64,000 bases of DNA from Desulfosarcinaceae bacterium (GTDB taxonomy: Bacteria; Desulfobacterota; Desulfobacteria; Desulfobacterales; Desulfosarcinaceae). Positions within the stretch are counted from its first letter, which is position 1. Each line of letters starts with the position of its first letter. The stretch is taken from contig JASJCL010000003.1 in the NCBI GenBank assembly GCA_030066015.1, positions 1-64,000 of the forward strand, given 5' to 3'. Of the stretch, positions 1 through 64,000 are shown piece after piece. The notes under the pieces were generated by a model that ran no database searches, was not told the DNA's origin, and saw nothing but the letters and a program-made list of their open reading frames with translations. The translations under genes were made by a program, and so were the position numbers.

Positions 1-453
1 CACCGCCAGATGCCGGATAGCATTCGGCGGTCCCTCAATCTCCAAAAAGTGACCGAACGGCATCTCGTCCAGGCATAACTGGGCCTCCCTTAGAACGAAG
101 CTCTCCCGCCATTTCTCGTAGGTCTGCGCCACCCGAAAATCCAGCGCCCTGAATATCTCCGCCAGGGCGCCGGCGTCGTCCACCCCCACCTCCGTTTCGT
201 GATACGTCTTGACCTCCAGCAGTGCTTGGGCGGATGGCGCTTTGTAGGTCAGCCGAGCGCTCTGATTCTGGCGCAACCTGAGGAGGCGGCCAGATCTCCG
301 CAGGGCGTCGTCGGATGTGTCAAAACAGAGGTTTCGTTCGAAGAATCGTCCACTGCTCTCGGCGCCCAGAGCGAGAATTCGCTTTCGGAGGCGATCCGGC
401 GCGGTGAGATAATATTTAACTTCGAATTCGACGGCGGTGTGTGGATTTTGCAT
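1..453 (-). CDS. CYTH-domain protein (class IV adenylate cyclase-like), C-terminus cut by window edge
   Basis: The reading frame is open from ATG at 453 to the window edge (151 codons). The N-terminus carries the CYTH signature ExExK as E9-F-E-V-K13. It is followed by a segment with SGRLLRLRQ and LTYK typical of the triphosphate tunnel fold, then LLEVKTYHETEVGV and LDEMPFGHFLEIEG near the end. Such tunnel enzymes bind a triphosphate substrate and divalent metal; members include CyaB-type adenylate cyclase and thiamine- or inorganic triphosphatases. The substrate cannot be told from this sequence. The missing part should be only the last few beta strands. The gene diverges from the lipoprotein at 531, leaving a short shared intergenic region. 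Confidence 0.85.
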   Translation of the reverse strand, partial: MQNPHTAVEFEVKYYLTAPDRLRKRILALGAESSGRFFERNLCFDTSDDALRRSGRLLRLRQNQSARLTYKAPSAQALLEVKTYHETEVGVDDAGALAEIFRALDFRVAQTYEKWRESFVLREAQLCLDEMPFGHFLEIEGPPNAIRHLAV

Positions 454-530
454 ATCGGTTTTGTGTAGCACAAGCAGACCAGCGCGAACAGGCGCAGACC
501 CCATTAATCTGTCCCGTCGAGGAGGCCTCA

Positions 531-2078
531 ATGCGGTTGCCACAGAAATCCGTTTGCCTTGCAACAATCCTAGCTGCCCTGCTCCTCCTCTGCGTGGGGG
601 GGTGTGGTGAGGGCGGTGGGTCGGCCGCAGTATCGGAAGGGGCTGAAACGGACACCCCCGCCAACGATGGTGGCGGCGACGCTCTCCCCGAGTCTGACGG
701 CGATACGGCGGACCGGCTGGCACCCCGCTGGGATCCCAACGATTTCGACACCGTTTATACGGTCGGACCGGACGCCGCCTACGCTGATCCCGGCGAGGTT
801 CCCTGGGAGGCATTGACGGGTGGTACCCTGGTACTGATCCACTGGCGAGCGGAGCCCTATCGGTCCAAATGGGTCATCAACACGGTTGCCACAGCGGATA
901 AACCGCTGGTGGTGATGGGGATCGCCAGCCAAGGCCGCCGCCCCGTCATCAGTGGCGCAGCGGCCGAAACGCGCCGAGAGCTCAACTATTGGAACGAGAA
1001 CCGCTCGGTGATCAAAGTGGGCGGATCGAATCTGCCATCCGACAACCTGGTCCCGGCCCACGTCGTCATTCAGGGGCTCGAAATCCGCTCGGCCCGCCCG
1101 GCTTACCACTTTACTGACGACCAGGGAGAGATGGCGGTGTATGCCGAGAACGCTGCGGCTATCCATGTGGAGCGCGGCCAGACGATCCAGGTTATCGACT
1201 GCGTTCTGCATGATGCCGGCAATGGTCTCTTCAGCGGACACGGGACCTACGATCTGCTTATTCGCGCGTGTCACCTCTACGACAACGGTATTGAGGGCAG
1301 TATCTATCATCACAACGCCTACACGGAGAGCGCTGGCATCATTTTCGATTACAACCATTTTGGTCCCCTGCGCGAAGGGGCGCTGGGCAACAATCTCAAG
1401 GACCGTTCCGCCGGAACAGTAATTCGCTACAACTGGATCGAAGGCGGAAACCGCCAGTTGGACCTGGTGGAGACGGACCACGCGGAGATCGCCGGCGACC
1501 CGGCCTATGCGGAATCCTTCGTCTATGGTAACATTCTGGTGGAGCCCGAAGGTGCCGGCAACAGCCAGGTGATGCACTACGGCGGAGATGGGGGCGGCTT
1601 CTTCCGTGAAGGCACCCTTTACTTCTACCACAATACGGTCATCTCAACCCGCAGCGGCAACACCACCCTCCTGCGCCTCTCCACCAACAACGCCAGCGCG
1701 GACCTCCGCAACAACCTGCTATACGCATCGTCCGGCGGTAGCTCCCTGGCGATCTCCAGCGGCCGCGGCCAGATTCAATTGCAGCACAACTGGCTGCCGA
1801 CCGGATGGCGGGAGACCCACGAAGCGGCGCTCGATCCGGGCGCCGTTGTTGTGGCAGAGCTAAATGTCCAAGGCGATGATCCCGGTATTCTCGATCTGAT
1901 CGGCGGTGGTTTTGGACTGGCGCCCACTGCGGCGGCGACCGACTGCGGTGGTAATATCGCCGAAGCGGCCCTCAATGCAGAGGGTGAGGTTATCTGGGAG
2001 TATCGATCCCCCCAATCGCGTCGACAACGATCGACCGACGGCATTCCGGACGCCGGTGCCTTTGAATGGACCCCTTGA
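531..2078 (+). CDS. Right-handed beta-helix repeat lipoprotein
   Basis: This 515-residue protein starts at ATG 531, behind the purine-rich site GAGGAGG. An earlier in-frame ATG at 441 would bury the signal peptide and is not preferred. Residues 1-25 form a lipoprotein signal with lipobox VGGC, followed by a low-complexity acidic linker (about 25-60). The rest contains repeated short strands with N-ladder motifs (for example YNHFGPLREGALGNN, RYNWIEGGNRQ, FYHNTVIS, DLRNNLLY), the pattern of a right-handed parallel beta-helix as in pectate lyase-like and polysaccharide-binding proteins. The product is probably anchored in the envelope and acts on, or binds, a polysaccharide. No catalytic triad can be assigned. 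The GH13 gene that follows supports a carbohydrate role only weakly. Confidence 0.75.
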   Translation: MRLPQKSVCLATILAALLLLCVGGCGEGGGSAAVSEGAETDTPANDGGGDALPESDGDTADRLAPRWDPNDFDTVYTVGPDAAYADPGEVPWEALTGGTLVLIHWRAEPYRSKWVINTVATADKPLVVMGIASQGRRPVISGAAAETRRELNYWNENRSVIKVGGSNLPSDNLVPAHVVIQGLEIRSARPAYHFTDDQGEMAVYAENAAAIHVERGQTIQVIDCVLHDAGNGLFSGHGTYDLLIRACHLYDNGIEGSIYHHNAYTESAGIIFDYNHFGPLREGALGNNLKDRSAGTVIRYNWIEGGNRQLDLVETDHAEIAGDPAYAESFVYGNILVEPEGAGNSQVMHYGGDGGGFFREGTLYFYHNTVISTRSGNTTLLRLSTNNASADLRNNLLYASSGGSSLAISSGRGQIQLQHNWLPTGWRETHEAALDPGAVVVAELNVQGDDPGILDLIGGGFGLAPTAAATDCGGNIAEAALNAEGEVIWEYRSPQSRRQRSTDGIPDAGAFEWTP

Positions 2079-2178
2079 GCTGTGTCGGCGGTGAATGTTC
2101 CCCCGCATCTTGGTGGCGCGAGCGCTCCCGCTGCCGCGACGCCTGCGCAAGCCTCGGTGCGGCACCAAAGGAGGCAGT

Positions 2179-3924
2179 ATGGCAGATCAATCAAAGATCC
2201 GGAACTTGCTCGACCAACTCTATGGTGCCCAGACGGGCGCCTATCTGCACGCCCAAATCGTCAATCAATTGACCGAATACGCGCCCCGTATCGCGGCCAA
2301 ACAGCTCGCCTTTGATGCAGGCGACGCCGTTTTGATCACCTACGCAGACACCATTCGTGCATCCTCCCATCCCCCGACCGTGACACCACAAGCCCGACAG
2401 CCGTCTGCGACCTTGCCTATGGCGGCGCTGCGAACCTTTGCCGATCGATATTTGGCCGACCTTTTCTCGGCCATCCACTTTTTGCCCTTCTTCCCCTATT
2501 CATCGGACGATGGCTTCTCCGTGCTCGATTTCCACCGCGTCGATCCCGCAGTGGGCAGCTGGCAGTTGGTGGAGGGCTTCGGGCGGGACTATGTCCTGAT
2601 GCTGGACTTTGTTCTCAACCATATTTCCGCCGGCAGCCGTTGGATGCGGGCCTACCTGGATGATCAGGCCGGCTTCGAGGAGCTGGCCATCGCCGTGGCA
2701 CCCGACACCGATCTCTCTGCCGTAACCCGTCCACGAACCACGCCCCTTTTGACGCCATTTGAGAAATCCGACGGTGAAACGGTCCATTTATGGACCACCT
2801 TCAGTGCCGATCAAGTGGATCTCAACTACCGTAGCCCAACCGTACTCCTTAAAATGGTGGAAGTGCTCCTGGATTACGCTGCCCATGGCGCCCGCATCCT
2901 GCGCATGGATGCCGTGGCCTATTTGTGGAAACAGATCGGTACCGAATGCATTCATCTGCCCGAAACCCACCAGATGGTGCGCCTCCTCAGGGCGATACTC
3001 GAAGCGGCGGCTCCCGGTAGTGTCATCATTACCGAAACCAATGTGCCGCACCACGAGAATATTCTTTACTTCGGCACGGATGGGGACGAGGCCCAGATGG
3101 TCTACAATTTCTCTCTGCCACCCCTCCTGCTGCATACCTTTGTCAGCGGCGACGCCCGTCTGCTCTCAGATTGGGCCACCGGACTGGAAACACTGCCGGC
3201 CGGCAATGCGTTTTTCAATTTTACCGCCTCCCACGACGGTATCGGCGTGCGCCCCCTGGAGGGATGGTTGCCGCGCAAAGACCTTCAAATTCTCATCGAG
3301 GCCGTCCGGGCCAACGGCGGGCGTGTCTCCAGCAAGCAAAACAGCGACGGCAGCCGCAGCCCTTATGAGCTCAATATCACCTATGTGGACGCCCTCAAGG
3401 ATCCGCGACGGCAGTTGGATCCCCTTCACGTTGCCCGCTTCCTCGCCTCTCAAGCTATCGCGCTCAGCCTGCCCGGAATTCCGGGCATCTATATTCACAG
3501 CCTGCTGGGTTCTCGAAATTGGCAGGGGGGGGTGCTGCGGTCGGGACGATTTCGCTCCATCAACCGCGAGCGGCTGGATCTGGACACGACTATGGCGGAA
3601 TTGGAAATGGCGGGCAGTTTTCGCCGACAAGTCTACCAGGGATATCGTCGTCTGATGCGGGTGAGGCGTCTTCAGCCGGCCTTCAATCCGGACGCCGACA
3701 TGCAGGTACTGGACTTGGGAAAGTGTATCTTCGGCCTGGAGCGCAGCTGCGCGCAACAGCGGATCCTAACCCTGGTAAACGTTACGGGAGCGGCGCAAAG
3801 CGCCTCTCTGGGGCATATTAATTGGCCCCCACCGCTTACGGACCTGCTATCTGGCGGGGAGTTTGCGTCTGAGCGGATTGAACTGCTGCCGTATCAGACA
3901 GTGTGGCTGACAAAGTGTGGCTGA
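2179..3924 (+). CDS. GH13_18 sugar phosphorylase (sucrose/glucosylglycerate phosphorylase-like)
   Basis: The start is ATG 2179 after AAAGGAGG (581 residues); upstream in-frame codons lack a ribosome site. The protein is a complete alpha-amylase-superfamily barrel. It has LMLDFVLNHIS (region I), ILRMDAVAYLW with the nucleophile Asp (region II), IITETNVPHHEN with the acid/base Glu (region III) and FNFTASHDGIGVRP (region IV). The region II and III wording and the length match subfamily GH13_18, whose members split sucrose, glucosylglycerate or sucrose-6-phosphate with phosphate to give glucose-1-phosphate. Substrate choice within the subfamily is not resolved here. There is no signal peptide, so the enzyme is cytosolic. 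It likely feeds glucose-1-phosphate into central metabolism. Confidence 0.88.
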   Translation: MADQSKIRNLLDQLYGAQTGAYLHAQIVNQLTEYAPRIAAKQLAFDAGDAVLITYADTIRASSHPPTVTPQARQPSATLPMAALRTFADRYLADLFSAIHFLPFFPYSSDDGFSVLDFHRVDPAVGSWQLVEGFGRDYVLMLDFVLNHISAGSRWMRAYLDDQAGFEELAIAVAPDTDLSAVTRPRTTPLLTPFEKSDGETVHLWTTFSADQVDLNYRSPTVLLKMVEVLLDYAAHGARILRMDAVAYLWKQIGTECIHLPETHQMVRLLRAILEAAAPGSVIITETNVPHHENILYFGTDGDEAQMVYNFSLPPLLLHTFVSGDARLLSDWATGLETLPAGNAFFNFTASHDGIGVRPLEGWLPRKDLQILIEAVRANGGRVSSKQNSDGSRSPYELNITYVDALKDPRRQLDPLHVARFLASQAIALSLPGIPGIYIHSLLGSRNWQGGVLRSGRFRSINRERLDLDTTMAELEMAGSFRRQVYQGYRRLMRVRRLQPAFNPDADMQVLDLGKCIFGLERSCAQQRILTLVNVTGAAQSASLGHINWPPPLTDLLSGGEFASERIELLPYQTVWLTKCG

Positions 3925-4020
3925 CAAATCGATGAGGGAATCTCGGTGTGGTCCCTGCTGGGGAGGTGGATAGGCAGCAACAGGCAGTGCTCGAGGAGGA
4001 TGCGAGCGTTTCGAGAGACC

Positions 4021-4305
4021 TCAAGTTTCACCGTTTATACGGGAGCGCAACTTACCGGAACACTTGAAGGTGACCACCTTGCGCTCCCGTAAGATCAGGT
4101 CAGAGCCAGTGGCTGGATTGCGTCCGCGGCGTTGCTGTTTGTTCTTGACGCAAAATTTGCCGAAACCGGAGACCAGCACATCATCACCGGATTCAAGGGT
4201 GGACTTGATGATTTCGAGCAGGGACTCGATCACTTCGACGGATTTTTTCTTGGTAAAACCGAGTTCGTGGACCTTGGCCACGATGTCGCTCTTGGTGAGT
4301 GCCAT
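4021..4305 (-). CDS. ihfA: Integration host factor alpha-type DNA-bending protein
   Basis: This 94-residue HU/IHF-family protein starts MALTKSDIV, has the conserved GFGKFCVKNKQQRRGRNP beta-arm segment and ends KLRSRING. The MALTK start and the RRGRNPATG arm favour IHF-alpha over HU. It should act as half of a heterodimer that sharply bends DNA, for example to help sigma-54 activators; a sigma-54-dependent psp operon lies in the same window. The ribosome site is AGGAG just before the ATG, and a good sigma-70 promoter precedes it. The gene is monocistronic. In many bacteria ihfA sits next to pheT, which is not the case here. Confidence 0.85.
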   Translation of the reverse strand: MALTKSDIVAKVHELGFTKKKSVEVIESLLEIIKSTLESGDDVLVSGFGKFCVKNKQQRRGRNPATGSDLILRERKVVTFKCSGKLRSRINGET

Positions 4306-4352
4306 AGTGTCTCCTAACCCATTAGTACCCTTGTCAATTTAAGTCCAACTGT

Positions 4353-4381
4353 ACTATAACACCGTTCTTTGGCGGGGTGAA
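4353..4381 (-). promoter_or_regulatory. Sigma-70 promoter of ihfA
   Basis: Read on the minus strand, the -35 box is TTCACC (4376-4381) and the -10 box is TATAGT (4353-4358), separated by 17 bases. The -10 lies 48 bases upstream of the ihfA start codon. Confidence 0.6.
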
Positions 4382-4444
4382 GCTTCTTTTTTAACTTTTT
4401 TTTTGATATCAGCGCGTTGGTTGATTTCCAGCGGGTACTAGCGG

Positions 4445-4582
4445 CTAAGCGGACTCGTCACCTGACTGATCCTCCTCGCAGCGTCCAGGATCCAGCGACT
4501 CGACCTTCTCCATAATGGTCTTGACGCGCTTCATGATCTCATCCACATCCGCCTTCAACTGGGCGTCATCCAGGTCTCTCAT
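4445..4582 (-). CDS. Small acidic hypothetical protein (45 aa)
   Basis: This short frame runs from ATG 4582 to TAG 4445, with GGTGGAG placed properly upstream. The protein is highly charged and predicted helical: MRDLDDAQLKADVDEIM, then KRVKTIMEKVESL with heptad-like spacing, then an acidic tail. It lies 39 bases downstream of the 131-residue unknown gene on the same strand and is probably in one transcript with it. No family is recognised. The ribosome site, codon usage and operon position make it a plausible gene, but there is no homology support. Confidence 0.55.
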   Translation of the reverse strand: MRDLDDAQLKADVDEIMKRVKTIMEKVESLDPGRCEEDQSGDESA

Positions 4583-4621
4583 GGGATCTCCACCGGTATT
4601 GTGCGCAGCTCTATCCGACGG

Positions 4622-5017
4622 TCAGCGGGGATAGACGCCGTGGCGATAGAGGTAATCGAAATAGTAGTCCCGGTAGCCGTCATTTTCGGGATCCGTCTCA
4701 TCGACGAAGGCGCCGCTGAACGGTGCGCTGCTCGCACCGGGGGTCGACGCTGTGGGAAGCGCGGCCTCCTTGGCCGGTTGTTTAGCGGGGGCGGCGCTGC
4801 GCCAAAGATCTTTCGAATAGCTGTAGAGCACATCCTTTAGGAGATCCCGATCCGGCACGATCTCCTGATTGCCCTCCACGAAGTTGTCGGTGGCGTCGAT
4901 GACGGCCTTCACGCTACGGACATACTCGGAGTCATCCATGCGGTCTTCGAGAGAGACTTGATGGATGCGGTTGAGGATACACTTCACGGTACCCTCGATG
5001 GCGTCGATGCATTTCAT
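4622..5017 (-). CDS. Hypothetical protein (131 aa), alanine/proline-rich linker
   Basis: The start is chosen at ATG 5017, preceded by AAGGGGG; a frame extending to 5050 has no ribosome site. Residues 1-70 are mixed and charged (MKCIDAIEGTVKCILNRI, then SEYVRSVKAVIDATDNFVEG). Residues 75-105 are an Ala/Pro/Ser-rich, probably disordered linker. The C-terminus is tyrosine-rich and acidic (DGYRDYYFDYLYRHGVY). There is no signal peptide or membrane segment. The first gene of a two-gene unit, it has a promoter near 5150-5175. Function unknown. Confidence 0.6.
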   Translation of the reverse strand: MKCIDAIEGTVKCILNRIHQVSLEDRMDDSEYVRSVKAVIDATDNFVEGNQEIVPDRDLLKDVLYSYSKDLWRSAAPAKQPAKEAALPTASTPGASSAPFSGAFVDETDPENDGYRDYYFDYLYRHGVYPR

Positions 5018-5146
5018 AGATGGCCCCCTTCGGCGGGCAAGCACAGTCACCGCCAGGGATGGTTACGAACCGCCGGGGCCTCATGCAACCCACTTGCCGA
5101 AATCACCCCGACCTCACTTTTTATGAATAAAATCGATTAGCTACTA

Positions 5147-5175
5147 AAAATATACGGAATCGATCTGCTTGTCAA
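5147..5175 (-). promoter_or_regulatory. Sigma-70 promoter for the 131-aa/45-aa gene pair
   Basis: On the minus strand a perfect -35 TTGACA (5170-5175) is followed after 17 bases by TATTTT (5147-5152). An overlapping TATATT (5149-5154) has only 15-base spacing. The leader to the start at 5017 would be about 120 bases. Confidence 0.5.
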
Positions 5176-5283
5176 GCCACAAAGCGGATCTCGTCAGTAA
5201 GCGCCTCTGGAGGTGGGCCCCGACCGGATATGGACGCGCTCGCCGCAACGAAAAAAAGATTGCTTTAACTGCAGATGGCCCTA

Positions 5284-5314
5284 AAATAACAAAGCCCCTC
5301 ATCAGAGGGGCTTT
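5284..5314 (-). terminator. Rho-independent terminator after tRNA-Thr
   Basis: Downstream of the tRNA on the minus strand, AAAGCCCCTC and GAGGGGCTTT form a perfect 10-bp stem with a 4-base loop (5291-5314). A GTTATTTT tail follows. Confidence 0.85.
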
Positions 5315-5322
5315 CATGTTTA

Positions 5323-5398
5323 TGGAGCCACTGTGCGGAGTCGAACCGCAGACCTACGCATTACGAGTGCGTTGCTCTACCAGCTGAGCTACAGTGGC
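5323..5398 (-). tRNA. tRNA-Thr (anticodon CGT), CCA encoded
   Basis: The minus strand folds as a complete 76-base cloverleaf. The 7-bp acceptor is GCCACTG/CAGTGGC, the D arm is GCTCAGCTGGTAGAGC, the anticodon stem is ACGCA/TGCGT with loop CTCGTAA (anticodon CGT, reads ACG, threonine), and the T arm is TGCGG/CCGCA with loop TTCGACT. The discriminator is U and the 3' CCA is in the DNA. It diverges from mfd. Confidence 0.97.
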
Positions 5399-5475
5399 GA
5401 ATTTATTGTCCGGCGGCGGCGGTGTGTTCGCGCCCTTTCAGAGCGGCCGTTACGAGTGGTTGACGTATAAGGTTT

Positions 5476-8400
5476 ATGGACCAAAAGCAAGCAAAAATTT
5501 CGTATTCCGAGTTGCTCCGGGAGACCGGCCCGAGGGCATCTGCGGTGGATGTCAGTGGCGTGTCGGGGAGCGCTCGGGCAGCGTTGCTGGCCCAACTCTA
5601 TGAAGCCCGTCGGATCCCCTTTCTGGTGGTGTTGCCGGACAGCAAGCAGGCCCAGATCCTGCTCCAGGACCTGCGCTTCTTCAGCCAGCGATTGGAACTG
5701 CCGCTGATCTACTTTCCACCCTACGATTTGCTGCCCTACAAGTTTATCTCCTACCACAACGAGATCGCCGCCGGCCGTATCAAAGCCCTCTACCAGCTTT
5801 TGGAGGCGTCGCGACCCCCCTTGGTGGTGACCACCGTTGCCGGGGTGATGCAACGGCTGATTCCCAAGGATGAGCTGGGCGCCTTTAATGAACTGCTCAT
5901 CGCCGGTGAGGAGATCGATCCCGCCGCCCTTCTTCAGAAGCTTACCATGGGCGGCTACTCGAGGGCCACCCTGGTGGAGGAGACGGGCGATTTCTGCATG
6001 CGGGGCGGGATCCTGGACATCTTTTGTCCCCTCTACGACGATCCCCTGCGGATCGAATTCTTCGGCGACATGGTCGAGTCGCTGCGCTTTTTCTCCGCCA
6101 CCACGCAACGGACGCTTACCCAGGTGGACGATGTCGTCATCCTGCCGGCGCGGGAGACCCTCATCAAGATCGAGACGCTGGAGCAGACCTTGGCGCGTAT
6201 CCGCGCGCAGGCGTCCGAGCTGACAGTACCCGTTACCCAGGTGCGCCAAGTGGTCGCCCGGATCAAGGAGGAGGGACTTTTCCCGGGGATCGATGGTCTC
6301 ATGCCCCTCATGTACACGAAGACAGACACCCTCATCGACTATTTTCCGGCGGACGCCGCCGTGGTGCTGGTGGAACCCGCCCAGATCGATGTCGCGGCCC
6401 ATGCGCTGCGGGAGAAGGCGAAGGAGGGTTTTGATCAGGCGCGCGAGGGCCGCCGGTTGTGTGTGGCCCCCGAAGCGATCTATCTCTCCGCCGAAGAGAT
6501 GGAGCGACGGTTGGCCGCCGGCAGTCACATCCACTTCAGGGCGCTGCCGGTTCACCATCGGTCGTCGACCGACCGAATGCCGGCCGCTTGTCGGCTCGAC
6601 CTCCAGGATACGGTCGAAGTGGCCCAGCAGCTCAAGACACAGCTGCGCCGTGAAACCCCGTTCGAGCCGCTCATAGAGTGGATCCGGGTGCAGCAGCAAG
6701 CGGGCCGGATCACCATCTGCGCCTGTCATACGGCGGCCCAGGCAGATCGCCTCGCCGCCCTGCTGTCCAACTACCACATCCGCACTGCCGTGGCCGATGG
6801 GATCCCCTCCGGCGAGCACAATGCCGGTCTGGTGTATACGGTGGTAGGGGAGGTGTCCGCCGGTTTCGTGTGGCCACAGCGGGGGGTGGCCCTCATTACG
6901 GACAATGAAATATTCGGGGCCGGTTTCCGCCACCGGAAAACGCCGAAGAGCAGCAGCCGTGCGGAGCTTCTGACCGTCGCCGAGCTGAAGCGGGGTGATA
7001 TCGTCGTTCATGACGAACACGGAATTGGGCGTTATGTCGGTTTGATCAAGATCAAGCACAATGGAACGGTCAACGATTATATCGAGATCCGCTTCCGGGA
7101 CGACGACAAGCTTTACCTGCCGGTGGAGCGCATGGCCCTCATCGAGAAGTATATGGGGGTGGATGGGGCACCACCACCGTTGGACAAAATGGGGGGCAAA
7201 TCCTGGGAGAAGGTCAAGCGCAAGGTGAAGCGCTCCACCGAAAAGATCGCCGGGGAACTGCTCAAGCTTTACGCCGCCCGGCGTGCCAAGAAGGGGTACA
7301 GCTTCAACGAGCCTGACAGCAGCTATGGAGAGTTCGTCACCGGATTTCCCTACGAAGCCACCCGGGATCAGGACAAGGCGATCGAGAATGTCCTCGCCGA
7401 TATGCGCGCCGAGACCCCCATGGATCGCCTGGTGTGCGGGGATGTGGGCTATGGAAAGACCGAAGTCGCCTTGCGGGCCGCGTTTCTCTGCGTCAGCGAG
7501 GCCAAGCAGGCCGCCGTACTGGTGCCCACGACGGTTCTGGCCGAACAGCACTACGCCACCTTCTCGGCCCGCTTTCAACGCGATCCGATCACGGTGGCTT
7601 GCCTGAGCCGTTTTCGGACGGCCCGGGAACAGCGCGATATTCTCGAGAATCTCAAAAACGGAAATATCGATATCGTCGTGGGCACGCACCGCCTCCTGCA
7701 AAAAGATGTGGCGTTCCAGGATCTGGGCATCCTGATTTTGGACGAGGAGCAGCGCTTCGGCGTCAAACATAAGGAGAAGCTCAAGCGACTGCGGGAAACG
7801 GTGGATGTATTGACCCTCACTGCCACGCCCATCCCGCGCACCCTGCACTTGTCCCTGATGGGGATTCGCGACATCAGCGTCATCGCCACACCGCCCGAGG
7901 AGCGCATGGCCATTCGAACCTACGTCTGCGAATACGACGACCAGGTGACGGCCGACGCTGTCCGGCGCGAGCTCCAGCGCGGAGGACAGATCTTCTTCGT
8001 TCACAATCATGTGGCCAGTATTCAGCGCATGGCCGACCATCTCCAGGCGCTGGTGCCCGAGGCCCGTCTGGCGGTGGCCCATGGACAGATGGCGGAGGAT
8101 GAACTGGAAAAAGCGATGATGGCCTTCATCCGCAAGGAGGTCGATCTACTGGTGTGCACCACCATTATCGAGTCGGGGCTGGACATCTCCTCCGCCAATA
8201 CGATCCTCATCAACCGCGCCGATCGCTTCGGCCTCTCCCAGATCTACCAACTGCGGGGCAGGGTGGGGCGCTCCGACGAACAGGCCTTTGCCTACCTTTT
8301 CATTCCGCACGAATCCACCCTCACCCAGGATGCCCAAAAGCGCCTCAAGGTGCTGATGGAGCACAGCGATCTGGGGTCTGGCTTCCAAATCGCCATGAGC

Positions 8401-8988
8401 GATCTCAAGATTCGCGGCGGCGGCACCATCCTGGGCGCCTCCCAATCGGGCCACATTGCCGCGGTGGGATACGACATGTTCCTCAAACTCATGGAGGATT
8501 CGGTGGCGGAACTCAAGGGCGAGCCGCTCCGTGAGGAGCTGGAGCCGGAGATCAACCTCCCCATGTCGGCCTTCCTGGCGGAGTCCTATATTAACGACAT
8601 CGACCAGCGCTTGACCATCTACCGGCGCCTCGCCAAACTGGATGGCCTCAAGGGGATCGCGGCCATCAAGGCCGAGCTGACCGATCGTTTCGGCCCGCCG
8701 CCTGAAGAGGTCGAAAACCTGCTCCTCAAAATCATGCTGAAGGTCGTAGCGGCCCGCGCGGGGGTTAAGAAACTCGACCTGCTGGGCAACCGTCTGTCCC
8801 TCTCCTTCTCCAGCGATCATCAGGTGCGCCCCTATGGCATTGTGGACCTCATCTCCAGCGCCAAGGGCCGTTATCGGATCACCCCAGATCATCTCTTCAA
8901 AGCTCGCCTGACGCCCCAAAACCCGCGCGGGCTCTTGGCCCAGACTAAAAACATCTTGCTTGAGATCGCCCGTCATGTTAACGATTGA
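5476..8988 (+). CDS. mfd: Transcription-repair coupling factor Mfd
   Basis: The 1170-residue protein is full length for Mfd, the translocase that removes stalled RNA polymerase at lesions and recruits UvrA. In order it has an N-terminal UvrB-like region (LPLIYFPPYDLLPYKF, MRGGILDIFCP), the RNA-polymerase-interacting domain (RGDIVVHDEHGIGRYVGL, about 500), a superfamily 2 helicase core with Walker A GDVGYGKTEVALRAAF (about 655), DEEQ box LILDEEQRFGVKHKEKL, motif III TLTATPIPRTLH, the TRG-like segment IKIRGGGTILGASQSGHI and a C-terminal TRCF domain. AAGG lies before the ATG. A strong terminator follows, so mfd is probably transcribed alone. Confidence 0.97.
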   Translation: MDQKQAKISYSELLRETGPRASAVDVSGVSGSARAALLAQLYEARRIPFLVVLPDSKQAQILLQDLRFFSQRLELPLIYFPPYDLLPYKFISYHNEIAAGRIKALYQLLEASRPPLVVTTVAGVMQRLIPKDELGAFNELLIAGEEIDPAALLQKLTMGGYSRATLVEETGDFCMRGGILDIFCPLYDDPLRIEFFGDMVESLRFFSATTQRTLTQVDDVVILPARETLIKIETLEQTLARIRAQASELTVPVTQVRQVVARIKEEGLFPGIDGLMPLMYTKTDTLIDYFPADAAVVLVEPAQIDVAAHALREKAKEGFDQAREGRRLCVAPEAIYLSAEEMERRLAAGSHIHFRALPVHHRSSTDRMPAACRLDLQDTVEVAQQLKTQLRRETPFEPLIEWIRVQQQAGRITICACHTAAQADRLAALLSNYHIRTAVADGIPSGEHNAGLVYTVVGEVSAGFVWPQRGVALITDNEIFGAGFRHRKTPKSSSRAELLTVAELKRGDIVVHDEHGIGRYVGLIKIKHNGTVNDYIEIRFRDDDKLYLPVERMALIEKYMGVDGAPPPLDKMGGKSWEKVKRKVKRSTEKIAGELLKLYAARRAKKGYSFNEPDSSYGEFVTGFPYEATRDQDKAIENVLADMRAETPMDRLVCGDVGYGKTEVALRAAFLCVSEAKQAAVLVPTTVLAEQHYATFSARFQRDPITVACLSRFRTAREQRDILENLKNGNIDIVVGTHRLLQKDVAFQDLGILILDEEQRFGVKHKEKLKRLRETVDVLTLTATPIPRTLHLSLMGIRDISVIATPPEERMAIRTYVCEYDDQVTADAVRRELQRGGQIFFVHNHVASIQRMADHLQALVPEARLAVAHGQMAEDELEKAMMAFIRKEVDLLVCTTIIESGLDISSANTILINRADRFGLSQIYQLRGRVGRSDEQAFAYLFIPHESTLTQDAQKRLKVLMEHSDLGSGFQIAMSDLKIRGGGTILGASQSGHIAAVGYDMFLKLMEDSVAELKGEPLREELEPEINLPMSAFLAESYINDIDQRLTIYRRLAKLDGLKGIAAIKAELTDRFGPPPEEVENLLLKIMLKVVAARAGVKKLDLLGNRLSLSFSSDHQVRPYGIVDLISSAKGRYRITPDHLFKARLTPQNPRGLLAQTKNILLEIARHVND

Positions 8989-8996
8989 CTGCTTGT

Positions 8997-9034
8997 GGCC
9001 TCGTGGAGCCAGGCTCCAGCGAGGCCTTTTTTTT
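8997..9034 (+). terminator. Rho-independent terminator of mfd
   Basis: A long GC stem is formed by GGCCTCGTGGAGCC and GGCTCCAGCGAGGCC with a 2-base loop and one bulge. It is followed directly by eight T residues, 9 bases after the mfd stop codon. Confidence 0.92.
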
Positions 9035-9087
9035 GAACCACGATTCGTGAACGCGTATCGCCCAGACCCTTGAGGAAGCCCCGCCGG

Positions 9088-9846
9088 ATGACGCGTGCAA
9101 GGAATGCCGCCCACATGGCCCTTTTGGCCTTCGTTCTGGCGATCGCCTGCTTGCTCTTCGAGGCCTGCAACTTGCACAAAGGCGATGAAAGTGCCTACCT
9201 GTTCAAGATCGGCGAGGAGGGTGTGTCAGTTGCTGAGTTCCGACACGCCCTCGAACTGGAACAGCCCAATGCCCTCTCGGAGCAAGGTGACGGCGACATC
9301 GAGGCGGTGCTCACCTTCCTTAACCAGGTAATCGAGGAACGCCTCCTCCTCGCCCGCGCTGCAGAACTCGACATCGTCATTGAGGACGCCGTTCTGGACG
9401 CCGCAGTGGAGCGGGTACGCGCCGATTATCCGGATGATACCTTTGAAGAGACGCTGCTGGAGAGCGCCGTCTCCTTCAACCAGTGGCGCGACCAACTCCG
9501 TCGACGGCTGCTCCTGGAGAAAGTGGTTCGACAGGAGTTGGAAGAGCAGGTGGAGATCGCACCGGAAGATGTGGCCGCCTACTACGCCGAACATTACGCC
9601 GATCGAACCACAACCGAGACGGGCGCGCCCATGACGGCGGAATCCATCAATGCCGCGATCGTCACCCATCTGCGTCGCTCCAAGGCCCAGGCGCAATATC
9701 CGGCTTGGATCCAAGATCTGCAGACCCGCTATGGGCTGACGGTAGACTGGGAGAGGTGGCACCAGCTGACGGATAAACTGACCCCGGCCGAATCCCATGG
9801 CGCGGGCGAGGGGATGCGTCTGGTAAATCCTCCGGAGTCGCCATAG
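9088..9846 (+). CDS. SurA N-terminal-domain lipoprotein-like chaperone
   Basis: ATG 9088 is chosen because GAGGAAG lies nine bases upstream; a TTG at 9070 has no ribosome site. The 252-residue product begins with a membrane-targeting signal ending in FEAC, a weak lipobox (Cys about residue 27), and could be a lipoprotein. Residues 35-180 resemble the helical SurA/PpiC chaperone domain (LNQVIEERLLLARAAELDI, WRDQLRRRLLLEKVVRQELEEQV, VAAYYAEHY). No complete parvulin rotamase domain is present, so it is likely a foldase-like chaperone without isomerase activity. It directly precedes the full surA homologue and probably shares its transcript; both would work on outer-membrane or secreted proteins in the periplasm. 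Confidence 0.75.
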   Translation: MTRARNAAHMALLAFVLAIACLLFEACNLHKGDESAYLFKIGEEGVSVAEFRHALELEQPNALSEQGDGDIEAVLTFLNQVIEERLLLARAAELDIVIEDAVLDAAVERVRADYPDDTFEETLLESAVSFNQWRDQLRRRLLLEKVVRQELEEQVEIAPEDVAAYYAEHYADRTTTETGAPMTAESINAAIVTHLRRSKAQAQYPAWIQDLQTRYGLTVDWERWHQLTDKLTPAESHGAGEGMRLVNPPESP

Positions 9847-9935
9847 CCGCTCGGGGATGCACGTCAGACGACGCCGCTCGCTGGGCTGCGGAGCGCTCGC
9901 TTCGCTGGAAGCCACAATCGCTTCAGGGTGATCCC

Positions 9936-10934
9936 ATGTTCAGAGTGTTATTTTCGCTGCAATCCAAAGGCCGTGGCATTGGGTCGCTGGCCATGCTGAT
10001 CGTTGTGATGAACTTGTCCCTCGCCGCCCTGGCACAGGGGGCGGTGGTCGATCGAATTGTCGCTGTTGTCAACGACGACATCGTGCTGTTGTCGGAGCTG
10101 AATGAGGCGCTGGCGCCCTACTATCAGAAGATCGCAGCGGCCGGTTATACCGAGGAGCAGGCCCGGCGACTGCGCTTCAAAACGCGTGAAGAGGTGTTGG
10201 GCCAATTGGTGGACGATACCCTCACGGCTCAGGAGATTAAGCGCCTGGGGCTCACGGCCAGTTCCAGCGAGATTGACAGCATGCTGGAGCGGATCAAGGA
10301 GGTCAATTACCTCACCGATGAGGAGCTGCGGGCCGCCCTCCAACGCGAGGGGACAACCCTGGCGGATTACCGCGAGGATCTCAAAACGCAGCTGTTGCGC
10401 ACCAAGCTGGTCAACCTCGAGGTCAGGTCCAAGATCGTCGTTACCGAGGCGGACATAAAGGCCTACTACGAGGCCAACGCGGAGCGTTACGCCGGGGAGC
10501 AGGTCTATCATCTCCGCAATATTATCCTCATCATCCCCGATGCTGCCGCGGCACCGGCAGTGCGCCGGAAGATGGAGGCCATCGTCGCTGAAATCGAAGC
10601 CGGTCTTTCATTTGCCGAAGCGGCGCGTCAATACTCCGAATCGGTGCTGGCGGAGGAGGGCGGTGACCTGGGACGTATCAGTCTAAGTACCCTCTCGGAT
10701 GAGATCCGCGCTGCCTTGGACGGACTCGCCGCAGGCGACTTCACGGAGATCTTGGTCACCGACCAGGGCTTGCAGATCTTCTACGTGGAGTCCTTGTCTA
10801 CCGCCACTGGGCGTGACCTGGCAGAGGCCTCGGCGGAGATCGAGGACACCTTGTTCAAACAGATTGTAGACCAGAAGTTCAACACCTGGCTGGAGAGTCT
10901 GCGCAGCCGGGCCCACATAAAGATAATTAAATGA
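9936..10934 (+). CDS. surA: Periplasmic peptidyl-prolyl cis-trans isomerase, SurA type
   Basis: This 332-residue protein begins with a cleavable signal peptide ending near ALAQG, then VVDRIVAVVNDDIVLLSELNEAL, the hallmark start of mature SurA. A helical chaperone domain runs to about residue 180. One parvulin domain follows (about 185-290: VYHLRNIILIIP, FAEAARQYSESVLAEEGGDLGRIS, GLQIFYVESL) and a short C-terminal helix. It assists outer-membrane protein folding in the periplasm. AGGGTGA precedes the ATG. It overlaps the next gene by 4 bases (ATGA), indicating translational coupling. E. coli SurA has two parvulin domains; one is common in this lineage. Confidence 0.9.
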   Translation: MFRVLFSLQSKGRGIGSLAMLIVVMNLSLAALAQGAVVDRIVAVVNDDIVLLSELNEALAPYYQKIAAAGYTEEQARRLRFKTREEVLGQLVDDTLTAQEIKRLGLTASSSEIDSMLERIKEVNYLTDEELRAALQREGTTLADYREDLKTQLLRTKLVNLEVRSKIVVTEADIKAYYEANAERYAGEQVYHLRNIILIIPDAAAAPAVRRKMEAIVAEIEAGLSFAEAARQYSESVLAEEGGDLGRISLSTLSDEIRAALDGLAAGDFTEILVTDQGLQIFYVESLSTATGRDLAEASAEIEDTLFKQIVDQKFNTWLESLRSRAHIKIIK

Positions 10935-11713
10935 CGGCAGTGGACAGGTCGACCAGCAACGACGGTGCCGGTGATGGGGGCAGTTTCGGCGCCTTCTTGA
11001 AAGCGCAGCGCGAGGCCAGCGGGATCTCCCTGCAGATGGTGGCCGCCCGCACCAACATCCAGCCGGAGATACTGGTCCAGATCGAAACCGAACGCCTCGA
11101 TCAACTGCCCGAACCAGTGTATATCAAGGGTTTCGTCAGGGCTTATGCCGAGGCCATCGGCGCCGATCCTCGAGAGGCCGTCCTGCGCTATGAGCGCCAA
11201 GACGCCGCCTATCGCCAGGCGCTGACGGCCCGCCAGTTCAGGGGGCGGCGGCGGTTGGTGGGCCGTCTCCTCTTGCTGGTTGTCTTGGCCGGAGGGCTGG
11301 CCCTCGCTGGGTTCAGTCTACTGCCGCGAGGACCTTCGCCGACCGAGGCGCCGGGCCCCACCGCTGCCGGAGAATCCACGCCCGCCGAGGTGGGCGCGGC
11401 CGCACAGCTGCCGGCGGCAGGCGGGGAAACCGTCGCCGGGGTCGCCCCCCAGAAGGCCGAGGTGGGCACGGTCGATCCGCAACGGCATATGTTGACCGCC
11501 GTCGGTCTCAAAGCGGCTACACTCAAGGTCATCGTGGATGGCAAACGGCCCAAGGTCTACAAGCTCGAGGCGGACACCCGCTTGGAGATTGAAGCCCAGC
11601 GGGAGTTCAATATCTTGCTGGATGACGCCAGAGCCGTCACCTTTTATCTGAACGGACAGCCCGTGGCGGTCCATGGGCGGGAGGGCCAACAAGTCACCCT
11701 TCAGCTGCCCTGA
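10931..11713 (+). CDS. RodZ-like protein: Xre-type HTH, membrane anchor, DUF4115
   Basis: The 260-residue protein has a RodZ architecture. An N-terminal helix-turn-helix domain (FGAFLKAQREASGISLQMVAARTNI, residues about 16-85) is followed by a single transmembrane helix (about 103-127), an Ala/Pro-rich periplasmic linker and a C-terminal beta domain with KVYKLEADTRLEIEAQ (DUF4115, about 190-260). RodZ links MreB filaments to the cell-wall machine. Here the gene is translationally coupled to surA, so its job is probably in envelope morphogenesis rather than transcription. Family membership is clear; the in vivo role is inferred. Confidence 0.85.
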   Translation: MTAVDRSTSNDGAGDGGSFGAFLKAQREASGISLQMVAARTNIQPEILVQIETERLDQLPEPVYIKGFVRAYAEAIGADPREAVLRYERQDAAYRQALTARQFRGRRRLVGRLLLLVVLAGGLALAGFSLLPRGPSPTEAPGPTAAGESTPAEVGAAAQLPAAGGETVAGVAPQKAEVGTVDPQRHMLTAVGLKAATLKVIVDGKRPKVYKLEADTRLEIEAQREFNILLDDARAVTFYLNGQPVAVHGREGQQVTLQLP

Positions 11714-11736
11714 TGTAAGCGCTATTTTACCTGAGA

Positions 11737-11751
11737 CTGGCGTTTCGCCAG
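11737..11751 (+). other. Small hairpin between the rodZ-like gene and mgtE
   Basis: CTGGCG and CGCCAG form a perfect 6-bp stem with a TTT loop in the 69-base gap. There is no T tail, so it is not a standard terminator; it may be a processing or stability element. Confidence 0.35.
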
Positions 11752-11782
11752 CGCTCGCCAACGCCTGGAGCGGCATGCGCCC

Positions 11783-13135
11783 ATGAGCCACGACCCCACG
11801 ACCATCTTGATCCAGAGCATCAAACGCCTGCTGCGTCGAGGGGCCTTACCCCACCTGCGCAACATCGTCGCCAAAACGCACGCCGCTGACCTCTCCATCG
11901 TGTTTCACTCCCTCTCGGTGAGCGATCAGTGTCAGCTCTTCGACATGATCGCGGATGTGGAGAAGAAAGGGACCCTGTTCAGCGAACTGGACAAGGACAC
12001 CCTCGTCGATCTGCTCGACGAGCTGCCTGTCAATAAGATCGTTCCAGTGCTCGAGGAGATGCCGTCCGACGACACCGCCGCCATCATAGATGCGCTCCCG
12101 GACGAGCGGGCCGATCTGATTCTGCAGCAAATGGCCCACGAGGAATCGGACGAGGTCGAGGACCAGTTGCGGTTCGAGGACGACACCGCTGGCCGCATCA
12201 TGACCACGGATTATATCGCCCTCAACCAAGATCTTACGGTTGGTGAAGCGATCGCCGCCATTCAGAACGAGTTTTCCGAAGTGGAGATGCCGTTCTACCT
12301 CTACCTCATCGACGAGTATGGCAAGCTGGTGGGCGTCAGCTCTTTGCGCCAGTTGGTGCTGGTCCCCCCGGCAAGGGAATTGCGCGCCATTATGACCCAG
12401 GACGTTTTCTCGGTCTCCACCGACATGGATCAGGAGGAGGTGGCCAAGATCGTGGCGCGCTACGACATACTCGCCGTTCCAGTGGTGGACGAGCGCCATT
12501 GCCTGGTGGGCATCGTCACGGTGGACGATGTCATCGACATTTTCCGACGCGAGGCGACGGAGGATATTCTCAAGATGGCCGGTGTCGGCGAGGAGTTCGT
12601 TGAGACCAAATCGGTTCTCAAGAGCACCCGGCTAAGACTGCCCTGGCTCTTCGCCAGCTGTATCGGTGGGATTCTGGCCTTTTTCATCATCGGTGGTTTC
12701 GAGGAGAGCCTCAAACAAGTGACTTACCTGGCCGCCTTCATCCCCGTCATCATGGGAATGGGGGGCAATATCGGGACGCAATCCTCCACCATCGTCGTGC
12801 GGGGCCTGGCCACCGGTCGACTCAATGTCAGCGATCTCCATCAGGTGGTTCTAAAAGAGCTGGCCATCGGGATAATTCTCGGGCTAATTTATGGAATCTT
12901 CATCGGCGCGGTCGCCCAGATGAGCTTCAACACGATCATGCTGGCCGTGGCGGTGTGTGCTGCTGTGCTCTGCTCCATGTCGGTGGCAGCCCTGGTTGGG
13001 TCGCTGGTGCCCATGCTGTTTGCGCGAATCAATATCGATCCCGCCATCGCTACGGGCCCCTTCGTGACCACGGCGATCGATATCATCAGCGTCTTTTTTT
13101 ACTTCATGATCGCAACGGCCCTGCTGGGCATTTGA
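11783..13135 (+). CDS. mgtE: Magnesium transporter MgtE
   Basis: The 450-residue protein has the standard MgtE order. The N-terminal superhelical domain comes first (about 1-130, LFSELDKDTLVDLLDELP, DDTAAIIDALPDERAD), then two CBS domains (about 135-255, GRIMTTDYIALNQDLTVGEAI, VVDERHCLVGIVTVDDVIDIF), then five membrane segments in the last 170 residues with the pore signature MGMGGNIGTQSSTIVVRGLATG. The cytosolic part senses Mg2+ and gates the channel. Only five bases separate it from recO, so the two are co-transcribed. No M-box-like leader is evident in the short upstream gap. Confidence 0.95.
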   Translation: MSHDPTTILIQSIKRLLRRGALPHLRNIVAKTHAADLSIVFHSLSVSDQCQLFDMIADVEKKGTLFSELDKDTLVDLLDELPVNKIVPVLEEMPSDDTAAIIDALPDERADLILQQMAHEESDEVEDQLRFEDDTAGRIMTTDYIALNQDLTVGEAIAAIQNEFSEVEMPFYLYLIDEYGKLVGVSSLRQLVLVPPARELRAIMTQDVFSVSTDMDQEEVAKIVARYDILAVPVVDERHCLVGIVTVDDVIDIFRREATEDILKMAGVGEEFVETKSVLKSTRLRLPWLFASCIGGILAFFIIGGFEESLKQVTYLAAFIPVIMGMGGNIGTQSSTIVVRGLATGRLNVSDLHQVVLKELAIGIILGLIYGIFIGAVAQMSFNTIMLAVAVCAAVLCSMSVAALVGSLVPMLFARINIDPAIATGPFVTTAIDIISVFFYFMIATALLGI

Positions 13136-13140
13136 GTCCG

Positions 13141-13929
13141 ATGCCCCCCGAAGCGACTACTGCCATCGTCCTACGTCGGGTGGAGTATGGCGATTACGAT
13201 CTGATCGTCACCCTGCTTACGCCCGATCAGGGCAAGGTGTCGGTCATCGCCAAGTCGGCCAAGAAAAGCACGAAGCGATTTCCGGGCATTCTGGAGCTGT
13301 TTGCCCAACTGGATGTGGTACTCAGCCGGGGCCGCCGCAAAAATGGGCTGGCCGTGCTCCAGGAGGCGAGCCTGACCGCGGCCTATTTCCACATTCGGGA
13401 GAGTATTCTGAAAACGGCCTATGCCAGCTACTGGTCGGAAATGCTCAACTTGTGGCTTGAAGCGGATCAGCCGCAGCCCGAACTATACGACTTGCTCGCC
13501 TTTGTATTGGCCGAACTCGATGCCGGGCATACGTCGCCAGCGGTTCTCAGCCTGCTCTTTCAACTGCGGCTGATGGGCATGGCCGGCTTCCGGCCGGACC
13601 TGGAGCAGTGCAGTCTGTGCCGGTGTGACCCGAGTTGCCAGATGGAGAGCCACGTATACGCCAGTTTGCGCAAGGGCGGCATCATTTGCTGCGAATGCGC
13701 CCACGATCACCTGAAAACATGGCGGCTTTCCAAGGGCAGCGTCAAGCAGTTGCGGTGGCTGGAGCGAGGGGATCCTGCCCGGGCAAGACGACTCAAGTTT
13801 TCTCCCCAGACGCTGGCAGAGGGCCAGGCCTTTTTGGAAGCCTTCGTGCCCTACCACCTGGGACGCGAACCGCGCAGCCTGCGCTTTCTGCAGCACCTGC
13901 GGCGGCTCATGGCAAGTGGCCAGCGGTAA
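13141..13929 (+). CDS. recO: DNA repair protein RecO
   Basis: The 262-residue protein starts at ATG 13141, five bases after mgtE. It has the N-terminal OB fold (TAIVLRRVEYGDYDLIVTLLTP, GKVSVIAKSAKKS), a helical core, and a four-cysteine zinc-binding site between about residues 158 and 184 (CSLCRC, then ICCEC). RecO loads RecA onto SSB-coated gaps together with RecR. Length and motif order are normal for the family. Confidence 0.92.
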   Translation: MPPEATTAIVLRRVEYGDYDLIVTLLTPDQGKVSVIAKSAKKSTKRFPGILELFAQLDVVLSRGRRKNGLAVLQEASLTAAYFHIRESILKTAYASYWSEMLNLWLEADQPQPELYDLLAFVLAELDAGHTSPAVLSLLFQLRLMGMAGFRPDLEQCSLCRCDPSCQMESHVYASLRKGGIICCECAHDHLKTWRLSKGSVKQLRWLERGDPARARRLKFSPQTLAEGQAFLEAFVPYHLGREPRSLRFLQHLRRLMASGQR

Positions 13930-14149
13930 CGCATGACACGCGCCTCTCGCCCGGCAGTCCGCGGCAACACCGCTCGGGACACGATCCACGGCGGAATGCC
14001 GCAGACCATGCGCGGCGTCATGGAGACGGTGACCGGCGCTGATCTGCAGGACGGGGTCGGTCGAAAGTGGCCAGCGCTTTCGGTGGCCTTGCGGCCCCTT
14101 CGGAGGCGCATCACTAACGGCAGTTTCTGACATTTAAGGATACCTCGAC

Positions 14150-15199
14150 ATGGAAGTAAATCTGCGCCAGATCCTTGAAGCAGAACCCATCGAAACCTCG
14201 GCGCCCTGCCGTTTGGACATGGGCGGCACCTTGGACTTGAGTACCTTTTTCTTTCCCCTGCGGCACCTCTCCCCGTGCACCTTCAACATCGCCCTGGACC
14301 TGCGAACCCGGATCCGACTGCGGCCCCATCGGGAGGGCTGGGTCAAGGTCAGTTCGCGCGGTTTTGAATCGGCCGAATTTCCCGCGGACGCCATGCCCTT
14401 CCGACATCCGATGGGCCTCATCTTTGCGACGGCGGCCTACTTTCGGGCCTCTGGGGTCCACATCGAAATCAACTCAAGCTCGCCGCCGCGCAGCGCGCTG
14501 GGCGGCTCCTCTGCAGCAGTTGTTGCCCTGATTACCGCGTTTTCGCGAGCGCTTGAAAAAGCCGGTATTCCCATTCTCACCCGCCACAAAGTGGCCCTCC
14601 TGGCGCATGCCCTGGAGCAAAGCGTGGCCGGGCTGCCCTGCGGCATGCAGGACCAACTCGCCGCCACCTTCGGTGGCGCCCACTTGTGGTACTGGCCGGG
14701 GGAAGCCTATGGCAGCGTCTATCGCAAAAAGAAGATCCTGAAAAAATCGGACATCAAGCGCATGCAGCGGCACTTCCTGCTGGCCTATTGCGGCGCACCG
14801 CACGACTCCGCCGATGTCAACTCTACATGGGTGCGGCAATTTATGGCCGGGAACTTTCGCTGCCACTGGGAGGAGATCATTCGATTGACCCAGCAGTTTG
14901 CCTTCTGTCTTGCGGAAGGCGAGATTGAGGGCGCCTGCTGTGCCCTCAACGCCGAGACGCGGCTGCGCCAGGAGATGACGCCCGAAGTGCTGGACGACAT
15001 GGGTACGGTTCTGGCGTCGGCCGCCATGCAGCACGGCTGCGGCGTGCGCTTCACCGGCGCCGGCGGTGGCGGCTGCATCTGGGCGCTGGGAGAAGCGCAC
15101 ACCCTCGAGCAGTTGGCCCGAATTTGGGCCGACCTTTTGTCGGCGCGGCCCGCGGCCAGCCTTTTACCTTTCGCCATCGACAGCCAAGGCGTCTTATAG
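14150..15199 (+). CDS. GHMP-family small-molecule kinase
   Basis: The 349-residue protein starts at ATG 14150 after AAGGAT. It has the three GHMP motifs: an N-terminal substrate loop (SAPCRLDMGGTLDLSTFF), the ATP-binding glycine/serine loop PPRSALGGSSAAVVAL (about 105-120), and the C-terminal motif GVRFTGAGGGGCIWAL (about 300). Members phosphorylate sugars, mevalonate derivatives or homoserine. The closest-looking kinds are sugar-1- or heptose-7-phosphate kinases, but the substrate is not resolved. It lies upstream of glyQ with a gap of about 160 bases, and the two need not be functionally linked. Confidence 0.8.
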   Translation: MEVNLRQILEAEPIETSAPCRLDMGGTLDLSTFFFPLRHLSPCTFNIALDLRTRIRLRPHREGWVKVSSRGFESAEFPADAMPFRHPMGLIFATAAYFRASGVHIEINSSSPPRSALGGSSAAVVALITAFSRALEKAGIPILTRHKVALLAHALEQSVAGLPCGMQDQLAATFGGAHLWYWPGEAYGSVYRKKKILKKSDIKRMQRHFLLAYCGAPHDSADVNSTWVRQFMAGNFRCHWEEIIRLTQQFAFCLAEGEIEGACCALNAETRLRQEMTPEVLDDMGTVLASAAMQHGCGVRFTGAGGGGCIWALGEAHTLEQLARIWADLLSARPAASLLPFAIDSQGVL

Positions 15200-15358
15200 C
15201 GATCCGTTCGCGGAAACGGTCCGAGCGGACCACTTACTTGAGGTGGGCGCAGCATCTATGCTATGAAGACTGTTTGGGCCGCGGCACCCAGCGGATGGCG
15301 GCCCAAATTCACCCCCCTCACGGTTCCATGGACGTCAGCGAAGAGAAGGAATGCGGAT

Positions 15359-16228
15359 ATGTATTTTCAGGATGTGATTCATGCCCTCGATCGGTTCTGG
15401 GCCCGTAAAGGTTGTATTGTGGTTCAGCCCTACGATCTGGAAGTCGGAGCCGGAACCTTCCACCATCACACGTTGCTCAAGGCCCTGGGACCCGAGCCGT
15501 GGAACGTGGCCTATGTCCAGCCCTCCCGGCGCCCCACCGATGGTCGCTACGGCGACAACCCCAACCGCCTGCAGCATTACTATCAGTACCAGGTAATCCT
15601 CAAACCCTCCCCCATGGACATCCAACAGCTCTACCTGCAGAGCATGAAGGTGCTGGGGGTGGATCCGCTCGAGCACGATATCCGCTTCGTGGAGGATGAT
15701 TGGGAATCGCCCACGTTAGGGGCTTCCGGGCTCGGCTGGGAGGTGTGGCTTGACGGCATGGAGATCACCCAGTTCACCTATTTCCAACATGCCGGCAGCA
15801 TTGAATTGAACCCGATTCCGGTGGAGCTCACCTATGGCCTGGAACGCATCGCCATGTATCTCCAGGGGGTAGACAATGTCTACGACCTTCAGTGGAACGA
15901 TCACCTCACCTACGGGGATGTCCACCACCAACAGGAAGTGGAACAATCCACCTACAACTTCGAAGTGGCCGATGTCACGATGCTGCTGGAGCTCTTTGGC
16001 AAATATGAAAGCGAAGCCGAGCGCATCGTCCAGGCCGGCTTGGTGCTGCCGGCATATGAATACTGCCTCAAGTGTTCCCACACCTTCAATCTGCTGGACG
16101 CCCGCGGCGCCATCAGTGTGACCGAGCGGACGGGGTATATCGCCCGCATCCGCAACATGGTACGCCGGGTGGCCGAGGCCTATGTCGCACAGCGCGAAGA
16201 GATGGGCTTCCCGCTGATCAAGAAGTAG
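15359..16228 (+). CDS. glyQ: Glycyl-tRNA synthetase alpha subunit
   Basis: Start ATG 15359 ([14 protein letters not shown]) follows AGAAGGA at proper distance; an upstream in-frame ATG at 15263 would add a non-conserved extension. The 289-residue protein matches the alpha chain of bacterial tetrameric GlyRS throughout ([65 protein letters not shown]). It holds the class II active site that activates glycine and charges tRNA-Gly with GlyS, encoded just downstream. Confidence 0.97.
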
Positions 16229-16300
16229 TCCACAGCGACAGTCGGGTCGCAGCAAGGCACCTCTGAACCCAACCCACGACGCCCTTGCCCGAGGTGATAT

Positions 16301-18376
16301 ATGGAAACTTTATTGTTGGAGATCGGTACGGAAGAGATACCGGCCGGCTACATCGCACCTGCTCTAAAAGCCCTTTCCACCCACCTGCAACAGCAGTTGA
16401 CCCACCGCCGCATCACATTTGGACGGGTGGCGACTTTCGGCACGCCCCGGCGTCTCGCCGTAACCGTGCGCGAGGTAGCGGCCCGCCAGGAGACCGTCAG
16501 TGAACTGCTGGTGGGTCCTCCCGAAAAGGTCGGCTTCGACGATCAGGGGCAACCGACCATGGCGGCGCGCAAGTTCGCTGAAAAAGCCGGCGTGAGCATC
16601 AAGAAGCTCTTTGTCGAAGAGACCGACAAGGGGCGCTATCTGGCCGCCAGACGCACGCAGCGCGGCAAGTCCAGTCTTCAAATTCTGAAAGAGATCCTGC
16701 CGGAAGTGATCCTGGCGACGCCCTTTCCCAAGACCATGCGCTGGGCCGACTGGGGCATCTCCTTCGCCCGCCCCATCCAGAGCGTTATGGCCCTTTGGGG
16801 CGCGAAGCTGGTCTCCTTTACCTTGAACGGCCATCTCAAGAGCGGGCGCACCACCCAGGGGCACATGTTCATGCACCCCAAGAAGCTGAAGCTGGCCCAT
16901 GCAGACGACTACGCGGATCGGTTGGCAGAGGTGGATGTTGTCGTGGATATCGACGCGCGTCGCACCGCCGTCCAGGCCGAAGTGGATGCCGCAGCACGCA
17001 AGCTGGGGGGAACCGCGCTAGCGGACGCGGAGCTTACCGATATCGTCACCAATCTGGTGGAGACGCCCATCGCCAGTGCCGGCCGCTTCGATGAGATCTT
17101 CCTCGAACTGCCCCGTGAGATCCTGATCACTTCCATGCGCGAGCATCAGAAGTACTTTGCCGTGGAAGATGGAGACGGCCGACTCCTGCCGGCATTCGTG
17201 GCCGTCAACAACACCCGTACGCGAGATCCCCAATTGGTGGCCAATGGTCATCAGCGCGTACTGCGGGCCCGCCTCTCCGACGCACGCTTCTTCTTCCAGG
17301 CGGATCTGCAGGTCCCGATGGATGCGTGGGTCGAAAAGCTCAGCGGCGTGCTCTTCCAGGCCAAACTGGGCTCCATGCAGGCCAAGGTTCAGCGGGTGTC
17401 CCACCTGGCGACGTGGCTGGCCAACCAGGTGCGACCCGAATTGGCCGAAGATGCTGCCCGCGCCGCCAAACTCTGCAAGGCCGACCTGGTCAGCCAGGTA
17501 GTGGTGGAATTTCCCAAGCTGCAGGGCGTCATGGGACGGGTTTACGCCCAAAAAGCTGGCGAACGCGGCGATATTCCGACGGCTATCGAGGAGCATTATC
17601 GCCCCATTGCCTCGGGTGCGCGCTTGCCCGCAAGCGATCTCGGCGCCATACTGGCCGTTGCCGACAAGATCGACAGCATCTGTGGCATCTTCGCCATCGG
17701 ACTCAAACCGACGGGCGCATCGGATCCCTACGCCCTGCGCCGCCAGGGGATCGGCATCGCGCAGATTTTGGCCGATAAAAACTACACCGTCTCCCTGCAG
17801 GACCTTATCGGCGAAAGTGTGGCCCAGTTCGCCGACCAGTACCAGAGCTCCGAGGGGGCCGTTGCCGCCGACGTATACACCTTTCTCGCCAACCGCATCG
17901 CACGGCTCATGGTAGAGGCGGGCAATGACAAAGAGTTGGTGGCTGCCGTCGTGAGTGTCAGCGTGGACGAAGTGCCCGCCGTCTGGAATCGGGTGCGCGC
18001 CCTCACCAGGCTGCGCCAGGAAGAAGACTTCGAACCACTTGCAGCGGCGTTTAAACGGGTGGGCAACATCATCAAAAAGGCCGACGCCGAGAATCTGCCG
18101 CCTGTGGATTCAGATTTACTGCGGGATCCGGCCGAACGCGCGCTTTTCGATGACTACGGCAGGGTCCGTTTCCAGGTGAGCCAGCAGGTGGCGGCCGGCC
18201 AATTGGACGCCGCGCTGGCCTCCATCGCCTCCTTGCGGGGAGCTGTGGACCGTTTCTTCGACGATGTGATGGTGATGGTCGATGATGCAAAGGTAAGGAC
18301 CAACCGTCTGGCGTTGCTCGCTGCCATCGCCGGCCTATATAGCGATTTCGCCGATTTCGGCAAGATCAGCGCCTGA
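16301..18376 (+). CDS. glyS: Glycyl-tRNA synthetase beta subunit
   Basis: The 691-residue protein begins METLLLEIGTEEIPAGYI, the family-specific start, with GAGGTGAT before the ATG. It contains the HD-like central region (LPREILITSMREHQKYFAV, DARFFFQADLQ, KLGSMQAKVQRV, FPKLQGVMGRVYA, SDPYALRRQGIGI) and the C-terminal anticodon-binding DALR domain. The beta chain recognises tRNA-Gly for the GlyQ catalytic chain; glyQ lies about 70 bases upstream. Confidence 0.97.
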   Translation: METLLLEIGTEEIPAGYIAPALKALSTHLQQQLTHRRITFGRVATFGTPRRLAVTVREVAARQETVSELLVGPPEKVGFDDQGQPTMAARKFAEKAGVSIKKLFVEETDKGRYLAARRTQRGKSSLQILKEILPEVILATPFPKTMRWADWGISFARPIQSVMALWGAKLVSFTLNGHLKSGRTTQGHMFMHPKKLKLAHADDYADRLAEVDVVVDIDARRTAVQAEVDAAARKLGGTALADAELTDIVTNLVETPIASAGRFDEIFLELPREILITSMREHQKYFAVEDGDGRLLPAFVAVNNTRTRDPQLVANGHQRVLRARLSDARFFFQADLQVPMDAWVEKLSGVLFQAKLGSMQAKVQRVSHLATWLANQVRPELAEDAARAAKLCKADLVSQVVVEFPKLQGVMGRVYAQKAGERGDIPTAIEEHYRPIASGARLPASDLGAILAVADKIDSICGIFAIGLKPTGASDPYALRRQGIGIAQILADKNYTVSLQDLIGESVAQFADQYQSSEGAVAADVYTFLANRIARLMVEAGNDKELVAAVVSVSVDEVPAVWNRVRALTRLRQEEDFEPLAAAFKRVGNIIKKADAENLPPVDSDLLRDPAERALFDDYGRVRFQVSQQVAAGQLDAALASIASLRGAVDRFFDDVMVMVDDAKVRTNRLALLAAIAGLYSDFADFGKISA

Positions 18377-18571
18377 TGATGTAAGACGCGCTGCGCCCCT
18401 TTGACCGGCGCGGGGTTCACGGACGCCATATAGGCGTGTGGGCGTGCAGTGGCCCATTCACCCGGATGCCGCGGACGGCGTCTGCCGACCAAACTGGTAT
18501 GTGCATTCGTCTTAAGACCGAAGCGAAGTCTAAACACAATCGTAATTGTATACCACAGGGAAAGTCCGAAC

Positions 18572-18826
18572 ATGCCCTTTGATCCCAGCAAAGATGAGAT
18601 TTTGAAGCAGTGGCGATGTGAGCAGACCGGCCTCGTCATCTCCATCAATCGCTACGCCGGTGGCGAAGCCAAACTGCAGATCGGCCCCCGCATTCTCAAG
18701 AAAAAAGATGGATCCGACCGTGCGCCGGTCCGTGCCGGCCGCCTCTCCTATGAAGATGTGGACTGGCTCTACGATATGATTGACGAAATCAAGGACGAGA
18801 TGGGCGATCTCGCCGAGCCGGAATAG
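18572..18826 (+). CDS. Hypothetical small protein (84 aa)
   Basis: The start MPFDPSKDEILKQW at ATG 18572 is preferred over longer in-frame starts, although the ribosome site (AGGGAAAG) is only moderate. The protein is soluble and charged. It has a single Cys (WRCEQTG), a beta-rich centre (LVISINRYAGGEAKLQIGPRIL) and an acidic helical tail (YEDVDWLYDMIDEIKDEMGDL). No domain is recognised. It lies 9 bases upstream of the nucleoside phosphorylase gene and is probably the first gene of an operon with that gene and the ligase. Confidence 0.65.
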   Translation: MPFDPSKDEILKQWRCEQTGLVISINRYAGGEAKLQIGPRILKKKDGSDRAPVRAGRLSYEDVDWLYDMIDEIKDEMGDLAEPE

Positions 18827-18835
18827 GATACCCCG

Positions 18836-19597
18836 GTGACCGCGCAGGACGGTATCCCGGCGGAGATGGGGATTGTCCAGCCGGTCCGTTCCGCCAAGAC
18901 ACCGGTGCTGCAGCGCCGGGTGCTGCTGGCGGCCGCCCAGGCCGATGCAGCGTATCTGGCCCAACGGGTTGCCCCCCATGTGACCCACTCCCGCCAGCTC
19001 TACACCAGCCGTTTGATCCAGACCGCCTCCGAACGGGGGACCCTCTCCGTGGTGGGCCCCCTCATGGGGGCGCCATATGCCGTCATGCTCATGGAGACGC
19101 TAGTTGCCTGGGGAGCACGGGAATTTTGCTTCCTGGGGTGGTGCGGTGCCATCCAGCGGGAGATCGCCGTAGGTGACCTGCTGTGGGTTACCGAGGCCCA
19201 CATCGATGAGGGGACCTCCCCCAGCTACGGCCAACGCTGGCAGGGTCGGGTAAGGGCGCCCGCTCATGGTCTGGGCCATCGGGCAGACCGCGTGTTGCGG
19301 GACGATGGCCTCCCTGCGCTGAAGGGCGCTGTGTGGACCACGGACGCCATTTTTCGCGAAACGCCGGCCAAGGTGAAGCGTTTCCGGGCGGCCGGTGCAT
19401 TGGCCGTTGAGATGGAGGTGTCCGCCTTGTACGCGGCCGCCGAATTCCATGAAATTTCCTGTTTGGCCCTCCTCACCGTTTCGGATCGCGTTGTCGACAA
19501 CATCTGGCAGCCGGGCTTCAAGACGGAGATCTTCCAAACCAACCGCCGACGACACTGTGAGGCCGCCCTCAGAATCTGTCTCGAGGAGGATCCATGA
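18836..19597 (+). CDS. Nucleoside phosphorylase (PNP/UDP family)
   Basis: The 253-residue protein starts at GTG 18836; ATG 18866 with GGCGGAG upstream is an alternative. It has the phosphorylase core features TLSVVGPLMGAPYAVMLMETL (phosphate-binding, about 65), FCFLGWCGAIQREIAVGDLLWV (about 97) and the nucleoside-site ALAVEMEVSALYAAAE (about 193). It should split a purine or pyrimidine nucleoside with phosphate. The MEM-type motif and context fit uridine/purine phosphorylases, but substrate is not determined. The stop overlaps the ligase start by 4 bases (ATGA). Confidence 0.82.
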   Translation: MTAQDGIPAEMGIVQPVRSAKTPVLQRRVLLAAAQADAAYLAQRVAPHVTHSRQLYTSRLIQTASERGTLSVVGPLMGAPYAVMLMETLVAWGAREFCFLGWCGAIQREIAVGDLLWVTEAHIDEGTSPSYGQRWQGRVRAPAHGLGHRADRVLRDDGLPALKGAVWTTDAIFRETPAKVKRFRAAGALAVEMEVSALYAAAEFHEISCLALLTVSDRVVDNIWQPGFKTEIFQTNRRRHCEAALRICLEEDP

Positions 19598-21483
19598 CCC
19601 TCGCATCGCCATCTGCAGAGGATTCCATCACGGCGCTGGTGGCCGACCTGGAGCGCTACAACTCGGCCTATCGCTCCGGAACCCCCCTTATCGACGACAA
19701 CCACTATGACCGCTTGGTGGAGCGGCTGCGCCGCCTGGACCCAAGCCATCCTTTTCTGCACCAGGTCGAGCCGGAGCGCTTCAGCGGCAAGCGTCCCGTG
19801 CGCCATCCGGAACCCATGCTCTCCACACAGAAAGCATATGAGCCGAAGCAGCTGGAACGCTTTGTCGAACGGGTCGCCAAGGCCGCCGTCGAGATCGGAC
19901 TGGTGGCGGAGCAGGTCCGCTACCGGATTACCCCAAAGCTGGACGGACTGGCGGGCCGGGACGATGGGCGAGTGTTCGCCAGCCGGGGCAACGGCCTCAT
20001 GGGGTATGACATTACCAGCGCGTTCGAGAAGGGGGTGGTTCCCGTCGGGGGCCGCGGCAAGGGGGTGGGGGAGATTGTGGCGGTGAAGAGCTACTTCGAC
20101 GCCGAGTTGGCCGACCATTTCGACCACCCCCGTAATATGGTGGTGGGCATCGTCTCCGCGGAAAGGGATGCCCTCAACGAGAATGCCGCCAGGGCCCTGG
20201 ACGCCGGCATGGTCCACTTCGTGCCCTATGGACAGCTGCCTTGCCGCGAGATCGATGGCGGCACCTTACAGGCCAATGCCTGGCATCTGAGCGCCGACCT
20301 GGCCGCTGAAGTCGACTATCCCCTGGACGGGGCCGTGGCCGAAGCGGTGGACCCGGCCCTCAAGGCCCACATGGGCGCCACCACCCACCACTACCGATGG
20401 CAGATCGCCGTCAAGTCCAAGGGCGAGACCGGTAAAACCACGGTGCGCGAGGTCCAGTGGCAGGTGGGGCGCACCGGCAAGCTCACGCCGGTGATGGCGG
20501 TGGATCCGCTGCCCCTCTCGGGTGCCACCATCCGGCGGGTCACCGCCCACAACGCCGCCAAAGTGCGCGAGGAGGGCATCGGCCCCGGAGCGCGCATCGA
20601 GGTGATCCGCAGCGGCGAGGTGATTCCCAAGCTGGAGGCCGTTCTGGCACCCGCCGACCGTGTCGACCTGCCGGAGGACTGCCCGGTGTGCGGCGAGCGC
20701 CTGCACTGGGCCAAAAGTCCCCAAACCGGCAAGGATGTCTTCCTGGTATGCGGCAACTTCGCCTGCGGAGCCCAGCTCAAGGAGCGGTTGCGCCACTGGT
20801 TCCGAACGCTGGGCACAGCCGACTGGTACGGCGTCAAAACCATTGAGAGACTCGTGGCCTCCGGCGTCGACAGCCTTGAGAAACTCTACACCCAGACGCA
20901 GGAGGACTTCGTGGCGATGGGCTTCGGACCGGTGCAGTCGGAAAACCTGGTCCAGGCCCTCTCCATCAGCCGCACCGAGCCCATAGAGGACTGGCGCTTC
21001 CTGGCCGCCTTCGGCATCTCCAATCTGGGATTGGGGGATAGCCGCAAGCTGCTGGCCCACTGCGCCTTCGAAGCTCTTCGGACCTTAGACCATGACCAAA
21101 TAAAAGCGATTAAGGGCTTCGGTGACACCAAAAGCGCCAATATCATCGCAGACCTGGCACAGCTGGCGCCCCTCATGGACCACATGCTGGCCCTCGGTTT
21201 CAATCTCCAGCGTACGCCGTTGGCGGCCGAATCGCCGGTGATCGAAAGTCCCATTGCCGGTAAGGGGATTGTCTTCACTGGCAAGCTGCGCAGCGGTAGC
21301 CGCAGCGATCTGCAAGCCCAGGCCAGGGAACTGGGCGCCCGCGTCCAGACCGCCGTGGCGAAAAGCACTGATTACTTGGTCTGTGGCGAAAAGGTGGGCG
21401 CCAAAAAGATCGCCAAGGCGGAAGCATTGGGGGTCCAGACACTGACCGAAGCGGCCTATCTCGACCTTATTCGCGTTGCCTGA
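19594..21483 (+). CDS. Divergent NAD-dependent DNA ligase (LigA-like)
   Basis: The 629-residue protein has the LigA domain order. The Ia domain that binds NMN comes first (LERYNSAYRSGTPLIDDNHYDRLV), then the adenylation core with catalytic lysine motif KLDG (about residue 113), SRGNGLMGYDIT, and HPRN. The OB fold follows (VQWQVGRTGKLTPVMAVDPL, GARIEVIRSGEVIPKLEAVL), then a four-Cys zinc finger (CPVCG ... CGNFACG), HhH repeats and a C-terminal BRCT domain (GIVFTGKL ... DYLVCGEKVGAKKIAKAEALG). It is unusual in motif IV, which reads DGAVAEA where LigA has DGVVxKV, so a conserved lysine is absent. The motif V lysine (IAVK) is kept. It may be an accessory ligase rather than the replicative one. 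GAGGAGG precedes the start. Confidence 0.85.
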   Translation: MTLASPSAEDSITALVADLERYNSAYRSGTPLIDDNHYDRLVERLRRLDPSHPFLHQVEPERFSGKRPVRHPEPMLSTQKAYEPKQLERFVERVAKAAVEIGLVAEQVRYRITPKLDGLAGRDDGRVFASRGNGLMGYDITSAFEKGVVPVGGRGKGVGEIVAVKSYFDAELADHFDHPRNMVVGIVSAERDALNENAARALDAGMVHFVPYGQLPCREIDGGTLQANAWHLSADLAAEVDYPLDGAVAEAVDPALKAHMGATTHHYRWQIAVKSKGETGKTTVREVQWQVGRTGKLTPVMAVDPLPLSGATIRRVTAHNAAKVREEGIGPGARIEVIRSGEVIPKLEAVLAPADRVDLPEDCPVCGERLHWAKSPQTGKDVFLVCGNFACGAQLKERLRHWFRTLGTADWYGVKTIERLVASGVDSLEKLYTQTQEDFVAMGFGPVQSENLVQALSISRTEPIEDWRFLAAFGISNLGLGDSRKLLAHCAFEALRTLDHDQIKAIKGFGDTKSANIIADLAQLAPLMDHMLALGFNLQRTPLAAESPVIESPIAGKGIVFTGKLRSGSRSDLQAQARELGARVQTAVAKSTDYLVCGEKVGAKKIAKAEALGVQTLTEAAYLDLIRVA

Positions 21484-21532
21484 CCCCTTGCGCGGACGCC
21501 CCGTCGACGATCCTTGCGGTCGGGTTGCTGAA

Positions 21533-21574
21533 TTGACTTAGGTCAATGCGCTCAGCCAAGCTGTCCGCTATCCT
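21533..21574 (+). promoter_or_regulatory. Candidate FNR/CRP-family site and promoter
   Basis: TTGAC-TTAG-GTCAA (21533-21546) is a perfect dyad. A -10-like TATCCT lies at 21569-21574. With transcription starting near 21581 the dyad is centred at -41.5, the classical class II activator position, in front of the small coil-protein gene at 21635. Confidence 0.45.
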
Positions 21575-21634
21575 CCCCTGAGCATAGACCGGCATCACCC
21601 ATCCAAGCGCCATCCCCGCCGCAAAGGAGACATC

Positions 21635-21814
21635 ATGGTCACTGCGGAAGCGCTGCGCATGCGCATCTCCGATATCGACGCCCAGATACGGGCCGTGGAG
21701 GAGCGTCTCCCGGCCCACTCGGTCAAGCCGCCCATTATGCTGGAGCTATTCGCGCTGGAGGAGGCGCGCGAGCGATTGCTTCAGCAGCTGCGGGAGTTGG
21801 GTGAGGACCATTGA
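21635..21814 (+). CDS. Small coiled-coil protein (59 aa)
   Basis: ATG 21635 follows AAAGGAGA; the frame ends at TGA 21814. The 59 residues are almost wholly helical with heptad leucines: MRISDIDAQIRAVEERL, a short break with two prolines, then LELFALEEARERLLQQLREL. It looks like a two-helix hairpin or dimerisation module. It is immediately upstream of the DUF3786 gene and shares its putative regulated promoter. No function is recognised. Confidence 0.65.
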   Translation: MVTAEALRMRISDIDAQIRAVEERLPAHSVKPPIMLELFALEEARERLLQQLRELGEDH

Positions 21815-21841
21815 GGCCTCAGCGGATGAGGCCTCAGCGGA
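21812..21841 (+). repeat. 15-bp tandem duplication at the DUF3786 gene start
   Basis: TGAGGCCTCAGCGGA occurs twice in direct tandem, the second copy imperfect only at its last base. The unit carries the TGA stop of the preceding gene in copy 1, and the ATG start of the DUF3786 gene lies at the copy junction. Confidence 0.8.
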
Positions 21842-22428
21842 ACAGTGGTGGTGAGCGGCCTGAAACGCCTCTTACCACGGCCGAACTGCATCTGCGGGCG
21901 CTGGATTTGGGTGGCGAACCTCATGGGGACGGGCTTCGGGTCACCTTTTTTGGTCAGCCGCTGCTGGTACTGCCGGAAAGGGTGCGCCCCCTGCAAGGAC
22001 CTCCCATCAGCGACACTGTCGTCGATATCCTGTTGGATTACATCCACCGCCGGCCAGCGGCGAGTACGGGTGAAACGGCCCTCGTCACCTTCCGCGAGCT
22101 TGCTGGTGCCGGACCTCTGGCGGTGGCCTTCGCCAACAATACCCACAAGACCATCTCCCGCAGCTTCGGCGATGACCCGATGCGGCTGGCGGATGCCTGC
22201 CGACGCTTGGCGGGCCGGACCAAGTCCACCAGTCCGGGATACGATCTCACTGCTCGCTTTCAGGCCCTGCCCAAAGTACCCGCGCATTTGCGATTCAATG
22301 CTGCCGAGGCGCCATTTCCCGCCGAGGCGGCGCTTTTATTCCAAAAAGACGCCCCGGACTATTTGGGACTGCGGTCGCTCCATGCCGTGGCCACCTATCT
22401 CACGGGTCACCTAATCCGCACCCGCTGA
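21826..22428 (+). CDS. DUF3786 domain protein
   Basis: ATG 21826 is preferred because TGAGG lies nine bases upstream; a TTG at 21811 is possible but badly spaced. The 200-residue protein matches the DUF3786 pattern: an N-terminal beta region with GLRVTFFGQPLLVLPE, DTVVDILLDYI, ELAGAGPLAVAFANNTHKTI in the middle, and the C-terminal signature APFPAEAALLFQKDAPDYLGLRSL. DUF3786 proteins occur mainly in anaerobes; the biochemical role is unknown. The 3' end overlaps the convergent ogt gene by 18 bases. Confidence 0.78.
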   Translation: MRPQRNSGGERPETPLTTAELHLRALDLGGEPHGDGLRVTFFGQPLLVLPERVRPLQGPPISDTVVDILLDYIHRRPAASTGETALVTFRELAGAGPLAVAFANNTHKTISRSFGDDPMRLADACRRLAGRTKSTSPGYDLTARFQALPKVPAHLRFNAAEAPFPAEAALLFQKDAPDYLGLRSLHAVATYLTGHLIRTR

Positions 22429-22920
22429 CGGTGCAGGCGCCGTCGCACGCCACGCGCTTTCCAATTCGATGAGGCGCCGCTTGGTGGTAAGCCCCCCGCC
22501 GAATCCGGTTAAGCGCCCATCGCTGCCGATCACCCGGTGGCAGGGAATCACGATGGGAATGGGATTGCGGGCGTTGGCACCCCCCACAGCACGTACCGCC
22601 TTTGGATTGTCGATGGCGGCGGCAATGGCCCCATAGCTCCTCAGTTCACCGTAGGGGATCGCTTGCAATGCGTCCCACACCCGCAGCTGAAAGGCGGTCC
22701 CCTCCGGTGCCAACGGCAGATCAAAGGTCCGCAGTTCCCCCTTGAAATAGGCTGCCAGCTGTGCTTTCACGGGCCCGAAGAGATCCGGATCCTTCCGCCA
22801 ATCGCTTTGTGGGCTGACGCTGCGCTGCTGCTTCTCGAATTCGATGCGCCGCAGGCCGGACGCGTCGCCCACCAAAGTCAGCGTGCCGATAAGACCGGTG
22901 TCGAAATAGTCGTAGTACAT
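22411..22920 (-). CDS. ogt: Methylated-DNA--protein-cysteine methyltransferase (Ogt)
   Basis: ATG 22920 (MYYDYFDTGLIGTL) is preceded by GGAGGGCGAG; longer starts would overlap the upstream gene. The 169-residue protein has an N-terminal ribonuclease-H-like half and the C-terminal HTH/active-site half with FQLRVWDALQAIPYGELRSYG, ARNPIPIVIPCHRV (acceptor Cys) and GFGGGLTTKRRLI. It removes O6-methyl groups from guanine in a suicide reaction. It lies 11 bases behind ada-alkA, forming an alkylation-repair operon. Confidence 0.95.
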   Translation of the reverse strand: MYYDYFDTGLIGTLTLVGDASGLRRIEFEKQQRSVSPQSDWRKDPDLFGPVKAQLAAYFKGELRTFDLPLAPEGTAFQLRVWDALQAIPYGELRSYGAIAAAIDNPKAVRAVGGANARNPIPIVIPCHRVIGSDGRLTGFGGGLTTKRRLIELESAWRATAPAPSAGAD

Positions 22921-22931
22921 CTCGCCCTCCT

Positions 22932-24383
22932 TCAGGCGTGCCATAGGTAGATGGCTGCATAGGCCCGCCATGGACGCCAGCGCTCCGCCATTGCGCGGGC
23001 CTGTTTTGCCGTTGGGCGTTGCGCGCCCCGCGTGAGCGCTCTGAGAATACCCAGATCGGCAGCCGGAAACGCATCTGGTTCGGCCAACGCCCGCATGGCG
23101 ACATAGTGGGCCGTCCAGTCACCGATGCCCGGGATACGCGTCAGCGCCGCGACGAAGGTGTCCAGATCGCTCTGTACTTTCAAGGAAACCGTTCCATCTG
23201 CCACGGCCCGTGCCAGTGCGGCGACGGTCGCCACGCGTCTGGCCGGCATACCGATGGCGGTCAATGCGGCGGAACGCAGCGCTGGCGGGGATGGGAAGAG
23301 GTGGGTCAAGTGCGGGATTCCGTGGACGGCCAAGGCCTCGCCGGTTCTCGCGACGATGCGGCCGATCAAGGTGCGGGCGCCCTTGACGGAGACCTGCTGA
23401 CCCACCACTGCCCGTACAGCGGTCTCGAACGGGTCCCACGCCCCCGGCAATCGCAGACCGGGATGGCGTTCGATCGCCGCCGCCAGGGTGGGATCCGCCG
23501 CCAGGACCGCATGGATGGCCCCCATGTTCGCATCCAGATCGAACATGCGTCGCACCCGCTCCACAAGCGTCATCAGATCCTGGCTGCCGGTCAGCCGTGT
23601 CTCGAGCAGAAGGGCATCGCCCGCCGCCGCCCGCGTGACGGCGATGGTGCCTCTGGACGTTCCAAATTCCACGGTTCGCCGATAGACGTCGTCCGCAACC
23701 CACTCCACACCGGGAATCGCGCGGGTTTGAAAAAACGACAGCATCCGCCGCCAATCAAAGGGGGGCCGGTAGGGAAGGGTCAGGCGACACCGCGTCATTG
23801 CGTCGCCACCGGTGTGCGCACCCTTTTGCGGGCGTCGAAACGCCGAAGGCGTTCGCTGCACCAATTTCTGAAAGGCCGCATTGAAGCGACGAATGCTGCC
23901 GAACCCCGATGCGAACGCGATCTGAGAGATGGGCAGGTCGGTTTCGTTAAGCAGTTTTTTCGCGAACAATACCCGCTGCGTGGTGATCAACGCTTTCGGG
24001 GATGCCCCCACATGCCGCTGAAATAGGCGCCGTAAATGACGGCTGCCCACCCCCAGCCGATCCGCCAACGCCGCAAGGCCGACGTCGTTGCATGCTTCCC
24101 GACGCAACATGAGCAACGCCCGCGACACAATCGCCGACGTGCCGTTCCAGGCCGGGCTGCCGGGCGCCGTCTCGGGCCGGCATCTTCGGCAGGGGCGCAG
24201 GCCCGCCGCCGCTGCGGCAGCCGCCGTTGGATAGTAGACGATGTTTTTCGGTTTTGGGGCGGGCGCCGGGCAGATGGGGCGGCAAAAAATGCCGGTGCTG
24301 TGGACGCCGATAAAAAACAGACCGTCGAAGCGCGGATCCCGCGCCAGACGGGCCCGCTCACAAATGCGTACGTCCAGTTCCAC
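22932..24383 (-). CDS. alkA: Ada-type regulator fused to AlkA 3-methyladenine DNA glycosylase
   Basis: GTG 24383 is preferred (GGAGGA six bases upstream; 483 residues); the same frame opens from 24452. Residues about 1-75 are the Ada zinc/methyl-acceptor domain, with all four cysteines in STGIFCRPIC and LRPCRRC. The AraC-type HTH follows (LADRLGVGSRHLRRLFQRHVG, ISQIAFASGFGSIRRFNAAFQK, to about 185). The C-terminal 290 residues are AlkA: an N-terminal TBP-like fold, then the HhH-GPD region (AWDPFETAVRAVVGQQVSVKGA, IPGIGDWTAHYVAMRAL, DAFPAADLGI with the catalytic Asp). The protein senses methyl-phosphotriesters, activates transcription and excises alkylated bases. Confidence 0.93.
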   Translation of the reverse strand: MELDVRICERARLARDPRFDGLFFIGVHSTGIFCRPICPAPAPKPKNIVYYPTAAAAAAAGLRPCRRCRPETAPGSPAWNGTSAIVSRALLMLRREACNDVGLAALADRLGVGSRHLRRLFQRHVGASPKALITTQRVLFAKKLLNETDLPISQIAFASGFGSIRRFNAAFQKLVQRTPSAFRRPQKGAHTGGDAMTRCRLTLPYRPPFDWRRMLSFFQTRAIPGVEWVADDVYRRTVEFGTSRGTIAVTRAAAGDALLLETRLTGSQDLMTLVERVRRMFDLDANMGAIHAVLAADPTLAAAIERHPGLRLPGAWDPFETAVRAVVGQQVSVKGARTLIGRIVARTGEALAVHGIPHLTHLFPSPPALRSAALTAIGMPARRVATVAALARAVADGTVSLKVQSDLDTFVAALTRIPGIGDWTAHYVAMRALAEPDAFPAADLGILRALTRGAQRPTAKQARAMAERWRPWRAYAAIYLWHA

Positions 24384-24560
24384 TGCAGTTCCTCCGCATT
24401 GTGCTTCCGAGGTGCCCAGGGCAAACGCCGCTGGTCGGTGGTCGCCTATCACGCCGCCATTGTATGTAACCAGGCGACAGACGCAAGACGTTTTCGGACC
24501 TGATTATGCGGGCGGCCGTGGTCTCGCCGCACGGCGCCAAACCGTGGTTGCAATGTTTGC

Positions 24561-24592
24561 GTGGTTGCGTGGTTGCGTGGTTGCATGGTTGA
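24561..24592 (+). repeat. Octamer tandem repeat (GTGGTTGC)n
   Basis: Three perfect tandem copies of GTGGTTGC (24561-24584) are followed by a partial fourth. A further copy lies at 24544-24551. The last partial unit merges with the -35 box of the promoter. Confidence 0.8.
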
Positions 24593-24618
24593 CACAGTTG
24601 CCGCCACGCTCCTACAAT
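24589..24618 (+). promoter_or_regulatory. Sigma-70 promoter upstream of the 76-aa gene and acyP
   Basis: A perfect TTGACA (24589-24594) and TACAAT (24613-24618) are separated by 18 bases. The next gene on this strand starts at 24781. Confidence 0.65.
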
Positions 24619-24780
24619 AGATCGCGACCACGGGCCCTCTCGCGTTCAGCCCACCAACACCTCAATTCTCCAGACTGGCGCCGTGCAATGGATCCTTCTC
24701 TCGTGGTCGATAACCCGCCGTCGGGTTGATCCAGCGGACCACCCGATCCCTGTTCCCATCCGTAGGGTACGGAGGTGAAA

Positions 24781-25011
24781 ATGCTCGACCAGTTGTACGC
24801 TTATTTCGGGACCCGCGACATTCCCGGCGAGCCGGAAGCGTTGGCGCGACTCGCCAAACGGGTCGCGGAACTGGCCGCCAGAAACGGCGAGGAGTGGGTG
24901 TGGGCGAACCGGGAGATTCTGCTCATGCAGTGGCGGATGGCGCTATCCCATGACACGCCGCGAGTGGCCGTCGCCCAGGGAGAAAATAAACGCGATGATG
25001 GATACTGTTAA
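24781..25011 (+). CDS. Hypothetical protein (76 aa)
   Basis: ATG 24781 has a strong ribosome site (CGGAGGTG). The protein is small, soluble and mostly helical ([52 protein letters not shown]). No domain is recognised. Its end overlaps the acylphosphatase gene by 17 bases, so they are co-transcribed. Confidence 0.65.
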
Positions 25012-25297
25012 TGATCCAGGGGAGCTGATCGCCGCCCGGCTCGTGATCGCCGGTCGTGTCCAGGGCGTGGCCTATCGCTGGTCCATGCAGAATGAAGCCG
25101 TGCGCCGAGGGGTCACCGGCTGGGTGCGCAATCAACCCGACGGGACGGTAGCGGCCCATGTCGAGGGACGTCGCGAGGCCGTTGACGCTACCCTCAATTG
25201 GTGCTGGCAGGGGCCGGCGGTGGCCCGCGTCACCCATGTGGAGGTAACGTGGTGCACCCCCGAAAGGGGCTTCTCGGACTTCGCCATCCGATATTGA
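24995..25297 (+). CDS. acyP: Acylphosphatase
   Basis: The 100-residue protein has the alpha/beta acylphosphatase signatures: [16 protein letters not shown] with the phosphate-binding loop and catalytic Arg, and [20 protein letters not shown] with the catalytic Asn. It hydrolyses carboxyl-phosphate bonds such as acetyl- or 1,3-bisphosphoglycerate-type mixed anhydrides in the cytosol. Two adjacent ATGs (24995 and 24998) are possible starts after AGGGAGA. The gene overlaps the 76-residue unknown gene. Confidence 0.9.
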
Positions 25298-25317
25298 CCA
25301 GCGCCCGGAGCGGGCGC

Positions 25318-26469
25318 TCAGAACAACGCCTTGACGAAGGCTTGCGGATCAAAGGTCTGCAGATCATCGATCCCTTCCCCCACCCCGATATACTTCAGCG
25401 GCAGCTGAAGCTCACCGCAAATGCTCACCACGATGCCGCCCTTCGCAGTCCCGTCGAGTTTGGTGAGGGCCAGACCGGTCACGCCCATGGCCTCGTTGAA
25501 GAGTTTGGCCTGTGAGAGGGCATTCTGGCCAGTGGTGGCATCCAGGATCAGAAGAACTTCGTGGGGGGCACCCGGCATGCGCTTGGCCACCGTCCGGTGA
25601 ATCTTCTTCAACTCCTCCATGAGGTTCACTTTCGTGTGTAGGCGCCCGGCCGTATCGATGAGCAGCAGATCGGCCTTCCGGGCGATGGCGGCCTCCACCG
25701 CGTCGAAGGCCACGGCGGCGGGATCGGCGTTGTCCTTGTGGCGAACGATTTGAGCTCCGGCCCGTTCCGACCAGATGTTGAGCTGCTCGGCGGCGGCGGC
25801 CCGAAAAGTGTCCGCCGCGGCGATGATGACGCGTTCACCCTTGCGGGTCGCCTTGGCAGCGATCTTACCGATCGTGGTGGTCTTGCCCACGCCATTGACA
25901 CCCACCACCATGACGACCCTGGGTGCGGCCACGGCGGTGGTGTCCGTCGGGGCCTCGGGGGCTTGCGCCAACAGCGCGACCAGCTCGTCGCGGATGGTCT
26001 CCTTGAGGGCTCTGGGACCGTCGATCTTGTGGGCCCGCTTGGTGATGCTGGCCACCAAGTCCAGTGAGGTTTGAACACCCAGGTCGGCGGTGATCAGCAA
26101 CTCCTCGAGCTCTTCGAGCATCTCGTCGGTGACCCCCTCGCCGCTTTGGAAGAGATCTTCGATATCCGTGGTGAGAATCTCGCGGGTCTTGGCCAGCCCG
26201 CGCTTCAGGCGGTTGAAAAAGCCGCCGGATGCCGGCGCAGGCAGATCTGCTGCGGTATCGCGAGGCACCTGTTCCAGCGTGTCTGCGTCCGGCGCTGCCA
26301 CTGAAGCCGTCGCCGAGGGCCGTGCGAGCGCATCTCCGCCCGGGTCTGACGGCGGGTCATCCGCCGCCGGCTGGGGTAGATCCGCTCCCTCCGCTGCTCC
26401 TTCGTTACGGTCCGCTTCCTCGCCCGGGCCTGGATCTTTTCGCTTCCGCTGAAACCATTTTAATGCCAT
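25318..26469 (-). CDS. ftsY: Signal recognition particle receptor FtsY
   Basis: The 383-residue protein has a variable acidic/Ala-Pro-rich A region (1-80), a helical N domain ([24 protein letters not shown], about 85-170) and the SRP-GTPase G domain. That domain has G1 [29 protein letters not shown]3 [13 protein letters not shown]4 [10 protein letters not shown] and the C-terminal [22 protein letters not shown]. It docks SRP-ribosome complexes at the inner membrane. Neighbour smc lies immediately upstream, with a gap of 36 bases, so they likely share a transcript. Confidence 0.97.
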
Positions 26470-26505
26470 GCCATGTCCTGTGGTTCATCACCGTCGTGGT
26501 TCGGG

Positions 26506-29500
26506 TCAACTGGCCCGCTGCAGGTCCACGGACACCACTTTGGAGACGCCCTTGGTTTCCATGGTGATGCCGAACAGCATGTCCGCGAACTCCATGCTGT
26601 TTTTATTGTGGGTGATCATGATGATCTGGGTTTTTTTGCCGATGAGTTTGAGGAGGTCGTTGAAGCGCTGCACATTGGCATCATCCAGGGGCGCATCGAT
26701 TTCGTCCAGGAGACAAAAGCTGGTCGGGCGCAGTAGAAAAATGGAGAAGATGAAGGCGATGGCCGAGAGCGCCTTCTCGCCGCCCGACATCAGGCTCATG
26801 CGGGTGAGCTTTTTCCCGGCGGGATGCACCATATACTCCACCCCGCTCTCCAGCAGGTCGTTGGGGTCGGTCAGCGCCAGCCAGGCGCGGCCACCCGTGA
26901 AGAGTTTGGGGAAGACCTCCTTGAGTTTTTCATTCACAGCCTCGAAAGTGGCCATGAACTTCTCCTGGGTAATTTTGTTGATTCGCTGGATGACCTTGTG
27001 AAGATCGGCGATGGCCTGCTCAAGATCTTCGCGCTGTTCCGAAAGAAAGTCGAAGCGTTCTTTCAGGTGCTTGAACTCCTCGATGGCGCCGAGGTTGACG
27101 TCGCCGATGCGGGCCAGACGGTTGCGATAATCCGCCAAGGTCTCCGCCATCTCTTCGGGCGACTGGTCCTTATCGGCATCCGTCGCCACCGCACGGCCCC
27201 GCAGTACGGCGATGCTGCAGTGGTAGCGCTCCTGGCTGCGGTTCTCCACGCTCTCGCGTTTGATCTGTTTTTCGGAAAGCTCAAGCTCCACCACCCGCAG
27301 CTGCTGGAGGTTTTGTTCGCGCTCGTCGCGGATCTCGGAGATCTTGCGATCGCTGCTTTGCAGACGCTGGTCGATCTCGGCGTAATGGTTCTCGTCGTCT
27401 TCGAGGCGGTCTTGGAGGGCGCGGATTTGCTGGATTAATTCGGCCAGCAGGCGTTCATATTCGCCGATTTGGCGCTGCTGATGCGCCCGCTTCTCACGCT
27501 TCTGCCCAATCTCCCGTGCGGTCTGCTCACGACGCTGAACACCGTCCAACTGAAAGGATTGCAGCCGTTTCAAGGTGGCGGTGCTGTTCTCCAGCTCGGC
27601 CGTGCTTTGGGTGAGCTTGAGCTGCAGGTCCACGACAAGTGCGTTGTGGGCTTCCAATTGGGCCGATAGCTCGCTGGCGCGCCGGGCGGAGCTTTCCATC
27701 GCCTGTTTGGCGGCCGTCACTTCTGCTTCGATACCGGCCAAGGCACGATGATACTTCTCCATTTCGGCGTCGATATCGCTCTCTTCGCCCAGAAGCTGCT
27801 CCTGCTCCAGGCGGGTGATCTCCAAGTGGCGGCAGGCCTGCTTGTGGTTCTCGCCCGCCCGGTAAAGGGACTTCTCCGCCTCCGTGGCCGCTTCGGTTGC
27901 GTGGTTCTTGCGTTCGATGGTCTGCTGGAGTTCGATTTCGCAATCCCGCACGGCCGCTTCAAAGGCCGCTTGATCGGTATGGGCCCTGGCCACTTGGTTG
28001 TCGAATTCGGCGCAAAGCGCTTCCAGATCGCGCAGCTCCTGTTTTTTCGTCAGGATACCGGCCATGTTCTCGGTACTGCCCCCAATGAGAATGCCGCTGG
28101 GGGCGATCATGTCGCCGTCGCGGGTGACGATGGCCTGGTAAGCCCCCTTCCCCTTGGCCGCCAGCGCCTGGGCCGTTGTCAGATCGTCGGCCACCACCAC
28201 ATGACCCAGGAGGATTTCCGCAATCTTCTCGAAACCGGGGTGTACCCGGACATGATCCAGCAGGCGGGCCGGTTTGGGGGCGGTCGCCTCGGCGCATAGC
28301 GGCAGCGGGGTGAGATCTGTCACCGGGATGAAGCCGCTTCGGCCGGCACGATGCTCCTGCAGGTAGGTCAGGCCAGCCGCGCCAACCCGGGTGTTTTTGA
28401 CGGCGATGTACTGCAGCGCCTCTCCCAGCGCGGCCTCAACGGCGGTGGTGTACGCCGGCGTTGGCTCCAGGCCGTCGGCCACCAAGCCCAAGATCCCCTC
28501 CCGCAAATGGGTCGGGACATCCGCCGCCGGCAGCTGATCCGTCTGTCCACCGGCCGGTTGATCCTCGGCTTGGCGCAATTGTAGGATGGCGCGCGCGCCA
28601 CCTCTGTACCACTCCAGGCTTTCGGCCATCTTTTTGAGGGCCGTCAGACGGGATCGCGCTTTGGTGCGGTCATACTCCAGCTGTTGGGTTTTCTTGACCT
28701 GGGCGCCCAGTCGACGCGCCTCCACGTCGAGTTTGGTCCGACACGCCTGAATGCGTTCTTCAAGCGCGACGATGTCGGTGCGGATCTCCTCCAACTCGGC
28801 GGTGCGTGCGGCAACATCTTCTTCCGCCAGGCGTACTTTTTGGGCCGCCAGGGCCTCCTCCTCGTCGATTCGCTTGAGACGTCGACGCAGGTTCTCGCGA
28901 TTGCTGGTGGCAGTCTGGTAAATGTTTCGGTAGCGCGCCTCGTCGGCCACCAACTGCATCACCTCTGCCTTGCCCTTCTCCTGGATACTGCTTTGGGCTT
29001 CCAGTTCGCTGCGCAAGGCCTTGGATCCGGTCCGTTCCTGGTCGATACGTTCTCGCAGGCTGAGGATCCGGGTTCTCAGCTCAGCGGTGCGGGTCTCGAC
29101 CTGGGTGATCTCCCCCTGGATCTGGGCCTCCTTGGACCCCAGCTCCTGGTGGGCCTTTTCCAGTTCGTGGATCTCCTCCCCCAAGCGATCCACCTCGGTG
29201 CGGGCATGGCGCAGCTCGCTTTCGGTGCGGTCCAATTGGCGCTGGACTTCGTGCTGACGGGTTTTCTGTTGGGCGATCTCTTGGTTTTTCTGCCAGCGTC
29301 TGAGCTTGATCTCCTCGACGGCGGCGTCGATCTTGTTGAGACGCGTGGTATGGGCGAGGTCGGTATCCCTGAGGGCTTTGAGCAGCGCCCGGGCCTTTTC
29401 AATGTCGCCGGTCAGGCGGTCGAATTGGTGGAGCAGCAGCTGGGTGTCGAGTCTGGCGATCTGCTTCTGGAGCGCCTTGAAGCGTTCCGCCTTGTTGGCT

Positions 29501-30132
29501 TGGCGTTTGAGACCCCCCATCTGGCGTTGGACCTCGCTGACGATGTCGCTCACGCGCAGCAGGTTTTGGTTGGTGGCCTTGATCTTGCGGAGGGTTTCGA
29601 CCTTGCGGGCCTTGTAGCGGGTAACACCGGCGGCTTCCTCCAGAAAGTGCCGCCGTTCGTCGGGCCCGGCATCGGTGATGGCGCCGATGTTGCCTTGCTG
29701 GATGACGGAGTAGGTGCGGGCCCCCATGCCACTGCCCATGAAGATATTGTGAATATCCTTGAGCCGGCAGGGTTGCTTGTTGATCAGGTATCCGGTCTCT
29801 CCTGAGCGAAAGAGGCGCCGGGTGATCATAATTTCGCTATAATCGCGAAACGCCTCCGGTGCGTGGCCGTTGTCGTTGGCCAGCGTGACGGATACCTCGG
29901 CCAGGTTGGTGGGTGCCCGGCCGTTGCTGCCGGAGAAGATGATGTCCTCTTTGTCCTTTCCGCGCAGCTGTTTGATGCTCTGCTCCCCCATGACCCAGCG
30001 CAGGGCATCGACGATGTTGCTCTTGCCGCAGCCGTTGGGGCCCACCACAGCGGAGATCCCCTCGGGAAAGCTGATGATGGCTTTCTCAGGAAAGGATTTG
30101 AATCCGACCAACTCCAGCTTTTTAAGTTTCAT
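26506..30132 (-). CDS. smc: Chromosome segregation protein SMC
   Basis: ATG 30132 (MKLKKLELVGFKSFPEKA) has AAGGAG at eight bases; a GTG at 30141 is an alternative. The 1208-residue protein has an N-terminal Walker A VVGPNGCGKSNIVDALRWVMG, a coiled coil (about 170-500), a hinge (about 515-660, GILGLVADGLEPTPAYTTAVEAAL) and a second coil. The C-terminal head follows, with signature LMSGGEKALSAIAFIF and Walker B SFCLLDEIDAPLDDAN. It forms the condensin core with ScpAB, which are not in the window. The length is normal. Confidence 0.97.
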   Translation of the reverse strand: MKLKKLELVGFKSFPEKAIISFPEGISAVVGPNGCGKSNIVDALRWVMGEQSIKQLRGKDKEDIIFSGSNGRAPTNLAEVSVTLANDNGHAPEAFRDYSEIMITRRLFRSGETGYLINKQPCRLKDIHNIFMGSGMGARTYSVIQQGNIGAITDAGPDERRHFLEEAAGVTRYKARKVETLRKIKATNQNLLRVSDIVSEVQRQMGGLKRQANKAERFKALQKQIARLDTQLLLHQFDRLTGDIEKARALLKALRDTDLAHTTRLNKIDAAVEEIKLRRWQKNQEIAQQKTRQHEVQRQLDRTESELRHARTEVDRLGEEIHELEKAHQELGSKEAQIQGEITQVETRTAELRTRILSLRERIDQERTGSKALRSELEAQSSIQEKGKAEVMQLVADEARYRNIYQTATSNRENLRRRLKRIDEEEALAAQKVRLAEEDVAARTAELEEIRTDIVALEERIQACRTKLDVEARRLGAQVKKTQQLEYDRTKARSRLTALKKMAESLEWYRGGARAILQLRQAEDQPAGGQTDQLPAADVPTHLREGILGLVADGLEPTPAYTTAVEAALGEALQYIAVKNTRVGAAGLTYLQEHRAGRSGFIPVTDLTPLPLCAEATAPKPARLLDHVRVHPGFEKIAEILLGHVVVADDLTTAQALAAKGKGAYQAIVTRDGDMIAPSGILIGGSTENMAGILTKKQELRDLEALCAEFDNQVARAHTDQAAFEAAVRDCEIELQQTIERKNHATEAATEAEKSLYRAGENHKQACRHLEITRLEQEQLLGEESDIDAEMEKYHRALAGIEAEVTAAKQAMESSARRASELSAQLEAHNALVVDLQLKLTQSTAELENSTATLKRLQSFQLDGVQRREQTAREIGQKREKRAHQQRQIGEYERLLAELIQQIRALQDRLEDDENHYAEIDQRLQSSDRKISEIRDEREQNLQQLRVVELELSEKQIKRESVENRSQERYHCSIAVLRGRAVATDADKDQSPEEMAETLADYRNRLARIGDVNLGAIEEFKHLKERFDFLSEQREDLEQAIADLHKVIQRINKITQEKFMATFEAVNEKLKEVFPKLFTGGRAWLALTDPNDLLESGVEYMVHPAGKKLTRMSLMSGGEKALSAIAFIFSIFLLRPTSFCLLDEIDAPLDDANVQRFNDLLKLIGKKTQIIMITHNKNSMEFADMLFGITMETKGVSKVVSVDLQRAS

Positions 30133-30141
30133 GCTGCCCAC

Positions 30142-30641
30142 TCCTTAGTATCGGTTGGCGGCGAGAAACCATTGGGTGATACGGATGCCCTGACACAGGG
30201 GATGATGGTGGCGGGACTGGCGGCGCGTGAATCGGAGCGCGGAACCATTGAATCGGATGAATACGGGCTGGCGATGGTTGGCATACCGCCGCACCGAGCG
30301 GCGGGTGGATTCACGATCGACAATGTTTGGTGCTACCCTTGAATAGGGGGGTTATTGGTGGCCAAGTGGGTTTTCTCACGTCGCCACCTTCATACCAGGC
30401 GTCCTGGGGTTTGTAAAGGAAAAACACAACAGAGGGTGCTCGTCAATGTCGGTTTCCACAACATATGGTGGGCCTCCTCCATTTGGCCCGGTCGACGGAG
30501 CCTGTCGCCCATCCATCCGTGCCGGCGCACTTAACGGGGGCGTTTGGGATGCGGCGCCGCGCGTATCAGCGGCGGGGTGACGCTCAGAGCGATTGCGACC
30601 CGGCGGCACGCCTGGCCACTGAACCCCGCCGCCGACGTGGG
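30142..30641. other. 500-base intergenic region upstream of smc
   Basis: No convincing gene is found on either strand; open frames here lack ribosome sites and family features. It contains a minus-strand promoter candidate at 30389-30417 that could drive smc-ftsY with a leader of about 250 bases. Confidence 0.45.
30389..30417 (-). promoter_or_regulatory. Candidate sigma-70 promoter of smc
   Basis: On the minus strand TTTACA (30412-30417) and TATGAA (30389-30394) are 17 bases apart. No closer good match to smc was seen. Confidence 0.4.
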
Positions 30642-31369
<728 letters not shown>

Positions 31370-31373
<4 letters not shown>

Positions 31374-32380
31374 TGGATTGCCATCCTCTTCTCTAAGTAC
31401 TGGACAAACATGGACAAGGTAAAGGTGAGCACCAGATACAGGATGGCGCACACAAACCAGAACTCGTACGGCTGCAGGCTGGTGGTGATCCCCTCACGGG
31501 TGGCTTTGGTCAACTCGCGAACGGCGATCATTCCCAGGAGCGAGGAGTCCTTGATGAGGCTGATAAATTGGCCGGCCAGCGGGGGGAGAATGCGCCGCAT
31601 GGCTTGGGGCAGAATGATGTAGCGCAGGCTCTGGGGACCCGACATGCCCAGCGAGCGGGCCGCTTCGATCTGACCGCGGTGGATGCTCTGAATACCGGCC
31701 CGGACGATCTCGGTCACATAGGCCCCGGTGAAGGTCGCCAGGGCCGCCACGCCGTACCAGATGGCATCGATCTCGCGCAGGCCGTATTTCAGCAGCAGGT
31801 TGTTGATCAAGGTGGCCAGCACGAAATACCAGATGAAGATCTGGACCAGGAGCGGGGAGCCGCGAATGATCTCCACATAGGTGATGGCGGACCATTTCAG
31901 GGCCGGGTTGGTGGAGATGCGGGCGACACCGCCGATGAGGCCGATCAAGATGCCGAAGATGATCGAATAGAGGCTGACCTTGAGGGTGACCCACATCCCC
32001 TGGGCCAGAATGCCCGGCCGCCACTCCTTGAAGGCGCCGAGGGTGTCGCCGGCATAGATGGTGTCGCCTTCGTCCACCCAGACGTCGGCGCCCGGGATCT
32101 CATACGGGTTGGCGGTGCCGTCATCTCCCTGAACCACGACAGTGGCATCCTCGCCGCTTTTGGTGACGGTCGCAACCGAACCGGCATGGTCGCTGATAAT
32201 GGGTACCTGCTCCAGATTGACGAAATAGCTGGGCATACGGTACCAGCGCCATACGTAATCGATCTTGATGGTAGCGACGTAGAGGGCGCCGATGATCAGG
32301 GTGAAGACCAGGAAGAAGACGCCTACCCAGGTGTAGTAATTGAGCGGACTGCGGTTGCGATCTAATCCGGAAGCTTGCAT
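31370..32380 (-). CDS. Polar amino-acid ABC transporter permease with an extra periplasmic insert
   Basis: The 336-residue protein is longer than the usual 220-250 residue HisM/GlnP permease. TM1 (about 17-40) is followed by an insert of about 85 residues, then the standard permease core from about residue 125 ([40 protein letters not shown]). The core has the coupling EAA loop [29 protein letters not shown] and the final helices. The insert contains [16 protein letters not shown] and [16 protein letters not shown], which resembles a biotinyl/lipoyl-like beta half-motif. It belongs to the three-gene operon with the binding protein and ATPase. Confidence 0.92.
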
Positions 32381-32461
32381 CGGTACTCTTTTTTAGGGGG
32401 GATCGGGGGCGGGCACCGACCATGAAGGCGGCGGTCGGCAGGTCGCCGTTGCACAGTGAAG

Positions 32462-32494
32462 GGCCGGCACGGCGGAACGCCCGCCATGCCGGCC
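32462..32494 (-). other. Intercistronic stem-loop between binding protein and permease genes
   Basis: GGCCGGCATGGCGG and CCGCCGTGCCGGCC pair over 14 bp (one G-U) with a 5-base loop. There is no T tail, so it is more likely an mRNA-stability element that protects the upstream binding-protein message than a full terminator. Confidence 0.7.
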
Positions 32495-32525
32495 ACGATC
32501 TGCTGATTCGATCAGACCGCCGATT

Positions 32526-33353
32526 TTACTCGATCTCTTTGATCCAGTCGGTGCTCGTGATCCAGCGGTTGTAGATCACGTCGTACCGGCCGTCGTTCTT
32601 GATCTGGCGCAGGAAGTTGTTGAGCCAGTTCAGGAAGTCCGGATCGCCCTTGCGCACGGCCCAGGCCAGCGGCTCGTAGGTGAACGGCTTGTCCAGGAAG
32701 ATCAATTTGCCCTCTCCCTGCTGGGCCATGAAGGTGGCGCAGAAGGGCAGATCGTAGACAGTGGCGTCGGCTTTGCCGTTGAGAACCTCTAGGGCCGCTT
32801 CCGTCTCCACCTCAAAGCTTTTGTACTTGGCTTTCGGGATCAGCCGCTTAATGGCCTGCTCTCCGGTTGTGCCCAGTTTGGAGGTGAGGGTGAAGCTGGG
32901 GTCGTTGAGGTCTTTGTAGGAGGTGACCTTGCCTTCGTGCTTCTTGTTCAGAAGGATGGTCTGTCCGACGATGATGTAGGGATCCGCGAAGTTGATCTGC
33001 AGATTGCGCTCCTGGGTGACGGTCATGCCGCTGGCGATGATGTCGAACTTCTTGGTGATCAGGGCGGGGATGATACCATCCCAGGCGGTATTCACGGGCA
33101 CCCATTTGACGCCCATGGCCTTGGCCATCTCTTTGGTCATGTCGATGTCAAATCCGATGAAGCGACCTTTCTTGTCGGCCATCTCGAATGGCAGGTAACC
33201 GGCTTCAAACCCCACCCGCAGCTCACCGCGCTTGCGAATCTCCTCCAGGGTGGACTTTTTGGCAAGCTCGATATCGTCTGCCATGGCGGTTGCGGAAACA
33301 CCAAATATCACTGCGAACACGAGGGCAACTGCCAATACGAAACCTTTTTTCAT
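32526..33353 (-). CDS. Polar amino-acid ABC transporter substrate-binding protein
   Basis: ATG 33353 has AGGAGG seven bases upstream. The 275-residue protein begins with a signal peptide (KKGFVLAVALVFAVIFGVSATAMA), then is a family 3 periplasmic solute-binding protein: LEEIRKRGELRVGFEAGYLPFEM, GRFIGFDIDMTKEMAKAMG, PALITKKFDIIASGMTVTQER, DATVYDLPFC and FLRQIKNDGRYDVIYNRWI. It captures a polar amino acid in the periplasm and delivers it to the permease. The ligand is not determined. It is the first gene of the operon. Confidence 0.95.
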   Translation of the reverse strand: MKKGFVLAVALVFAVIFGVSATAMADDIELAKKSTLEEIRKRGELRVGFEAGYLPFEMADKKGRFIGFDIDMTKEMAKAMGVKWVPVNTAWDGIIPALITKKFDIIASGMTVTQERNLQINFADPYIIVGQTILLNKKHEGKVTSYKDLNDPSFTLTSKLGTTGEQAIKRLIPKAKYKSFEVETEAALEVLNGKADATVYDLPFCATFMAQQGEGKLIFLDKPFTYEPLAWAVRKGDPDFLNWLNNFLRQIKNDGRYDVIYNRWITSTDWIKEIE

Positions 33354-33974
33354 CTCCACTCCTCCTAAATTGTGATTTAGTGCGTCGACAACAGGCGGCC
33401 GGCAATGGCACTCGGGCCGCTTCTTCCAGTGACCTTCCGCAGCCGGAAGCGGCCGGGTAGGTGGGAACAGGTGCCTGAATTTATAGGCCCATCAGCAATT
33501 TTCCTACCTTAATTGCCGCCTAAAGTAAAGTCGTGATTCGGTCGTCATCACAGAAATAATTGAATCATATGATGATTGTGGGTTGTGCCATTGACGTGTC
33601 GGCATGGGACCGGTGCGCGACCACCTGCAAACGCCCCTGGTTGCTCGCGGTAAAGACGGTGTTACCGACCGCCGACCTGCCGGCAGGCCTTGCTGAAGAT
33701 CACCGGCGGGTTCGTCGGCACTGCCCTGCAGGTGAAGATGGGGTCGGCCACCCGCCCTTGGTGCCTCTGCCAAGCCAAGAACAGCTTATGGATCAGGAGG
33801 GGGCGAGCTTGCGCCCATGTCGCTGTTTGAATACGCTTGACACATGAACGATGGGATAGGTAAACCTGCTCAAACCCTATGAAACCGATCCTCGGCAGTC
33901 GCCGATTGCGGCCATGCCGCAATCCGTCAGGCTGAAAGGCCGGGCGGACACCCTTCCATCGAGGAGTGAGACCG
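33354..33974. other. 620-base divergent intergenic region
   Basis: This region lies between the transporter operon and the divergent pfp gene. No gene with a ribosome site or family features is seen. Noted are an AT-rich block (33480-33580) with a minus-strand TATAAA, a perfect ATCATATGAT palindrome near 33564, and a plus-strand TTGACA at 33837-33842 without a good -10. Promoters for both directions should lie here but cannot be fixed. Confidence 0.45.
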
Positions 33975-36080
33975 ATGCAAAATACCCCCCACCTCCCTCT
34001 TGAGGAACTGCTGGCCGATCCCGACGTACAGGCGGTGATCAGCAACACCAATGCCGAGCTGATCGAACGGCGGAGTTACCAGCCGCCGGCCTGCTCAGCC
34101 TTCGAGGGAAGGGGCACTGAGCTGGTCGCCGACTCCAGCTACACCTTTGAGATCGACCGAGAGGCCCGCCGGCAACTGTCCAACATCATCGACAATCCGG
34201 TCCAGGAGGTTCGGCCCACCGAGGCGCCCTCCGACAATTTTCTCCGCCCGCGGCGGATCGGCATCGTCTTCTCCGGCGGACCGGCCCCCGGCGGCCATAA
34301 TGTCATCGCCGGCCTCTACGACGCAGCCATGAAGGCCAACCCCCAGAACGAGGTGGTGGGCTTCCTCGTGGGCCCCGACGGCATCATCCAGGGGGACAGC
34401 ATCTCCATCACGGCAAAACGGGTCGATCGTTACCGCAACTTAGGCGGGTTCACGATGCTCAAGACCGGGCGGACCAAGATCGACACGCCCAAAAAGATGG
34501 CGCTGTCACGGCAGACTTTGCTGGAGATGCAGCTGGATGCGCTGGTGGTGGTGGGCGGCGACGACTCCAACACCAATGCGGCTTTTCTGGCGCAGGAGTT
34601 GTACGATTCCGGAATCCAGGTGATCGGCGTACCCAAGACCATCGACGGCGACATCCAGGTTCGCGATGCCGCCGGGCATGTCCTCTGCGCCATGTCTTTC
34701 GGATTTCATACGGCGGCGCGGGCCTTCTCGCAGGAGATCTCCAACCTGTGCACCGATAGCAGCTCCGACATCAAATATTGGCACATCTGCAAGGTGATGG
34801 GGCGCGTCGCCAGCCATCTGGCCCTCGAGGTGGCGCTCCAGACCCACGCCAATCTTTGCCTCGTCGGTGAGGATCTCGCCGATTACGTGGACATTCGGCG
34901 CCTGAAGAGGGCCGACGCCGAAGGCACCATCGACTATACGGCTTACGGCATGACCCTTCGGCATGTCTCACGGGTGATTTGCGACGCCATCATCGCCCGC
35001 GCGGCCGTAGGAAAAAACTATGGGGTAATGGTGCTGCCCGAGGGGTTGCTGGAGTTCATCAACGAGATTCAGGTCTTCATCATCAAACTCAACACCATCA
35101 TCGCCCAATACAACAACACCCACGACCTCGATTTTCACGCCGCCTTCCCCCGGCTGCAGGATAAGCTCGAGTATTTGCGGCGCCTGGTTCGCGGGATTCG
35201 CAAGGACCTCTCCTACGGCGTCTGGAACGATCGCGACGATGAGCTCTTCAACGACATGCCCTCGTTTTTCCAGGAGGGCCTTCTCACGGAGCGCGACAGC
35301 CACGGGAATTTCCAGTTCAGCCAAGTGCCCACCGAAGAGGTGCTGCTGGGCATGGTGCGGGATTACCTTGGGATCTTGCGGGAGAAGGGGCGCTACAAGG
35401 TGGGGGTCCATCGACGCTTCGTGCGCAAGACCCTCAAGCGCGGCGGACTGGATCCTGACCTCTACGGTCCGGCCGTGTTCCAGAACTACGGCAACGCAGA
35501 GTATCTGCTGACCCACGACACCATCATTTCGCTGAAAACCCTGCGTCAAGCCCTGGAGCGCGCCGGCGTGCTCACCACCAAGGCCGACATTCCTGCAGCG
35601 GTGGAAAAGTGCTACCTGGCCACAGTGCCCAAATTCAAGACCCAGACCCATTTCTACGGGTATGACGGGCGCGGTGCGGATCCCACGCGCTTTGATTGCA
35701 TGTATGGCTACAATCTCGGCCTGACCGTTTTCAGCCTCATCGCCAATGGCGCCACCGGTCAGATGGCGGCCATCCGCAACTTGGAGCACGACTTCAAGCA
35801 GTGGACTCCCATCGGCATCCCCATCGCCCCCCTCATGCACCTGGAGGAGCGCAAGGGACGGCTGGCCCTTGTGATTGAAAAGGCGCTTGTGGACGTGAAG
35901 GCCCCCGCCTTCCGCATTGCGGCCGCCTATCGCGACAAGTGGCTGGCGGCTACGGCCAACAATGACCAGTACCGCCGTCCGGGACCGATCCGTTTCACCG
36001 GCAAGAGCGAGGAGGATCGCCCCATCACCCTGCGACTCAACTCCATCGGGCATGTGCTCGCCAACGGCGATCCTGAGTGA
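33975..36080 (+). CDS. pfp: Diphosphate-dependent 6-phosphofructokinase (long form)
   Basis: ATG 33975 follows GGAGTGAG (701 residues). The PFK core has GIVFSGGPAPGGHNVIAGLYD (about 90-112), VVVGGDDSNTNAAFLAQ with the second Asp of GGDD that marks PPi rather than ATP use (about 192), IGVPKTIDGDI (about 218), and FGFHTAARAFS. It reversibly phosphorylates fructose-6-phosphate with pyrophosphate. At about 700 residues it is longer than the usual 550-residue long-type PPi-PFK; the extra C-terminal part is continuous with the family. A reversible PPi enzyme fits an anaerobe saving ATP. Confidence 0.92.
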   Translation: MQNTPHLPLEELLADPDVQAVISNTNAELIERRSYQPPACSAFEGRGTELVADSSYTFEIDREARRQLSNIIDNPVQEVRPTEAPSDNFLRPRRIGIVFSGGPAPGGHNVIAGLYDAAMKANPQNEVVGFLVGPDGIIQGDSISITAKRVDRYRNLGGFTMLKTGRTKIDTPKKMALSRQTLLEMQLDALVVVGGDDSNTNAAFLAQELYDSGIQVIGVPKTIDGDIQVRDAAGHVLCAMSFGFHTAARAFSQEISNLCTDSSSDIKYWHICKVMGRVASHLALEVALQTHANLCLVGEDLADYVDIRRLKRADAEGTIDYTAYGMTLRHVSRVICDAIIARAAVGKNYGVMVLPEGLLEFINEIQVFIIKLNTIIAQYNNTHDLDFHAAFPRLQDKLEYLRRLVRGIRKDLSYGVWNDRDDELFNDMPSFFQEGLLTERDSHGNFQFSQVPTEEVLLGMVRDYLGILREKGRYKVGVHRRFVRKTLKRGGLDPDLYGPAVFQNYGNAEYLLTHDTIISLKTLRQALERAGVLTTKADIPAAVEKCYLATVPKFKTQTHFYGYDGRGADPTRFDCMYGYNLGLTVFSLIANGATGQMAAIRNLEHDFKQWTPIGIPIAPLMHLEERKGRLALVIEKALVDVKAPAFRIAAAYRDKWLAATANNDQYRRPGPIRFTGKSEEDRPITLRLNSIGHVLANGDPE

Positions 36081-36147
36081 CGGCCGGGGGAAGGCTGTGG
36101 TGGAGATTCAACATCGACACCGGCGTTACGGTGCGGATGAGGTGCAG

Positions 36148-36510
36148 ATGCCTATTCCCAATCACCGCAAGAGAGTGCCTGTGCGAATCGATCGGCGCGA
36201 ACATCCCCGTTTGGATTTTCGCTGCGCCGTCCTCATCAAGGGTTTGCCCGGGGTCAAGCACCTGGCGGATATCAGCATGGGCGGGGTTTTTATCGACCTG
36301 GAACCGGGCCATAACTTCCAGATCGACCAGGAGCTGTGGTTGAATCTACGGCTGCCCACGGAAACCCAGGCGACCAAGGTCAAGGCCCGGATCTCGTATC
36401 TCGATCAGATGGGTATCGGCTGCATGTTTGTTGAATTGCGGCAGGAGGAGCGGCGGCAGATCCAGCGCTGTTTTGATACCTTTAAGGACACCCTGCCCAT
36501 CGACGAGTGA
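36148..36510 (+). CDS. PilZ domain protein
   Basis: ATG 36148 follows GATGAGGTG (120 residues); the frame is open further upstream but without support. The single PilZ domain carries the cyclic-di-GMP-binding RxxxR within RREHPRLDF (about 21-26) and the DxSxxG motif ADISMGGVFID (about 46-56). It is a probable c-di-GMP receptor of the stand-alone type. It lies 67 bases after pfp on the same strand and may be co-transcribed. Confidence 0.88.
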   Translation: MPIPNHRKRVPVRIDRREHPRLDFRCAVLIKGLPGVKHLADISMGGVFIDLEPGHNFQIDQELWLNLRLPTETQATKVKARISYLDQMGIGCMFVELRQEERRQIQRCFDTFKDTLPIDE

Positions 36511-36560
36511 ATCTATTGGCGACTGGCGTTGCGCTCTCTGACAGAGGTCCGCCCGACCGC

Positions 36561-37166
36561 TTAATCGATGCGGGAAACCACCTCAATACCCTCTTTTTCC
36601 AGCGCGTCGGCAATGGTCCCGGTGTCGCCGGCGCTGAGACGGAAGTAGTAGGTCTTCTGACGGCTCTGACGGGCCGTCATGCCCACGTTGATGATTTCAC
36701 CGCCTGCCTCTTCAATGATATTGACCGCTTGGCGAAAGCCGCGACTGCCATCTCCCACCACCGCATCGATGCGCGAACTGCTTGACAAGATGCCCATCAT
36801 ATCGATGAAGGCCCGCAGGATATCGCTTTCGGTGAGAATGCCCACCAGGATCCCGTCGCTGACCACCGGCAGCCCGCTAATCTTGCGCTCATAAATCAAG
36901 CGGGCGGCCTGTTCGACGTCGGTTTCCGGCGAAACGGTCACTGGCTCCCGGACCATCAGGTCGCGCAATTCCAGATCCGCCACCATGGAGGGCAGCAATC
37001 CCCGTTTCAAGTCGGCCAGGGTGAGAAAGCCGCGCAGGCGCCCGCTGTCTCCGACCACGGGCAGGTGCCGGATGGTGTTGCTCTTCATCTTTTCGAGGGC
37101 CTCTTGGATGGTGGCCTCCGGCGTAATGGTGATGGGCGCCGCAATCATCAAGTCCTGGACCCGCAT
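36561..37166 (-). CDS. CBS-pair protein with C-terminal ACT-like domain (AcuB-like)
   Basis: The 201-residue protein has two tandem CBS motifs (MRVQDLMIAAPITITPEATIQEAL, about 1-60; LRDLMVREPVTVSPETDVEQAARLI, about 67-125) and a C-terminal domain (about 135-201) with FRQAVNIIEEAGGEIINVGMT that looks ACT-like. CBS pairs bind adenine nucleotides, so it is probably a cytosolic ligand sensor. The partner is unknown. It converges on the PilZ gene. Confidence 0.85.
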   Translation of the reverse strand: MRVQDLMIAAPITITPEATIQEALEKMKSNTIRHLPVVGDSGRLRGFLTLADLKRGLLPSMVADLELRDLMVREPVTVSPETDVEQAARLIYERKISGLPVVSDGILVGILTESDILRAFIDMMGILSSSSRIDAVVGDGSRGFRQAVNIIEEAGGEIINVGMTARQSRQKTYYFRLSAGDTGTIADALEKEGIEVVSRID

Positions 37167-37437
37167 GGCTGACTCCTTTCATCATAGAATCCGGCGCGCA
37201 CTCATCTTCGCTGCGGCCTGTTAACACGCTGGCGGTGGGTGGCGGCCCGGCACTGAATGTCGGCGCGCGACGTACGATAGGGACGGATGCAAATGGCTTG
37301 ACCAGGAGGGAAACAGCCGGGCTAACTTAAGTATACGCGTACCTTTCGGCCTTCAGCAAGGGGGAATTGTTGCGTCGCGCCAAGGTGCGTGTGGTTGGCC
37401 ACACCTGATTGACCAGCGCATTGGCCGATAGGGTGCG

Positions 37438-38562
37438 CTACTTGCCCGGCTGGTAGAGGCACAAGGGCTCTTCTTTGAGGTAGTCGCCGGTGGCTTCGAA
37501 GGCGCGGGCGCGGCAGCCGCCGCACACCTTGCGGTATTCACAGACGCCGCACTTGCCCTGATAGTCGTCGATCTTGCGCAAATTTTGAAACACTTCCGAA
37601 TTGCGCCAAATATCGGCGAATGAGGCCTTTGTCACATCCCCACAAGGGGTTTGGAGGTAGCCGCAGGGCTGGACAATGCCGCGGTGGCTGACGAAGCAGA
37701 AGCCGGTCCCGGCCAGACAGCCGCGGGTGACGGCATCCAATCCATGGCTCTCAAAGGTGACTGTCTTGCCCTCGGCTCGCGCCCGCTGGCGCAGAATGCG
37801 GTAGTAGTGCGGGGCACAGGTGGCCTTGAGTTGAAGGGGGGTTTTCTCGCGCTGGTCGTAGAACCAGTTAAGGGTTTCCTCGTACTCCTGGGCGTCTATC
37901 TCCTGGTCGACAATATATTTTCCCCGTCCTGTGGGGACCAGGAGAAAGATGTGATGGGCCACGGCGCCCAGCTCTTCAGCCAGGGCCAGAATCTTGGGGA
38001 TCTCCGCCAAATTGGTTTTGGTGACGGTGGTGTTGATCTGGAAGGGAATCCCCACCTCCTTGACCCGCGCGATACCGTTGAGCGCCCCGTCGAAGGCGCC
38101 CTCCTGGCCGCGGAAAGCGTCGTGCTTCTCGCGGCTGGCACAGTCGATGCTGACACTGATGCGCTGAATGCCGGCAGCGGCCATTCTGCGGGCGTGTTCC
38201 GGTGTAATGAGGGTTCCGTTGGGGGCCATCACCATACGCAGGCCCAGCTGATCCCCGTGTCGGGCCAGGTCGTAGATATCCTCCCGCAGAAGGGGTTCAC
38301 CACCGGTGAGGATGATGATGGGCTTGGCCACTTCGGCGATTTGATCGAGGAGCCGGAACCCTGCCTCGGTGTCGAGTTCACCGGTGTAGGGGCCCATGGT
38401 GGCGGAGGCACGGCAGTGCTGGCAGGAGAGGTTGCAGTTGCGGGTTGTTTCCCAGGCGACCAAGCGCAGTTGGGGTCCGCCACCGGGTTTGCCATGCGCT
38501 GGTCCGGATGGATGGCCGCCGGGGTGGCCATGGGGAGGGGTGTTCTTATGGGGATGTGTCAT
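37438..38562 (-). CDS. ahbD: Heme b synthase AhbD (radical SAM/SPASM)
   Basis: The 374-residue protein begins with a His/Pro/Gly-rich tail (1-30), then the radical SAM cluster motif C43-NLS-C47-QH-C50, the GGEPLL motif, SVSIDCASREKHDAFRG, and a C-terminal SPASM region (RGCLAGTGFCFVSHRG, QPCGYLQTPCGDV, CGVCEYRKVCGGCRARAFEATGDY). The full pattern matches AhbD, which decarboxylates Fe-coproporphyrin III to heme b in the siroheme pathway. It is the last gene of the ahbC-hemB-ahbD group, 161 bases after hemB. Its ribosome site is weak. Confidence 0.88.
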   Translation of the reverse strand: MTHPHKNTPPHGHPGGHPSGPAHGKPGGGPQLRLVAWETTRNCNLSCQHCRASATMGPYTGELDTEAGFRLLDQIAEVAKPIIILTGGEPLLREDIYDLARHGDQLGLRMVMAPNGTLITPEHARRMAAAGIQRISVSIDCASREKHDAFRGQEGAFDGALNGIARVKEVGIPFQINTTVTKTNLAEIPKILALAEELGAVAHHIFLLVPTGRGKYIVDQEIDAQEYEETLNWFYDQREKTPLQLKATCAPHYYRILRQRARAEGKTVTFESHGLDAVTRGCLAGTGFCFVSHRGIVQPCGYLQTPCGDVTKASFADIWRNSEVFQNLRKIDDYQGKCGVCEYRKVCGGCRARAFEATGDYLKEEPLCLYQPGK

Positions 38563-38723
38563 CTTGGAGCTTCCCTACCGTCTGTTGGGCGCGTTTCGCG
38601 GTCGCGCTGCGCCGGCAGTGTGGCAACGGGTCCAAATTCCACGCAGATGCATCACCGTAGTGGATGCCGCCTTCGTGGACTGGTACCGATGCGGTTAGAC
38701 CTCTTTGGGCCGGCGCTATGCGA

Positions 38724-39698
38724 TCATGGGTTCAGCCGGCGTGCCGCGTCCATTGCGAAATAAGTGAGGATCATCTCAGCCCCGGCACGCTTGATGGCCG
38801 TGAGGGTCTCGAGCATCACCTTCGCCTCGTCTATCCAACCCCGCTCGGCCGCGGCTTTGATCATACTATACTCACCACTGACATTGTAGGCCGCCACGGG
38901 CAGGTCGATTTCGTCGCGAATGCGACCGATGACGTCCAGATAGGCGAGCGCAGGCTTGACCATGATGATGTCGGCCCCCTCTTCCACGTCCATGGTGGCC
39001 TCGCGAATCGCTTCCTGGGCGTTGGCGGGATCCATCTGATAGGTGCGCCGGTCGCCGAACTGGGGGGCCGAATCGGCCGCTTCGCGGAAAGGGCCGTAAA
39101 AGGCGGAGCAGTATTTGGCCGCATAGGACATAATGGGCACCTGGCCAAAATTGGCTTCGTCCAGGGCACCGCGGATCTCCGCCACCCGGCCGTCCATCAT
39201 GTCCGACGGGGCCACCATATCGGCACCTGCCTGTGCGTGGGATACCGCCGTGCGGGCCAACAGATCGAGGCTCGCGTCGTTGTCTACCTGATGACCGTCG
39301 ATCACGCCACAATGCCCATGATCGGTATAGGCACAGAGGCAGACATCCGTTATCACGACGAGGTCGGGCAGGGCATCCTTCACGGCCGCGACGGCCCGTT
39401 GGACGACGCCCTGATTCTTATAAGCTTCGGTACCCAGCGGATCTTTTCGGGGCGGCAACCCGAAAAGGATGATGGCCGGAATCCCCAGCTCGCCAGCTTC
39501 GCGGGCCGTTGGGATGAGCCGATCGATGGAGAGGTGATACTGTCCCGGCATGGCCGCGATGGGTTCGCGCACCGCCTTTCCCTCGACGACGAAAAGGGGC
39601 AAGATAAAGTCGTTTGGGGTGAGGACGGTCTCGCGCACCATGCGACGCAGACCGCTGTGCTGGCGCAGCCTTCTTCCACGTGCATCGGGGAAGAGCAT
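38724..39698 (-). CDS. hemB: Porphobilinogen synthase
   Basis: ATG 39698 ([24 protein letters not shown]) has AAGGATG upstream; 324 residues. It has the zinc-type cysteine cluster [14 protein letters not shown] (about 121), the first Schiff-base lysine in [16 protein letters not shown] (about 195) and the second in [13 protein letters not shown] (about 248). It condenses two 5-aminolevulinates to porphobilinogen, the common tetrapyrrole precursor. It sits between two genes of the siroheme-dependent heme branch, 29 bases after ahbC. Confidence 0.97.
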
Positions 39699-39727
39699 CT
39701 GAACATCCTTTCGGCACACCTGCGTGC

Positions 39728-40915
39728 CTAAATCGTTTCGGAGATCTCCTCGTCGGTCAGATAACAGGCAGGGTCCGGTGCCCACACATCGTCATGGACC
39801 GCCTCGGCCCGCACGCGAAAGTTGCCGCCGCAGATGTCCAGCCATTTGCACCCAGCGCAGCGACCGGTGACATACTGCTTTTTGATCTTAAGCTTGCGGA
39901 GCAGGTCGTCTTCGGGTTCGGTCCATATTTTCGAGAAAGGTCGCTGGCGTACGTTGCCGAAGCTGTGGTGACGCCAGAACTGGTCGGCGTAAACCTCGCC
40001 GTCCCAGCTGACGCAGCCGATGCCACGACCCGAATTGTTGCCCTCGTTCATTTTGAGGAGCTCCAGCACTTCGGCGGCGCGCTGGGGATCCTCCTTGAGC
40101 ATGCGCAGATAGAGGTAGGGGCCGTCAGCGTGATTGTCCACCGTGAGAACCTCTTTGGGCTTGCCGCGCTCGTGCAGATCTCGGGTCCGGTCCAAAATGA
40201 GGTCCACGGCTTTGCGGGTCTCCTCGTGGCTGAGGTCGTCGTTCACCATGTCAGAACCGCGGCCGGCATAGACCAGGTGGTAGAAGCAGACCCGGGGGAC
40301 CTCCATCTCCTCCAGAAGATCGAAGATGCCGGGAATCTCTCTGACGTTTGTTTTGTTGATGGTGAATCGCAGGCCTACCTTGATGCCGGCTTGCTGGCAG
40401 TTGCGGATGCCGTCCAAGGCTTTCCGGAAGGAGCCCGGTACACCCCGGAAGTGATCATTGACCGCCTCCATGCCATCGAGACTAATGCCGACATAGGAGA
40501 GGCCAATCTCTTTCAAGGTTCTGGCCATCTTGGGGGTGATGAGGGTTCCATTGGTGGAGATCACCGCCCGCATCCCCTTTTCAACGGCGTAGGCTGCCAG
40601 GTCCGGCAGGTCGGGGCGCACCAGGGGCTCCCCACCGGAAAAGAGCATCACCGGCGAACCGAAGCCGGCCAGATCGTCAATGAGGGCCTTGCCCTCTTCG
40701 TGGCTCAACTCGTCGGCGTAAGCCTCTTCGGTGGCATGCGCGTAGCAGTGGATGCACTTCAAATTACAGCGTCGGGTGACGTTCCACACCACCACCGGTC
40801 GCTTGTCCTTGGAAAATTGCAGCAGATGCGATGGCAGTTGGGAGCTGTGGCGGCCGTAACGCAGGGCGTCAGACGGTTCCACGGTACCACAGTAGAGCTT
40901 GGAGATACCGATCAT
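39728..40915 (-). CDS. ahbC: 12,18-didecarboxysiroheme deacetylase AhbC (radical SAM)
   Basis: The 395-residue protein starts [21 protein letters not shown], characteristic of AhbC/NirJ. It has radical SAM cysteines C50, C54 and C57 ([13 protein letters not shown]), the SGGEPL motif, [23 protein letters not shown], and a SPASM-type C-terminus ([39 protein letters not shown]). It removes acetate side chains from didecarboxysiroheme to give Fe-coproporphyrin III, the substrate of AhbD. The NirJ alternative (heme d1) is less likely because ahbD is adjacent and no nir genes are seen. Confidence 0.88.
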
Positions 40916-40967
40916 GCGTGGCTGACCTCATTCAAGGAAAAGTGGTTGCAAAACCCCGATTGGGAGA

Positions 40968-42764
40968 CTACTTCAGGCTCTCCTCCGCGGTGGGGGAGGG
41001 GGTGAAGTTTGCAGTGGTGGCCATTGGATTGGTCTTCAGCAACTCGGCGATGAAGGCTTCGGGACCCTCCAGAGCTTTGGCGGTAATGAAGAAACGGTTG
41101 CGCCCTGTTTTTTCGCGGACCAGCTTGAAACCGTGTTCAAAATCCTGGGTGAGCTGACTGTAAAAGGCGTCGAAATGGGTCGCACCGGTTGTTACCTGGG
41201 TGATGATATGATCGATGGCGTCGTCTTCGAGGACCAGGTTAATACCAAAATTCTTCAGAAAATGCAGTTCTATGTTCTTGGCCTGATCGTAATGGGCTTT
41301 GATTTGGGCCACGCTGTGATCGATATCACAGATGTGGAGCGAATAAAAGCGGGCGATCAGGGCGATGCGACCTTCGGTCAGCGGGAGACCGAATTTTTCC
41401 GATAGACGGGCGCTGTTGGCGGACAGGTAGCTGTGGATCAGCTCCTGTTCGCGGGCGGCCATGGCATCGAAGCGCGCCCGCAGTTCGGGCGTGTCGGAAT
41501 CGGCGATGAATGCCTCCAGCGCCTCAGGGCCGTCGTTCACCATTTCGGCGGTGAGGGGCAGGCGTTTGACCTTGGTGGAGGGCAGGCGACGTTCATAGGG
41601 CAACAGGGCGTTTTCCACGGCGCCTACCAGGCCGCGGGCGCCCGTGCGCTCGGCGTAGGCGCGTTGGGCCAGAAGGGCCAAAAGGTCCTCGTCGAATTTG
41701 GCCTCGATGCCGTAGGCGGCAAAGTCCAGTTTTTTTCCAAGGACAATGGGATTGTTGGGGTTCTTGAGGATGTCGAGCAGGTCTGTCTCTTCAAGCTGCT
41801 CGAAGACGGCCCGAACAGGCAGTCGGCCCACAAACTCCGATTCGAATCCAAAGGCGATGAGGTCCTCGGATCTGACCTGACCGAGAATCTCCTCCATCCG
41901 CTCTTCGGAGGCGTGCTTGGCACCAAAGCCGATGGTTTTGGCCGCCAATCGTTTCTGAATGATGTCGGAAAGTTTTGCGAAGGCGCCGCTGACGATGAAG
42001 AGAATGTTGCGGGTGTTGATGGTGGCATTTTCACGTTCACCCGTTTTACGATATCGCTCTATCTCTTGGATCATGGACACCGGGTCGTGGGGCACCTTGA
42101 GCTCCACCTCGGTCTCCTCCAATGGCTTGAGCAACGCCCGCTGGACACCGGTCCGGGACACGTCTGCGCCGACCAGATTGGTGGCAGAGGCGATTTTATC
42201 GATTTCGTCGATGTAGATGATACCGTATTGGGCGCGCTCGACATCGCCGTCGGCCTCCTTGACCAGGTCGCGCACCAGATCTTCCACATCACCCCCTACA
42301 TAACCGGTTTCGCTAAACTTGGTGGCGTCTCCCTTGACAAAGGGAACGCCCAGTTTGTGTGCGATGAGCTTCACCATGTAGGTTTTTCCAACGCCGGTAG
42401 GGCCGATCATCAATACGTTGTTCTTGATGCGGCCCACCATTTCGCTGGTGGCATCCGGGTGGGAGAGGGTGTGGCGAATCCGGTTGAAGTGGGTGCAGAT
42501 TTTGGTGGCGAGGATCGCCTTGGCGGCGTCCTGCTTCACCATGTACTGATCCAGATACTGAATCAATTCTTCGGGCTTCAGGTCGAAATCGATGGGTGGC
42601 GATGGCACATCCGGTTGGCCTGACGGCGGTGCCGGCGATGTCTGCGCCATGGAGAGGGGCGCCGCTGCCAGCTTGACGCTTCCCCCAAATTTTTTGGACA
42701 AGAATTCGCCCAGTTCCTTTTCCAACTCTTTGGGATCGGGTAACTTTTCGCCTGTTGGTTTCAT
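40968..42764 (-). CDS. ClpX-like AAA+ ATPase without zinc finger, with C-terminal extension
   Basis: ATG 42764 (MKPTGEKLPDPKELEKEL) gives 598 residues; no good ribosome site is seen, and GTG 42821 is an alternative. After a Pro-rich linker comes a HslU/ClpX-type AAA+ core: MVKQDAAKAILATKI, Walker A MIGPTGVGKTYMVK, pore loop GYVGGDVEDLV, Walker B IIYIDEIDKIA, sensor 1 NILFIVSGAF, the ClpP-docking-like loop IGFGAK, and FVGRLPVRAVFEQL. Unlike ClpX it lacks the N-terminal four-Cys zinc finger. A C-terminal extension of about 130 residues follows the small AAA+ domain. Probably a protein unfoldase with its own adaptor or substrate set. Confidence 0.8.
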   Translation of the reverse strand: MKPTGEKLPDPKELEKELGEFLSKKFGGSVKLAAAPLSMAQTSPAPPSGQPDVPSPPIDFDLKPEELIQYLDQYMVKQDAAKAILATKICTHFNRIRHTLSHPDATSEMVGRIKNNVLMIGPTGVGKTYMVKLIAHKLGVPFVKGDATKFSETGYVGGDVEDLVRDLVKEADGDVERAQYGIIYIDEIDKIASATNLVGADVSRTGVQRALLKPLEETEVELKVPHDPVSMIQEIERYRKTGERENATINTRNILFIVSGAFAKLSDIIQKRLAAKTIGFGAKHASEERMEEILGQVRSEDLIAFGFESEFVGRLPVRAVFEQLEETDLLDILKNPNNPIVLGKKLDFAAYGIEAKFDEDLLALLAQRAYAERTGARGLVGAVENALLPYERRLPSTKVKRLPLTAEMVNDGPEALEAFIADSDTPELRARFDAMAAREQELIHSYLSANSARLSEKFGLPLTEGRIALIARFYSLHICDIDHSVAQIKAHYDQAKNIELHFLKNFGINLVLEDDAIDHIITQVTTGATHFDAFYSQLTQDFEHGFKLVREKTGRNRFFITAKALEGPEAFIAELLKTNPMATTANFTPSPTAEESLK

Positions 42765-43328
42765 AGGGCTGATAATAAGCACCTCGTATTGGGTTTTCAA
42801 GCCGGGGTGAACCCTTGCCACCCCTGCATGTGGGGATATCGGTAACAGCCGTCATACGGTGGTATCGGCCGTCGAATGGAAAACCCAATAGTGCTGCCGT
42901 GGACAGTGTCAGGAATCGTTTAAACCGTGGGGTGCCCCATCTGTGATCGGCTGGTGCCGCCGCTGGTGCCGCCAATGATGATTCTGATGGCGGTGACTCA
43001 CCTAAATAGGTGTGTTCATCCCCGTGCTGCCGCATCATCGGACGGGTTTTCGGTTGACGGCCGTGTCATCACCACGTCGAGGCGCCTACCAGTAATGACC
43101 ATTCTACATCGCCACCGAGAGGTTTGTCCAATGAGGCAGGGTGATCTTGGTTGTCGCCCGATTTGGGCCCCGGACGAGGGGCGTACGCGGGGGCTAGATC
43201 GCAGGGCGTGGGGCATTCTGCGGCCCACTTGCCAAGCAGGCGTCGCGGCGCATGGGGCCGGTACCCTGCCGGTGCGGAGACCCTCACCCGGGTGCCGCCA
43301 ACGCACCTCAATGAAAGGAAATTGACGG
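42765..43328. other. 560-base intergenic region upstream of the ClpX-like gene
   Basis: No supportable gene was found. Open frames on both strands lack ribosome sites and have biased, Arg/Pro-rich compositions typical of GC-rich noncoding DNA. A short duplicated GGTGCCGCC element lies near 42950-42975. Confidence 0.4.
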
Positions 43329-43586
43329 ATGAAACAGAACCGCCGACCACGGACCCCAAGCTACATCTTTTTCTATCTCCTGCTCAGCGCCGATACCTGG
43401 CGGGTGCTCATCGGCGTCATCATTGCCGTCGCGCTGACGCCTCGTCTGGCGGAAGAGCAGGCGCTGGGACGCGGTGCGGCCGCCGTTCTGGCCCTTATGC
43501 TGGTGGCAGTTGGCTGGTGGATATCGGCCTGGCCCATGAACAAGTGGACGGCCCTGCTCCGCAATTGGATTCGCTCTCTTCAGTGA
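43329..43586 (+). CDS. Small two-helix membrane protein (85 aa)
   Basis: ATG 43329 lies after AAAGGAAA. The protein has two hydrophobic segments (about 23-40, WRVLIGVIIAVALT; about 49-68, AAAVLALMLVAVGWWISAW) with a basic N-terminus and a short positive C-terminus. No family is recognised. It lies upstream of another small membrane protein. Confidence 0.55.
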   Translation: MKQNRRPRTPSYIFFYLLLSADTWRVLIGVIIAVALTPRLAEEQALGRGAAAVLALMLVAVGWWISAWPMNKWTALLRNWIRSLQ

Positions 43587-43604
43587 TCTGCGGGGCCGGC
43601 AATT

Positions 43605-43633
43605 TTGACACAATCTTCTCAGGTGCTTAATAT
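43605..43633 (+). promoter_or_regulatory. Strong sigma-70 promoter upstream of the 128-aa membrane protein
   Basis: TTGACA (43605-43610) and TAATAT (43628-43633) are separated by exactly 17 bases. The gene start is at 43701. Confidence 0.75.
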
Positions 43634-43700
43634 TATAGGAAAAGGTAGGGGATACCACCTTACCGGCGTTGTCTCACTTGGAACAGAAAGGAGGGACGCC

Positions 43701-44087
43701 ATGACCACCACCCCAAAGCCGAACAGCCGGCGATGGCCCGCTCGTCTCAGCATCTGGTCGATTCGCCATCATGAGTTGATTGTCGCGCATCTGCGCATCT
43801 ATGTATGGTCGGCAGCGGCCACTATCCTATTGCTCTCGCTGGGCAACCTCATCTCCTTGACCACGGCATTGTATGCCATTCTCTTCAGCGTTCTGGCCCT
43901 GGCTTGCATCATCTGGATGCTGCTGGAACGGCGTCGGACGATTCTGCGCCGTATCGACGACCCGATGCTGCGGCAGGAGGCTGAAGCGGCCATGCACGCC
44001 TTTCTACACGCCCGCCGTCACCGCCTCTGCGGCAAACATCTGACCTGTCACTTCAAATCTACCCCGCGTCGGCATCAGACCTCATGA
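43701..44087 (+). CDS. Hypothetical two-helix membrane protein (128 aa)
   Basis: ATG 43701 has AAAGGAGGG upstream and its own promoter. Residues about 31-52 and 56-75 are hydrophobic (VWSAAATILLLSLGNLI, LYAILFSVLALACIIWMLL), separated by a very short loop. A basic cytosolic tail follows (LLERRRTILRRIDDPM, then HARRHRLCGKHL). No family is recognised. Confidence 0.7.
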   Translation: MTTTPKPNSRRWPARLSIWSIRHHELIVAHLRIYVWSAAATILLLSLGNLISLTTALYAILFSVLALACIIWMLLERRRTILRRIDDPMLRQEAEAAMHAFLHARRHRLCGKHLTCHFKSTPRRHQTS

Positions 44088-44141
44088 GGTCGGGGATGTT
44101 GGCGGCTCCCCGACGCCTTGGGAACTTTGCGGGTCGCGGGC

Positions 44142-45227
44142 CTAAACAGCCCGGTAACGCATGTGACCGTTGGTTCGCTGGCCAGCGAACTGCTCGTTTG
44201 CGGATTGGATGATGCTGGCCGTCGTCTCCCAATCGATGCAGGCGTCGGTGATGGAGATGCCGTAGGCCAGCTCCTTCAGATCCTCAGGGATTTTCTGGTT
44301 TCCGGCGTTGAGGTTGCTCTCCAGCATTATCCCGATGATGGCCCGGTTGCCGTCCAGACGTTGATTGATCACATCCTGCCATACCTGGGGCTGACGTCGA
44401 TAATCTTTGCCGGAGTTGGCATGCGAGCAATCCACCATGATGGCAGGGGGCAGGCCTTTCACCGTCAACGTATCAGCGGCTTGGGCGAGACTGACCGAGT
44501 CGTAGTTGGGGCGTCCACCGCCGCCCCTGAGCACCAGATGGGTCCAGGGGTTGCCCGTGGTCCTCACGACGCAGGTGCGTCCCTCAGGATCGATTCCGAT
44601 GAAATTCTGCACCGCACCCGCCGCCATAATGGCATTGATGGCCACGTTCAGATCCCCATCGGTGGCATTCTTGAAGCCCACCGGCATGGAGAGCCCGCTG
44701 GCCATCTCCCGATGGGTTTGTGACTCCGTTGTGCGGGCACCCACTGCGGCCCAGCAGACCAAGCCGGCGATATATTGGGGGGTGATGGGATCCAGCAATT
44801 CGGTTGCCGTTGGCAGCCCCATGGCCGTTATATCCAACAGAAGCTTGCGTGCTCGGCGCAGACCGGCCTCCATGTCGCAGGTGCCGTCCAAATAGGGGTC
44901 GTTGATCAGCCCCTTCCAGCCGACGGTGGTGCGCGGTTTTTCGAAATACACTCGCATGACCAGGTAAAAATGGTCCTTGACCCGATGTTGCAGGTCAACC
45001 AGCTTTCGGGCGTAATCAAGGGCAGCGGCTTCATCGTGGATGGAGCAGGGGCCGGTGATGACCATCAGCCGATCGTCCTTACCGGCGAGGATCTTCTGAA
45101 TGGTCTTGCGTCCCTCGATGACGGTTCGTTCGGAGGCCGGCGTCAGCGGCAGCTCCTTTTTCAGGTCACCAGGTGCGATGAGGGGAATAAACTGATCAAC
45201 GTGCAAATCATAAGTCTTGGTCGTCAT
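44142..45227 (-). CDS. aroF: 3-deoxy-7-phosphoheptulonate (DAHP) synthase, class I
   Basis: The 361-residue protein is a complete type I-alpha DAHP synthase of the AroFGH kind: VITGPCSIHDEAAALDYA (about 58), MRVYFEKPRTTVGWKGLINDP (about 92), GARTTESQTHREMASGLSMPVGFKNATDGD (about 163), IMVDCSHANSGKD and IGIMLESNLNAGNQ. It condenses phosphoenolpyruvate and erythrose-4-phosphate, the first step to aromatic amino acids. AAAGGGA precedes the ATG. The upstream leader peptide and attenuator show control by aromatic aminoacyl-tRNA supply. Which isozyme type (F, G or H) is not resolved; the symbol is by family. Confidence 0.95.
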   Translation of the reverse strand: MTTKTYDLHVDQFIPLIAPGDLKKELPLTPASERTVIEGRKTIQKILAGKDDRLMVITGPCSIHDEAAALDYARKLVDLQHRVKDHFYLVMRVYFEKPRTTVGWKGLINDPYLDGTCDMEAGLRRARKLLLDITAMGLPTATELLDPITPQYIAGLVCWAAVGARTTESQTHREMASGLSMPVGFKNATDGDLNVAINAIMAAGAVQNFIGIDPEGRTCVVRTTGNPWTHLVLRGGGGRPNYDSVSLAQAADTLTVKGLPPAIMVDCSHANSGKDYRRQPQVWQDVINQRLDGNRAIIGIMLESNLNAGNQKIPEDLKELAYGISITDACIDWETTASIIQSANEQFAGQRTNGHMRYRAV

Positions 45228-45286
45228 GGGATCCCTTTCGGTTGGTTGGGCAAGGGCGCCTTGGCAGCGGCTTGGGCCCGCGTCCT

Positions 45287-45325
45287 AAAACAGAAAAGCC
45301 GCAGGCTTTGGGGCTGCCTGCGGCT
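45287..45325 (-). terminator. Attenuator terminator in the DAHP synthase leader
   Basis: On the minus strand AGCCGCAGGC and GCCTGCGGCT form a perfect 10-bp stem with a 9-base loop, followed by TTTCTGTTTT. It lies 28 bases after the leader-peptide stop and about 60 bases before the aroF start, so it can abort transcription into aroF. Confidence 0.88.
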
Positions 45326-45352
45326 TCTTGCTGATAAGATTGGGTGTGGATC

Positions 45353-45424
45353 TCAGCGCACCTCAGACAGACCCGGCGGGTAATAAAAATACCAGAAATA
45401 GTAGCCGCGGGTCTGGAGGTTCAT
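45353..45424 (-). CDS. Aromatic-rich leader peptide of the DAHP synthase attenuator
   Basis: A 23-codon frame runs from ATG 45424 to TGA 45353, with GAGGA seven bases upstream. Residues 8-15 are YYFWYFYY: five Tyr, two Phe and one Trp in a row. That density is not expected by chance in GC-rich DNA, since these codons are AT-rich. By analogy with pheA and trp leaders, a ribosome stalled at these codons for lack of charged tRNA should prevent formation of the downstream terminator. The competing antiterminator pairing is not resolved; CGCGGCT in codons 6-8 can pair with the 5' arm of the terminator. Confidence 0.87.
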   Translation of the reverse strand: MNLQTRGYYFWYFYYPPGLSEVR

Positions 45425-45475
45425 GCGAGTTCCTCAACGACTGCGTAACGCTTCTGTACCATTATTGTCATTCGA

Positions 45476-45504
45476 CCTTTAACGAACTGCAATCCATCTG
45501 TCAA
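45476..45504 (-). promoter_or_regulatory. Candidate promoter of the leader-aroF transcript
   Basis: On the minus strand a perfect TTGACA (45499-45504) is followed after 17 bases by TAAAGG (45476-45481), a weak -10. It lies about 50 bases before the leader-peptide start. Confidence 0.45.
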
Positions 45505-45537
45505 CGGGCTAAGCATCTTTTCACCATCACAGCGCCG

Positions 45538-46488
45538 TCAAGCCTCACACCATTGACCGCCATCAGCACAGGTGTCGACCTCGGCGGCCCGATTCTGCGT
45601 AAGGCGGTAGATGGCAACCAGCATGACTGCAGCGCTGATCCATTGGATGGGGCTGAGAAGATTCCCATTGATGAGATAATCAAAGACCACGGTGGAGATG
45701 GGGAAGCAGAGTTCGCACATTGTAGCCAAGTTGGCTTGGATATATCGCAGTCCCACATAGTATAGGAGAATCGCCCCGCTGCCGGTGGTGAGCCCGATGA
45801 TGGCGAAAAAGAGCCAATTGGTGGGAGTGGTGACCGCCAGTTGATCAAATTTGCCACTCGCAGCGACGATGAAGAGCATGATGAGGGTCGTGAAACCATA
45901 CCGGAAAAAGAGGGCGGTTCTGAAGTGCACCTTGTTGAGCACGCGTTTGCCGAATACGGTGGCGCTGCCGAAGCTGAATGCAGCCAGAAGGGCGTAGCCG
46001 GCTGCTGGAAGCATATGACCACTGTTCACTGTTGCCGGCAGATGCGTTTCGAAGGTGAGAAAGTAGCCGCCGGTGAGGGCGATGGCGGTCCAGAAGAGAA
46101 ATTGGCGCCCCAGGCGCTCTCCCAAAAGAATTCGGGCCAGCAGAATGGCGAAGATCGGCTGGAGTTTCTGAAGGAGGGCCACCACCGTGAGATGTTTAAA
46201 TTGCACCAAAAAGAGGGCTCTGACGATGGCCAGCGTACCGATGGCTCCACCGAAGAGGGCGACCAGAAAAAAGAAGAGCAGATCGCTTGCGGTAAGGGTG
46301 CGCAGCGCTTTGTATTCACTGAAAAGCAGGACCTGCATGCCGGCGAACGGCAGGGCGTGCAGCATGAATACCACCCAGGCGACATCGAGATTGTACAACC
46401 TCGGGGTCAGTACGACGCCATCGAACCCCCACATGGCAGCGGCGCTGCAGACCATCAAGACCCCGATATGAACCCGATTCTTCAGCAT
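45538..46488 (-). CDS. EamA/DMT-family transporter
   Basis: ATG 46488 (MLKNRVHIGVLMVCSAAAMWGFDG) has AAAGG nine bases upstream; a TTG at 46524 is less likely. The 316-residue protein has ten hydrophobic segments in two EamA halves, with ALLQKLQPIFAILLARILLGERL ending the first half and MCELCFPISTVVFDYLINGNLLSPIQWISAAVMLVAIY the second. Such carriers export or import metabolites, often amino acids. It precedes the aromatic-controlled aroF leader on the same strand, so an aromatic or related cargo is possible but unproven. Confidence 0.88.
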   Translation of the reverse strand: MLKNRVHIGVLMVCSAAAMWGFDGVVLTPRLYNLDVAWVVFMLHALPFAGMQVLLFSEYKALRTLTASDLLFFFLVALFGGAIGTLAIVRALFLVQFKHLTVVALLQKLQPIFAILLARILLGERLGRQFLFWTAIALTGGYFLTFETHLPATVNSGHMLPAAGYALLAAFSFGSATVFGKRVLNKVHFRTALFFRYGFTTLIMLFIVAASGKFDQLAVTTPTNWLFFAIIGLTTGSGAILLYYVGLRYIQANLATMCELCFPISTVVFDYLINGNLLSPIQWISAAVMLVAIYRLTQNRAAEVDTCADGGQWCEA

Positions 46489-46782
46489 TGTCGGCAACCT
46501 TTGAGATGTTTCAGAGGAGTACAATTCAACCGCATCGTAACGGGCCGCGGTCGCTATCAGGCGGAACCCGGCGGTGTCGGGAATCAGAACAAGTAGAAGT
46601 ACAGTTCCGGTGTTGTCAAGGGAAAAGCGGTTGCCTCGGGCGGCAGGGCCGCCCGATGGCCGGCGGACGCGCCGAAAGGATGCTCAAGGAGTAAGGATCG
46701 CGTGGCCCACCTGATCCGGCGCACCATGCCGCGGCACCCCTCCGATCACCGCCTCGGTGGGTGCCGCGGAAGCAGCCGGTGG

Positions 46783-47436
46783 TCAGGGCAGGACACGACT
46801 TCCCGGATGTTCCCGTTGCCAACGCTCCCACTGGGTATCCTGGGAGGGCAACAGGGGCAGCCGACGTCCGAAGAGCGGTCCCTGAATGGCGGTGAGCCCC
46901 TTGTCATCCGGGTACCAGAGGCTGCCGGTCTCCTGATCCACCAGCACGAAGGTGAAGTCGTAGGTCCAGCCCGAAGGCGCCAGGGTAAGCGGTTGGCCGT
47001 CCAGTTGGCGGCTGTACACGGCCGCCAGATCCACCAACGGTCAGTAGGCGGCTGCGATGGGCGTTTCTCCCAGGTGGGTGTTGGCGATCTCGTGCCGGGT
47101 CAGGCGGCGCACCGAGTAGGCGTGGGCGCTGCCGCTCTCCGCATCCGATATGCCGATGATGCGCGTTTCCTCCGGCAGATCGACGCCATCGGCGGCCAGG
47201 GACCCATCGTCCAAGGGTCGGATGGCGTTGCGCCCGATACCGAACTGGAACCCTTCCGGACGGAATCCGAGGCCAATCGCCTGGGTGATATCCCATCGTT
47301 CGCCTTTTTGGTCGACGATATAGGTTTTGCCGTCCGCCTCACCTACGGCGGCTGCGTGTACAGTCCCGAGCGCAACGAGCAACAAAAAAAGGCTGAGCAG
47401 TATCGATTCACATCGTTGAAGGGTTCGCTTCCCCAT
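46783..47436 (-). CDS. DUF3179 secreted protein, candidate selenoprotein (in-frame UGA at codon 132)
   Basis: ATG 47436 follows GGGAGGTG. Residues 1-29 are a signal peptide ending in VHAA. The frame meets TGA at 47041-47043 and continues unbroken to 46783, giving 217 residues if the TGA is read. The joined protein is a normal DUF3179 domain: HAYSVRRLTRHEIAN, GETPIAAAY-U-PLV, then WTYDFTFVLVDQETGSLWYP, IQGPLFGRRLPLLPSQDTQWERW and HPGSRVL. The UGA sits precisely where the family has the first Cys of Y-C-P-L-C, and coding quality does not drop after it. A SECIS-like hairpin follows. The alternative is a nonsense-mutated pseudogene. Function of DUF3179 is unknown; the position suggests a periplasmic redox or metal site. 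Confidence 0.8.
47006..47027 (-). promoter_or_regulatory. Candidate bacterial SECIS element
   Basis: In the DUF3179 mRNA, UGGCGGC and GCCGCCA form a perfect 7-bp stem with loop CGUGUACA. The hairpin begins 14 bases after the UGA. A G is the second loop base, 22 bases after the UGA. A short GC stem with G among the first two loop bases at 16-37 bases from the UGA is the known bacterial SECIS pattern read by SelB. Confidence 0.72.
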
Positions 47437-47612
47437 AACACACCTCCCTGATTGATCGACGATGTTTGCATTCTTTCCCCTCAGAGGGTAAACACTGCCA
47501 CTTCACCTGTACAGGTCTCGCAGGGATGATCCGGGGAGGGGGGAATTGGCGGGGCGCTGGCCCGCGGATCGCCGATTGGGCACCTTCGCCAGTTAGATTT
47601 GGAGATATTCGA

Positions 47613-48478
47613 ATGCTTGTCAGGGCTGTAAGGACGCTGTCTCCCGATTTCCACCCGACAAGGTGGCCACTCTTGAGACGGGTGTTCTACGCTGTGGTAT
47701 CGCTGCTGCGTCCGGAACGATTGGCGGTGGCCTACGGGCACCAGCTGTTTGTCGAAATAAGAGACAGATCGGCCTTCTCCTACTTCCTTTGGCGCAAGCG
47801 AAGCTACGAACCGGCGCAAAGCGAATTGGTAACGCGACTATTGGCCAAGGGGGACATCGCTGTCGATATCGGTGCAAATGTGGGGTATTTTGCCTGCCTA
47901 GTCGCTCGGCAAGTCGGTGCGGAGGGAAAGGTCTATGCAGTTGAGCCTGAGGCAACGAATTTCAAGTGGCTGCAACACAACTTGTCGATCAACGGAATGC
48001 ACACCGTGAAATGTTTCAGAAACGCCCTCTCCAATTCCATCGGAACTGAAAAATTGTATCTCTCAGCGGATAGTATGGGAGAGCATTCCCCTTTTTTTAA
48101 GGCGTTGGGAAGCGATATCAACAGGTGCCCACCATCACCTTCGACCGGTTTATTCAGTACCAGCTCGGCGGCGGGCAAGACGCCATAAAACTGGTGAAGA
48201 TCGATGTCGAGGGGAATGAATTACAGGTGCTCGAAGGGATGTCCCGTCGCCTGATTGACAACTTGATTGTTGAGTATTCGCCCTATCGAGTGGTGGAAAG
48301 CGGTGGGGATCCCCTCCGCTTTTTTCAGATATTAGATGCGCATTTTGCGAAGATGGCGTTGCTGTCATCCACCCACAGCGCTATTGAATCGGTAGAGGAG
48401 ATCGTCGCCAACATCGACGACCTAATTGGCGACAAGTTCTCCTTTTTTGATCTGCATGTGGTGTTTCCCACCCATTGA
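47613..48478 (+). pseudogene. FkbM-family methyltransferase, frameshifted
   Basis: ATG 47613 has GGAG nine bases upstream. The first frame encodes a SAM-binding half (GDIAVDIGANVGYFACLVARQVG, VYAVEPEATNFKWLQHNL) and stops at 48188. The second frame, shifted by -1, carries the matching second half (VPTITFDRFIQYQL, IKLVKIDVEGNELQVLEGM, LIVEYSPYRVVESGG, to 48478). The join must fall between about 48101 and 48125, because the second frame has a stop at 48098. Either a one-base deletion has broken the gene or it is a sequencing error. FkbM enzymes O-methylate sugars or secondary metabolites. Base composition is visibly less GC-rich than its neighbours. Confidence 0.8.
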
Positions 48479-48633
48479 GTCCACCGATCGCCCCTGCAAG
48501 CCTCCCTGCCCTAACCGGCACAAGGCACCTGAAGCGTTTCGGCTCGACCAAAGCGGCCAATCGTGCCCCATCGCTCCATGGCACACTATCCGCTGATGCC
48601 CTCCAGCCGCGGTGCCCCTGATCCTACCCGGAA

Positions 48634-49032
48634 TCATGAATTTCGAAGCCGGCGGTCCCAGTCGAAACTTTTGGCCGTCACCGAATCCTCGAGGCGACGC
48701 AGACGGCGTTCGAGGCGGTCATACCGCTGTTTTAGGCGCTCTGCCGCCCGGCGGGGTGTATGGGCATAGGCGTCGTAAAAGCTGTCTTCTCCTTCGGCGT
48801 CGAAGGGCAGAACGGGTTCGGGCTTGAGGAGCAGGGCGGTGAGCAGATAGGCACCCAAGGTGGGCCAAACACCGCTCACCAGCAGCAGGAAGACGGCGAT
48901 GGCGCGCGTCCAGAAGAGCGAGAGGTCAAAGTGCGTGGCAATTCCCTTGCAGACCCCGAGGATGACGCCGTCACGGGATCGATAGAGTCGTCGCCTGGAT
49001 CTTGCGTGAAGTGGATTGCGGTGATGCTTCAT
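48634..49032 (-). CDS. pspC: Phage shock protein C
   Basis: The 132-residue protein starts MKHHRNPLHARSRRRLYRSRDGVILGVCKGIATHFDLSLFWTRA in PspC style. A membrane helix follows (about 44-70, IAVFLLLVSGVWPTLGAYLLTALLL), and a basic C-terminal coil (AAERLKQRYDRLERRLRRLEDS). With PspB it senses inner-membrane stress and controls PspA. AAGGA precedes the ATG, which overlaps pspB by 4 bases. Confidence 0.92.
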   Translation of the reverse strand: MKHHRNPLHARSRRRLYRSRDGVILGVCKGIATHFDLSLFWTRAIAVFLLLVSGVWPTLGAYLLTALLLKPEPVLPFDAEGEDSFYDAYAHTPRRAAERLKQRYDRLERRLRRLEDSVTAKSFDWDRRLRNS

Positions 49033-49274
49033 GATGACGCGTCCTTCTTTCGGGTGTGGATGAGAATGGTTTCAAGGGCCTCTACGCGTTCCTCCATCCG
49101 TGCCATGCCCTGATAGATCTCTTGCAGCATGCGGGCGTCTGCTGCGGACTGCTCGCGACCCACGCCCCCGCTGCCTTTGATGATGCGGATGGCCAGAAGG
49201 ATGGTGCCGCCGACCACGGCCAGCGCCATGACCACCCCACAGAACACGATTCCCACGATAATCGCCGCCTGCAT
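49029..49274 (-). CDS. pspB: Phage shock protein B
   Basis: The 81-residue protein has one N-terminal membrane helix (IIVGIVFCGVVMALAVVGGTILLAI) and a cytosolic helix with ADARMLQEIYQGMARMEERVEALETIL, the PspB pattern of a leucine-zipper-like tail. It acts with PspC in the membrane-stress sensor. Its ATG directly abuts the pspA stop; the ribosome site GAGGAGCGG lies in the pspA end. Confidence 0.88.
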   Translation of the reverse strand: MQAAIIVGIVFCGVVMALAVVGGTILLAIRIIKGSGGVGREQSAADARMLQEIYQGMARMEERVEALETILIHTRKKDASS

Positions 49275-49952
49275 CTATTTCCGCTCCTCGGTCGGGTCGC
49301 TTTGTTTCGCTTTTAGGGCCCGCAATTCCTCCTCAATGTCCTCGTCCACCATCAGTTTGTCAAGCGCATCTTCGAGGGGGGTGGTGCGCTTGGGATGAAC
49401 CAGATCGGCCTCGGCCTCCATCCGTTCGATGCGATTCTCCAGCTCCTCAAATTTGTGCACCGTTTCGCGGCTTTCGGCGCGCCGGAGCTCGGCCTGGGCC
49501 TGCTTCTTGTGACTGGCGGCGGCATGGCGTTGGGCCAGCAGGCGCTGTTTGTCCCTGGCGCCATTGAGTTTTTCTTCGAGTTGCAGGATCTCTTCGCGAT
49601 ACTGTTCCACGAGGGCTTCATGACCGGCCAACTCCTCCCGACGGGTATCGCCGCTCTGGAGGTAGCGCCTTTTTTCGATAAGCGCTTCCCTTGCCAGATC
49701 CTCGCGCTGTTTGCGCACCGCCAGCGCCGCCTTGGCCTCCCAATCGCGGCACTTCTCGTCCAGCAACTCAATTTCCCGGCGAATCTTGGCCTGCTCGGCC
49801 ATGACACCGGCGCAGGCGGCCTTGAGTTCCACCAGGGTGTCCTCCATTTCGTGGATCATGAGCCGGATCAGTTTATGGGGATCCTCGGCACGGTCCAGCA
49901 TGGCGTTGATATTGGCGCTGATGATGTCTCGGAATCGTGAAAAGATGCCCAT
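49275..49952 (-). CDS. pspA: Phage shock protein A
   Basis: ATG 49952 (MGIFSRFRDIISANINAMLDRAEDPHKLIRLMI) has AAGGAGG upstream; 225 residues. The N-terminus includes the amphipathic membrane-binding helix. The rest is the long PspA/Vipp1 coiled coil (VMAEQAKIRREIELLDEKCRDWEAKA, VEQYREEILQLEEKL). It oligomerises on damaged inner membrane and, when free, inhibits PspF. The sigma-54 promoter at 49996 drives pspABC. Confidence 0.95.
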   Translation of the reverse strand: MGIFSRFRDIISANINAMLDRAEDPHKLIRLMIHEMEDTLVELKAACAGVMAEQAKIRREIELLDEKCRDWEAKAALAVRKQREDLAREALIEKRRYLQSGDTRREELAGHEALVEQYREEILQLEEKLNGARDKQRLLAQRHAAASHKKQAQAELRRAESRETVHKFEELENRIERMEAEADLVHPKRTTPLEDALDKLMVDEDIEEELRALKAKQSDPTEERK

Positions 49953-49995
49953 TTCGGCCTCCTTGGCGTGTGTGTTTGGATTGATCATCCATATT

Positions 49996-50012
49996 CCAAT
50001 CATCGTGCCAAA
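49996..50012 (-). promoter_or_regulatory. Sigma-54 promoter of pspABC
   Basis: On the minus strand TTTGGCACGATGATTGG matches the -24/-12 consensus TGGCAC-N5-TTGC with correct spacing and one mismatch (G for C in the -12 element). The pspA start is 44 bases downstream. Confidence 0.85.
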
Positions 50013-50061
50013 GCAGTATCAATAAAAATTACAAATAGTTGTGCCGATAATTCCGATTTGC

Positions 50062-50111
50062 TTACCATAATTAATGGTAAAAATTAAGAAAGTATGGTAA
50101 AAAAAACCATA
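50062..50111. promoter_or_regulatory. PspF upstream activator dyads
   Basis: TTACCAT-AATTA-ATGGTAA (50062-50080) is a perfect inverted repeat. A second dyad is TATGGT (50093-50098) and ACCATA (50106-50111), separated by A residues. Both lie between pspA and pspF, upstream of the sigma-54 promoter. The second ends two bases before the pspF start, consistent with activator binding sites that also allow pspF autorepression. Confidence 0.75.
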
Positions 50112-50113
50112 AA

Positions 50114-51223
50114 ATGGATAAAATTACTAAAATACCCAGCATCCAGGAGGCCCTCGGTCAATCCGACACCTTTCTTGCCTTCCAGGAGCACCTCTCGCGG
50201 GCGGCGCTGGTGGACCGGCCGGTCCTCATTGTCGGTGAGCGGGGCACCGGTAAAGAGCTGGCCGCCCAGCGGCTGCACTATTTATCCCACCGCTGGCAGT
50301 CTGCGCTGGTGACCCTCAATTGTGCCGTCCTACCCGCCCACCTCATCGAGGCGGAGCTTTTCGGCCATCAGCGCGGCGCATTTACGGGCGCCTCTTCGAC
50401 GCGGATGGGCCGATTCGAGGCGGCCGACGGTGGGACGCTTTTTCTCGATGAGGTGGGCACCTTGCCGCTGCCAGTGCAGGAGAAGCTCCTGCGGGTGGTG
50501 GAGTACGGCAGTTTCGAGCGGGTGGGCAGCAGCCGTTCCATCTCCGTCGATGTGCGCATCGTTGCAGCCACCAACGCCGATCTGCCGGCGCTCTGCCGCA
50601 AGGGCCGCTTCAAACCCGATCTTCTCGATCGGCTCAGTTTCGATGTGCTTCGGCTGCCGCCCCTCAGGTCGCGGGAGGGGGATATCCTGCTGTTGGCGAA
50701 CACTTTCGCCGCCCGCATGGCCCAGGAATTGCGCCGAGACGGTGTTCCCCGCTTCTCGCCCGAAGTGATTCACGAACTGGAGGTCCATACCTGGCCGGGG
50801 AATGTTCGTGAACTGAAGAACGTTGTCGAACGGGCAGTCTATCAGGCCGACGGCGATGCCATCGGTACAATTGAGATCGACCCTTTCGGCACCTGGGAGG
50901 CGCCGCCCACAATTCCGCCGCCAGTCAACCGCGAATCGACCGCAGCAGTTCCCGAAGCAGCAGGGCGCCCTATCGCCGACAGCCCTCCCGCTGCCATCGA
51001 TGCGCTCCTCGATCAAGGGCTGCCCGAAGCGGTTTGGCAGCTGAAGGTAGCCCTCCTAGAAAGGGCCCTGGCGGCAGCTCGCTTTCACCAGCGGGAGGCC
51101 GCCCGACACCTGGGTTTGACCTACCATCAGTTCAGGGGGCTGTACCGCAAGTATCGGGCGTGGCGCGCACGCGGTCAGGCGGGGGCCGACGAAGCCAGTG
51201 GCGACGCCGACAAATCGAGCTGA
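50114..51223 (+). CDS. pspF: Sigma-54-dependent activator PspF
   Basis: The 369-residue protein lacks a receiver domain and begins with the AAA+ core (IPSIQEALGQSDTFLAFQEHLSRAA). It has Walker A VGERGTGKELAA, the sigma-54 contact loop GAFTGA, Walker B GGTLFLDEVGTL, and TWPGNVRELKNVVERAVY. A Pro-rich linker and a Fis-type HTH (HQREAARHLGLTYHQFRGLYRKY) end the protein. It hydrolyses ATP to open the sigma-54 pspA promoter and is held inactive by PspA. No Shine-Dalgarno is visible before the ATG, which is unusual in this window. Confidence 0.93.
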   Translation: MDKITKIPSIQEALGQSDTFLAFQEHLSRAALVDRPVLIVGERGTGKELAAQRLHYLSHRWQSALVTLNCAVLPAHLIEAELFGHQRGAFTGASSTRMGRFEAADGGTLFLDEVGTLPLPVQEKLLRVVEYGSFERVGSSRSISVDVRIVAATNADLPALCRKGRFKPDLLDRLSFDVLRLPPLRSREGDILLLANTFAARMAQELRRDGVPRFSPEVIHELEVHTWPGNVRELKNVVERAVYQADGDAIGTIEIDPFGTWEAPPTIPPPVNRESTAAVPEAAGRPIADSPPAAIDALLDQGLPEAVWQLKVALLERALAAARFHQREAARHLGLTYHQFRGLYRKYRAWRARGQAGADEASGDADKSS

Positions 51224-51346
51224 GGGTGCGATCCAGCCGGACCTGGGTGCCGGCCGGAGATCTTCGGGCTGTCGAGGCCCCTCAGCGGCGTGGTGCTCGA
51301 CGGACCCTACCGTAGACAGCCTTGCGCCGACACTAAGGAGGACATC

Positions 51347-52237
51347 ATGGCATCAACTGCCGGTCCCACACCGGCTGCCACCCTCGTTCTGGTTCGCCAA
51401 AACGATTCAGGACTCGCCGTTTATCTCCTGCAGCGCAGCCTCCAGAGCCGGTTCATGGCGGGCAGCTATGTGTTTCCGGGGGGGAAGATTGACCGCGAGG
51501 ATCGGGATATTCCATTTTGGTTGGGTCGCGGCGATCTCGACCGCGAGGCCCTTGCCCTGCGCTTTCACGACGCTCCGGAGCAGTTGTCGCTGCTGCCCTA
51601 TGCCGTAGCCGCCATCCGGGAATCTTGGGAGGAAGCTGGTGTGCTGCTGGCCCGCTTTTCCGGCGATGATGCACAGGCCCTCGATGCCATGCAGGCGTTG
51701 CGCAAAGGGACCTTCCAACCCAACAGCTGGTTGCGCAGGCAACTAATCGCACGGCAGGGTACTCTCTCTTTTTCGGACCTTTGGCCCTGGTCCCACTGGA
51801 TCGCTCCCGAAGCGCTGCCGGAACGGTACGATACCCGTTTTTTTATCGCCTTCATGCCCTTTGGGCAGCGCTGCCGTCCCGATCCGCGGGAGACGCCCCA
51901 AGGCGGCTGGATGACGCCCTGTGACGCCTTGACCGGCAACGCTGACAAACGGCTGAAGCTCAGTCCACCAACCCTGGTGACGCTCCAGGGCCTGCTCGCC
52001 TACCATGCGATAGATGACCTGAGAGCAGCGTTGCCGCGGTCTGGGTGGGGGCCCCCGCTGCTGCCGAAGATGGTCTTTCCAGCGGTGGGGGCGATGGTGA
52101 TCCAACCGTGGGACCCGGCTTACGCGGCGCCGGAGAAGCGCTTGCCGAAGCGTCGCGTCCAATTGGAAGTGCTGCCGGTCGGTGCGCCCTTTTCACGTCT
52201 CTGGAACGACGACGGTACCTGGCGACCGGTGGCCTGA
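51347..52237 (+). CDS. Nudix hydrolase with split Nudix box (NUDT19-like)
   Basis: ATG 51347 follows AAGGAGG; 296 residues. The Nudix elements are separated: the glycines in SYVFPGGKIDREDRD (about 38-52) and the helix RESWEEAGVLLA (about 88-99), with about 40 residues between them. This split box occurs in the NUDT19/RP2p-type subfamily, some of which hydrolyse CoA derivatives. The rest of the protein (WSHWIAPEALPERYDTRFFIA) is conserved in that family. Cytosolic. The substrate is not established. Confidence 0.82.
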   Translation: MASTAGPTPAATLVLVRQNDSGLAVYLLQRSLQSRFMAGSYVFPGGKIDREDRDIPFWLGRGDLDREALALRFHDAPEQLSLLPYAVAAIRESWEEAGVLLARFSGDDAQALDAMQALRKGTFQPNSWLRRQLIARQGTLSFSDLWPWSHWIAPEALPERYDTRFFIAFMPFGQRCRPDPRETPQGGWMTPCDALTGNADKRLKLSPPTLVTLQGLLAYHAIDDLRAALPRSGWGPPLLPKMVFPAVGAMVIQPWDPAYAAPEKRLPKRRVQLEVLPVGAPFSRLWNDDGTWRPVA

Positions 52238-52306
52238 TGGCGGGCGGCCACGATTGCGGGTCGTTCGATGCTGCGCTGTCCCGCTGGAGAATCCCCAAGG
52301 GCGGCA

Positions 52307-53974
52307 TCAGAGCGGTGGCGATGGCGACGACGAGGCGGAGACGGGTAGGGCCTTGGCCACCACCAGGGTAATGTCGTCTGCCGGTGTGACCTCCCCGCAA
52401 AAGGCCTGGAGGGTGTGCAGAAGACCATCGACAATTTCCATCGCGCTGGTGTGACAATTCCGACGAATAACGGCTTTTAGACGCTCCTTGCCAAACATCT
52501 CGCCCCGGCTGTTGACGGCCTCCCAGATGCCGTCGGTGCCCACCAGCAATACCTGTCCCGCCCGCAGCTCACGCTGGCGCGCCTCATAGTGACTATCATC
52601 GAAAACCCCCAAGGGCAGGTGGTGGCCCCCCAACTCTGTGAATCCCCCCGTCTCGGGCGTGTATAGCAGGGCCGGGTCATGCCCGGCATTGACCCAGGTG
52701 ATGCGGTTTGCCGGGCGGTCGATGTGGCCGTAAAACAGGGTCATGAAGCGCCCCGAACTGTCCAGGTCTGCGGCCAGCGCTTGGTTGACATCGGTGACAA
52801 TGCGATCAAGACCGCCGGTGAGTGCGGTCCGCTGGCGCAGCAGGGCGCGGCCGGTGGTCATGAGGAGGGCGGACGCGATGCCGTGGTCGGCCACATCTCC
52901 CACCATGATGCCGAGACGCCCCTCAGCGGGCGGTCCATCGTGGACAAAGTCGAAATAGTCGCCGCCGGTCTGTTCGCAATAGATACAACTGCCGGCGACA
53001 TCGAGGCCGGCCACGACGGGCGCTTTTGCTGGCAGAAGTTTTCGCTGGACCTCATCGGCCAGGGCCAGCGCGCTGCGGAGGTGATCCCGCTCTCGCAGAC
53101 CGGCCATCATTTCGTTAATGATGTCTCCGGTGTATCCCAGGGCATCGTTGCTGGTGACCTGCACAGGACGGTCGAAACGGCCCATGGCGATCCGTTGCAA
53201 GCCAGCAATGATGGCCTGGATGGGGGTCGCCATATTTCGGGCCACCAGAAGGGTGATGGTGCCGCCGATGATAAGAAACAGCACGGTGTTGACCAGCACG
53301 GCCAGGCGGAGCTGACCGGGCGGTCCCGGTGCGAGACGATAGACGAGATAGGCCACCGAGAGCAGCGGGATCAGCCCGCAGGCCAGGAACATGGCGCCCA
53401 GTCGTGTGGAGATGCGGATGCGCAAGACGCCCGGTACGGCGGAGAGCCGCCCCTGGGGAAAGAGCACGGGCGCCAGCTGTTTTTGGAGGACATGCTCCAG
53501 GAGGAAAAAGGCAACCGTGATGGTGGTTATACCACTGCCGATACCCATGTAGATGGAGCGGTGCACGAGGGTGATGTTCTGGGTGTCGATCCAGATCGTC
53601 AACGGGTAGATCACACTGGCCAGCATCCAAATGGCGGCATCCATCAGCATGATGGCGAAGGGTTCGTTGAGCACACGTTGACGTGCGGTTTGCATCAGTG
53701 CGGCAGTGACAGCCCGGCCGGCGTCCATGCGGGACAACACCCGTCTGATGGGACGCTCGTAAATCAGTGTCAATACGGCGGGCAGTATGAAGGCCGCCGG
53801 CAGAAATACGGCATCGACCCGATGAATGATGGTCAGGGTGGAGCCGGGCACCGGAATATCCACCATGAAGATGATGGTCTGCACGACAAACACCGCCAGG
53901 AAGTTGGCGGCGAAGTTCGCCAGCAGCATGCGGTTGGCCAGTCTGGGGGAAGGTATTTTCACCGGTGTCAGCAT
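52307..53974 (-). CDS. Membrane-bound SpoIIE/RsbU-type PP2C phosphatase with HAMP
   Basis: The 555-residue protein has about six hydrophobic segments in residues 15-265, a HAMP linker (LVARNMATPIQAIIAGLQRIAMGRFDRPV, about 255-310) and a SpoIIE-type Ser phosphatase domain. That domain has ALADEVQRKLLP, GLDVAGSCIYCEQTGGDYFDFV, GIMVGDVADHGIASALLM, WVNAGHDPALLY and LLVGTDGIWEAVN; the metal-binding Asp residues are present. Such proteins dephosphorylate anti-sigma-antagonist partners. No partner gene is adjacent. A perfect GCCGATATTCGGC palindrome lies just upstream of the start, and the ribosome site is poor. Confidence 0.9.
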   Translation of the reverse strand: MLTPVKIPSPRLANRMLLANFAANFLAVFVVQTIIFMVDIPVPGSTLTIIHRVDAVFLPAAFILPAVLTLIYERPIRRVLSRMDAGRAVTAALMQTARQRVLNEPFAIMLMDAAIWMLASVIYPLTIWIDTQNITLVHRSIYMGIGSGITTITVAFFLLEHVLQKQLAPVLFPQGRLSAVPGVLRIRISTRLGAMFLACGLIPLLSVAYLVYRLAPGPPGQLRLAVLVNTVLFLIIGGTITLLVARNMATPIQAIIAGLQRIAMGRFDRPVQVTSNDALGYTGDIINEMMAGLRERDHLRSALALADEVQRKLLPAKAPVVAGLDVAGSCIYCEQTGGDYFDFVHDGPPAEGRLGIMVGDVADHGIASALLMTTGRALLRQRTALTGGLDRIVTDVNQALAADLDSSGRFMTLFYGHIDRPANRITWVNAGHDPALLYTPETGGFTELGGHHLPLGVFDDSHYEARQRELRAGQVLLVGTDGIWEAVNSRGEMFGKERLKAVIRRNCHTSAMEIVDGLLHTLQAFCGEVTPADDITLVVAKALPVSASSSPSPPL

Positions 53975-54183
53975 GTATTGCCGATATTCGGCAGTTCGGA
54001 AGTGGGGTGTGCGAACCGGACTTCGGGCGACGCCATACGGGGATCCAATAGCACACTATCGGGCGGTGATAAAAGTGGTTCCACTGGCCTGATCCCCATT
54101 AAGGGAAGCGCTGGCCCGCCTTGAATTCACCTTGGACTGCCGGTAGAATAGCCCAACCCACTGTTCGACGAAAGGTTGGCGCC

Positions 54184-54660
54184 ATGCCCCCAGCACTTCC
54201 AGAGATTCTCATCCCCAAAGAAAAGGCGGTGTTCCGTCTGGACGCCCAAGGCCGCTGGCACAACGAACACGGTCCCTTCGAACATCCCAAGATCATCGCC
54301 TACTTCAACGCCAATATCCGCCGGGACGCTGGCGGCTACTATCTGAGTCAGGAACTCAATGGCCGTATCGAAAAGGTGTACTTTCCCTACGAGGACACAG
54401 CGCTGTTCGCCGTCGACCTGCGGGATGGGCCACCGGAAGTCCTGCTTCTCAATACGGGGGCGCGCCTGCCCCTTAATCCGGAACGGCTCGCCACGCGGGG
54501 CGAGGATCTCTACCAGCTGAAGGGAGATGAGCGGATCAAGTTCGCTGAGCGCTGCCTGCTGAAGGTCGCTGAGCGGATCGAAGGCGGCGATGGCCGCTAT
54601 GTCTATGTCGACGGGAGAGGCCGCCATCCCATTGCGCAATTAGCTGCGACCGATGGGTAA
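54184..54660 (+). CDS. Conserved hypothetical protein, DUF1285-like
   Basis: ATG 54184 follows AAAGG at proper distance (158 residues). The sequence FRLDAQGRWHNEHGPFEHPKIIAYFNANI resembles the start of DUF1285 proteins. RDAGGYYLSQELNGRIEKVYFPYEDTALFAVDL follows, then a beta-rich C-terminus. Soluble; role unknown. The assignment is from pattern only. It overlaps the pentapeptide-repeat gene by 8 bases, so the two are co-translated. Confidence 0.65.
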   Translation: MPPALPEILIPKEKAVFRLDAQGRWHNEHGPFEHPKIIAYFNANIRRDAGGYYLSQELNGRIEKVYFPYEDTALFAVDLRDGPPEVLLLNTGARLPLNPERLATRGEDLYQLKGDERIKFAERCLLKVAERIEGGDGRYVYVDGRGRHPIAQLAATDG

Positions 54661-55618
54661 GACCGCTGAGGCCCGATACGGGTTCAGCCGATGGCGCGTT
54701 TGGCCCCTCAGCCTAGCGGGGATGGCGGCGGCTGCGCTTTTTCTTTTTCATCTCCTTGGGACCCCTGAAAAGAGCCTGCGTCAGCGGGTTGAGGCTGGCG
54801 AGGGGTGCCGGCTGTGCGCCCTTATGGACAGCGATCTTCGCGGCGCTGAACTGAGCGGAGCCGATTTTACCGGGGCAGATCTGCGTGGCGCCGATCTTGC
54901 CGGTGCCGATCTGCGCGACGCCCGCTTCATGGGAGCCGACCTGCGGGGCGCGACCTTCACCGGGGCACAGCTGGCAGGGGCGCTATGGGCCAATGGCCAG
55001 CGGTGCCTGGCGGCTTCCCGTGATCGCTGCGTGACCCAGTTGATGGAGCGCCTTTTCACGGAGAATCAGTGCCCGGGCTGCGATTTGCGGAGTGCCCAGT
55101 TGGCGGGTGCGGCCCTCGCCGAAGCGCAGTTGTCCGCAGCCCGTTTGCACCGCGCCGACCTGCGTGCCGCACGCCTGCCGGCCGCCGATCTGCAGCAGGC
55201 CATTCTCAGTGAAACGCTGCTCCAAGAAGCAGAATTGACGGGGGCCAACCTGGCCGCCATCGATGCGATGGGGGCCGACCTGCGGCATGCCCATCTGGCA
55301 GGTGCCCACCTGGGCAACGCGCGCCTGGTGCAGGCCATCCTGACGAATGCCGACCTCAGCGGAGCCGACCTGCGCGATGCCGTAATCGAGAACAGCGATC
55401 TTGGCGGTGCCAACCTCAGGGGGGCCGACCTGGCAGGGGCCACCCTGCTGGGCAGCAAACTGACAGGCGCCGACCTGAGCGGCAGTAACCTGGCCGGTGC
55501 CAACTTGAACCGCGTCGAGGTGACCGCGGTGAATTGGGAAGGGGCCTATCTTATGGGTGCCCGCTGGGTGGATGGTCGGCGTTGCCAGGCTGGATCGATC
55601 GGCGTCTGCCGTCGCTAA
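54653..55618 (+). CDS. Pentapeptide-repeat protein with N-terminal membrane anchor
   Basis: The 321-residue protein has one N-terminal hydrophobic helix (about 18-39) and then two blocks of A(D/N)LxG pentapeptides. The first block is about 60-105 (LSGADFTGADLRGADLAGAD). An intervening Cys-containing segment follows (CLAASRDRC, NQCPGCDL), then a second block about 145-300. The repeats form a right-handed quadrilateral helix. Orientation suggests a periplasmic or surface repeat domain, but function is unknown. The start overlaps the preceding gene by 8 bases. Confidence 0.85.
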   Translation: MGKTAEARYGFSRWRVWPLSLAGMAAAALFLFHLLGTPEKSLRQRVEAGEGCRLCALMDSDLRGAELSGADFTGADLRGADLAGADLRDARFMGADLRGATFTGAQLAGALWANGQRCLAASRDRCVTQLMERLFTENQCPGCDLRSAQLAGAALAEAQLSAARLHRADLRAARLPAADLQQAILSETLLQEAELTGANLAAIDAMGADLRHAHLAGAHLGNARLVQAILTNADLSGADLRDAVIENSDLGGANLRGADLAGATLLGSKLTGADLSGSNLAGANLNRVEVTAVNWEGAYLMGARWVDGRRCQAGSIGVCRR

Positions 55619-55798
55619 AAACGGTAGCTGGCGATGGCGGCCGACGCGTCTGCCGGGCCGAGTACCACAACTCCGACACCGCCATCATCAAGCGCTTCAC
55701 CAGCCGAAATGATCGATGCCGCACCCGCTGTGCGTTTCGACAAAAATGCTGTCGGGAGGATTGCCGAGCGCTGAGCGTAGAAGAAAAGGAGCCCGCAA

Positions 55799-57346
55799 AT
55801 GCTGCGTGTCTTCCAAAACGATCTGCTGGATCCGGATCAATTCGTAATCACCCTCGAGCTCGTTCCAGGGCGCGAATCGCGCGGCCATGCCTTGGACACC
55901 GTCATCGGCATTGCCCGAGACGCGTTCGCCGACGGGCGGGTATCGGCTGTCTCCATTACCGACAATCCGGGCGGCAATCCCTCCCTAAGCCCCGACGTGA
56001 TCGGGTCGGAGATATTCAAGCTAGGCATGGACGTCATCGTCCACTTCACCTGCCGCGATACCAATCGTGTGGGCATGGAGAGTCGGGCCCTGCAGTTGGC
56101 CATGCTGGGGATGAAGAACATTTTGGCGCTCACGGGCGACTACTCGGGCAACGGCTTCGGTGGGCAAGGGGCACCGGTTTTCGATTTGGATTCGGTCCAA
56201 CTTCAGATCCTCCTGGCGTTGATCAGCGAGCGGATCGTCGCCGCCGGCGATCCAGATCCGTTTTTTACCGGCTGCGCCGTGTCACCGTTCAAAAGCACTG
56301 AGGCGGAGTGTTTTGCCCAGTATGCCAAGCTCTGCCGCAAGAATGCAGCCGGCGCCCAGTTCGTAATCACCCAGCTGGGCTACGACGCGCGCAAATTCTT
56401 TGAACTCATGCAGGTCATGGCCCATGCCGGATTGGAGATGCCCGTGATCGGGTCGGTTTACCTGCTCACCCCCAAGGTGGCGGCCATCATGAACGACGGG
56501 CGCGTCCCGGGCGCTGTCGTCACCGACGCCTTGCTAACGACGGTGCGGGCGGAGTGGCGTGACAAGAATGAGGGGCGACGATGGGCCGTTGAGCGGGCCG
56601 CCCAGTTGGGCGTCATCCTCAAGGGGCTGGGCTACAGGGGAATGCACCTGGGCGGTATTCATAAGCGCTTCGAGTTGGTGGGACGGATACTCGACCGAAT
56701 GGACGAAATAGAGGCGGATTGGGAATCCTACTGGACCAATTTCGATTTTCCGCAACCCGGGGGGTTTTACGCCTTCGAACCAGAAGCGCGCGTGATTCAG
56801 GCCGGCAGCCCCCGCTTTGGTCTAACGGCGGCCGACCTCTCCGCCTGGGAGCGGGTCCACTACGGGAGTCTACAACGCCTCCACGACCTTTTTTTTACTT
56901 CGGGCTCGCCGCTGGCGCCGCTGAACCAGGGGATCTCGCGGCGCCTTGAAAAATGGCGCAGCGGCGGGGCGCTACTTCACCTGACCGAAGACCTCGTCAA
57001 GCGTGTGATGCTGCATTGCCGTCGCTGCGGAGATTGCGCCATCCAGCATGTGGGCTTCCTATGTCCAGAATCGGGTTGCCCAAAGCACATGCGCAACGGT
57101 GCCTGTGGGGGTAGCCGCGGCGGCCGTTGTGAGGTGCATCCCGATCGGGACTGCGTTTGGGTACGTGCCCATCGGCGGCTGGCATTCTACGGCCGCACCG
57201 ACGAGATTCGTCGGGGGTGCGTTCCACCCCGCATGTGGGAGCTCAATCTGACATCGAGTTGGCTCAATTACCATTTGGGCAGGGATCATCAAGGCGGTGC
57301 CAGCGAACTGGTGCGCAGATGCGGCGCCAGCACCTGCCAGCTCTGA
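55799..57346 (+). CDS. Methylenetetrahydrofolate reductase (MetF) fused to a MetV-type cysteine-rich domain
   Basis: ATG 55799 follows AAAAGGAG; 515 residues. Residues about 15-300 are a MetF-type TIM barrel (FVITLELVPGRESRGHALDTV, VSAVSITDNPGGNPSLSPDVI, HFTCRDTNRVGMESRALQL, NILALTGDYSGNG, QFVITQLGYDARKFFELM). The C-terminal region (about 385-480) has a dense cysteine pattern (CRRCGDC, LCPESGCPKHMRNGACGG, CEVHPDRDCVW) typical of the MTHFR_C/MetV domain, which binds zinc or Fe-S. In acetogens these are separate subunits. The fusion could serve methyl-folate formation or oxidation in a C1 pathway. FAD use is inferred. Confidence 0.88.
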   Translation: MLRVFQNDLLDPDQFVITLELVPGRESRGHALDTVIGIARDAFADGRVSAVSITDNPGGNPSLSPDVIGSEIFKLGMDVIVHFTCRDTNRVGMESRALQLAMLGMKNILALTGDYSGNGFGGQGAPVFDLDSVQLQILLALISERIVAAGDPDPFFTGCAVSPFKSTEAECFAQYAKLCRKNAAGAQFVITQLGYDARKFFELMQVMAHAGLEMPVIGSVYLLTPKVAAIMNDGRVPGAVVTDALLTTVRAEWRDKNEGRRWAVERAAQLGVILKGLGYRGMHLGGIHKRFELVGRILDRMDEIEADWESYWTNFDFPQPGGFYAFEPEARVIQAGSPRFGLTAADLSAWERVHYGSLQRLHDLFFTSGSPLAPLNQGISRRLEKWRSGGALLHLTEDLVKRVMLHCRRCGDCAIQHVGFLCPESGCPKHMRNGACGGSRGGRCEVHPDRDCVWVRAHRRLAFYGRTDEIRRGCVPPRMWELNLTSSWLNYHLGRDHQGGASELVRRCGASTCQL

Positions 57347-57367
57347 ACTTGCCTGGCAGAGGCGCTC

Positions 57368-59095
57368 TCAGGCTTGTGACAGCTCCTTACTGGCGGCGTC
57401 GGCGTTCACGAGCAGGTGATGGATGGGAATCTCCAGGGCGATCTTGGTTCCCTTGCCGGGAAAGGCGGTGACGACGAGTTCACCGCCCAAGAGGGTGGCG
57501 CGATCCTGCATACTGCGCAGCCCCATCCGTTTCTCCATGGCGGCCTCGTTGAGCCGCTCCTGGACATCGAAGCCGACGCCGTTGTCGATGAGGCGCAGGA
57601 TAAGATGCGGGTAGGAGGCCACCAGGCGGATATAGACGCGCGTTGCCCGCGCATGCTGCTCCACGTTGGCCAACCCTTCCTGGATAAGACGATAGAGGTT
57701 GATCTCCATTTCGGCGTCCAGCGTGATGTTGGAGATGCCTGCGGCATGGAAGTCAACGCTGATATCGGTTCGGCGGGAAAATTCGTCGCAGTGCATGTAG
57801 AGTGCGCTCACCAGGCCCAGTTGATCCAGGCCGGGCGGCCTGAGATTGTAGGCCAGATCCCGGATGGCGGCGATGGACGCTTCCAGCACCTCTGAGACGG
57901 ACCGGATTTGGTTGCCGATCTTTTTGGGGAGCAGGGTGGATCCGTTCATCAAATTCAGGCAGCGAATCTTGGCCGTGCCCAGATCCTGGGCCACCTTGTC
58001 ATGGAGGTAATTGGAGATGTTTTTGCGTTCGTAGTCTTGGGCCTTCAGCATTTCACGGCTGAGGGTGGAGATACGCTCCTCATTGCGCTTGCGCCGCAAG
58101 GCCGCCCCAATAATGTTTCCGGCCGTGTAGAGGGCATCGATCTCCATACTGGACCAGCGGCGCGCCTCCGTACAATCGTCGAAGCCGATGAACCCCCACC
58201 AGACATCGTCGACAAAAATCGGCGCCACGACCAGGGCCTGAATGGACTGACGCAGCAGAAAGGCCTGCTCGCTCTCGGGAAACTCAAGGACGCGGCCAAA
58301 GACCGCCATGCCCCGCTTGAGCAGCTGGGTCCATCGTTGAAATCCCATATGCTCAAAGGAGATGCGGTGCATGCAGGGATCGTCCAATTGCGCGCTGATC
58401 CCCTCCGCCACCCACTCGTGCCGGAGGCTGGTGAGGAGACCATCTTGGGGATCCTTCTCATTTTCGAAAATGTACACCCGGCTCACGTCGGCGGCGCGGC
58501 CGAGTTTGGCGAGGATCCCCTGCAATCCATGCGCAACGGGTGCCCCCTGTAGAAACCGCTCGGCGGCATAGGCGACCGCTTCGAGAATGCTGTCGCGGCG
58601 GCGCAGCTCTGTCTCCACCCGCTGGCGTTCGATAATCTCACGTTTCAACTGGCGGTTGGCTCTGCGCCACTGCGTCGTGCGCGCTTCGATCTGTTGTTCC
58701 AATTGCTCGTGTGCGGTGTTGAGCGCCTTTTCGGCGATAATGCGGTCGGTGACATTGCGTACATATTCCACCACACCGCTCACCCGTCCCTCCCCATCGA
58801 GCATGGGAAAGGCGAAGAGCTCCAACCAACCCTGGACGTGGCCATCCTTCTTCCACGGCACGGTGGCCATCTTGAGCGTCTTGCTACGGAGCGCCTTTTT
58901 GGCAGGACAAAAGTTACAGGGGCTCGTGCGATTCTGGTAAACTTGATAGCATTTCTTACCCCGCAGGGGGCTGAGATCGCGGTACCAACGCTCCATGGTC
59001 GGGTTTACCTGGACGATAGTGAGGTCCTTGTCCAGGACCGAAATTCCGTCTTGGATGGCATCGAAAACACTTTTCAGAAGATCGGTTCGTTGCAT
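57368..59095 (-). CDS. Orphan sensor histidine kinase (PAS-GAF-HisKA_3-HATPase)
   Basis: ATG 59095 (MQRTDLLKSVFDAIQDGISVLDKD) gives 575 residues; the ribosome site is weak. Order: PAS domain (about 8-115) with three cysteines C49, C60 and C63 in a CxxC-like cluster, a coil, and a GAF domain (about 180-345, LQGILAKLGRAADVSRVYIFEN). The NarL-type HisKA_3 dimer helix follows (DYERKNISNYLHDKVAQDLGTAKI with the phospho-His), then the ATPase domain (QEGLANVEQHARATRV, LRLIDNGVGFDVQ, GLRSMQDRATLLGGEL, FPGKGTKIALEI). No membrane helices, so a cytosolic sensor. No response regulator is adjacent. Confidence 0.9.
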   Translation of the reverse strand: MQRTDLLKSVFDAIQDGISVLDKDLTIVQVNPTMERWYRDLSPLRGKKCYQVYQNRTSPCNFCPAKKALRSKTLKMATVPWKKDGHVQGWLELFAFPMLDGEGRVSGVVEYVRNVTDRIIAEKALNTAHEQLEQQIEARTTQWRRANRQLKREIIERQRVETELRRRDSILEAVAYAAERFLQGAPVAHGLQGILAKLGRAADVSRVYIFENEKDPQDGLLTSLRHEWVAEGISAQLDDPCMHRISFEHMGFQRWTQLLKRGMAVFGRVLEFPESEQAFLLRQSIQALVVAPIFVDDVWWGFIGFDDCTEARRWSSMEIDALYTAGNIIGAALRRKRNEERISTLSREMLKAQDYERKNISNYLHDKVAQDLGTAKIRCLNLMNGSTLLPKKIGNQIRSVSEVLEASIAAIRDLAYNLRPPGLDQLGLVSALYMHCDEFSRRTDISVDFHAAGISNITLDAEMEINLYRLIQEGLANVEQHARATRVYIRLVASYPHLILRLIDNGVGFDVQERLNEAAMEKRMGLRSMQDRATLLGGELVVTAFPGKGTKIALEIPIHHLLVNADAASKELSQA

Positions 59096-59452
59096 TGTAA
59101 GGGGCCTGTTCTGGGGCAAGCGGCGGTTTGCGGCGGCAACAGCGGTGGTTCAGATCCAGCGCGCGGGATACGGACAGATGGAGAGGGGCAAGGCGATGGC
59201 GCCGCAAAACTTGGCCGCGTGGGGTACAGCGGCTATTGAAGCGCTTTGAACGGCAGTATACGCTCATGCTCCCCAGAATGTCAATTCGCCCTCAGGCGCT
59301 GCCACGGTGGCCGGTTGCCCCTTGACCGCCGGCGCATGGTCCGTCAAAATGGGGAACCGTTTGGCGGTCCGGTACGTGGACGGCTCAGGTGAGTACGCGT
59401 CGAAAAATGAAAGGAACCCGCCGCCCACCATGCTATCACAGGACAGCCCCCT
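59096..59452. other. Divergent intergenic region
   Basis: No gene is seen in these 357 bases between the sensor kinase and the PAP2 phosphatase. No strong promoter or hairpin could be picked out. Confidence 0.4.
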
Positions 59453-60622
59453 ATGATCGCCGCTCCTTTCGATACAACCGGCGACACACCTTCCCGGCGT
59501 CGCGGCAGTCTGGTCGTCACCGTCACACTGGTCGCACTCTGCCTGCTCACCGCCCTTTTTCATGCCCTGGATTTGGACCTGCGCATCGAAGCCCTCTTCT
59601 ACCATCCGGACGATGGCTGGCGATGGCGGCACGCCCAGCCCTGGGAGGCGCTCTACCGCTGGGGCACGATTCCCGGGTTGTTGCTGACCGTCGGTAGTCT
59701 CGTGGCGCTGAGCATCAGCCTGGCCACCCGTCGCTGGGCGCGTCATCAGCGAAACATGCTGCTCATCTCCCTCACCGCCATTCTGGGAGCCGGTCTGCTG
59801 ATCAATGCGGTTCTCAAGCCCTATTGGGGAAGACCGCGGCCCCGGCAAGTGCAGGCCTTTTCCGGTGAGTGGACCTACCGTGCCCCGCATGAGCGGGGCA
59901 CGCCCGGCCAGGGTGAATCCTTCCCGTGCGGCCACTGCACCATGGGCTATCTCTTCGTCACTCTTTTCTTCCTGCGCCGTCAGGCACCGCGCCTGGCATA
60001 CTGGGGCGGCGGTTTCGGACTTCTCTATGGAAGCCTGGTGGGGTTGGCACGCATGGTTCAAGGGGCCCATTTCCCCACCGATGTCCTCTGGGCTTTGGGG
60101 CTGATATGGCTGACGGCAGCAGGGCTGCACTATTTTCTGCTGCCCGGGTCGGTCCGCTGGCTGACCACCCTCCGGCAATTAAATGTCGCCCAGCGGCGGA
60201 ACCTTGCCGCACTGGTGCTGGTGGCGGTTGCAATCGTCACGGCGCTTTTTCTCACCCGACGCCCCTATTTCAAAACCTTCGCCTTCGACCTGCCGCTCTC
60301 ATCCGCCATTCACTCGGTGGCGCTTTCCGCCGATTTGCCACTCTCGCGGCAGATCACCACATACGATGATCGTCGGCGGGGGAAACTGCGGGTTCACGCC
60401 AGCGGCTTTGGCTGGGTGACCGCTCGCTGCCGGGTGCGCCTGACACCGAAGCGGCAGGACGGACGACTGGATCTCTTCCTGGAGAGCGAGCCCGAGGGGT
60501 ACTTTTCAGAACTCTCCTTTGAGGTGGAGTGGATATTGCCCAGCACGACCCAAGGACGTCTCCACATCGTTGGCGGCAGTACCGACACCGGTGGCATCGG
60601 TGCCGGCGGGGCCGTTCACTGA
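59453..60622 (+). CDS. PAP2-family phosphatase with C-terminal soluble domain
   Basis: The 389-residue protein has about six membrane helices. It carries the PAP2 motifs KPYWGRPRP (about 123-131), FPCGHCTMGY (a Cys replaces the Ser of the usual PSGH, about 162) and GLARMVQGAHFPTDV (about 202). After the last PAP2 helix a second hydrophobic segment (about 250-265) is followed by a region of about 120 residues (YFKTFAFDLPLSSAIHSVALSADLPLSR ... FLESEPEGYFSELSFEVEWILP) that is beta-rich and looks extracytoplasmic. Such enzymes remove phosphate from lipids. The Cys variant of the motif is uncommon. Confidence 0.85.
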   Translation: MIAAPFDTTGDTPSRRRGSLVVTVTLVALCLLTALFHALDLDLRIEALFYHPDDGWRWRHAQPWEALYRWGTIPGLLLTVGSLVALSISLATRRWARHQRNMLLISLTAILGAGLLINAVLKPYWGRPRPRQVQAFSGEWTYRAPHERGTPGQGESFPCGHCTMGYLFVTLFFLRRQAPRLAYWGGGFGLLYGSLVGLARMVQGAHFPTDVLWALGLIWLTAAGLHYFLLPGSVRWLTTLRQLNVAQRRNLAALVLVAVAIVTALFLTRRPYFKTFAFDLPLSSAIHSVALSADLPLSRQITTYDDRRRGKLRVHASGFGWVTARCRVRLTPKRQDGRLDLFLESEPEGYFSELSFEVEWILPSTTQGRLHIVGGSTDTGGIGAGGAVH

Positions 60623-60672
60623 CCGTTTCTCATCCTCGATCCCAGACCCGTATCAGATGGGAACGCGTGCCG

Positions 60673-61581
60673 TCAGGCCTTCCGGTCCAGTGCTGCATAG
60701 TAGCTTGCGTACTCTTGACGGACCAGCCGGTAGGGACGGTAGATCTCCAAGAAGAATTTGAAGGAGGCCATCTTGAGATAGGAGTAGACCGGCGTGGCCA
60801 GCAGGGTGGCGGCCAGGATGCGCAGCCAGAACGTCTTGACGTAGAGCAGAATCGCCGCCGGTAAGAGCACGACGAAGAGACCTTCAAGACCGATGCGGAC
60901 CGAAAAAAAAAGCCAGGAAGGGGCGAGCAGGTTCGGTGTGCGAAAAAGCCGCAGGAATAGATCGAGCTTCTGCCGGAAGCTCCCCTGAGAGATGACGGCC
61001 AGCTTTGAGGAGTATGAAAACCCCGCCAACACCAGGGGCAGGAACACTCCCACATGCATTAAGAGGAGCAGCAAGCCGGCGGGATGGGGCCAGATCTGCC
61101 AAAGAATTCTGGTGGCCAGGAAGCCGAGCGACGACCAGAGTGCCAGCAGCAGACAGATCGTACTAACAGCGATGGCGTCCCAGAGAATTTGATCGCGCCG
61201 GATCGTCAGAAGGGCTGTGAGGAGCCCGAAAGAACCGCGCTCCTGACGATGCATGCGACGCATGTCACTGGAGGGCCACATGGAGATGAGCTGCTTCAGC
61301 AGGAAAAGGGCACCAGCGGTGAGAAAGGTGCGATGGTCGGAGAGCAGGCCCAGAATCTGTCCAGGAAGGGCCTCGAAGACATACCTGGCCGTGGCCGCTC
61401 CCACCGATTGGAGATCGGGAAGGGCCAAGGTGGTCCTCTCCATTGGCACGATCCGTTTCAACGCGCGGTCGGCGAGGACAAGAAAGAAGACGAGGAACAA
61501 GAAGGACTTGTATCGAAAGAGATCCTTGGCGGAGTGTACCAACAGAATCCGCAGGAGCCGATGGATAGCCGTTCGCTGCAT
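60673..61581 (-). CDS. Hypothetical membrane protein (302 aa)
   Basis: This protein has about five hydrophobic segments (near 25-40, 85-100, 130-160, 165-185 and 225-250) and positively charged loops (SSDMRRMHRQERG, FRQKLDLFLRLFR). No signature of a known family is seen. Its start lies 5 bases after the stop of the second PAP2 gene, so they form an operon; a role in lipid or envelope metabolism can only be guessed. The ribosome site is weak. Confidence 0.75.
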   Translation of the reverse strand: MQRTAIHRLLRILLVHSAKDLFRYKSFLFLVFFLVLADRALKRIVPMERTTLALPDLQSVGAATARYVFEALPGQILGLLSDHRTFLTAGALFLLKQLISMWPSSDMRRMHRQERGSFGLLTALLTIRRDQILWDAIAVSTICLLLALWSSLGFLATRILWQIWPHPAGLLLLLMHVGVFLPLVLAGFSYSSKLAVISQGSFRQKLDLFLRLFRTPNLLAPSWLFFSVRIGLEGLFVVLLPAAILLYVKTFWLRILAATLLATPVYSYLKMASFKFFLEIYRPYRLVRQEYASYYAALDRKA

Positions 61582-61586
61582 GGGGT

Positions 61587-62600
61587 TTAGACAGAGCCCT
61601 CTGGCGCGGTTTCAGAAGCGGGCGCCGGATCACTGCTGGCTGGCTGGGGAGGGGGGGTATTGTAGCTATGGCGCACCCGGCCGAGCAGCAACGAGGACCT
61701 TCGCAACCCGACCCACGTCAAAGTGAGGCCCAGGAGAAGGAAGCCCAGGGCCAGCCGGCCTTCATCTCGGAGGAGGGCACGCATTCCGAGTAGCGTTCCC
61801 ATGGCACCGATAAATAGACCCAGACACCAGGCGCAGAGTTGCATTTCCCACACGAGGGGCGTCTGTGGATGCTGCCCCCATCGACGATAAAAGCGGACCT
61901 GCTCCGGCACCCGCAGTAAATGGAAGTAGATAAAATGCATCCCCACCCAGCTGAGAAAGAGGGCACCGATCACATCACTGAGCCAGTGACTGAAGGACAT
62001 GCAACGTCCCACCCCCATAATCAATGTGTAGAGCAGGGCGAATGCGCCCCAAATCCAGCCCAGGCGCCGGACCGAATGGGAGCGCAGTGGATCGGCAGCG
62101 AGCACATAGGCCAGGGCCATCAGCAGGAACACCTGGGCGGTGTGACCGCTGGGAAAGCTGCCCCGATAGATACCGTCCGTCACATAGTGGGGGCCGAACT
62201 CAAACCAATGACTGAAGGCCAACCCTCTCTCCAGCACCTCTTTGGGACGCGCACGTCCCATGACCCATTTGAGGCTGTGCACTACCTGAATGGCGGTGAT
62301 CAGAGCACTGGTGAGGGCGAAGCCGAGATGGGGGCGCCAGCGGTCCAAAGCGGGCCGGAAGACGCCTTTCCAGGTAAGGTAGTAGCCCACCGCTGCAATG
62401 ATGAGAACAAGCACCACCGGATCGCCCCCGCCCATCCATTCCCCCTCAAAGAGCGTACGGTCCATGAAGCGGTCCAGGCGTGACCAACGGTGTTGTCGCA
62501 GCCAAATCGTCCATGAGCGATCTACTGCTGGAACGATTGCCAGTCCGAGGACGCCGAGGGCAACCAGGACATTCCGTCCTGTGGTGGTCGATAGGAGCAT
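61587..62600 (-). CDS. PAP2-family phosphatase
   Basis: ATG 62600 (MLLSTTTGRNVLVALGVLGLAIVP) is taken as start, with a poor ribosome site; the frame opens at 62693. The 337-residue protein is a multi-helix PAP2 enzyme with KWVMGRARPKE (about 117), FPSGHTAQVFLLM (about 149) and GVGRCMSFSHWLSDVIGALF (about 190). A C-terminal tail of 130 residues holds two more helices. It probably dephosphorylates a lipid phosphate such as undecaprenyl diphosphate or lipid A. It precedes the 302-residue membrane protein in an operon. Confidence 0.87.
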   Translation of the reverse strand: MLLSTTTGRNVLVALGVLGLAIVPAVDRSWTIWLRQHRWSRLDRFMDRTLFEGEWMGGGDPVVLVLIIAAVGYYLTWKGVFRPALDRWRPHLGFALTSALITAIQVVHSLKWVMGRARPKEVLERGLAFSHWFEFGPHYVTDGIYRGSFPSGHTAQVFLLMALAYVLAADPLRSHSVRRLGWIWGAFALLYTLIMGVGRCMSFSHWLSDVIGALFLSWVGMHFIYFHLLRVPEQVRFYRRWGQHPQTPLVWEMQLCAWCLGLFIGAMGTLLGMRALLRDEGRLALGFLLLGLTLTWVGLRRSSLLLGRVRHSYNTPPPQPASSDPAPASETAPEGSV

Positions 62601-62822
62601 GGGGCAGTGTGGATCTCCAGGGTGATTGTCCTGCTCGGGACGATCTCCGAACGCGGCGCGGGTGCGCCCCGGTAAGCAGTTTCCCCCTACCACAGATGAC
62701 GCTTGGCCACAATATGCGAACCACCCGTATCGTCCCCTGCGCTTGCCCCTTTACGGCGGACGGCCGTCCGTGTACACTACGCCGCGGAACGATGGAATCG
62801 GACCCTGTAAGGAACGTGCACC

Positions 62823-63752
62823 ATGACCCTCCTGCTGGCGACCCCCACCATGAATCCCGCCGCCTGGCTGCGGGCCTTCGAGCGCTTGACGCCTGAACTG
62901 GATGTCCGCGCGTGGCCCGATTGTGGAGATCCCACTGATATTCGGTTTATCGTTGCCTGGGAGACGCCCCCCGGTTTCTTCTCGGAATTCCCCCGCCTCG
63001 CGTGCATCGCCTCCTTGGGGGCAGGGGTCGACCATCTCCTGGGCGATCCCGACCTGCCGCGGGGGGTCTTTGTCACCCGCGTGATTGATCCCTCCATCAC
63101 TCAGCAGATGAGCGAATATGTCATCCTCCATGTGCTGCGGTTCAGCCGGCACAGCCAAAGCTTCGACCAAGACACTGTAGAGGAGATCTGGCGGCCACGG
63201 ATTCCGCTGCAGGCTTCCGACCTAACGGTGGGCATCATGGGATTGGGGCAGTTGGGGTTGGACGCCGCCCACAAGCTGATGCAGCTCGGTTTCCCCGTCA
63301 TCGGTTGGCGACGCACGCACAAGGATGTTGCGGGAATCACGACGTACGTCGGCGCCGAGGCGCTGCCCGACTTTTTGGCCGAGTGCCGCGTTCTCATCTG
63401 CATGCTGCCGCTGACCCCCGCCACGCAAGGGCTCCTGGATGCGGAAACCTTTCGCCTGCTGCCGCGAGATGCCTATGTGATCAATGTGGCCCGCGGTGCG
63501 CATTTGGTAGAGAGCGACCTTATGGCCGCCTTGGATCGGGGGCACTTGGCCGGGGCCTGCCTGGATGTGTTCGAAACCGAGCCCCTGCCGGCCGGACATC
63601 CCCTCTGGCACCATCCCAAGGTAACGATAACGCCCCACATCGCCAGCCTCACCAACCCGACCGATGTGGTGCCCCAGATGGCAGAGAACTACCAGCGGGT
63701 AATGGCGGGTGAGCGGCCCCATCATCTGGTGGACATCGAGCGTGGATACTGA
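62823..63752 (+). CDS. D-2-hydroxyacid dehydrogenase (GhrA-like glyoxylate/hydroxypyruvate reductase)
   Basis: ATG 62823 follows AAGGAACG; 309 residues. The NAD(P)-binding core has VGIMGLGQLGLDAAHKLMQLGF (about 137) and CMLPLTPATQGLLDAETF. Catalytic residues are seen as Arg in VINVARGAHL, Glu in FETEPLPAGHPLW and His in ITPHIASLT. The short N-terminal domain and VDHLLGDPDLPRGVFVTRV match the GhrA group. It reduces glyoxylate or hydroxypyruvate, or a related 2-keto acid. Cytosolic, likely transcribed alone. Confidence 0.9.
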   Translation: MTLLLATPTMNPAAWLRAFERLTPELDVRAWPDCGDPTDIRFIVAWETPPGFFSEFPRLACIASLGAGVDHLLGDPDLPRGVFVTRVIDPSITQQMSEYVILHVLRFSRHSQSFDQDTVEEIWRPRIPLQASDLTVGIMGLGQLGLDAAHKLMQLGFPVIGWRRTHKDVAGITTYVGAEALPDFLAECRVLICMLPLTPATQGLLDAETFRLLPRDAYVINVARGAHLVESDLMAALDRGHLAGACLDVFETEPLPAGHPLWHHPKVTITPHIASLTNPTDVVPQMAENYQRVMAGERPHHLVDIERGY

Positions 63753-63807
63753 GCGGCGGCCGTCGGTGGCGCGGCGTCATTGGTATCGGCGTTGAAGGCG
63801 AGGCGCA

Positions 63808-64000
63808 GTGCCGGAACTTCCTGAAGTTCAAACAGTGGTGGACGATTTGAAGAAGGCCGGATTGGTCGGGCGCGTCGTGCACTCCGTAGGGGTGCACTGG
63901 CCAAGGAGCGTCGCCACACCAGCGGTGCAGCGATTTCGCAAAGGACTGCGGGGGGCCAAAATCGGCGGCATCTCCCGGCGTGGCAAATTCATCGTCATGG
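63808..64000 (+). CDS. mutM: Formamidopyrimidine-DNA glycosylase, start of gene (cut by window edge)
   Basis: GTG 63808 gives PELPEVQTVV directly after the start. This is the conserved N-terminus of Fpg, in which Pro2 is the catalytic nucleophile and Glu3 is also catalytic. The frame continues KKAGLVGRVV, RFRKGLRGAKIGGISRRGKFIV to the window edge, matching family spacing. It excises oxidised purines such as 8-oxoguanine. Only the first 64 codons are present. Confidence 0.93.
   Translation, partial: MPELPEVQTVVDDLKKAGLVGRVVHSVGVHWPRSVATPAVQRFRKGLRGAKIGGISRRGKFIVM

Follow-up and report, generated by a model that had tools for sequence, protein, structure and literature searches.

The aroF gene of a Desulfosarcinaceae bacterium is very probably controlled by a trp-type ribosome-mediated transcription attenuator. 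This is a computational prediction whose basis, computed from the DNA, is a leader ORF, a set of alternative RNA pairings, their covariation, their conservation, and the order in which they fold. The window analyzed is the whole stretch of 64,000 nucleotides (assembly GCA_030066015.1, contig JASJCL010000003.1, positions 1 to 64,000 of the forward strand). A sequence-only reading had already located the element at 45287-45424, which indeed spans the leader plus the terminator; that it lies on the minus strand had gone unstated. The product of the regulated gene (45227..44142, minus strand) scores above the cutoffs of TIGR00034 (aroFGH) and NF009395, the former confirming that an aroF gene follows the hairpin, and the solved structures nearest to this type-I DAHP synthase are those of a Tyr-sensitive DAHP synthase (6agl/6agm). 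On the same strand, and beside aroF, there is an EamA/DMT transporter gene (45538-46524) whose product resembles YddG, an exporter of aromatic amino acids, only weakly, with a match below the cutoff.

The leader ORF (MNLQTRGYYFWYFYYPPGLSEVR, 23 codons; 45424..45353, minus strand, placed by exact sequence match) sits between the transporter gene and aroF. The Shine-Dalgarno sequence GAGGAA (45435-45430, minus strand) lies 5 nt ahead of its ATG, and the 23-residue peptide with its own ribosome site and the run YYFWYFYY that had been read from the letters is therefore confirmed. Codons 8-15 (TAC TAT TTC TGG TAT TTT TAT TAC) are the control codons and comprise 5 Tyr, 2 Phe, and 1 Trp. With 8/8 aromatic residues, the leader is unique among the 1116 small ORFs counted over the two strands of the window, where the runner-up reaches 5/8, and in a simulated control of 20 windows containing 31,216 small ORFs the maximum was also 5/8 and never higher. 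A chance ORF is excluded by this simulation together with the conservation among relatives described below.

The leader is followed by an intrinsic terminator (45287..45326, minus strand) that was identified by folding, pattern search, and covariation. Its GC-rich arms (45326-45316 and 45306-45296) form a 3:4 stem of 11 bp closed by a 9-nt loop, and the tail TTCTGTTTT, in which the U tract is interrupted, occupies 45295-45287. The terminator pattern occurs only here in the window, with 0 occurrences expected. The hairpin, its U-rich tail, and their order ahead of aroF had all been read correctly, but the stem is 11 bp long and not 10. Segment 1 (45405..45420, minus strand) and segment 2 (45355..45374, minus strand, at the end of the leader ORF) flank the aromatic codons within the ORF and pair strongly with each other, forming a protector helix (seen in the fold at -25.5 kcal/mol, z -3.2). 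Segment 2 can pair instead with segment 3 (45311..45333, minus strand), its antiterminator partner, which takes in the 5' arm of the terminator and a part of its loop. Both segments of this 2:3 pairing (GGG-U-CUGUCUG with CAGGCAGCCC) were delimited by duplexes, covariation, and footprint folding, and the pairing is mutually exclusive with both the terminator and the 1:2 helix. As in attenuators of the trp/phe type, a short translatable ORF with clustered codons for products of the pathway is thus combined with an intrinsic terminator before the gene. The search for a known Rfam family (including Trp_leader) or a T-box gave no covariance-model match at the gathering score, and the hits of Rfam models on the leader were at chance level (MIR8008 at 19.2 bits and Leu_leader at 14.8 bits, with gathering scores of 66 and 50, respectively).

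The folding order was computed with an assumed ribosome footprint of 13 nt, counted from the start of the A-site codon. When the A-site was placed at any of codons 8-13, which frees segment 2, the 2:3 antiterminator (-26.1 kcal/mol) formed ahead of the synthesis of segment 4; a weaker one was obtained with the A-site at codons 14-15 and none with it at the stop codon, and without a ribosome the 1:2 helix formed. In the equilibrium fold of the full length the terminator was still favored even when segment 1 was omitted; switching must therefore be kinetic, as it is in other attenuators. The distance from the last aromatic codon to the stop is 7-8 codons in 81 of the 104 leaders compared.

The transcription start, the stalling, the termination in vivo, and the amino acid that dominates are what we infer from this basis, and the steps would run as follows. 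RNA polymerase would start upstream of the leader ORF, where a sigma-70-like promoter, TTGACA-N17-TAAAGG, is predicted (45476..45504, minus strand; PWM score of 7.8, with a weak -10 hexamer, TAAAGG); with a start near 45469, the RNA ending at the terminator would measure roughly 180 nt. When charged Tyr- and Phe-tRNA (here also Trp-tRNA) are plentiful, the ribosome would reach the stop codon and cover segment 2, which would leave segments 3 and 4 to pair and transcription to terminate before aroF. When one of these tRNAs is scarce, the ribosome would stall on codons 8-15 and mask segment 1, and the free segment 2 would pair with segment 3 before segment 4 emerges, allowing read-through into aroF. 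If the leader is not translated, the 1:2 helix would form and the terminator would win. Promoter-like scores upstream of 102 leaders exceeded those of shuffled sequences (p=7e-20, with the relatedness of the sequences ignored) and those of a control region, and the stretch from the terminator to the gene scored poorly, with no downstream promoter predicted.

To follow the leader among relatives, AroF orthologs were collected from the relatives of this genome and from the order, and their upstream regions were scanned for small ORFs with at least 5/8 aromatic residues. Such an ORF was present at 22 of 24 loci in the first set (L005-L028) and at 70 of 76 loci from the order (L115-L190). Leaders are carried by about 104 distinct AroF loci from many genera, mostly of Desulfobacterales; the terminator is present at 104 of the 105 distinct leader loci compiled, and a second, tandem terminator shortly follows the first at 31 of 104 aroF loci (e.g. 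L024, L026, and L036). The proposed search for homologous leaders before DAHP synthase genes of Desulfobacterota has therefore been answered positively, the peptide and the hairpin being conserved across many genera. The same scan gave 0/68 for AroF loci outside Desulfobacterota, which rules out the leader as a general feature of AroF across bacteria, and 0/19 for distant AroF within the phylum, and no comparable leader was found at seven paralogs, one of which has an unrelated-looking 5/8 ORF. In the AroF tree the leader is confined to one clade of Desulfobacterota, with a few losses, and to one Latescibacterota locus. Orthologs without a leader are L008, L020, L118/L038, L125, and L138, as well as L143, L174, and L182; the last three, judged by eye, apparently lie inside operons, directly behind an apparent upstream gene. 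The Latescibacterota locus (L043, a metagenome-assembled genome) has the aromatic leader YRYFYFYFYY, a different terminator, and an AroF outside the main clade, and its leader may have arisen independently or by transfer. Three further loci (L058, L064, and L067) come from metagenome-assembled contigs that bear the names of Klebsiella pneumoniae or Akkermansia muciniphila; the AroF under the Klebsiella name lies far from other Gammaproteobacteria in the tree, and a binning or naming error is probable.

Covariation was measured in an alignment of 53 diverse sequences (A1). The 2:3 helix was paired in 87.5% of cells, with 34 cells showing changes on both sides versus 7.9 in shuffles, and the 3:4 helix in 93.5%, with 45 such changes versus 13; for both helices the signal collapsed in slid-register controls. 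Columns 38-41 pair with columns 101-104, which are located in the terminator loop, and the antiterminator is thus specifically supported. At aroF loci the own 2:3 duplexes were more stable than cross-species ones (p=2e-10), and so were the own 1:2 duplexes at 104 loci (p=2e-14), both values ignoring relatedness. The leader ORF, the 1:2, 2:3, and 3:4 pairings, the covariation of the latter two, the conservation, and the presence of promoter-like sequence upstream only support the ribosome-mediated attenuation first suggested for this site.

As to the amino acids that are sensed, the leader in the window can read all three aromatics, as had been claimed, but Trp is not conserved. All 104 aroF leaders contain Tyr and 100 contain Phe; because Trp codons are found in just 42 of the 104, the conserved signal is Tyr plus Phe. 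The central Trp position is often Arg or Gly in relatives, possibly one base away, as read off the peptides. Among codons for Tyr and Phe, the share of TAT and TTT is about 80% in the leaders versus 37-40% in eight ORFs of the window, whose GC content is 61%, and this preference may perhaps keep the stretch unpaired or slow the ribosome.

A covariance model extending from segment 2 to the terminator, and trained on aroF leaders only, detected the element in 106 of 118 genomes of the order and in 80 of 86 genera. Among its 117 matches, 43 lie at most 450 nt upstream of aroF and 48 lie upstream of ADTH synthase (ADTHS) genes, and reading locus by locus raised the number before ADTHS-like genes by at least five (L261, L262, L269, L303, and L315). 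Genomes without AroF typically carry the element before this non-homologous enzyme. The NCBIfam check of targets other than aroF covered two pheA, one aroE, and two ADTHS genes, and both ADTHS proteins scored above the cutoffs of TIGR01949 and NF005556. The leaders of ADTHS genes resemble those of aroF (e.g. MVHNRSGRYYFYYWYFFNTGLPGVR at L236), and their own 2:3 duplexes were again more stable than cross ones (p=6e-4, 36 loci). In 291 genomes, AroF was found in 102, ADTHS in 144, both in 3, and neither in 48, so that the two enzymes are nearly mutually exclusive (Fisher p=2e-36, not corrected for phylogeny).

The element also precedes other genes of aromatic biosynthesis. In the same genome as the window, pheA, encoding chorismate mutase/prephenate dehydratase and followed by an aroA-like gene, is preceded by an aromatic leader (...MHLFSGSFYVYFSRYFYPSGLPGVH), an antiterminator, and two tandem terminators (G000:C25:6642-6739, L253), and two further pheA genes have the element upstream (L306 and L310). 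By reading the sequences, it was also recognized before shikimate kinase-like genes (L304, L305, L307, and L312), before an EPSP synthase-like gene (L314), and before another kind of DAHP synthase-like gene (L309, L317, and L319). Two weak matches of the model, L271 and L272, were dropped as apparently unconnected to aromatic genes. These data led us to a broader proposal, held with distinctly less confidence than the aroF attenuator itself but judged somewhat likelier to be right than wrong: in Desulfobacterales, a single ancestral aromatic attenuator module would have remained where the aromatic pathway begins, the enzyme beneath it being swapped between AroF-type DAHP synthase and the non-homologous ADTHS of the alternative pathway. 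Copies would also have moved to pheA, to the genes for shikimate kinase and EPSP synthase, and to others, creating a Tyr/Phe(/Trp) regulon read by peptides. The first step of the pathway thus appears to retain one type of attenuator while the enzyme is exchanged. A common origin of the leaders would be favored by their shared GLPGVR ending and terminator arms, yet both are functional segments, and convergence is the alternative.

Leaders of other kinds were observed along with these. Upstream of trpE in the same genome (L221, G000:C70) there is a leader, MHIHTGRFWWWQANL, that has three Trp codons in a row and is accompanied by terminator-like hairpins; it is a separate, putative trp attenuator. 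A different, Phe-rich family of leaders (e.g. MIMSNFQNQKGPGYFYSYYCFFGFFSWLCGLDGGG) precedes another kind of ADTHS at L273-L279 and L283, apparently another attenuator type before ADTHS paralogs. The same covariance model also picked up a Leu/Val-rich leader, MHKISDVRMEEFMRLLSVVLLFLLGLLKGGVCLR, before a 2-isopropylmalate synthase-like gene (L316), a probable leu attenuator.

Three other explanations of the aroF leader were weighed against transcription attenuation. The one that survives best, itself very improbable, is translational control, in which stalling would expose or hide the ribosome site of aroF; leader-peptide attenuators of this sort are known for other genes, e.g. ermB (PMC8274638), but a 3:4 stem with a U-rich tail recurs across about 100 loci, the tandem second terminators mentioned above add to it, and the aroF start is located 59 nt beyond the tail. 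Slightly less credible still is that the hairpin merely terminates the transporter gene, whose end is 212 nt ahead of the stem and in the same orientation, and that the aromatic ORF is coincidental. This is unlikely because conservation already speaks against it, the leader recurring before AroF orthologs in many genera and the same element being found before ADTHS and pheA, where the neighbors are others; moreover, the aromatic ORF is far beyond chance, and segment 2, inside that ORF, covaries with segment 3. The weakest proposal, a T-box or riboswitch that binds tRNA or a metabolite and senses the amino acids with the ORF as an accessory, can draw on the T-box control of aromatic genes in other bacteria (PMC1262725) but is almost certainly wrong, since Rfam gives no match at the gathering score in the window besides a tRNA gene and the ORF itself contains segments 1 and 2.

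The predicted aroF attenuator has precedents. The aroR-aroF attenuator of Corynebacterium glutamicum has a leader peptide containing Phe-Tyr-Phe ahead of its DAHP synthase gene (Neshat et al. 2014, via PMC11802643; PMC4046766), and transcription rises under Phe limitation whereas Tyr availability reportedly has no effect (PMC11802643, PMC4046766). In Acholeplasma, comparative genomics suggested another case, the motif uORFC-13-1 upstream of aroF, consisting of an upstream ORF with one or more Phe codons before a terminator (PMC8632094). Attenuation at DAHP synthase, as read from the window, is therefore supported, but it is of a kind already known, with C. glutamicum aroR as an earlier case by the accounts just cited. 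In the open-access literature we found no report of such attenuation in Desulfobacterota, Desulfobacterales, or Deltaproteobacteria, nor of leader peptides before ADTHS. The new side appears to be a sensor common to the non-homologous first enzymes AroF and ADTHS. In an entire order of sulfate reducers, most of them uncultured, a classical attenuator would then set the first committed aromatic step through a single peptide that reads Tyr, Phe, and in some cases Trp. Conservation appears to be higher for the sensor than for the enzyme, as one leader-terminator is found ahead of either AroF or the unrelated ADTHS. It could therefore serve as an annotation marker, both for aromatic genes and for genomes with the alternative pathway, and it would provide a testable example of a regulatory element outliving the replacement of its enzyme. 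The mixed codons in the leader of the window would, in turn, allow the integration of several amino acids by one attenuator to be tested cleanly.

By its literature description, the leader of C. glutamicum, an actinobacterium, has three aromatic codons versus eight here, and the Acholeplasma motif, likewise compared by description (PMC8632094), is from another phylum and is defined by at least one Phe codon only. The trpL leader peptide of Sinorhizobium meliloti, peTrpL, also belongs to an attenuator but acts additionally in trans (PMC7298713), a role that nothing in the analysis of the aroF leader suggests. There is also a close likeness to trpL and pheL of E. coli, with which the aroF leader shares a short ORF with cognate codons, the 1:2, 2:3, and 3:4 segments, a U-tailed terminator, and a biosynthetic gene downstream. 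Unlike these (Rfam RF00513 for Trp), it belongs to another phylum, has no Rfam match, mixes Tyr, Phe, and optional Trp codons, and precedes the gene for the first common step.

Follow-up and report, generated by a model that had tools for sequence, protein, structure and literature searches.

The locus described here raises a simple question: does the TGA codon inside an otherwise continuous reading frame of the window (the whole stretch of 64,000 nucleotides that was analysed) terminate translation, or is it read as selenocysteine (Sec)? On the minus strand, the frame runs from an ATG at 47436-47434, closely preceded by GGAGG, to a terminator TGA at 46785-46783; it comprises 217 codons, and its sole interruption is the TGA at 47043-47041. 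The coordinates 46783-47436 and the single in-frame TGA, reported in an earlier note on this DNA, proved to be exact. The plus-strand reading of the same interval makes no sense and was discarded. The gene and the codon in question are the following.

46783-47436, minus strand: coding sequence of a predicted short-form DUF3179 selenoprotein, 217 amino acids including Sec132 (from the open reading frame, the PF11376 match and the orthologues).
47041-47043, minus strand: in-frame TGA, putative codon 132 for selenocysteine, aligned with the Cys of the family's Y-C-P-L motif (every short-form relative read has TGA there, several long DUF3179 proteins TGT or TGC).

In the window, an EamA transporter gene lies downstream, and on the other side a divergently transcribed FkbM methyltransferase gene (47466-48478, plus strand) is split between two frames, one matching positions 1-70 of the FkbM profile and the other positions 98-156, with a break near 48125-48188 that is due to either a frameshift mutation or an assembly error. 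A phage-shock-protein cluster occupies 48634-51223 (pspC, a pspB-like gene and pspA on the minus strand and a divergent pspF-like sigma-54 activator), and a radical SAM protein with a SPASM domain is encoded at 39728-40915 on the minus strand.

A search through 389 genomes belonging to the organism's own class returned 26 readable short-form (single-repeat) members, the window included, and all 26 have TGA at the Sec codon. When 84,980 species genomes were scanned with the Sec column masked as X and with patterns drawn from other parts of the protein, TGA occupied this codon in 61 of 61 relatives, one of which (L116) contains an additional stop, TAA or TAG, elsewhere. The carriers span at least six phyla, among them Desulfobacterota (including the Olavius Delta 4 symbiont and two Desulfoluna species, D. 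spongiiphila AA1, L103, and D. butyratoxydans MSL71, L102, whose records bear no mark as MAGs), Nitrospirota, KSB1, Calditrichota, Gemmatimonadota and Bacteroidota. The 82 genomes around a KSB1 genome gave 23 strong short-form matches with one in-frame TGA each, and genomes of this group harbor up to four copies. At one locus of a member of Calditrichia (L111) and at one of KSB1 (L119), two short-form selenoprotein genes were found together. The few short forms of Nitrospirota (296 genomes) have TGA, and most long forms of this phylum lack a stop. No single-repeat member with Cys at the Sec column was detected among the short-form relatives examined. The earlier note had named unrelated truncations among the relatives as evidence against a selenoprotein; what they have instead is the same TGA codon, and since it stands at the same column in all short-form relatives, chance, pseudogenization and sequencing error are effectively excluded as its source.

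Cys does occur at this column in long DUF3179 proteins, which in the same phylum have either TGA (UPLT, UPLA, UPLS, UPLC) or TGC/TGT (CPLC, CPLT) there, so that the Cys/UGA pairs which had been suggested as a check are indeed present. Of the family's Y-C-P-L-C motif named in the earlier note, the window protein retains the first Cys position, as Sec, and the second Cys is absent (Y-U-P-L-V). The residue at Sec+3, V in the window, is V, A, Q, S or I in the short forms and T, C, A or S in the long Sec forms. A tree of 102 rows, computed with masked Sec letters from few columns and rooted at the midpoint, gathered the 70 short forms behind a single branch supported at 100/100, and this set is a clade on the assumption that the root does not lie inside the short forms. 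Among the long forms of the same tree, Sec and Cys alternate, and three to four label changes are needed. As far as can be judged from these sequences, the single-repeat proteins are a monophyletic subfamily, with Sec as the only residue found at the column in the short forms examined.

Bacterial SECIS elements are hairpins located just 3' of the UGA, with the apical loop within about 16-37 nt and a G in this loop. The hairpin found in the window agrees with this description in its position, loop distance and loop G.

47007-47026, minus strand: core of the candidate SECIS hairpin, GGCGGC-CGUGUACA-GCCGCC, with GUG in the apical loop, starting 15 nt past the UGA (codon constraint at +6 to +10).
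46994-47037, minus strand: wider region selected for RNA structure, +6 to +49 from the UGA (z against synonymous shuffles, 60 genes).

Compared with synonymous shuffles of the 60 genes, the windows starting at +6, +12 and +18 had mean z of -2.06, -2.00 and -1.52, and the remaining windows, from -180 to +236, gave mean z of about -0.5 to +0.3. Over most of the alignment, the synonymous-codon entropy of the 59 orthologues stays close to background; at codons +6 to +10 it collapses: V is encoded by GTG in 58 of 59 and Y by TAC in 57 of 59, and S is encoded by AGC or AGT only. The stem is built from differing synonymous Ala codons, depending on the lineage. The best pairing is GCGGCUG-UGUA-CAGCCGC in 45 members (a 7-bp stem and a 4-nt loop, Ala codons GCG GCU) and GGCUG-CCGUGUA-CAGCC in 13 (a 5-bp stem, one codon away on the 5' side, Ala codons GCU GCC), and the hairpin of the window has a 6-bp stem with Ala codons GCG GCC. 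Of 60 genes, 59 retain the GUG of the loop, and at the outer pair +18:+35 we observed G-C, G-U, A-U and U-A. These lineage-specific solutions with synonymous Ala codons constitute a compact data set on the requirements of bacterial SECIS elements.

The machinery for Sec insertion, which the earlier note had proposed to look for, is encoded in full by the organism's own genome: profile searches retrieved SelA (533 bits) and SelB (above the cut-off, 363 bits), a tRNA-Sec with the anticodon TCA in the gene (UCA) was found, and SelD has a Sec codon of its own, a TGA at its known Sec site, CGU. SelA was identified in 18 of the 20 genomes carrying the short-form gene and was not found in the other two, G405 and G407, both of which are draft metagenome-assembled genomes. 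The selenoprotein call made in the earlier note is thus borne out by the conserved TGA, the Cys/UGA pairing, the hairpin under selection with its codon constraint and the complete Sec machinery, and the gene in the window almost certainly encodes a selenoprotein.

When translated through the TGA, the protein matches PF11376 with 97.5 bits (cut-off 27, E 1.2e-27) over residues 87-216. The match is unbroken across the TGA, as was claimed for the two joined halves, but only positions 22-147 of the 292 in this two-repeat profile are covered, short of its full length. Within the long form, the N-terminal half and the C-terminal half are themselves related (hhalign E 1.2e-16), and the Pfam model of DUF3179 therefore describes two repeats, the C-terminal one being degenerate and devoid of the Cys/Sec hairpin. 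The short form aligns with the N-terminal half of the long one with an hhalign E of 5.5e-40 and hence represents one repeat, in front of which stand a signal sequence and a small region at the N-terminus (D42, G45, W48). The corresponding features are given below.

46786-47178, minus strand: single DUF3179 repeat, residues 87-217, with H115-E116 and Sec132 (profile match; E116 and position 132 invariant over 54 sequences).
47350-47436, minus strand: predicted N-terminal signal sequence, helix 2-23 in the model, ending in GTVHAAA (model; hydrophobic N-terminus in relatives).

The hydrophobic N-terminus, found in 51 of 54 relatives, together with the model, supports the earlier proposal that the protein is secreted, and export is accordingly probable. 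In the AlphaFold2 model built from 54 sequences (pLDDT 95), Sec132 is placed at the end of strand 125-132, from which a tight turn leads into strand 137-142, and H115-E116 follow or close helix 109-115. H115 is present in at least 90% of the sequences and replaced in a few members. Of the mature short-form proteins, 46 out of 56 contain no Cys. Sequence searches of the PDB gave no solved relative of the window protein (best E 0.76), a fold search with its model yielded nothing at E <= 0.001, and NCBIfam has no model for either the short or the long forms. A fold search of BFVD produced one weak match, the uncharacterized protein A0A1V0SD44 of the giant virus Indivirus ILV1 (E 8e-5, TM 0.47), which, judging from the model, may possibly be a viral DUF3179 protein.

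The gene neighborhoods revealed no conserved operon, as no Pfam family matches more than 6 of the 91 adjacent genes. In two Desulfobacterales, a flavin disulfide reductase related to PRK06370, MerA and lipoamide dehydrogenase is encoded directly downstream of the selenoprotein gene (L088:857-2314 and L093:5050-6522), and a dihydrolipoyl dehydrogenase occurs near DUF3179 in haloarchaea. We discarded the flavin disulfide reductase neighbors as a functional clue because they accompany too few members.

Considering all these data, we suppose that the short-form DUF3179 protein is most likely an exported redox enzyme with a single Sec residue. Judging from established knowledge, the hairpin 3' of the UGA would recruit SelB with its Sec-tRNA, and Sec would be inserted in place of termination. 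The product would consist of the signal sequence, the small N-terminal domain and one DUF3179 repeat and act as a periplasmic one-Sec oxidoreductase, in which the selenol of U132, aided by the conserved E116 and the nearly conserved H115, may reduce a substrate. Its regeneration should depend on an external thiol, since no Cys is available in the mature protein that could resolve a selenenyl intermediate. The redox role is argued from the chemistry of Sec and from conservation. To this explanation as a whole, an exported 217-residue one-Sec selenoprotein with its redox role included, we assign a rough probability of 0.6. Catalytic redox use of Sec132 is, taken by itself, probable, and the more specific assignment as a thiol-dependent peroxidase or reductase is tentative.

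Sec132 might instead be a ligand of a metal or metalloid together with H115 and E116, which would make the selenoprotein a binding, storage or chaperone protein and not a redox catalyst. Several Cys-containing long forms have CPLCG, which resembles a rubredoxin-type metal knuckle, one Cys relative adjoins a heavy-metal P-type ATPase, and the short form contains no resolving Cys. However, neither the short form nor most of the Sec-containing long forms retain the second Cys, which rules out a four-ligand knuckle as a general feature; moreover, H115 is not retained in every member, and the gene neighborhoods vary. On balance, we consider a metal-binding role rather unlikely.

Far less probable are the readings that dispense with Sec altogether. 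That the UGA is a true terminator or a nonsense mutation, leaving a pseudogene or a functional fragment of 131 residues, is suggested by the stop codon itself and by nothing more; it is contradicted by the presence of TGA at this codon throughout the orthologues, by the conservation of the protein past the TGA up to W206/P211 in the short-form alignment, and by the SECIS signal and the Sec machinery, and is highly improbable. Still harder to credit is a genome-wide recoding of UGA as another amino acid, for example Trp (code 4): it would account for the read-through in this gene, but TGA also terminates the same gene with no conserved protein beyond it, the TGA of SelD is at the CGU site, the neighboring genes are ordinary open reading frames under table 11, and what relatives show at the column is Cys and not Trp. 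A pseudogene, a sequencing error and genome-wide recoding were thus rejected on comparative data.

Two reviews (PMC9312934, PMC13188914) already count DUF3179 (pfam11376) among the selenoprotein families, with the motif UxxC/T and the accessions MBW1804167.1 / MDJ0986319.1, and credit the listing to Zhang and Gladyshev (2007), a study of the Olavius symbiont; the novelty at the family level implied by the earlier note therefore falls away. In RefSeq, a haloarchaeal Cys member bears the name "DUF3179 domain-containing (seleno)protein". In the literature searched, in which three papers mention DUF3179 or PF11376, we found no published description of a single-repeat, UxxV/A, Sec-only subfamily, the 2007 study being represented here by the reviews that cite it. 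Whether the single-repeat proteins constitute a separate, undescribed and obligately Sec-containing subfamily, with a lone selenol, typically no Cys, a distribution over at least six phyla and multiplication within genomes, next to two-repeat relatives that alternate between Sec and Cys, seems to us evenly balanced. If true, it would point to chemistry beyond the reach of Cys. Why selenium is needed is hard to tell in most selenoprotein families, as they include Cys members, and a subfamily with Sec in every member found, usually without a helper Cys, offers a clean test of Sec-specific chemistry. Standard annotation likely cuts the short-form genes at the UGA, and the real 217-residue protein may consequently be absent from the proteomes of many anaerobes.

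Like other bacterial selenoproteins with Cys/UGA pairing that are covered in the same reviews (DUF1573, AhpC-like), the window protein has a UGA-encoded Sec in place of a conserved Cys; those families are, however, unrelated to DUF3179, and the model of the window protein resembles no solved structure. With the listed DUF3179 selenoproteins it shares PF11376, Sec in place of the first Cys of YCPLC and an origin from the same kind of bacteria. Judged by the published motif description, it differs from them in having one repeat instead of two, an N-terminal domain of its own, V at Sec+3 (A, Q, S or I in relatives) where the published UxxC/T motif has C or T, and no Cys member found. The Cys-containing DUF3179 proteins of haloarchaea, Nitrospirota, Gemmatimonadota and Thiothrix have a homologous first repeat with the same HE, YCPL and W residues; in contrast to the window protein, they contain Cys in place of Sec, usually as CxxC, and are about 300 residues long or more, with a second repeat.

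Follow-up and report, generated by a model that had tools for sequence, protein, structure and literature searches.

Comparative evidence for a bacterial SECIS element in a short-form DUF3179 gene of a Desulfosarcinaceae bacterium

A UGA-containing DUF3179 gene and its downstream hairpin

We analysed a 64,000-nucleotide stretch of DNA from a Desulfosarcinaceae bacterium (the window), which carries a DUF3179 gene with an in-frame UGA codon and a hairpin shortly behind it:

46783..47436, minus strand: predicted DUF3179 selenoprotein gene; with the TGA read through it has 217 codons including UGA132, and its stop codon is the UGA at 46785-46783
47041..47043, minus strand: in-frame UGA, predicted to be read as Sec132 (UPLV), at the first Cys position of the DUF3179 CPLC/CPLT motif
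47006..47027, minus strand: candidate bSECIS hairpin with the 7-bp stem UGGCGGC/GCCGCCA and the loop CGUGUACA

Translation through the TGA places U at residue 132 in the sequence AAAYUPLVDLAAVYSR. In a profile search, residues 87-216 match PF11376 (DUF3179) with E=1.4e-27 and 97.4 bits, against a curated cut-off of 27. The match covers just the first half of the profile (positions 22-147 of 292), and the protein belongs to a short form of ~215 amino acids. The hydrophobic N-terminus of the 217-residue protein makes its export likely. A whole-genome search found one DUF3179 gene in the window's genome. NCBIfam holds no model for the short UPLV form, a sequence search of solved structures returned none related to the DUF3179 protein, and an AlphaFold2 model built from four sequences was poor (mean pLDDT 52, pTM 0.37).

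The 36 bases 3' of the UGA (47043-47041) read CCGUUGGUGGAUCUGGCGGCCGUGUACAGCCGCCAA on the minus strand. Here, U14-C20 (UGGCGGC) and G29-A35 (GCCGCCA) form a perfect stem, the hairpin spanning nt 14-35 after the UGA. The 8-nt loop starts with CG, its second base (nt 22) being the G, which is followed by U, and the spacing from UGA to loop is 20 nt. C21 and A28 are opposed and unpaired in this loop, and a G22-C27 pair may enclose a tetraloop, UGUA, as it does in relatives. The hairpin is contained in the minimum free energy structure calculated by RNAfold, and its stem energy is -12.9 kcal/mol. A published bSECIS model specifies a loop of 3-9 nt, a stem of 4-16 bp, a spacing of 16-37 nt, a G in the first two loop positions and an energy of -7.5 kcal/mol or lower (PMC13188914); the window's hairpin lies within every one of these constraints. 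The preliminary description had reported the same stem, 14 bases past the UGA and with G second in an 8-base loop, and had assigned it bacterial SECIS geometry; its account was exact, coordinates (47027..47006) included, and its reading of the geometry agrees with the published constraints. Taken as a single sequence, the hairpin is mildly unusual only, and as such suggestive. About 7.5% of the UGA triplets in the window satisfy the minimal bSECIS model, 1.0% have a hairpin as stable as -12.9 kcal/mol, and 1.9% of synonymous recodings of the hairpin stretch reach equal stability. The 64-nt stretch as a whole is of ordinary stability compared with shuffled sequences (z -1.0). Rfam contains no other RNA family matching at the hairpin stretch.

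The window's genome encodes a tRNA-Sec with a UCA anticodon (73 bits), SelB (363 bits), SelA (608 bits) and SelD (370 bits). The SelD gene itself has an in-frame TGA at the active site (CGUAAKI), the usual Sec site of SelD. Upstream of the DUF3179 gene, an FkbM-type methyltransferase gene (PF05050, 47615-48478, plus strand) is split over two frames (47466-48188, then 48125-48478) and is therefore frameshifted or mis-sequenced. Beyond it lies a phage-shock-like group (48634-51223), comprising PspA (49275-50003, minus strand), small open reading frames at 48634-49274 on the minus strand that by eye resemble PspB and PspC, and a divergent sigma-54 activator resembling PspF (50114-51223, plus strand).

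Conservation of the UGA codon and the hairpin

Orthologues were sought in genomes of the order (291), the class (389) and the phylum (395), these samples overlapping. The short-form orthologues share ~50-60% identity, and each intact copy contains exactly one TGA, at the UGA132 codon. Two further orthologues of ~44% identity (L041 and L042) come from other bacteria, one from KSB1 and one from an unclassified bacterium. In total, TGA occupies the UGA132 codon in 34/34 orthologues from at least two phyla, a count made up of 32 sequences in the analysed set, a copy at a contig edge (L034) and one found later (L127). None of the 34 has Cys at this codon, and in the genomes searched the UPLV subfamily has no close orthologue with Cys. 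The motif is UPLV, or UPLA in a few copies. Reading frame and protein are conserved on both sides of the UGA in all 34, and the end of the gene is the same across orthologues, the stop codon being TAA, TAG or TGA. The flanking open reading frames (~1.5 kb on each side of the orthologues) include no widely shared neighbour, and gene context thus gave no function. Of 30 other genomes with a UPLV gene that were tested, 28 have SelA, in two cases only as a fragment at a contig edge that scores under the family cut-off; the remaining two genomes are 69% and 82% complete. SelA is also present in the genomes of L041 and L042.

In most orthologues codons +6 to +11 read GCG GCU GUG UAC AGC CGC and fold as GCGGCUG-UGUA-CAGCCGC. 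The window's gene has GCG GCC GUG UAC AGC CGC CAA, and its stem is extended outward by the pairs U14-A35 and G15-C34. We scored synonymous choice as codon entropy relative to each gene's own codon usage, for 102 testable columns in 32 orthologues. The five most constrained columns are +9, +8, +10, +7 and +6, which is the position of the hairpin (z -21.5 to -10.5; these values serve as a ranking rather than as probabilities, since codon usage was estimated gene by gene and the orthologues share ancestry). The codons concerned are, in the same order, UAC in 31/32, GUG in 32/32, AGC in 25/31, GCU in 28/32 and GCG in 24/28 sequences. Codon +11 is constrained as well (z -7.4), and no such constraint is seen at the flanking codons +3, +4, +13, +14 and +15. 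Protein conservation cannot account for this pattern, because the test scores the choice among synonymous codons. The preliminary description had held the hairpin to be independent of the protein-family argument. This needs qualification, as conservation of the peptide LAAVYSR by itself already biases the sequence; it is the synonymous-codon test that supplies the independence.

Covariation, which the preliminary description had proposed to look for among Sec-encoding relatives, is found at one pair. Nucleotides 16 and 33 form G-C, A-U (L025) or U-A (L031 and L032, from genomes G147 and G185), a score reached by 6/500 shuffles. In the latter two genes LSAVYSR replaces LAAVYSR, and the stem is kept by a change on both sides (UCG...CGA), the amino acid (Ala to Ser) and the facing wobble base having changed jointly. 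The extent of covariation in the UPLV subfamily is modest because most of the stem is invariant. Under a simple perfect-stem model, 7/32 orthologues (L010, L014, L023, L027, L029, L041 and L042) have stems below threshold. The RNAalifold consensus for the subfamily is weak (-1.9 kcal/mol), since a few genes, the window's among them, lack single pairs; in its place we used pair counts on the named structure and the synonymous test. L127, found after the pattern had been described, has the same UGA and the hairpin expected from that pattern, at -13.6 kcal/mol.

We compared the UPLV genes with canonical UGA-containing DUF3179 genes and with DUF3179 homologues that have Cys at the position aligned with Sec132. 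At a threshold of -7.5 kcal/mol, 25/32 UPLV genes and 21/27 canonical UGA-containing genes have a qualifying hairpin, but 0/16 Cys genes do; 9 of these 16 come from one genus, and they are not 16 independent cases. The DUF3179 proteins of the Cys set are more distantly related to the UPLV subfamily, and their motif differs somewhat. Synonymous recoding gives a median p of 0.013 for the UPLV genes, 0.023 for the canonical UGA-containing genes and 0.70 for the Cys genes. The expectation that the stem should be lost in Cys relatives is thus borne out, and the expectation that UGA-containing relatives should keep it holds for most of them, 7/32 UPLV stems being weaker than the threshold. The canonical UGA-containing genes use another stem, CGGGAGU/ACUCCCG, with the variants CCGGUCA/UGACCGG and CGGGCGU/ACGCCCG; its register is shifted by three relative to UPLV, and its distance from the UGA is equal. 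One pair covaries here (A-U, C-G or U-G), with 0/500 shuffles reaching the score. Codons +9 and +10 are constrained in these genes (z -7.5 and -10.0), whereas the Cys genes have no such constraint there.

Two loci were recorded beside this comparison. L054 (G482:C192:872-1357) is a DUF3179 gene with a TGA in a UPLC motif, more distant than the UPLV form and adjoined by a second DUF3179 match. Its genome, rated 100% complete, has no SelA or tRNA-Sec above the cut-off, and the gene lacks a qualifying SECIS-like hairpin; L054 may be a contaminant or a defective gene, or UGA may be read differently there. L098 (G383:C41) has a tRNA-Sec gene ~1 kb from a UGA-containing DUF3179 gene, and SelA was not found in this assembly, which is 91% complete.

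Interpretation of the hairpin

The analysis directly shows the hairpin, its conservation together with the UGA, the lack of one in the Cys forms compared, the synonymous constraint and the Sec machinery of the genome. Comparative sequence data lift the hairpin far beyond chance, and it is very probably a genuine bacterial SECIS that directs Sec insertion at UGA132 of the DUF3179 gene. The preliminary description had named it as such, and the contrast between UGA and Cys genes, the frozen synonymous sites and the presence of the Sec machinery speak for this identity. With the ribosome at UGA132, SelB-GTP-Sec-tRNA(Sec) would bind the apical loop, whose first positions, 20-22 nt past the UGA, include G-U. 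Delivery of Sec would then yield the 217-residue UPLV protein rather than a truncated product of 131 residues, and Sec132 may have a redox role.

A GC-rich stretch encoding a conserved peptide (LAAVYSR) could be self-complementary by chance, Sec possibly being inserted through another element. The share of window UGA triplets and of synonymous recodings with equal stability, the larger share that fits the minimal model and the unremarkable whole-segment score would all allow this. The most constrained synonymous sites of the gene coincide with the hairpin across 32 orthologues, however, which largely refutes a chance origin; compensatory changes in the stem and the lack of a qualifying hairpin in every Cys homologue weigh against it too, and we regard it as very improbable. 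That the conserved codons serve some other overlapping RNA or DNA function, such as a regulatory hairpin or a binding site, is more improbable still. Synonymous constraint by itself names no function, but the position and geometry of the hairpin fit a bSECIS, the Rfam comparison offers no other candidate, and distant canonical UGA-containing DUF3179 genes maintain, equally far from their UGA, a hairpin of other sequence and register, the Cys forms having none. Equally hard to credit is a UGA that acts as a true stop, in a pseudogene, through a sequencing error or between two separate proteins. UGA does serve as an ordinary stop of this DUF3179 gene and of others, and a TTG codon shortly past UGA132 opens an 84-aa reading frame; but 34 orthologues share a single UGA at one codon and conserve frame and protein to either side of it, which refutes this reading.

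The UPLV form among DUF3179 selenoproteins

As a SECIS, the window's hairpin agrees with the bSECIS consensus model in its position and energy, in loop size and stem length, and in the G-U that opens the loop. We claim no sequence identity to characterised elements; bSECIS elements often share none (PMC13188914). DUF3179 (PF11376) selenoproteins with the motif UxxC/T already appear in published inventories (PMC9312934, PMC13188914), and a plasmid record is already named 'DUF3179 domain-containing (seleno)protein'. The window's protein shares with the listed ones the Pfam domain and a predicted Sec in place of the first Cys of the CPLC/CPLT motif. It differs by UPLV (Val for Cys/Thr), by its length of ~215 aa, by the half-profile match and in that no Cys form was found. 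An in-frame UGA at the conserved Cys in a Sec-decoding genome is present, the listed UxxC/UxxT motif is not, and the two inventories do not list the short UPLV form separately. The UPLV form is a sound example of a known selenoprotein family and forms a subfamily beyond the listed motif, possibly one that is unlisted.

The UPLV motif has no Cys or Thr three residues past Sec, which speaks against a redox pair of the simple UxxC type; Sec132 may instead have other redox or metal-binding roles. We propose tentatively, with slightly less than even confidence, that the short single-domain form is a distinct subfamily in which Sec is obligatory (34 UGA, 0 Cys) and, with no second redox residue (UxxV), performs chemistry for which Cys is no substitute. 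Because standard gene callers break the gene in two or cut it short at the UGA, the protein will probably be overlooked or mis-annotated. The hairpin, together with its frozen codons, offers a clear criterion for calling UGA-containing DUF3179 genes correctly, and a Sec-only subfamily without a resolving Cys would be a tractable target for learning the role of DUF3179 proteins.
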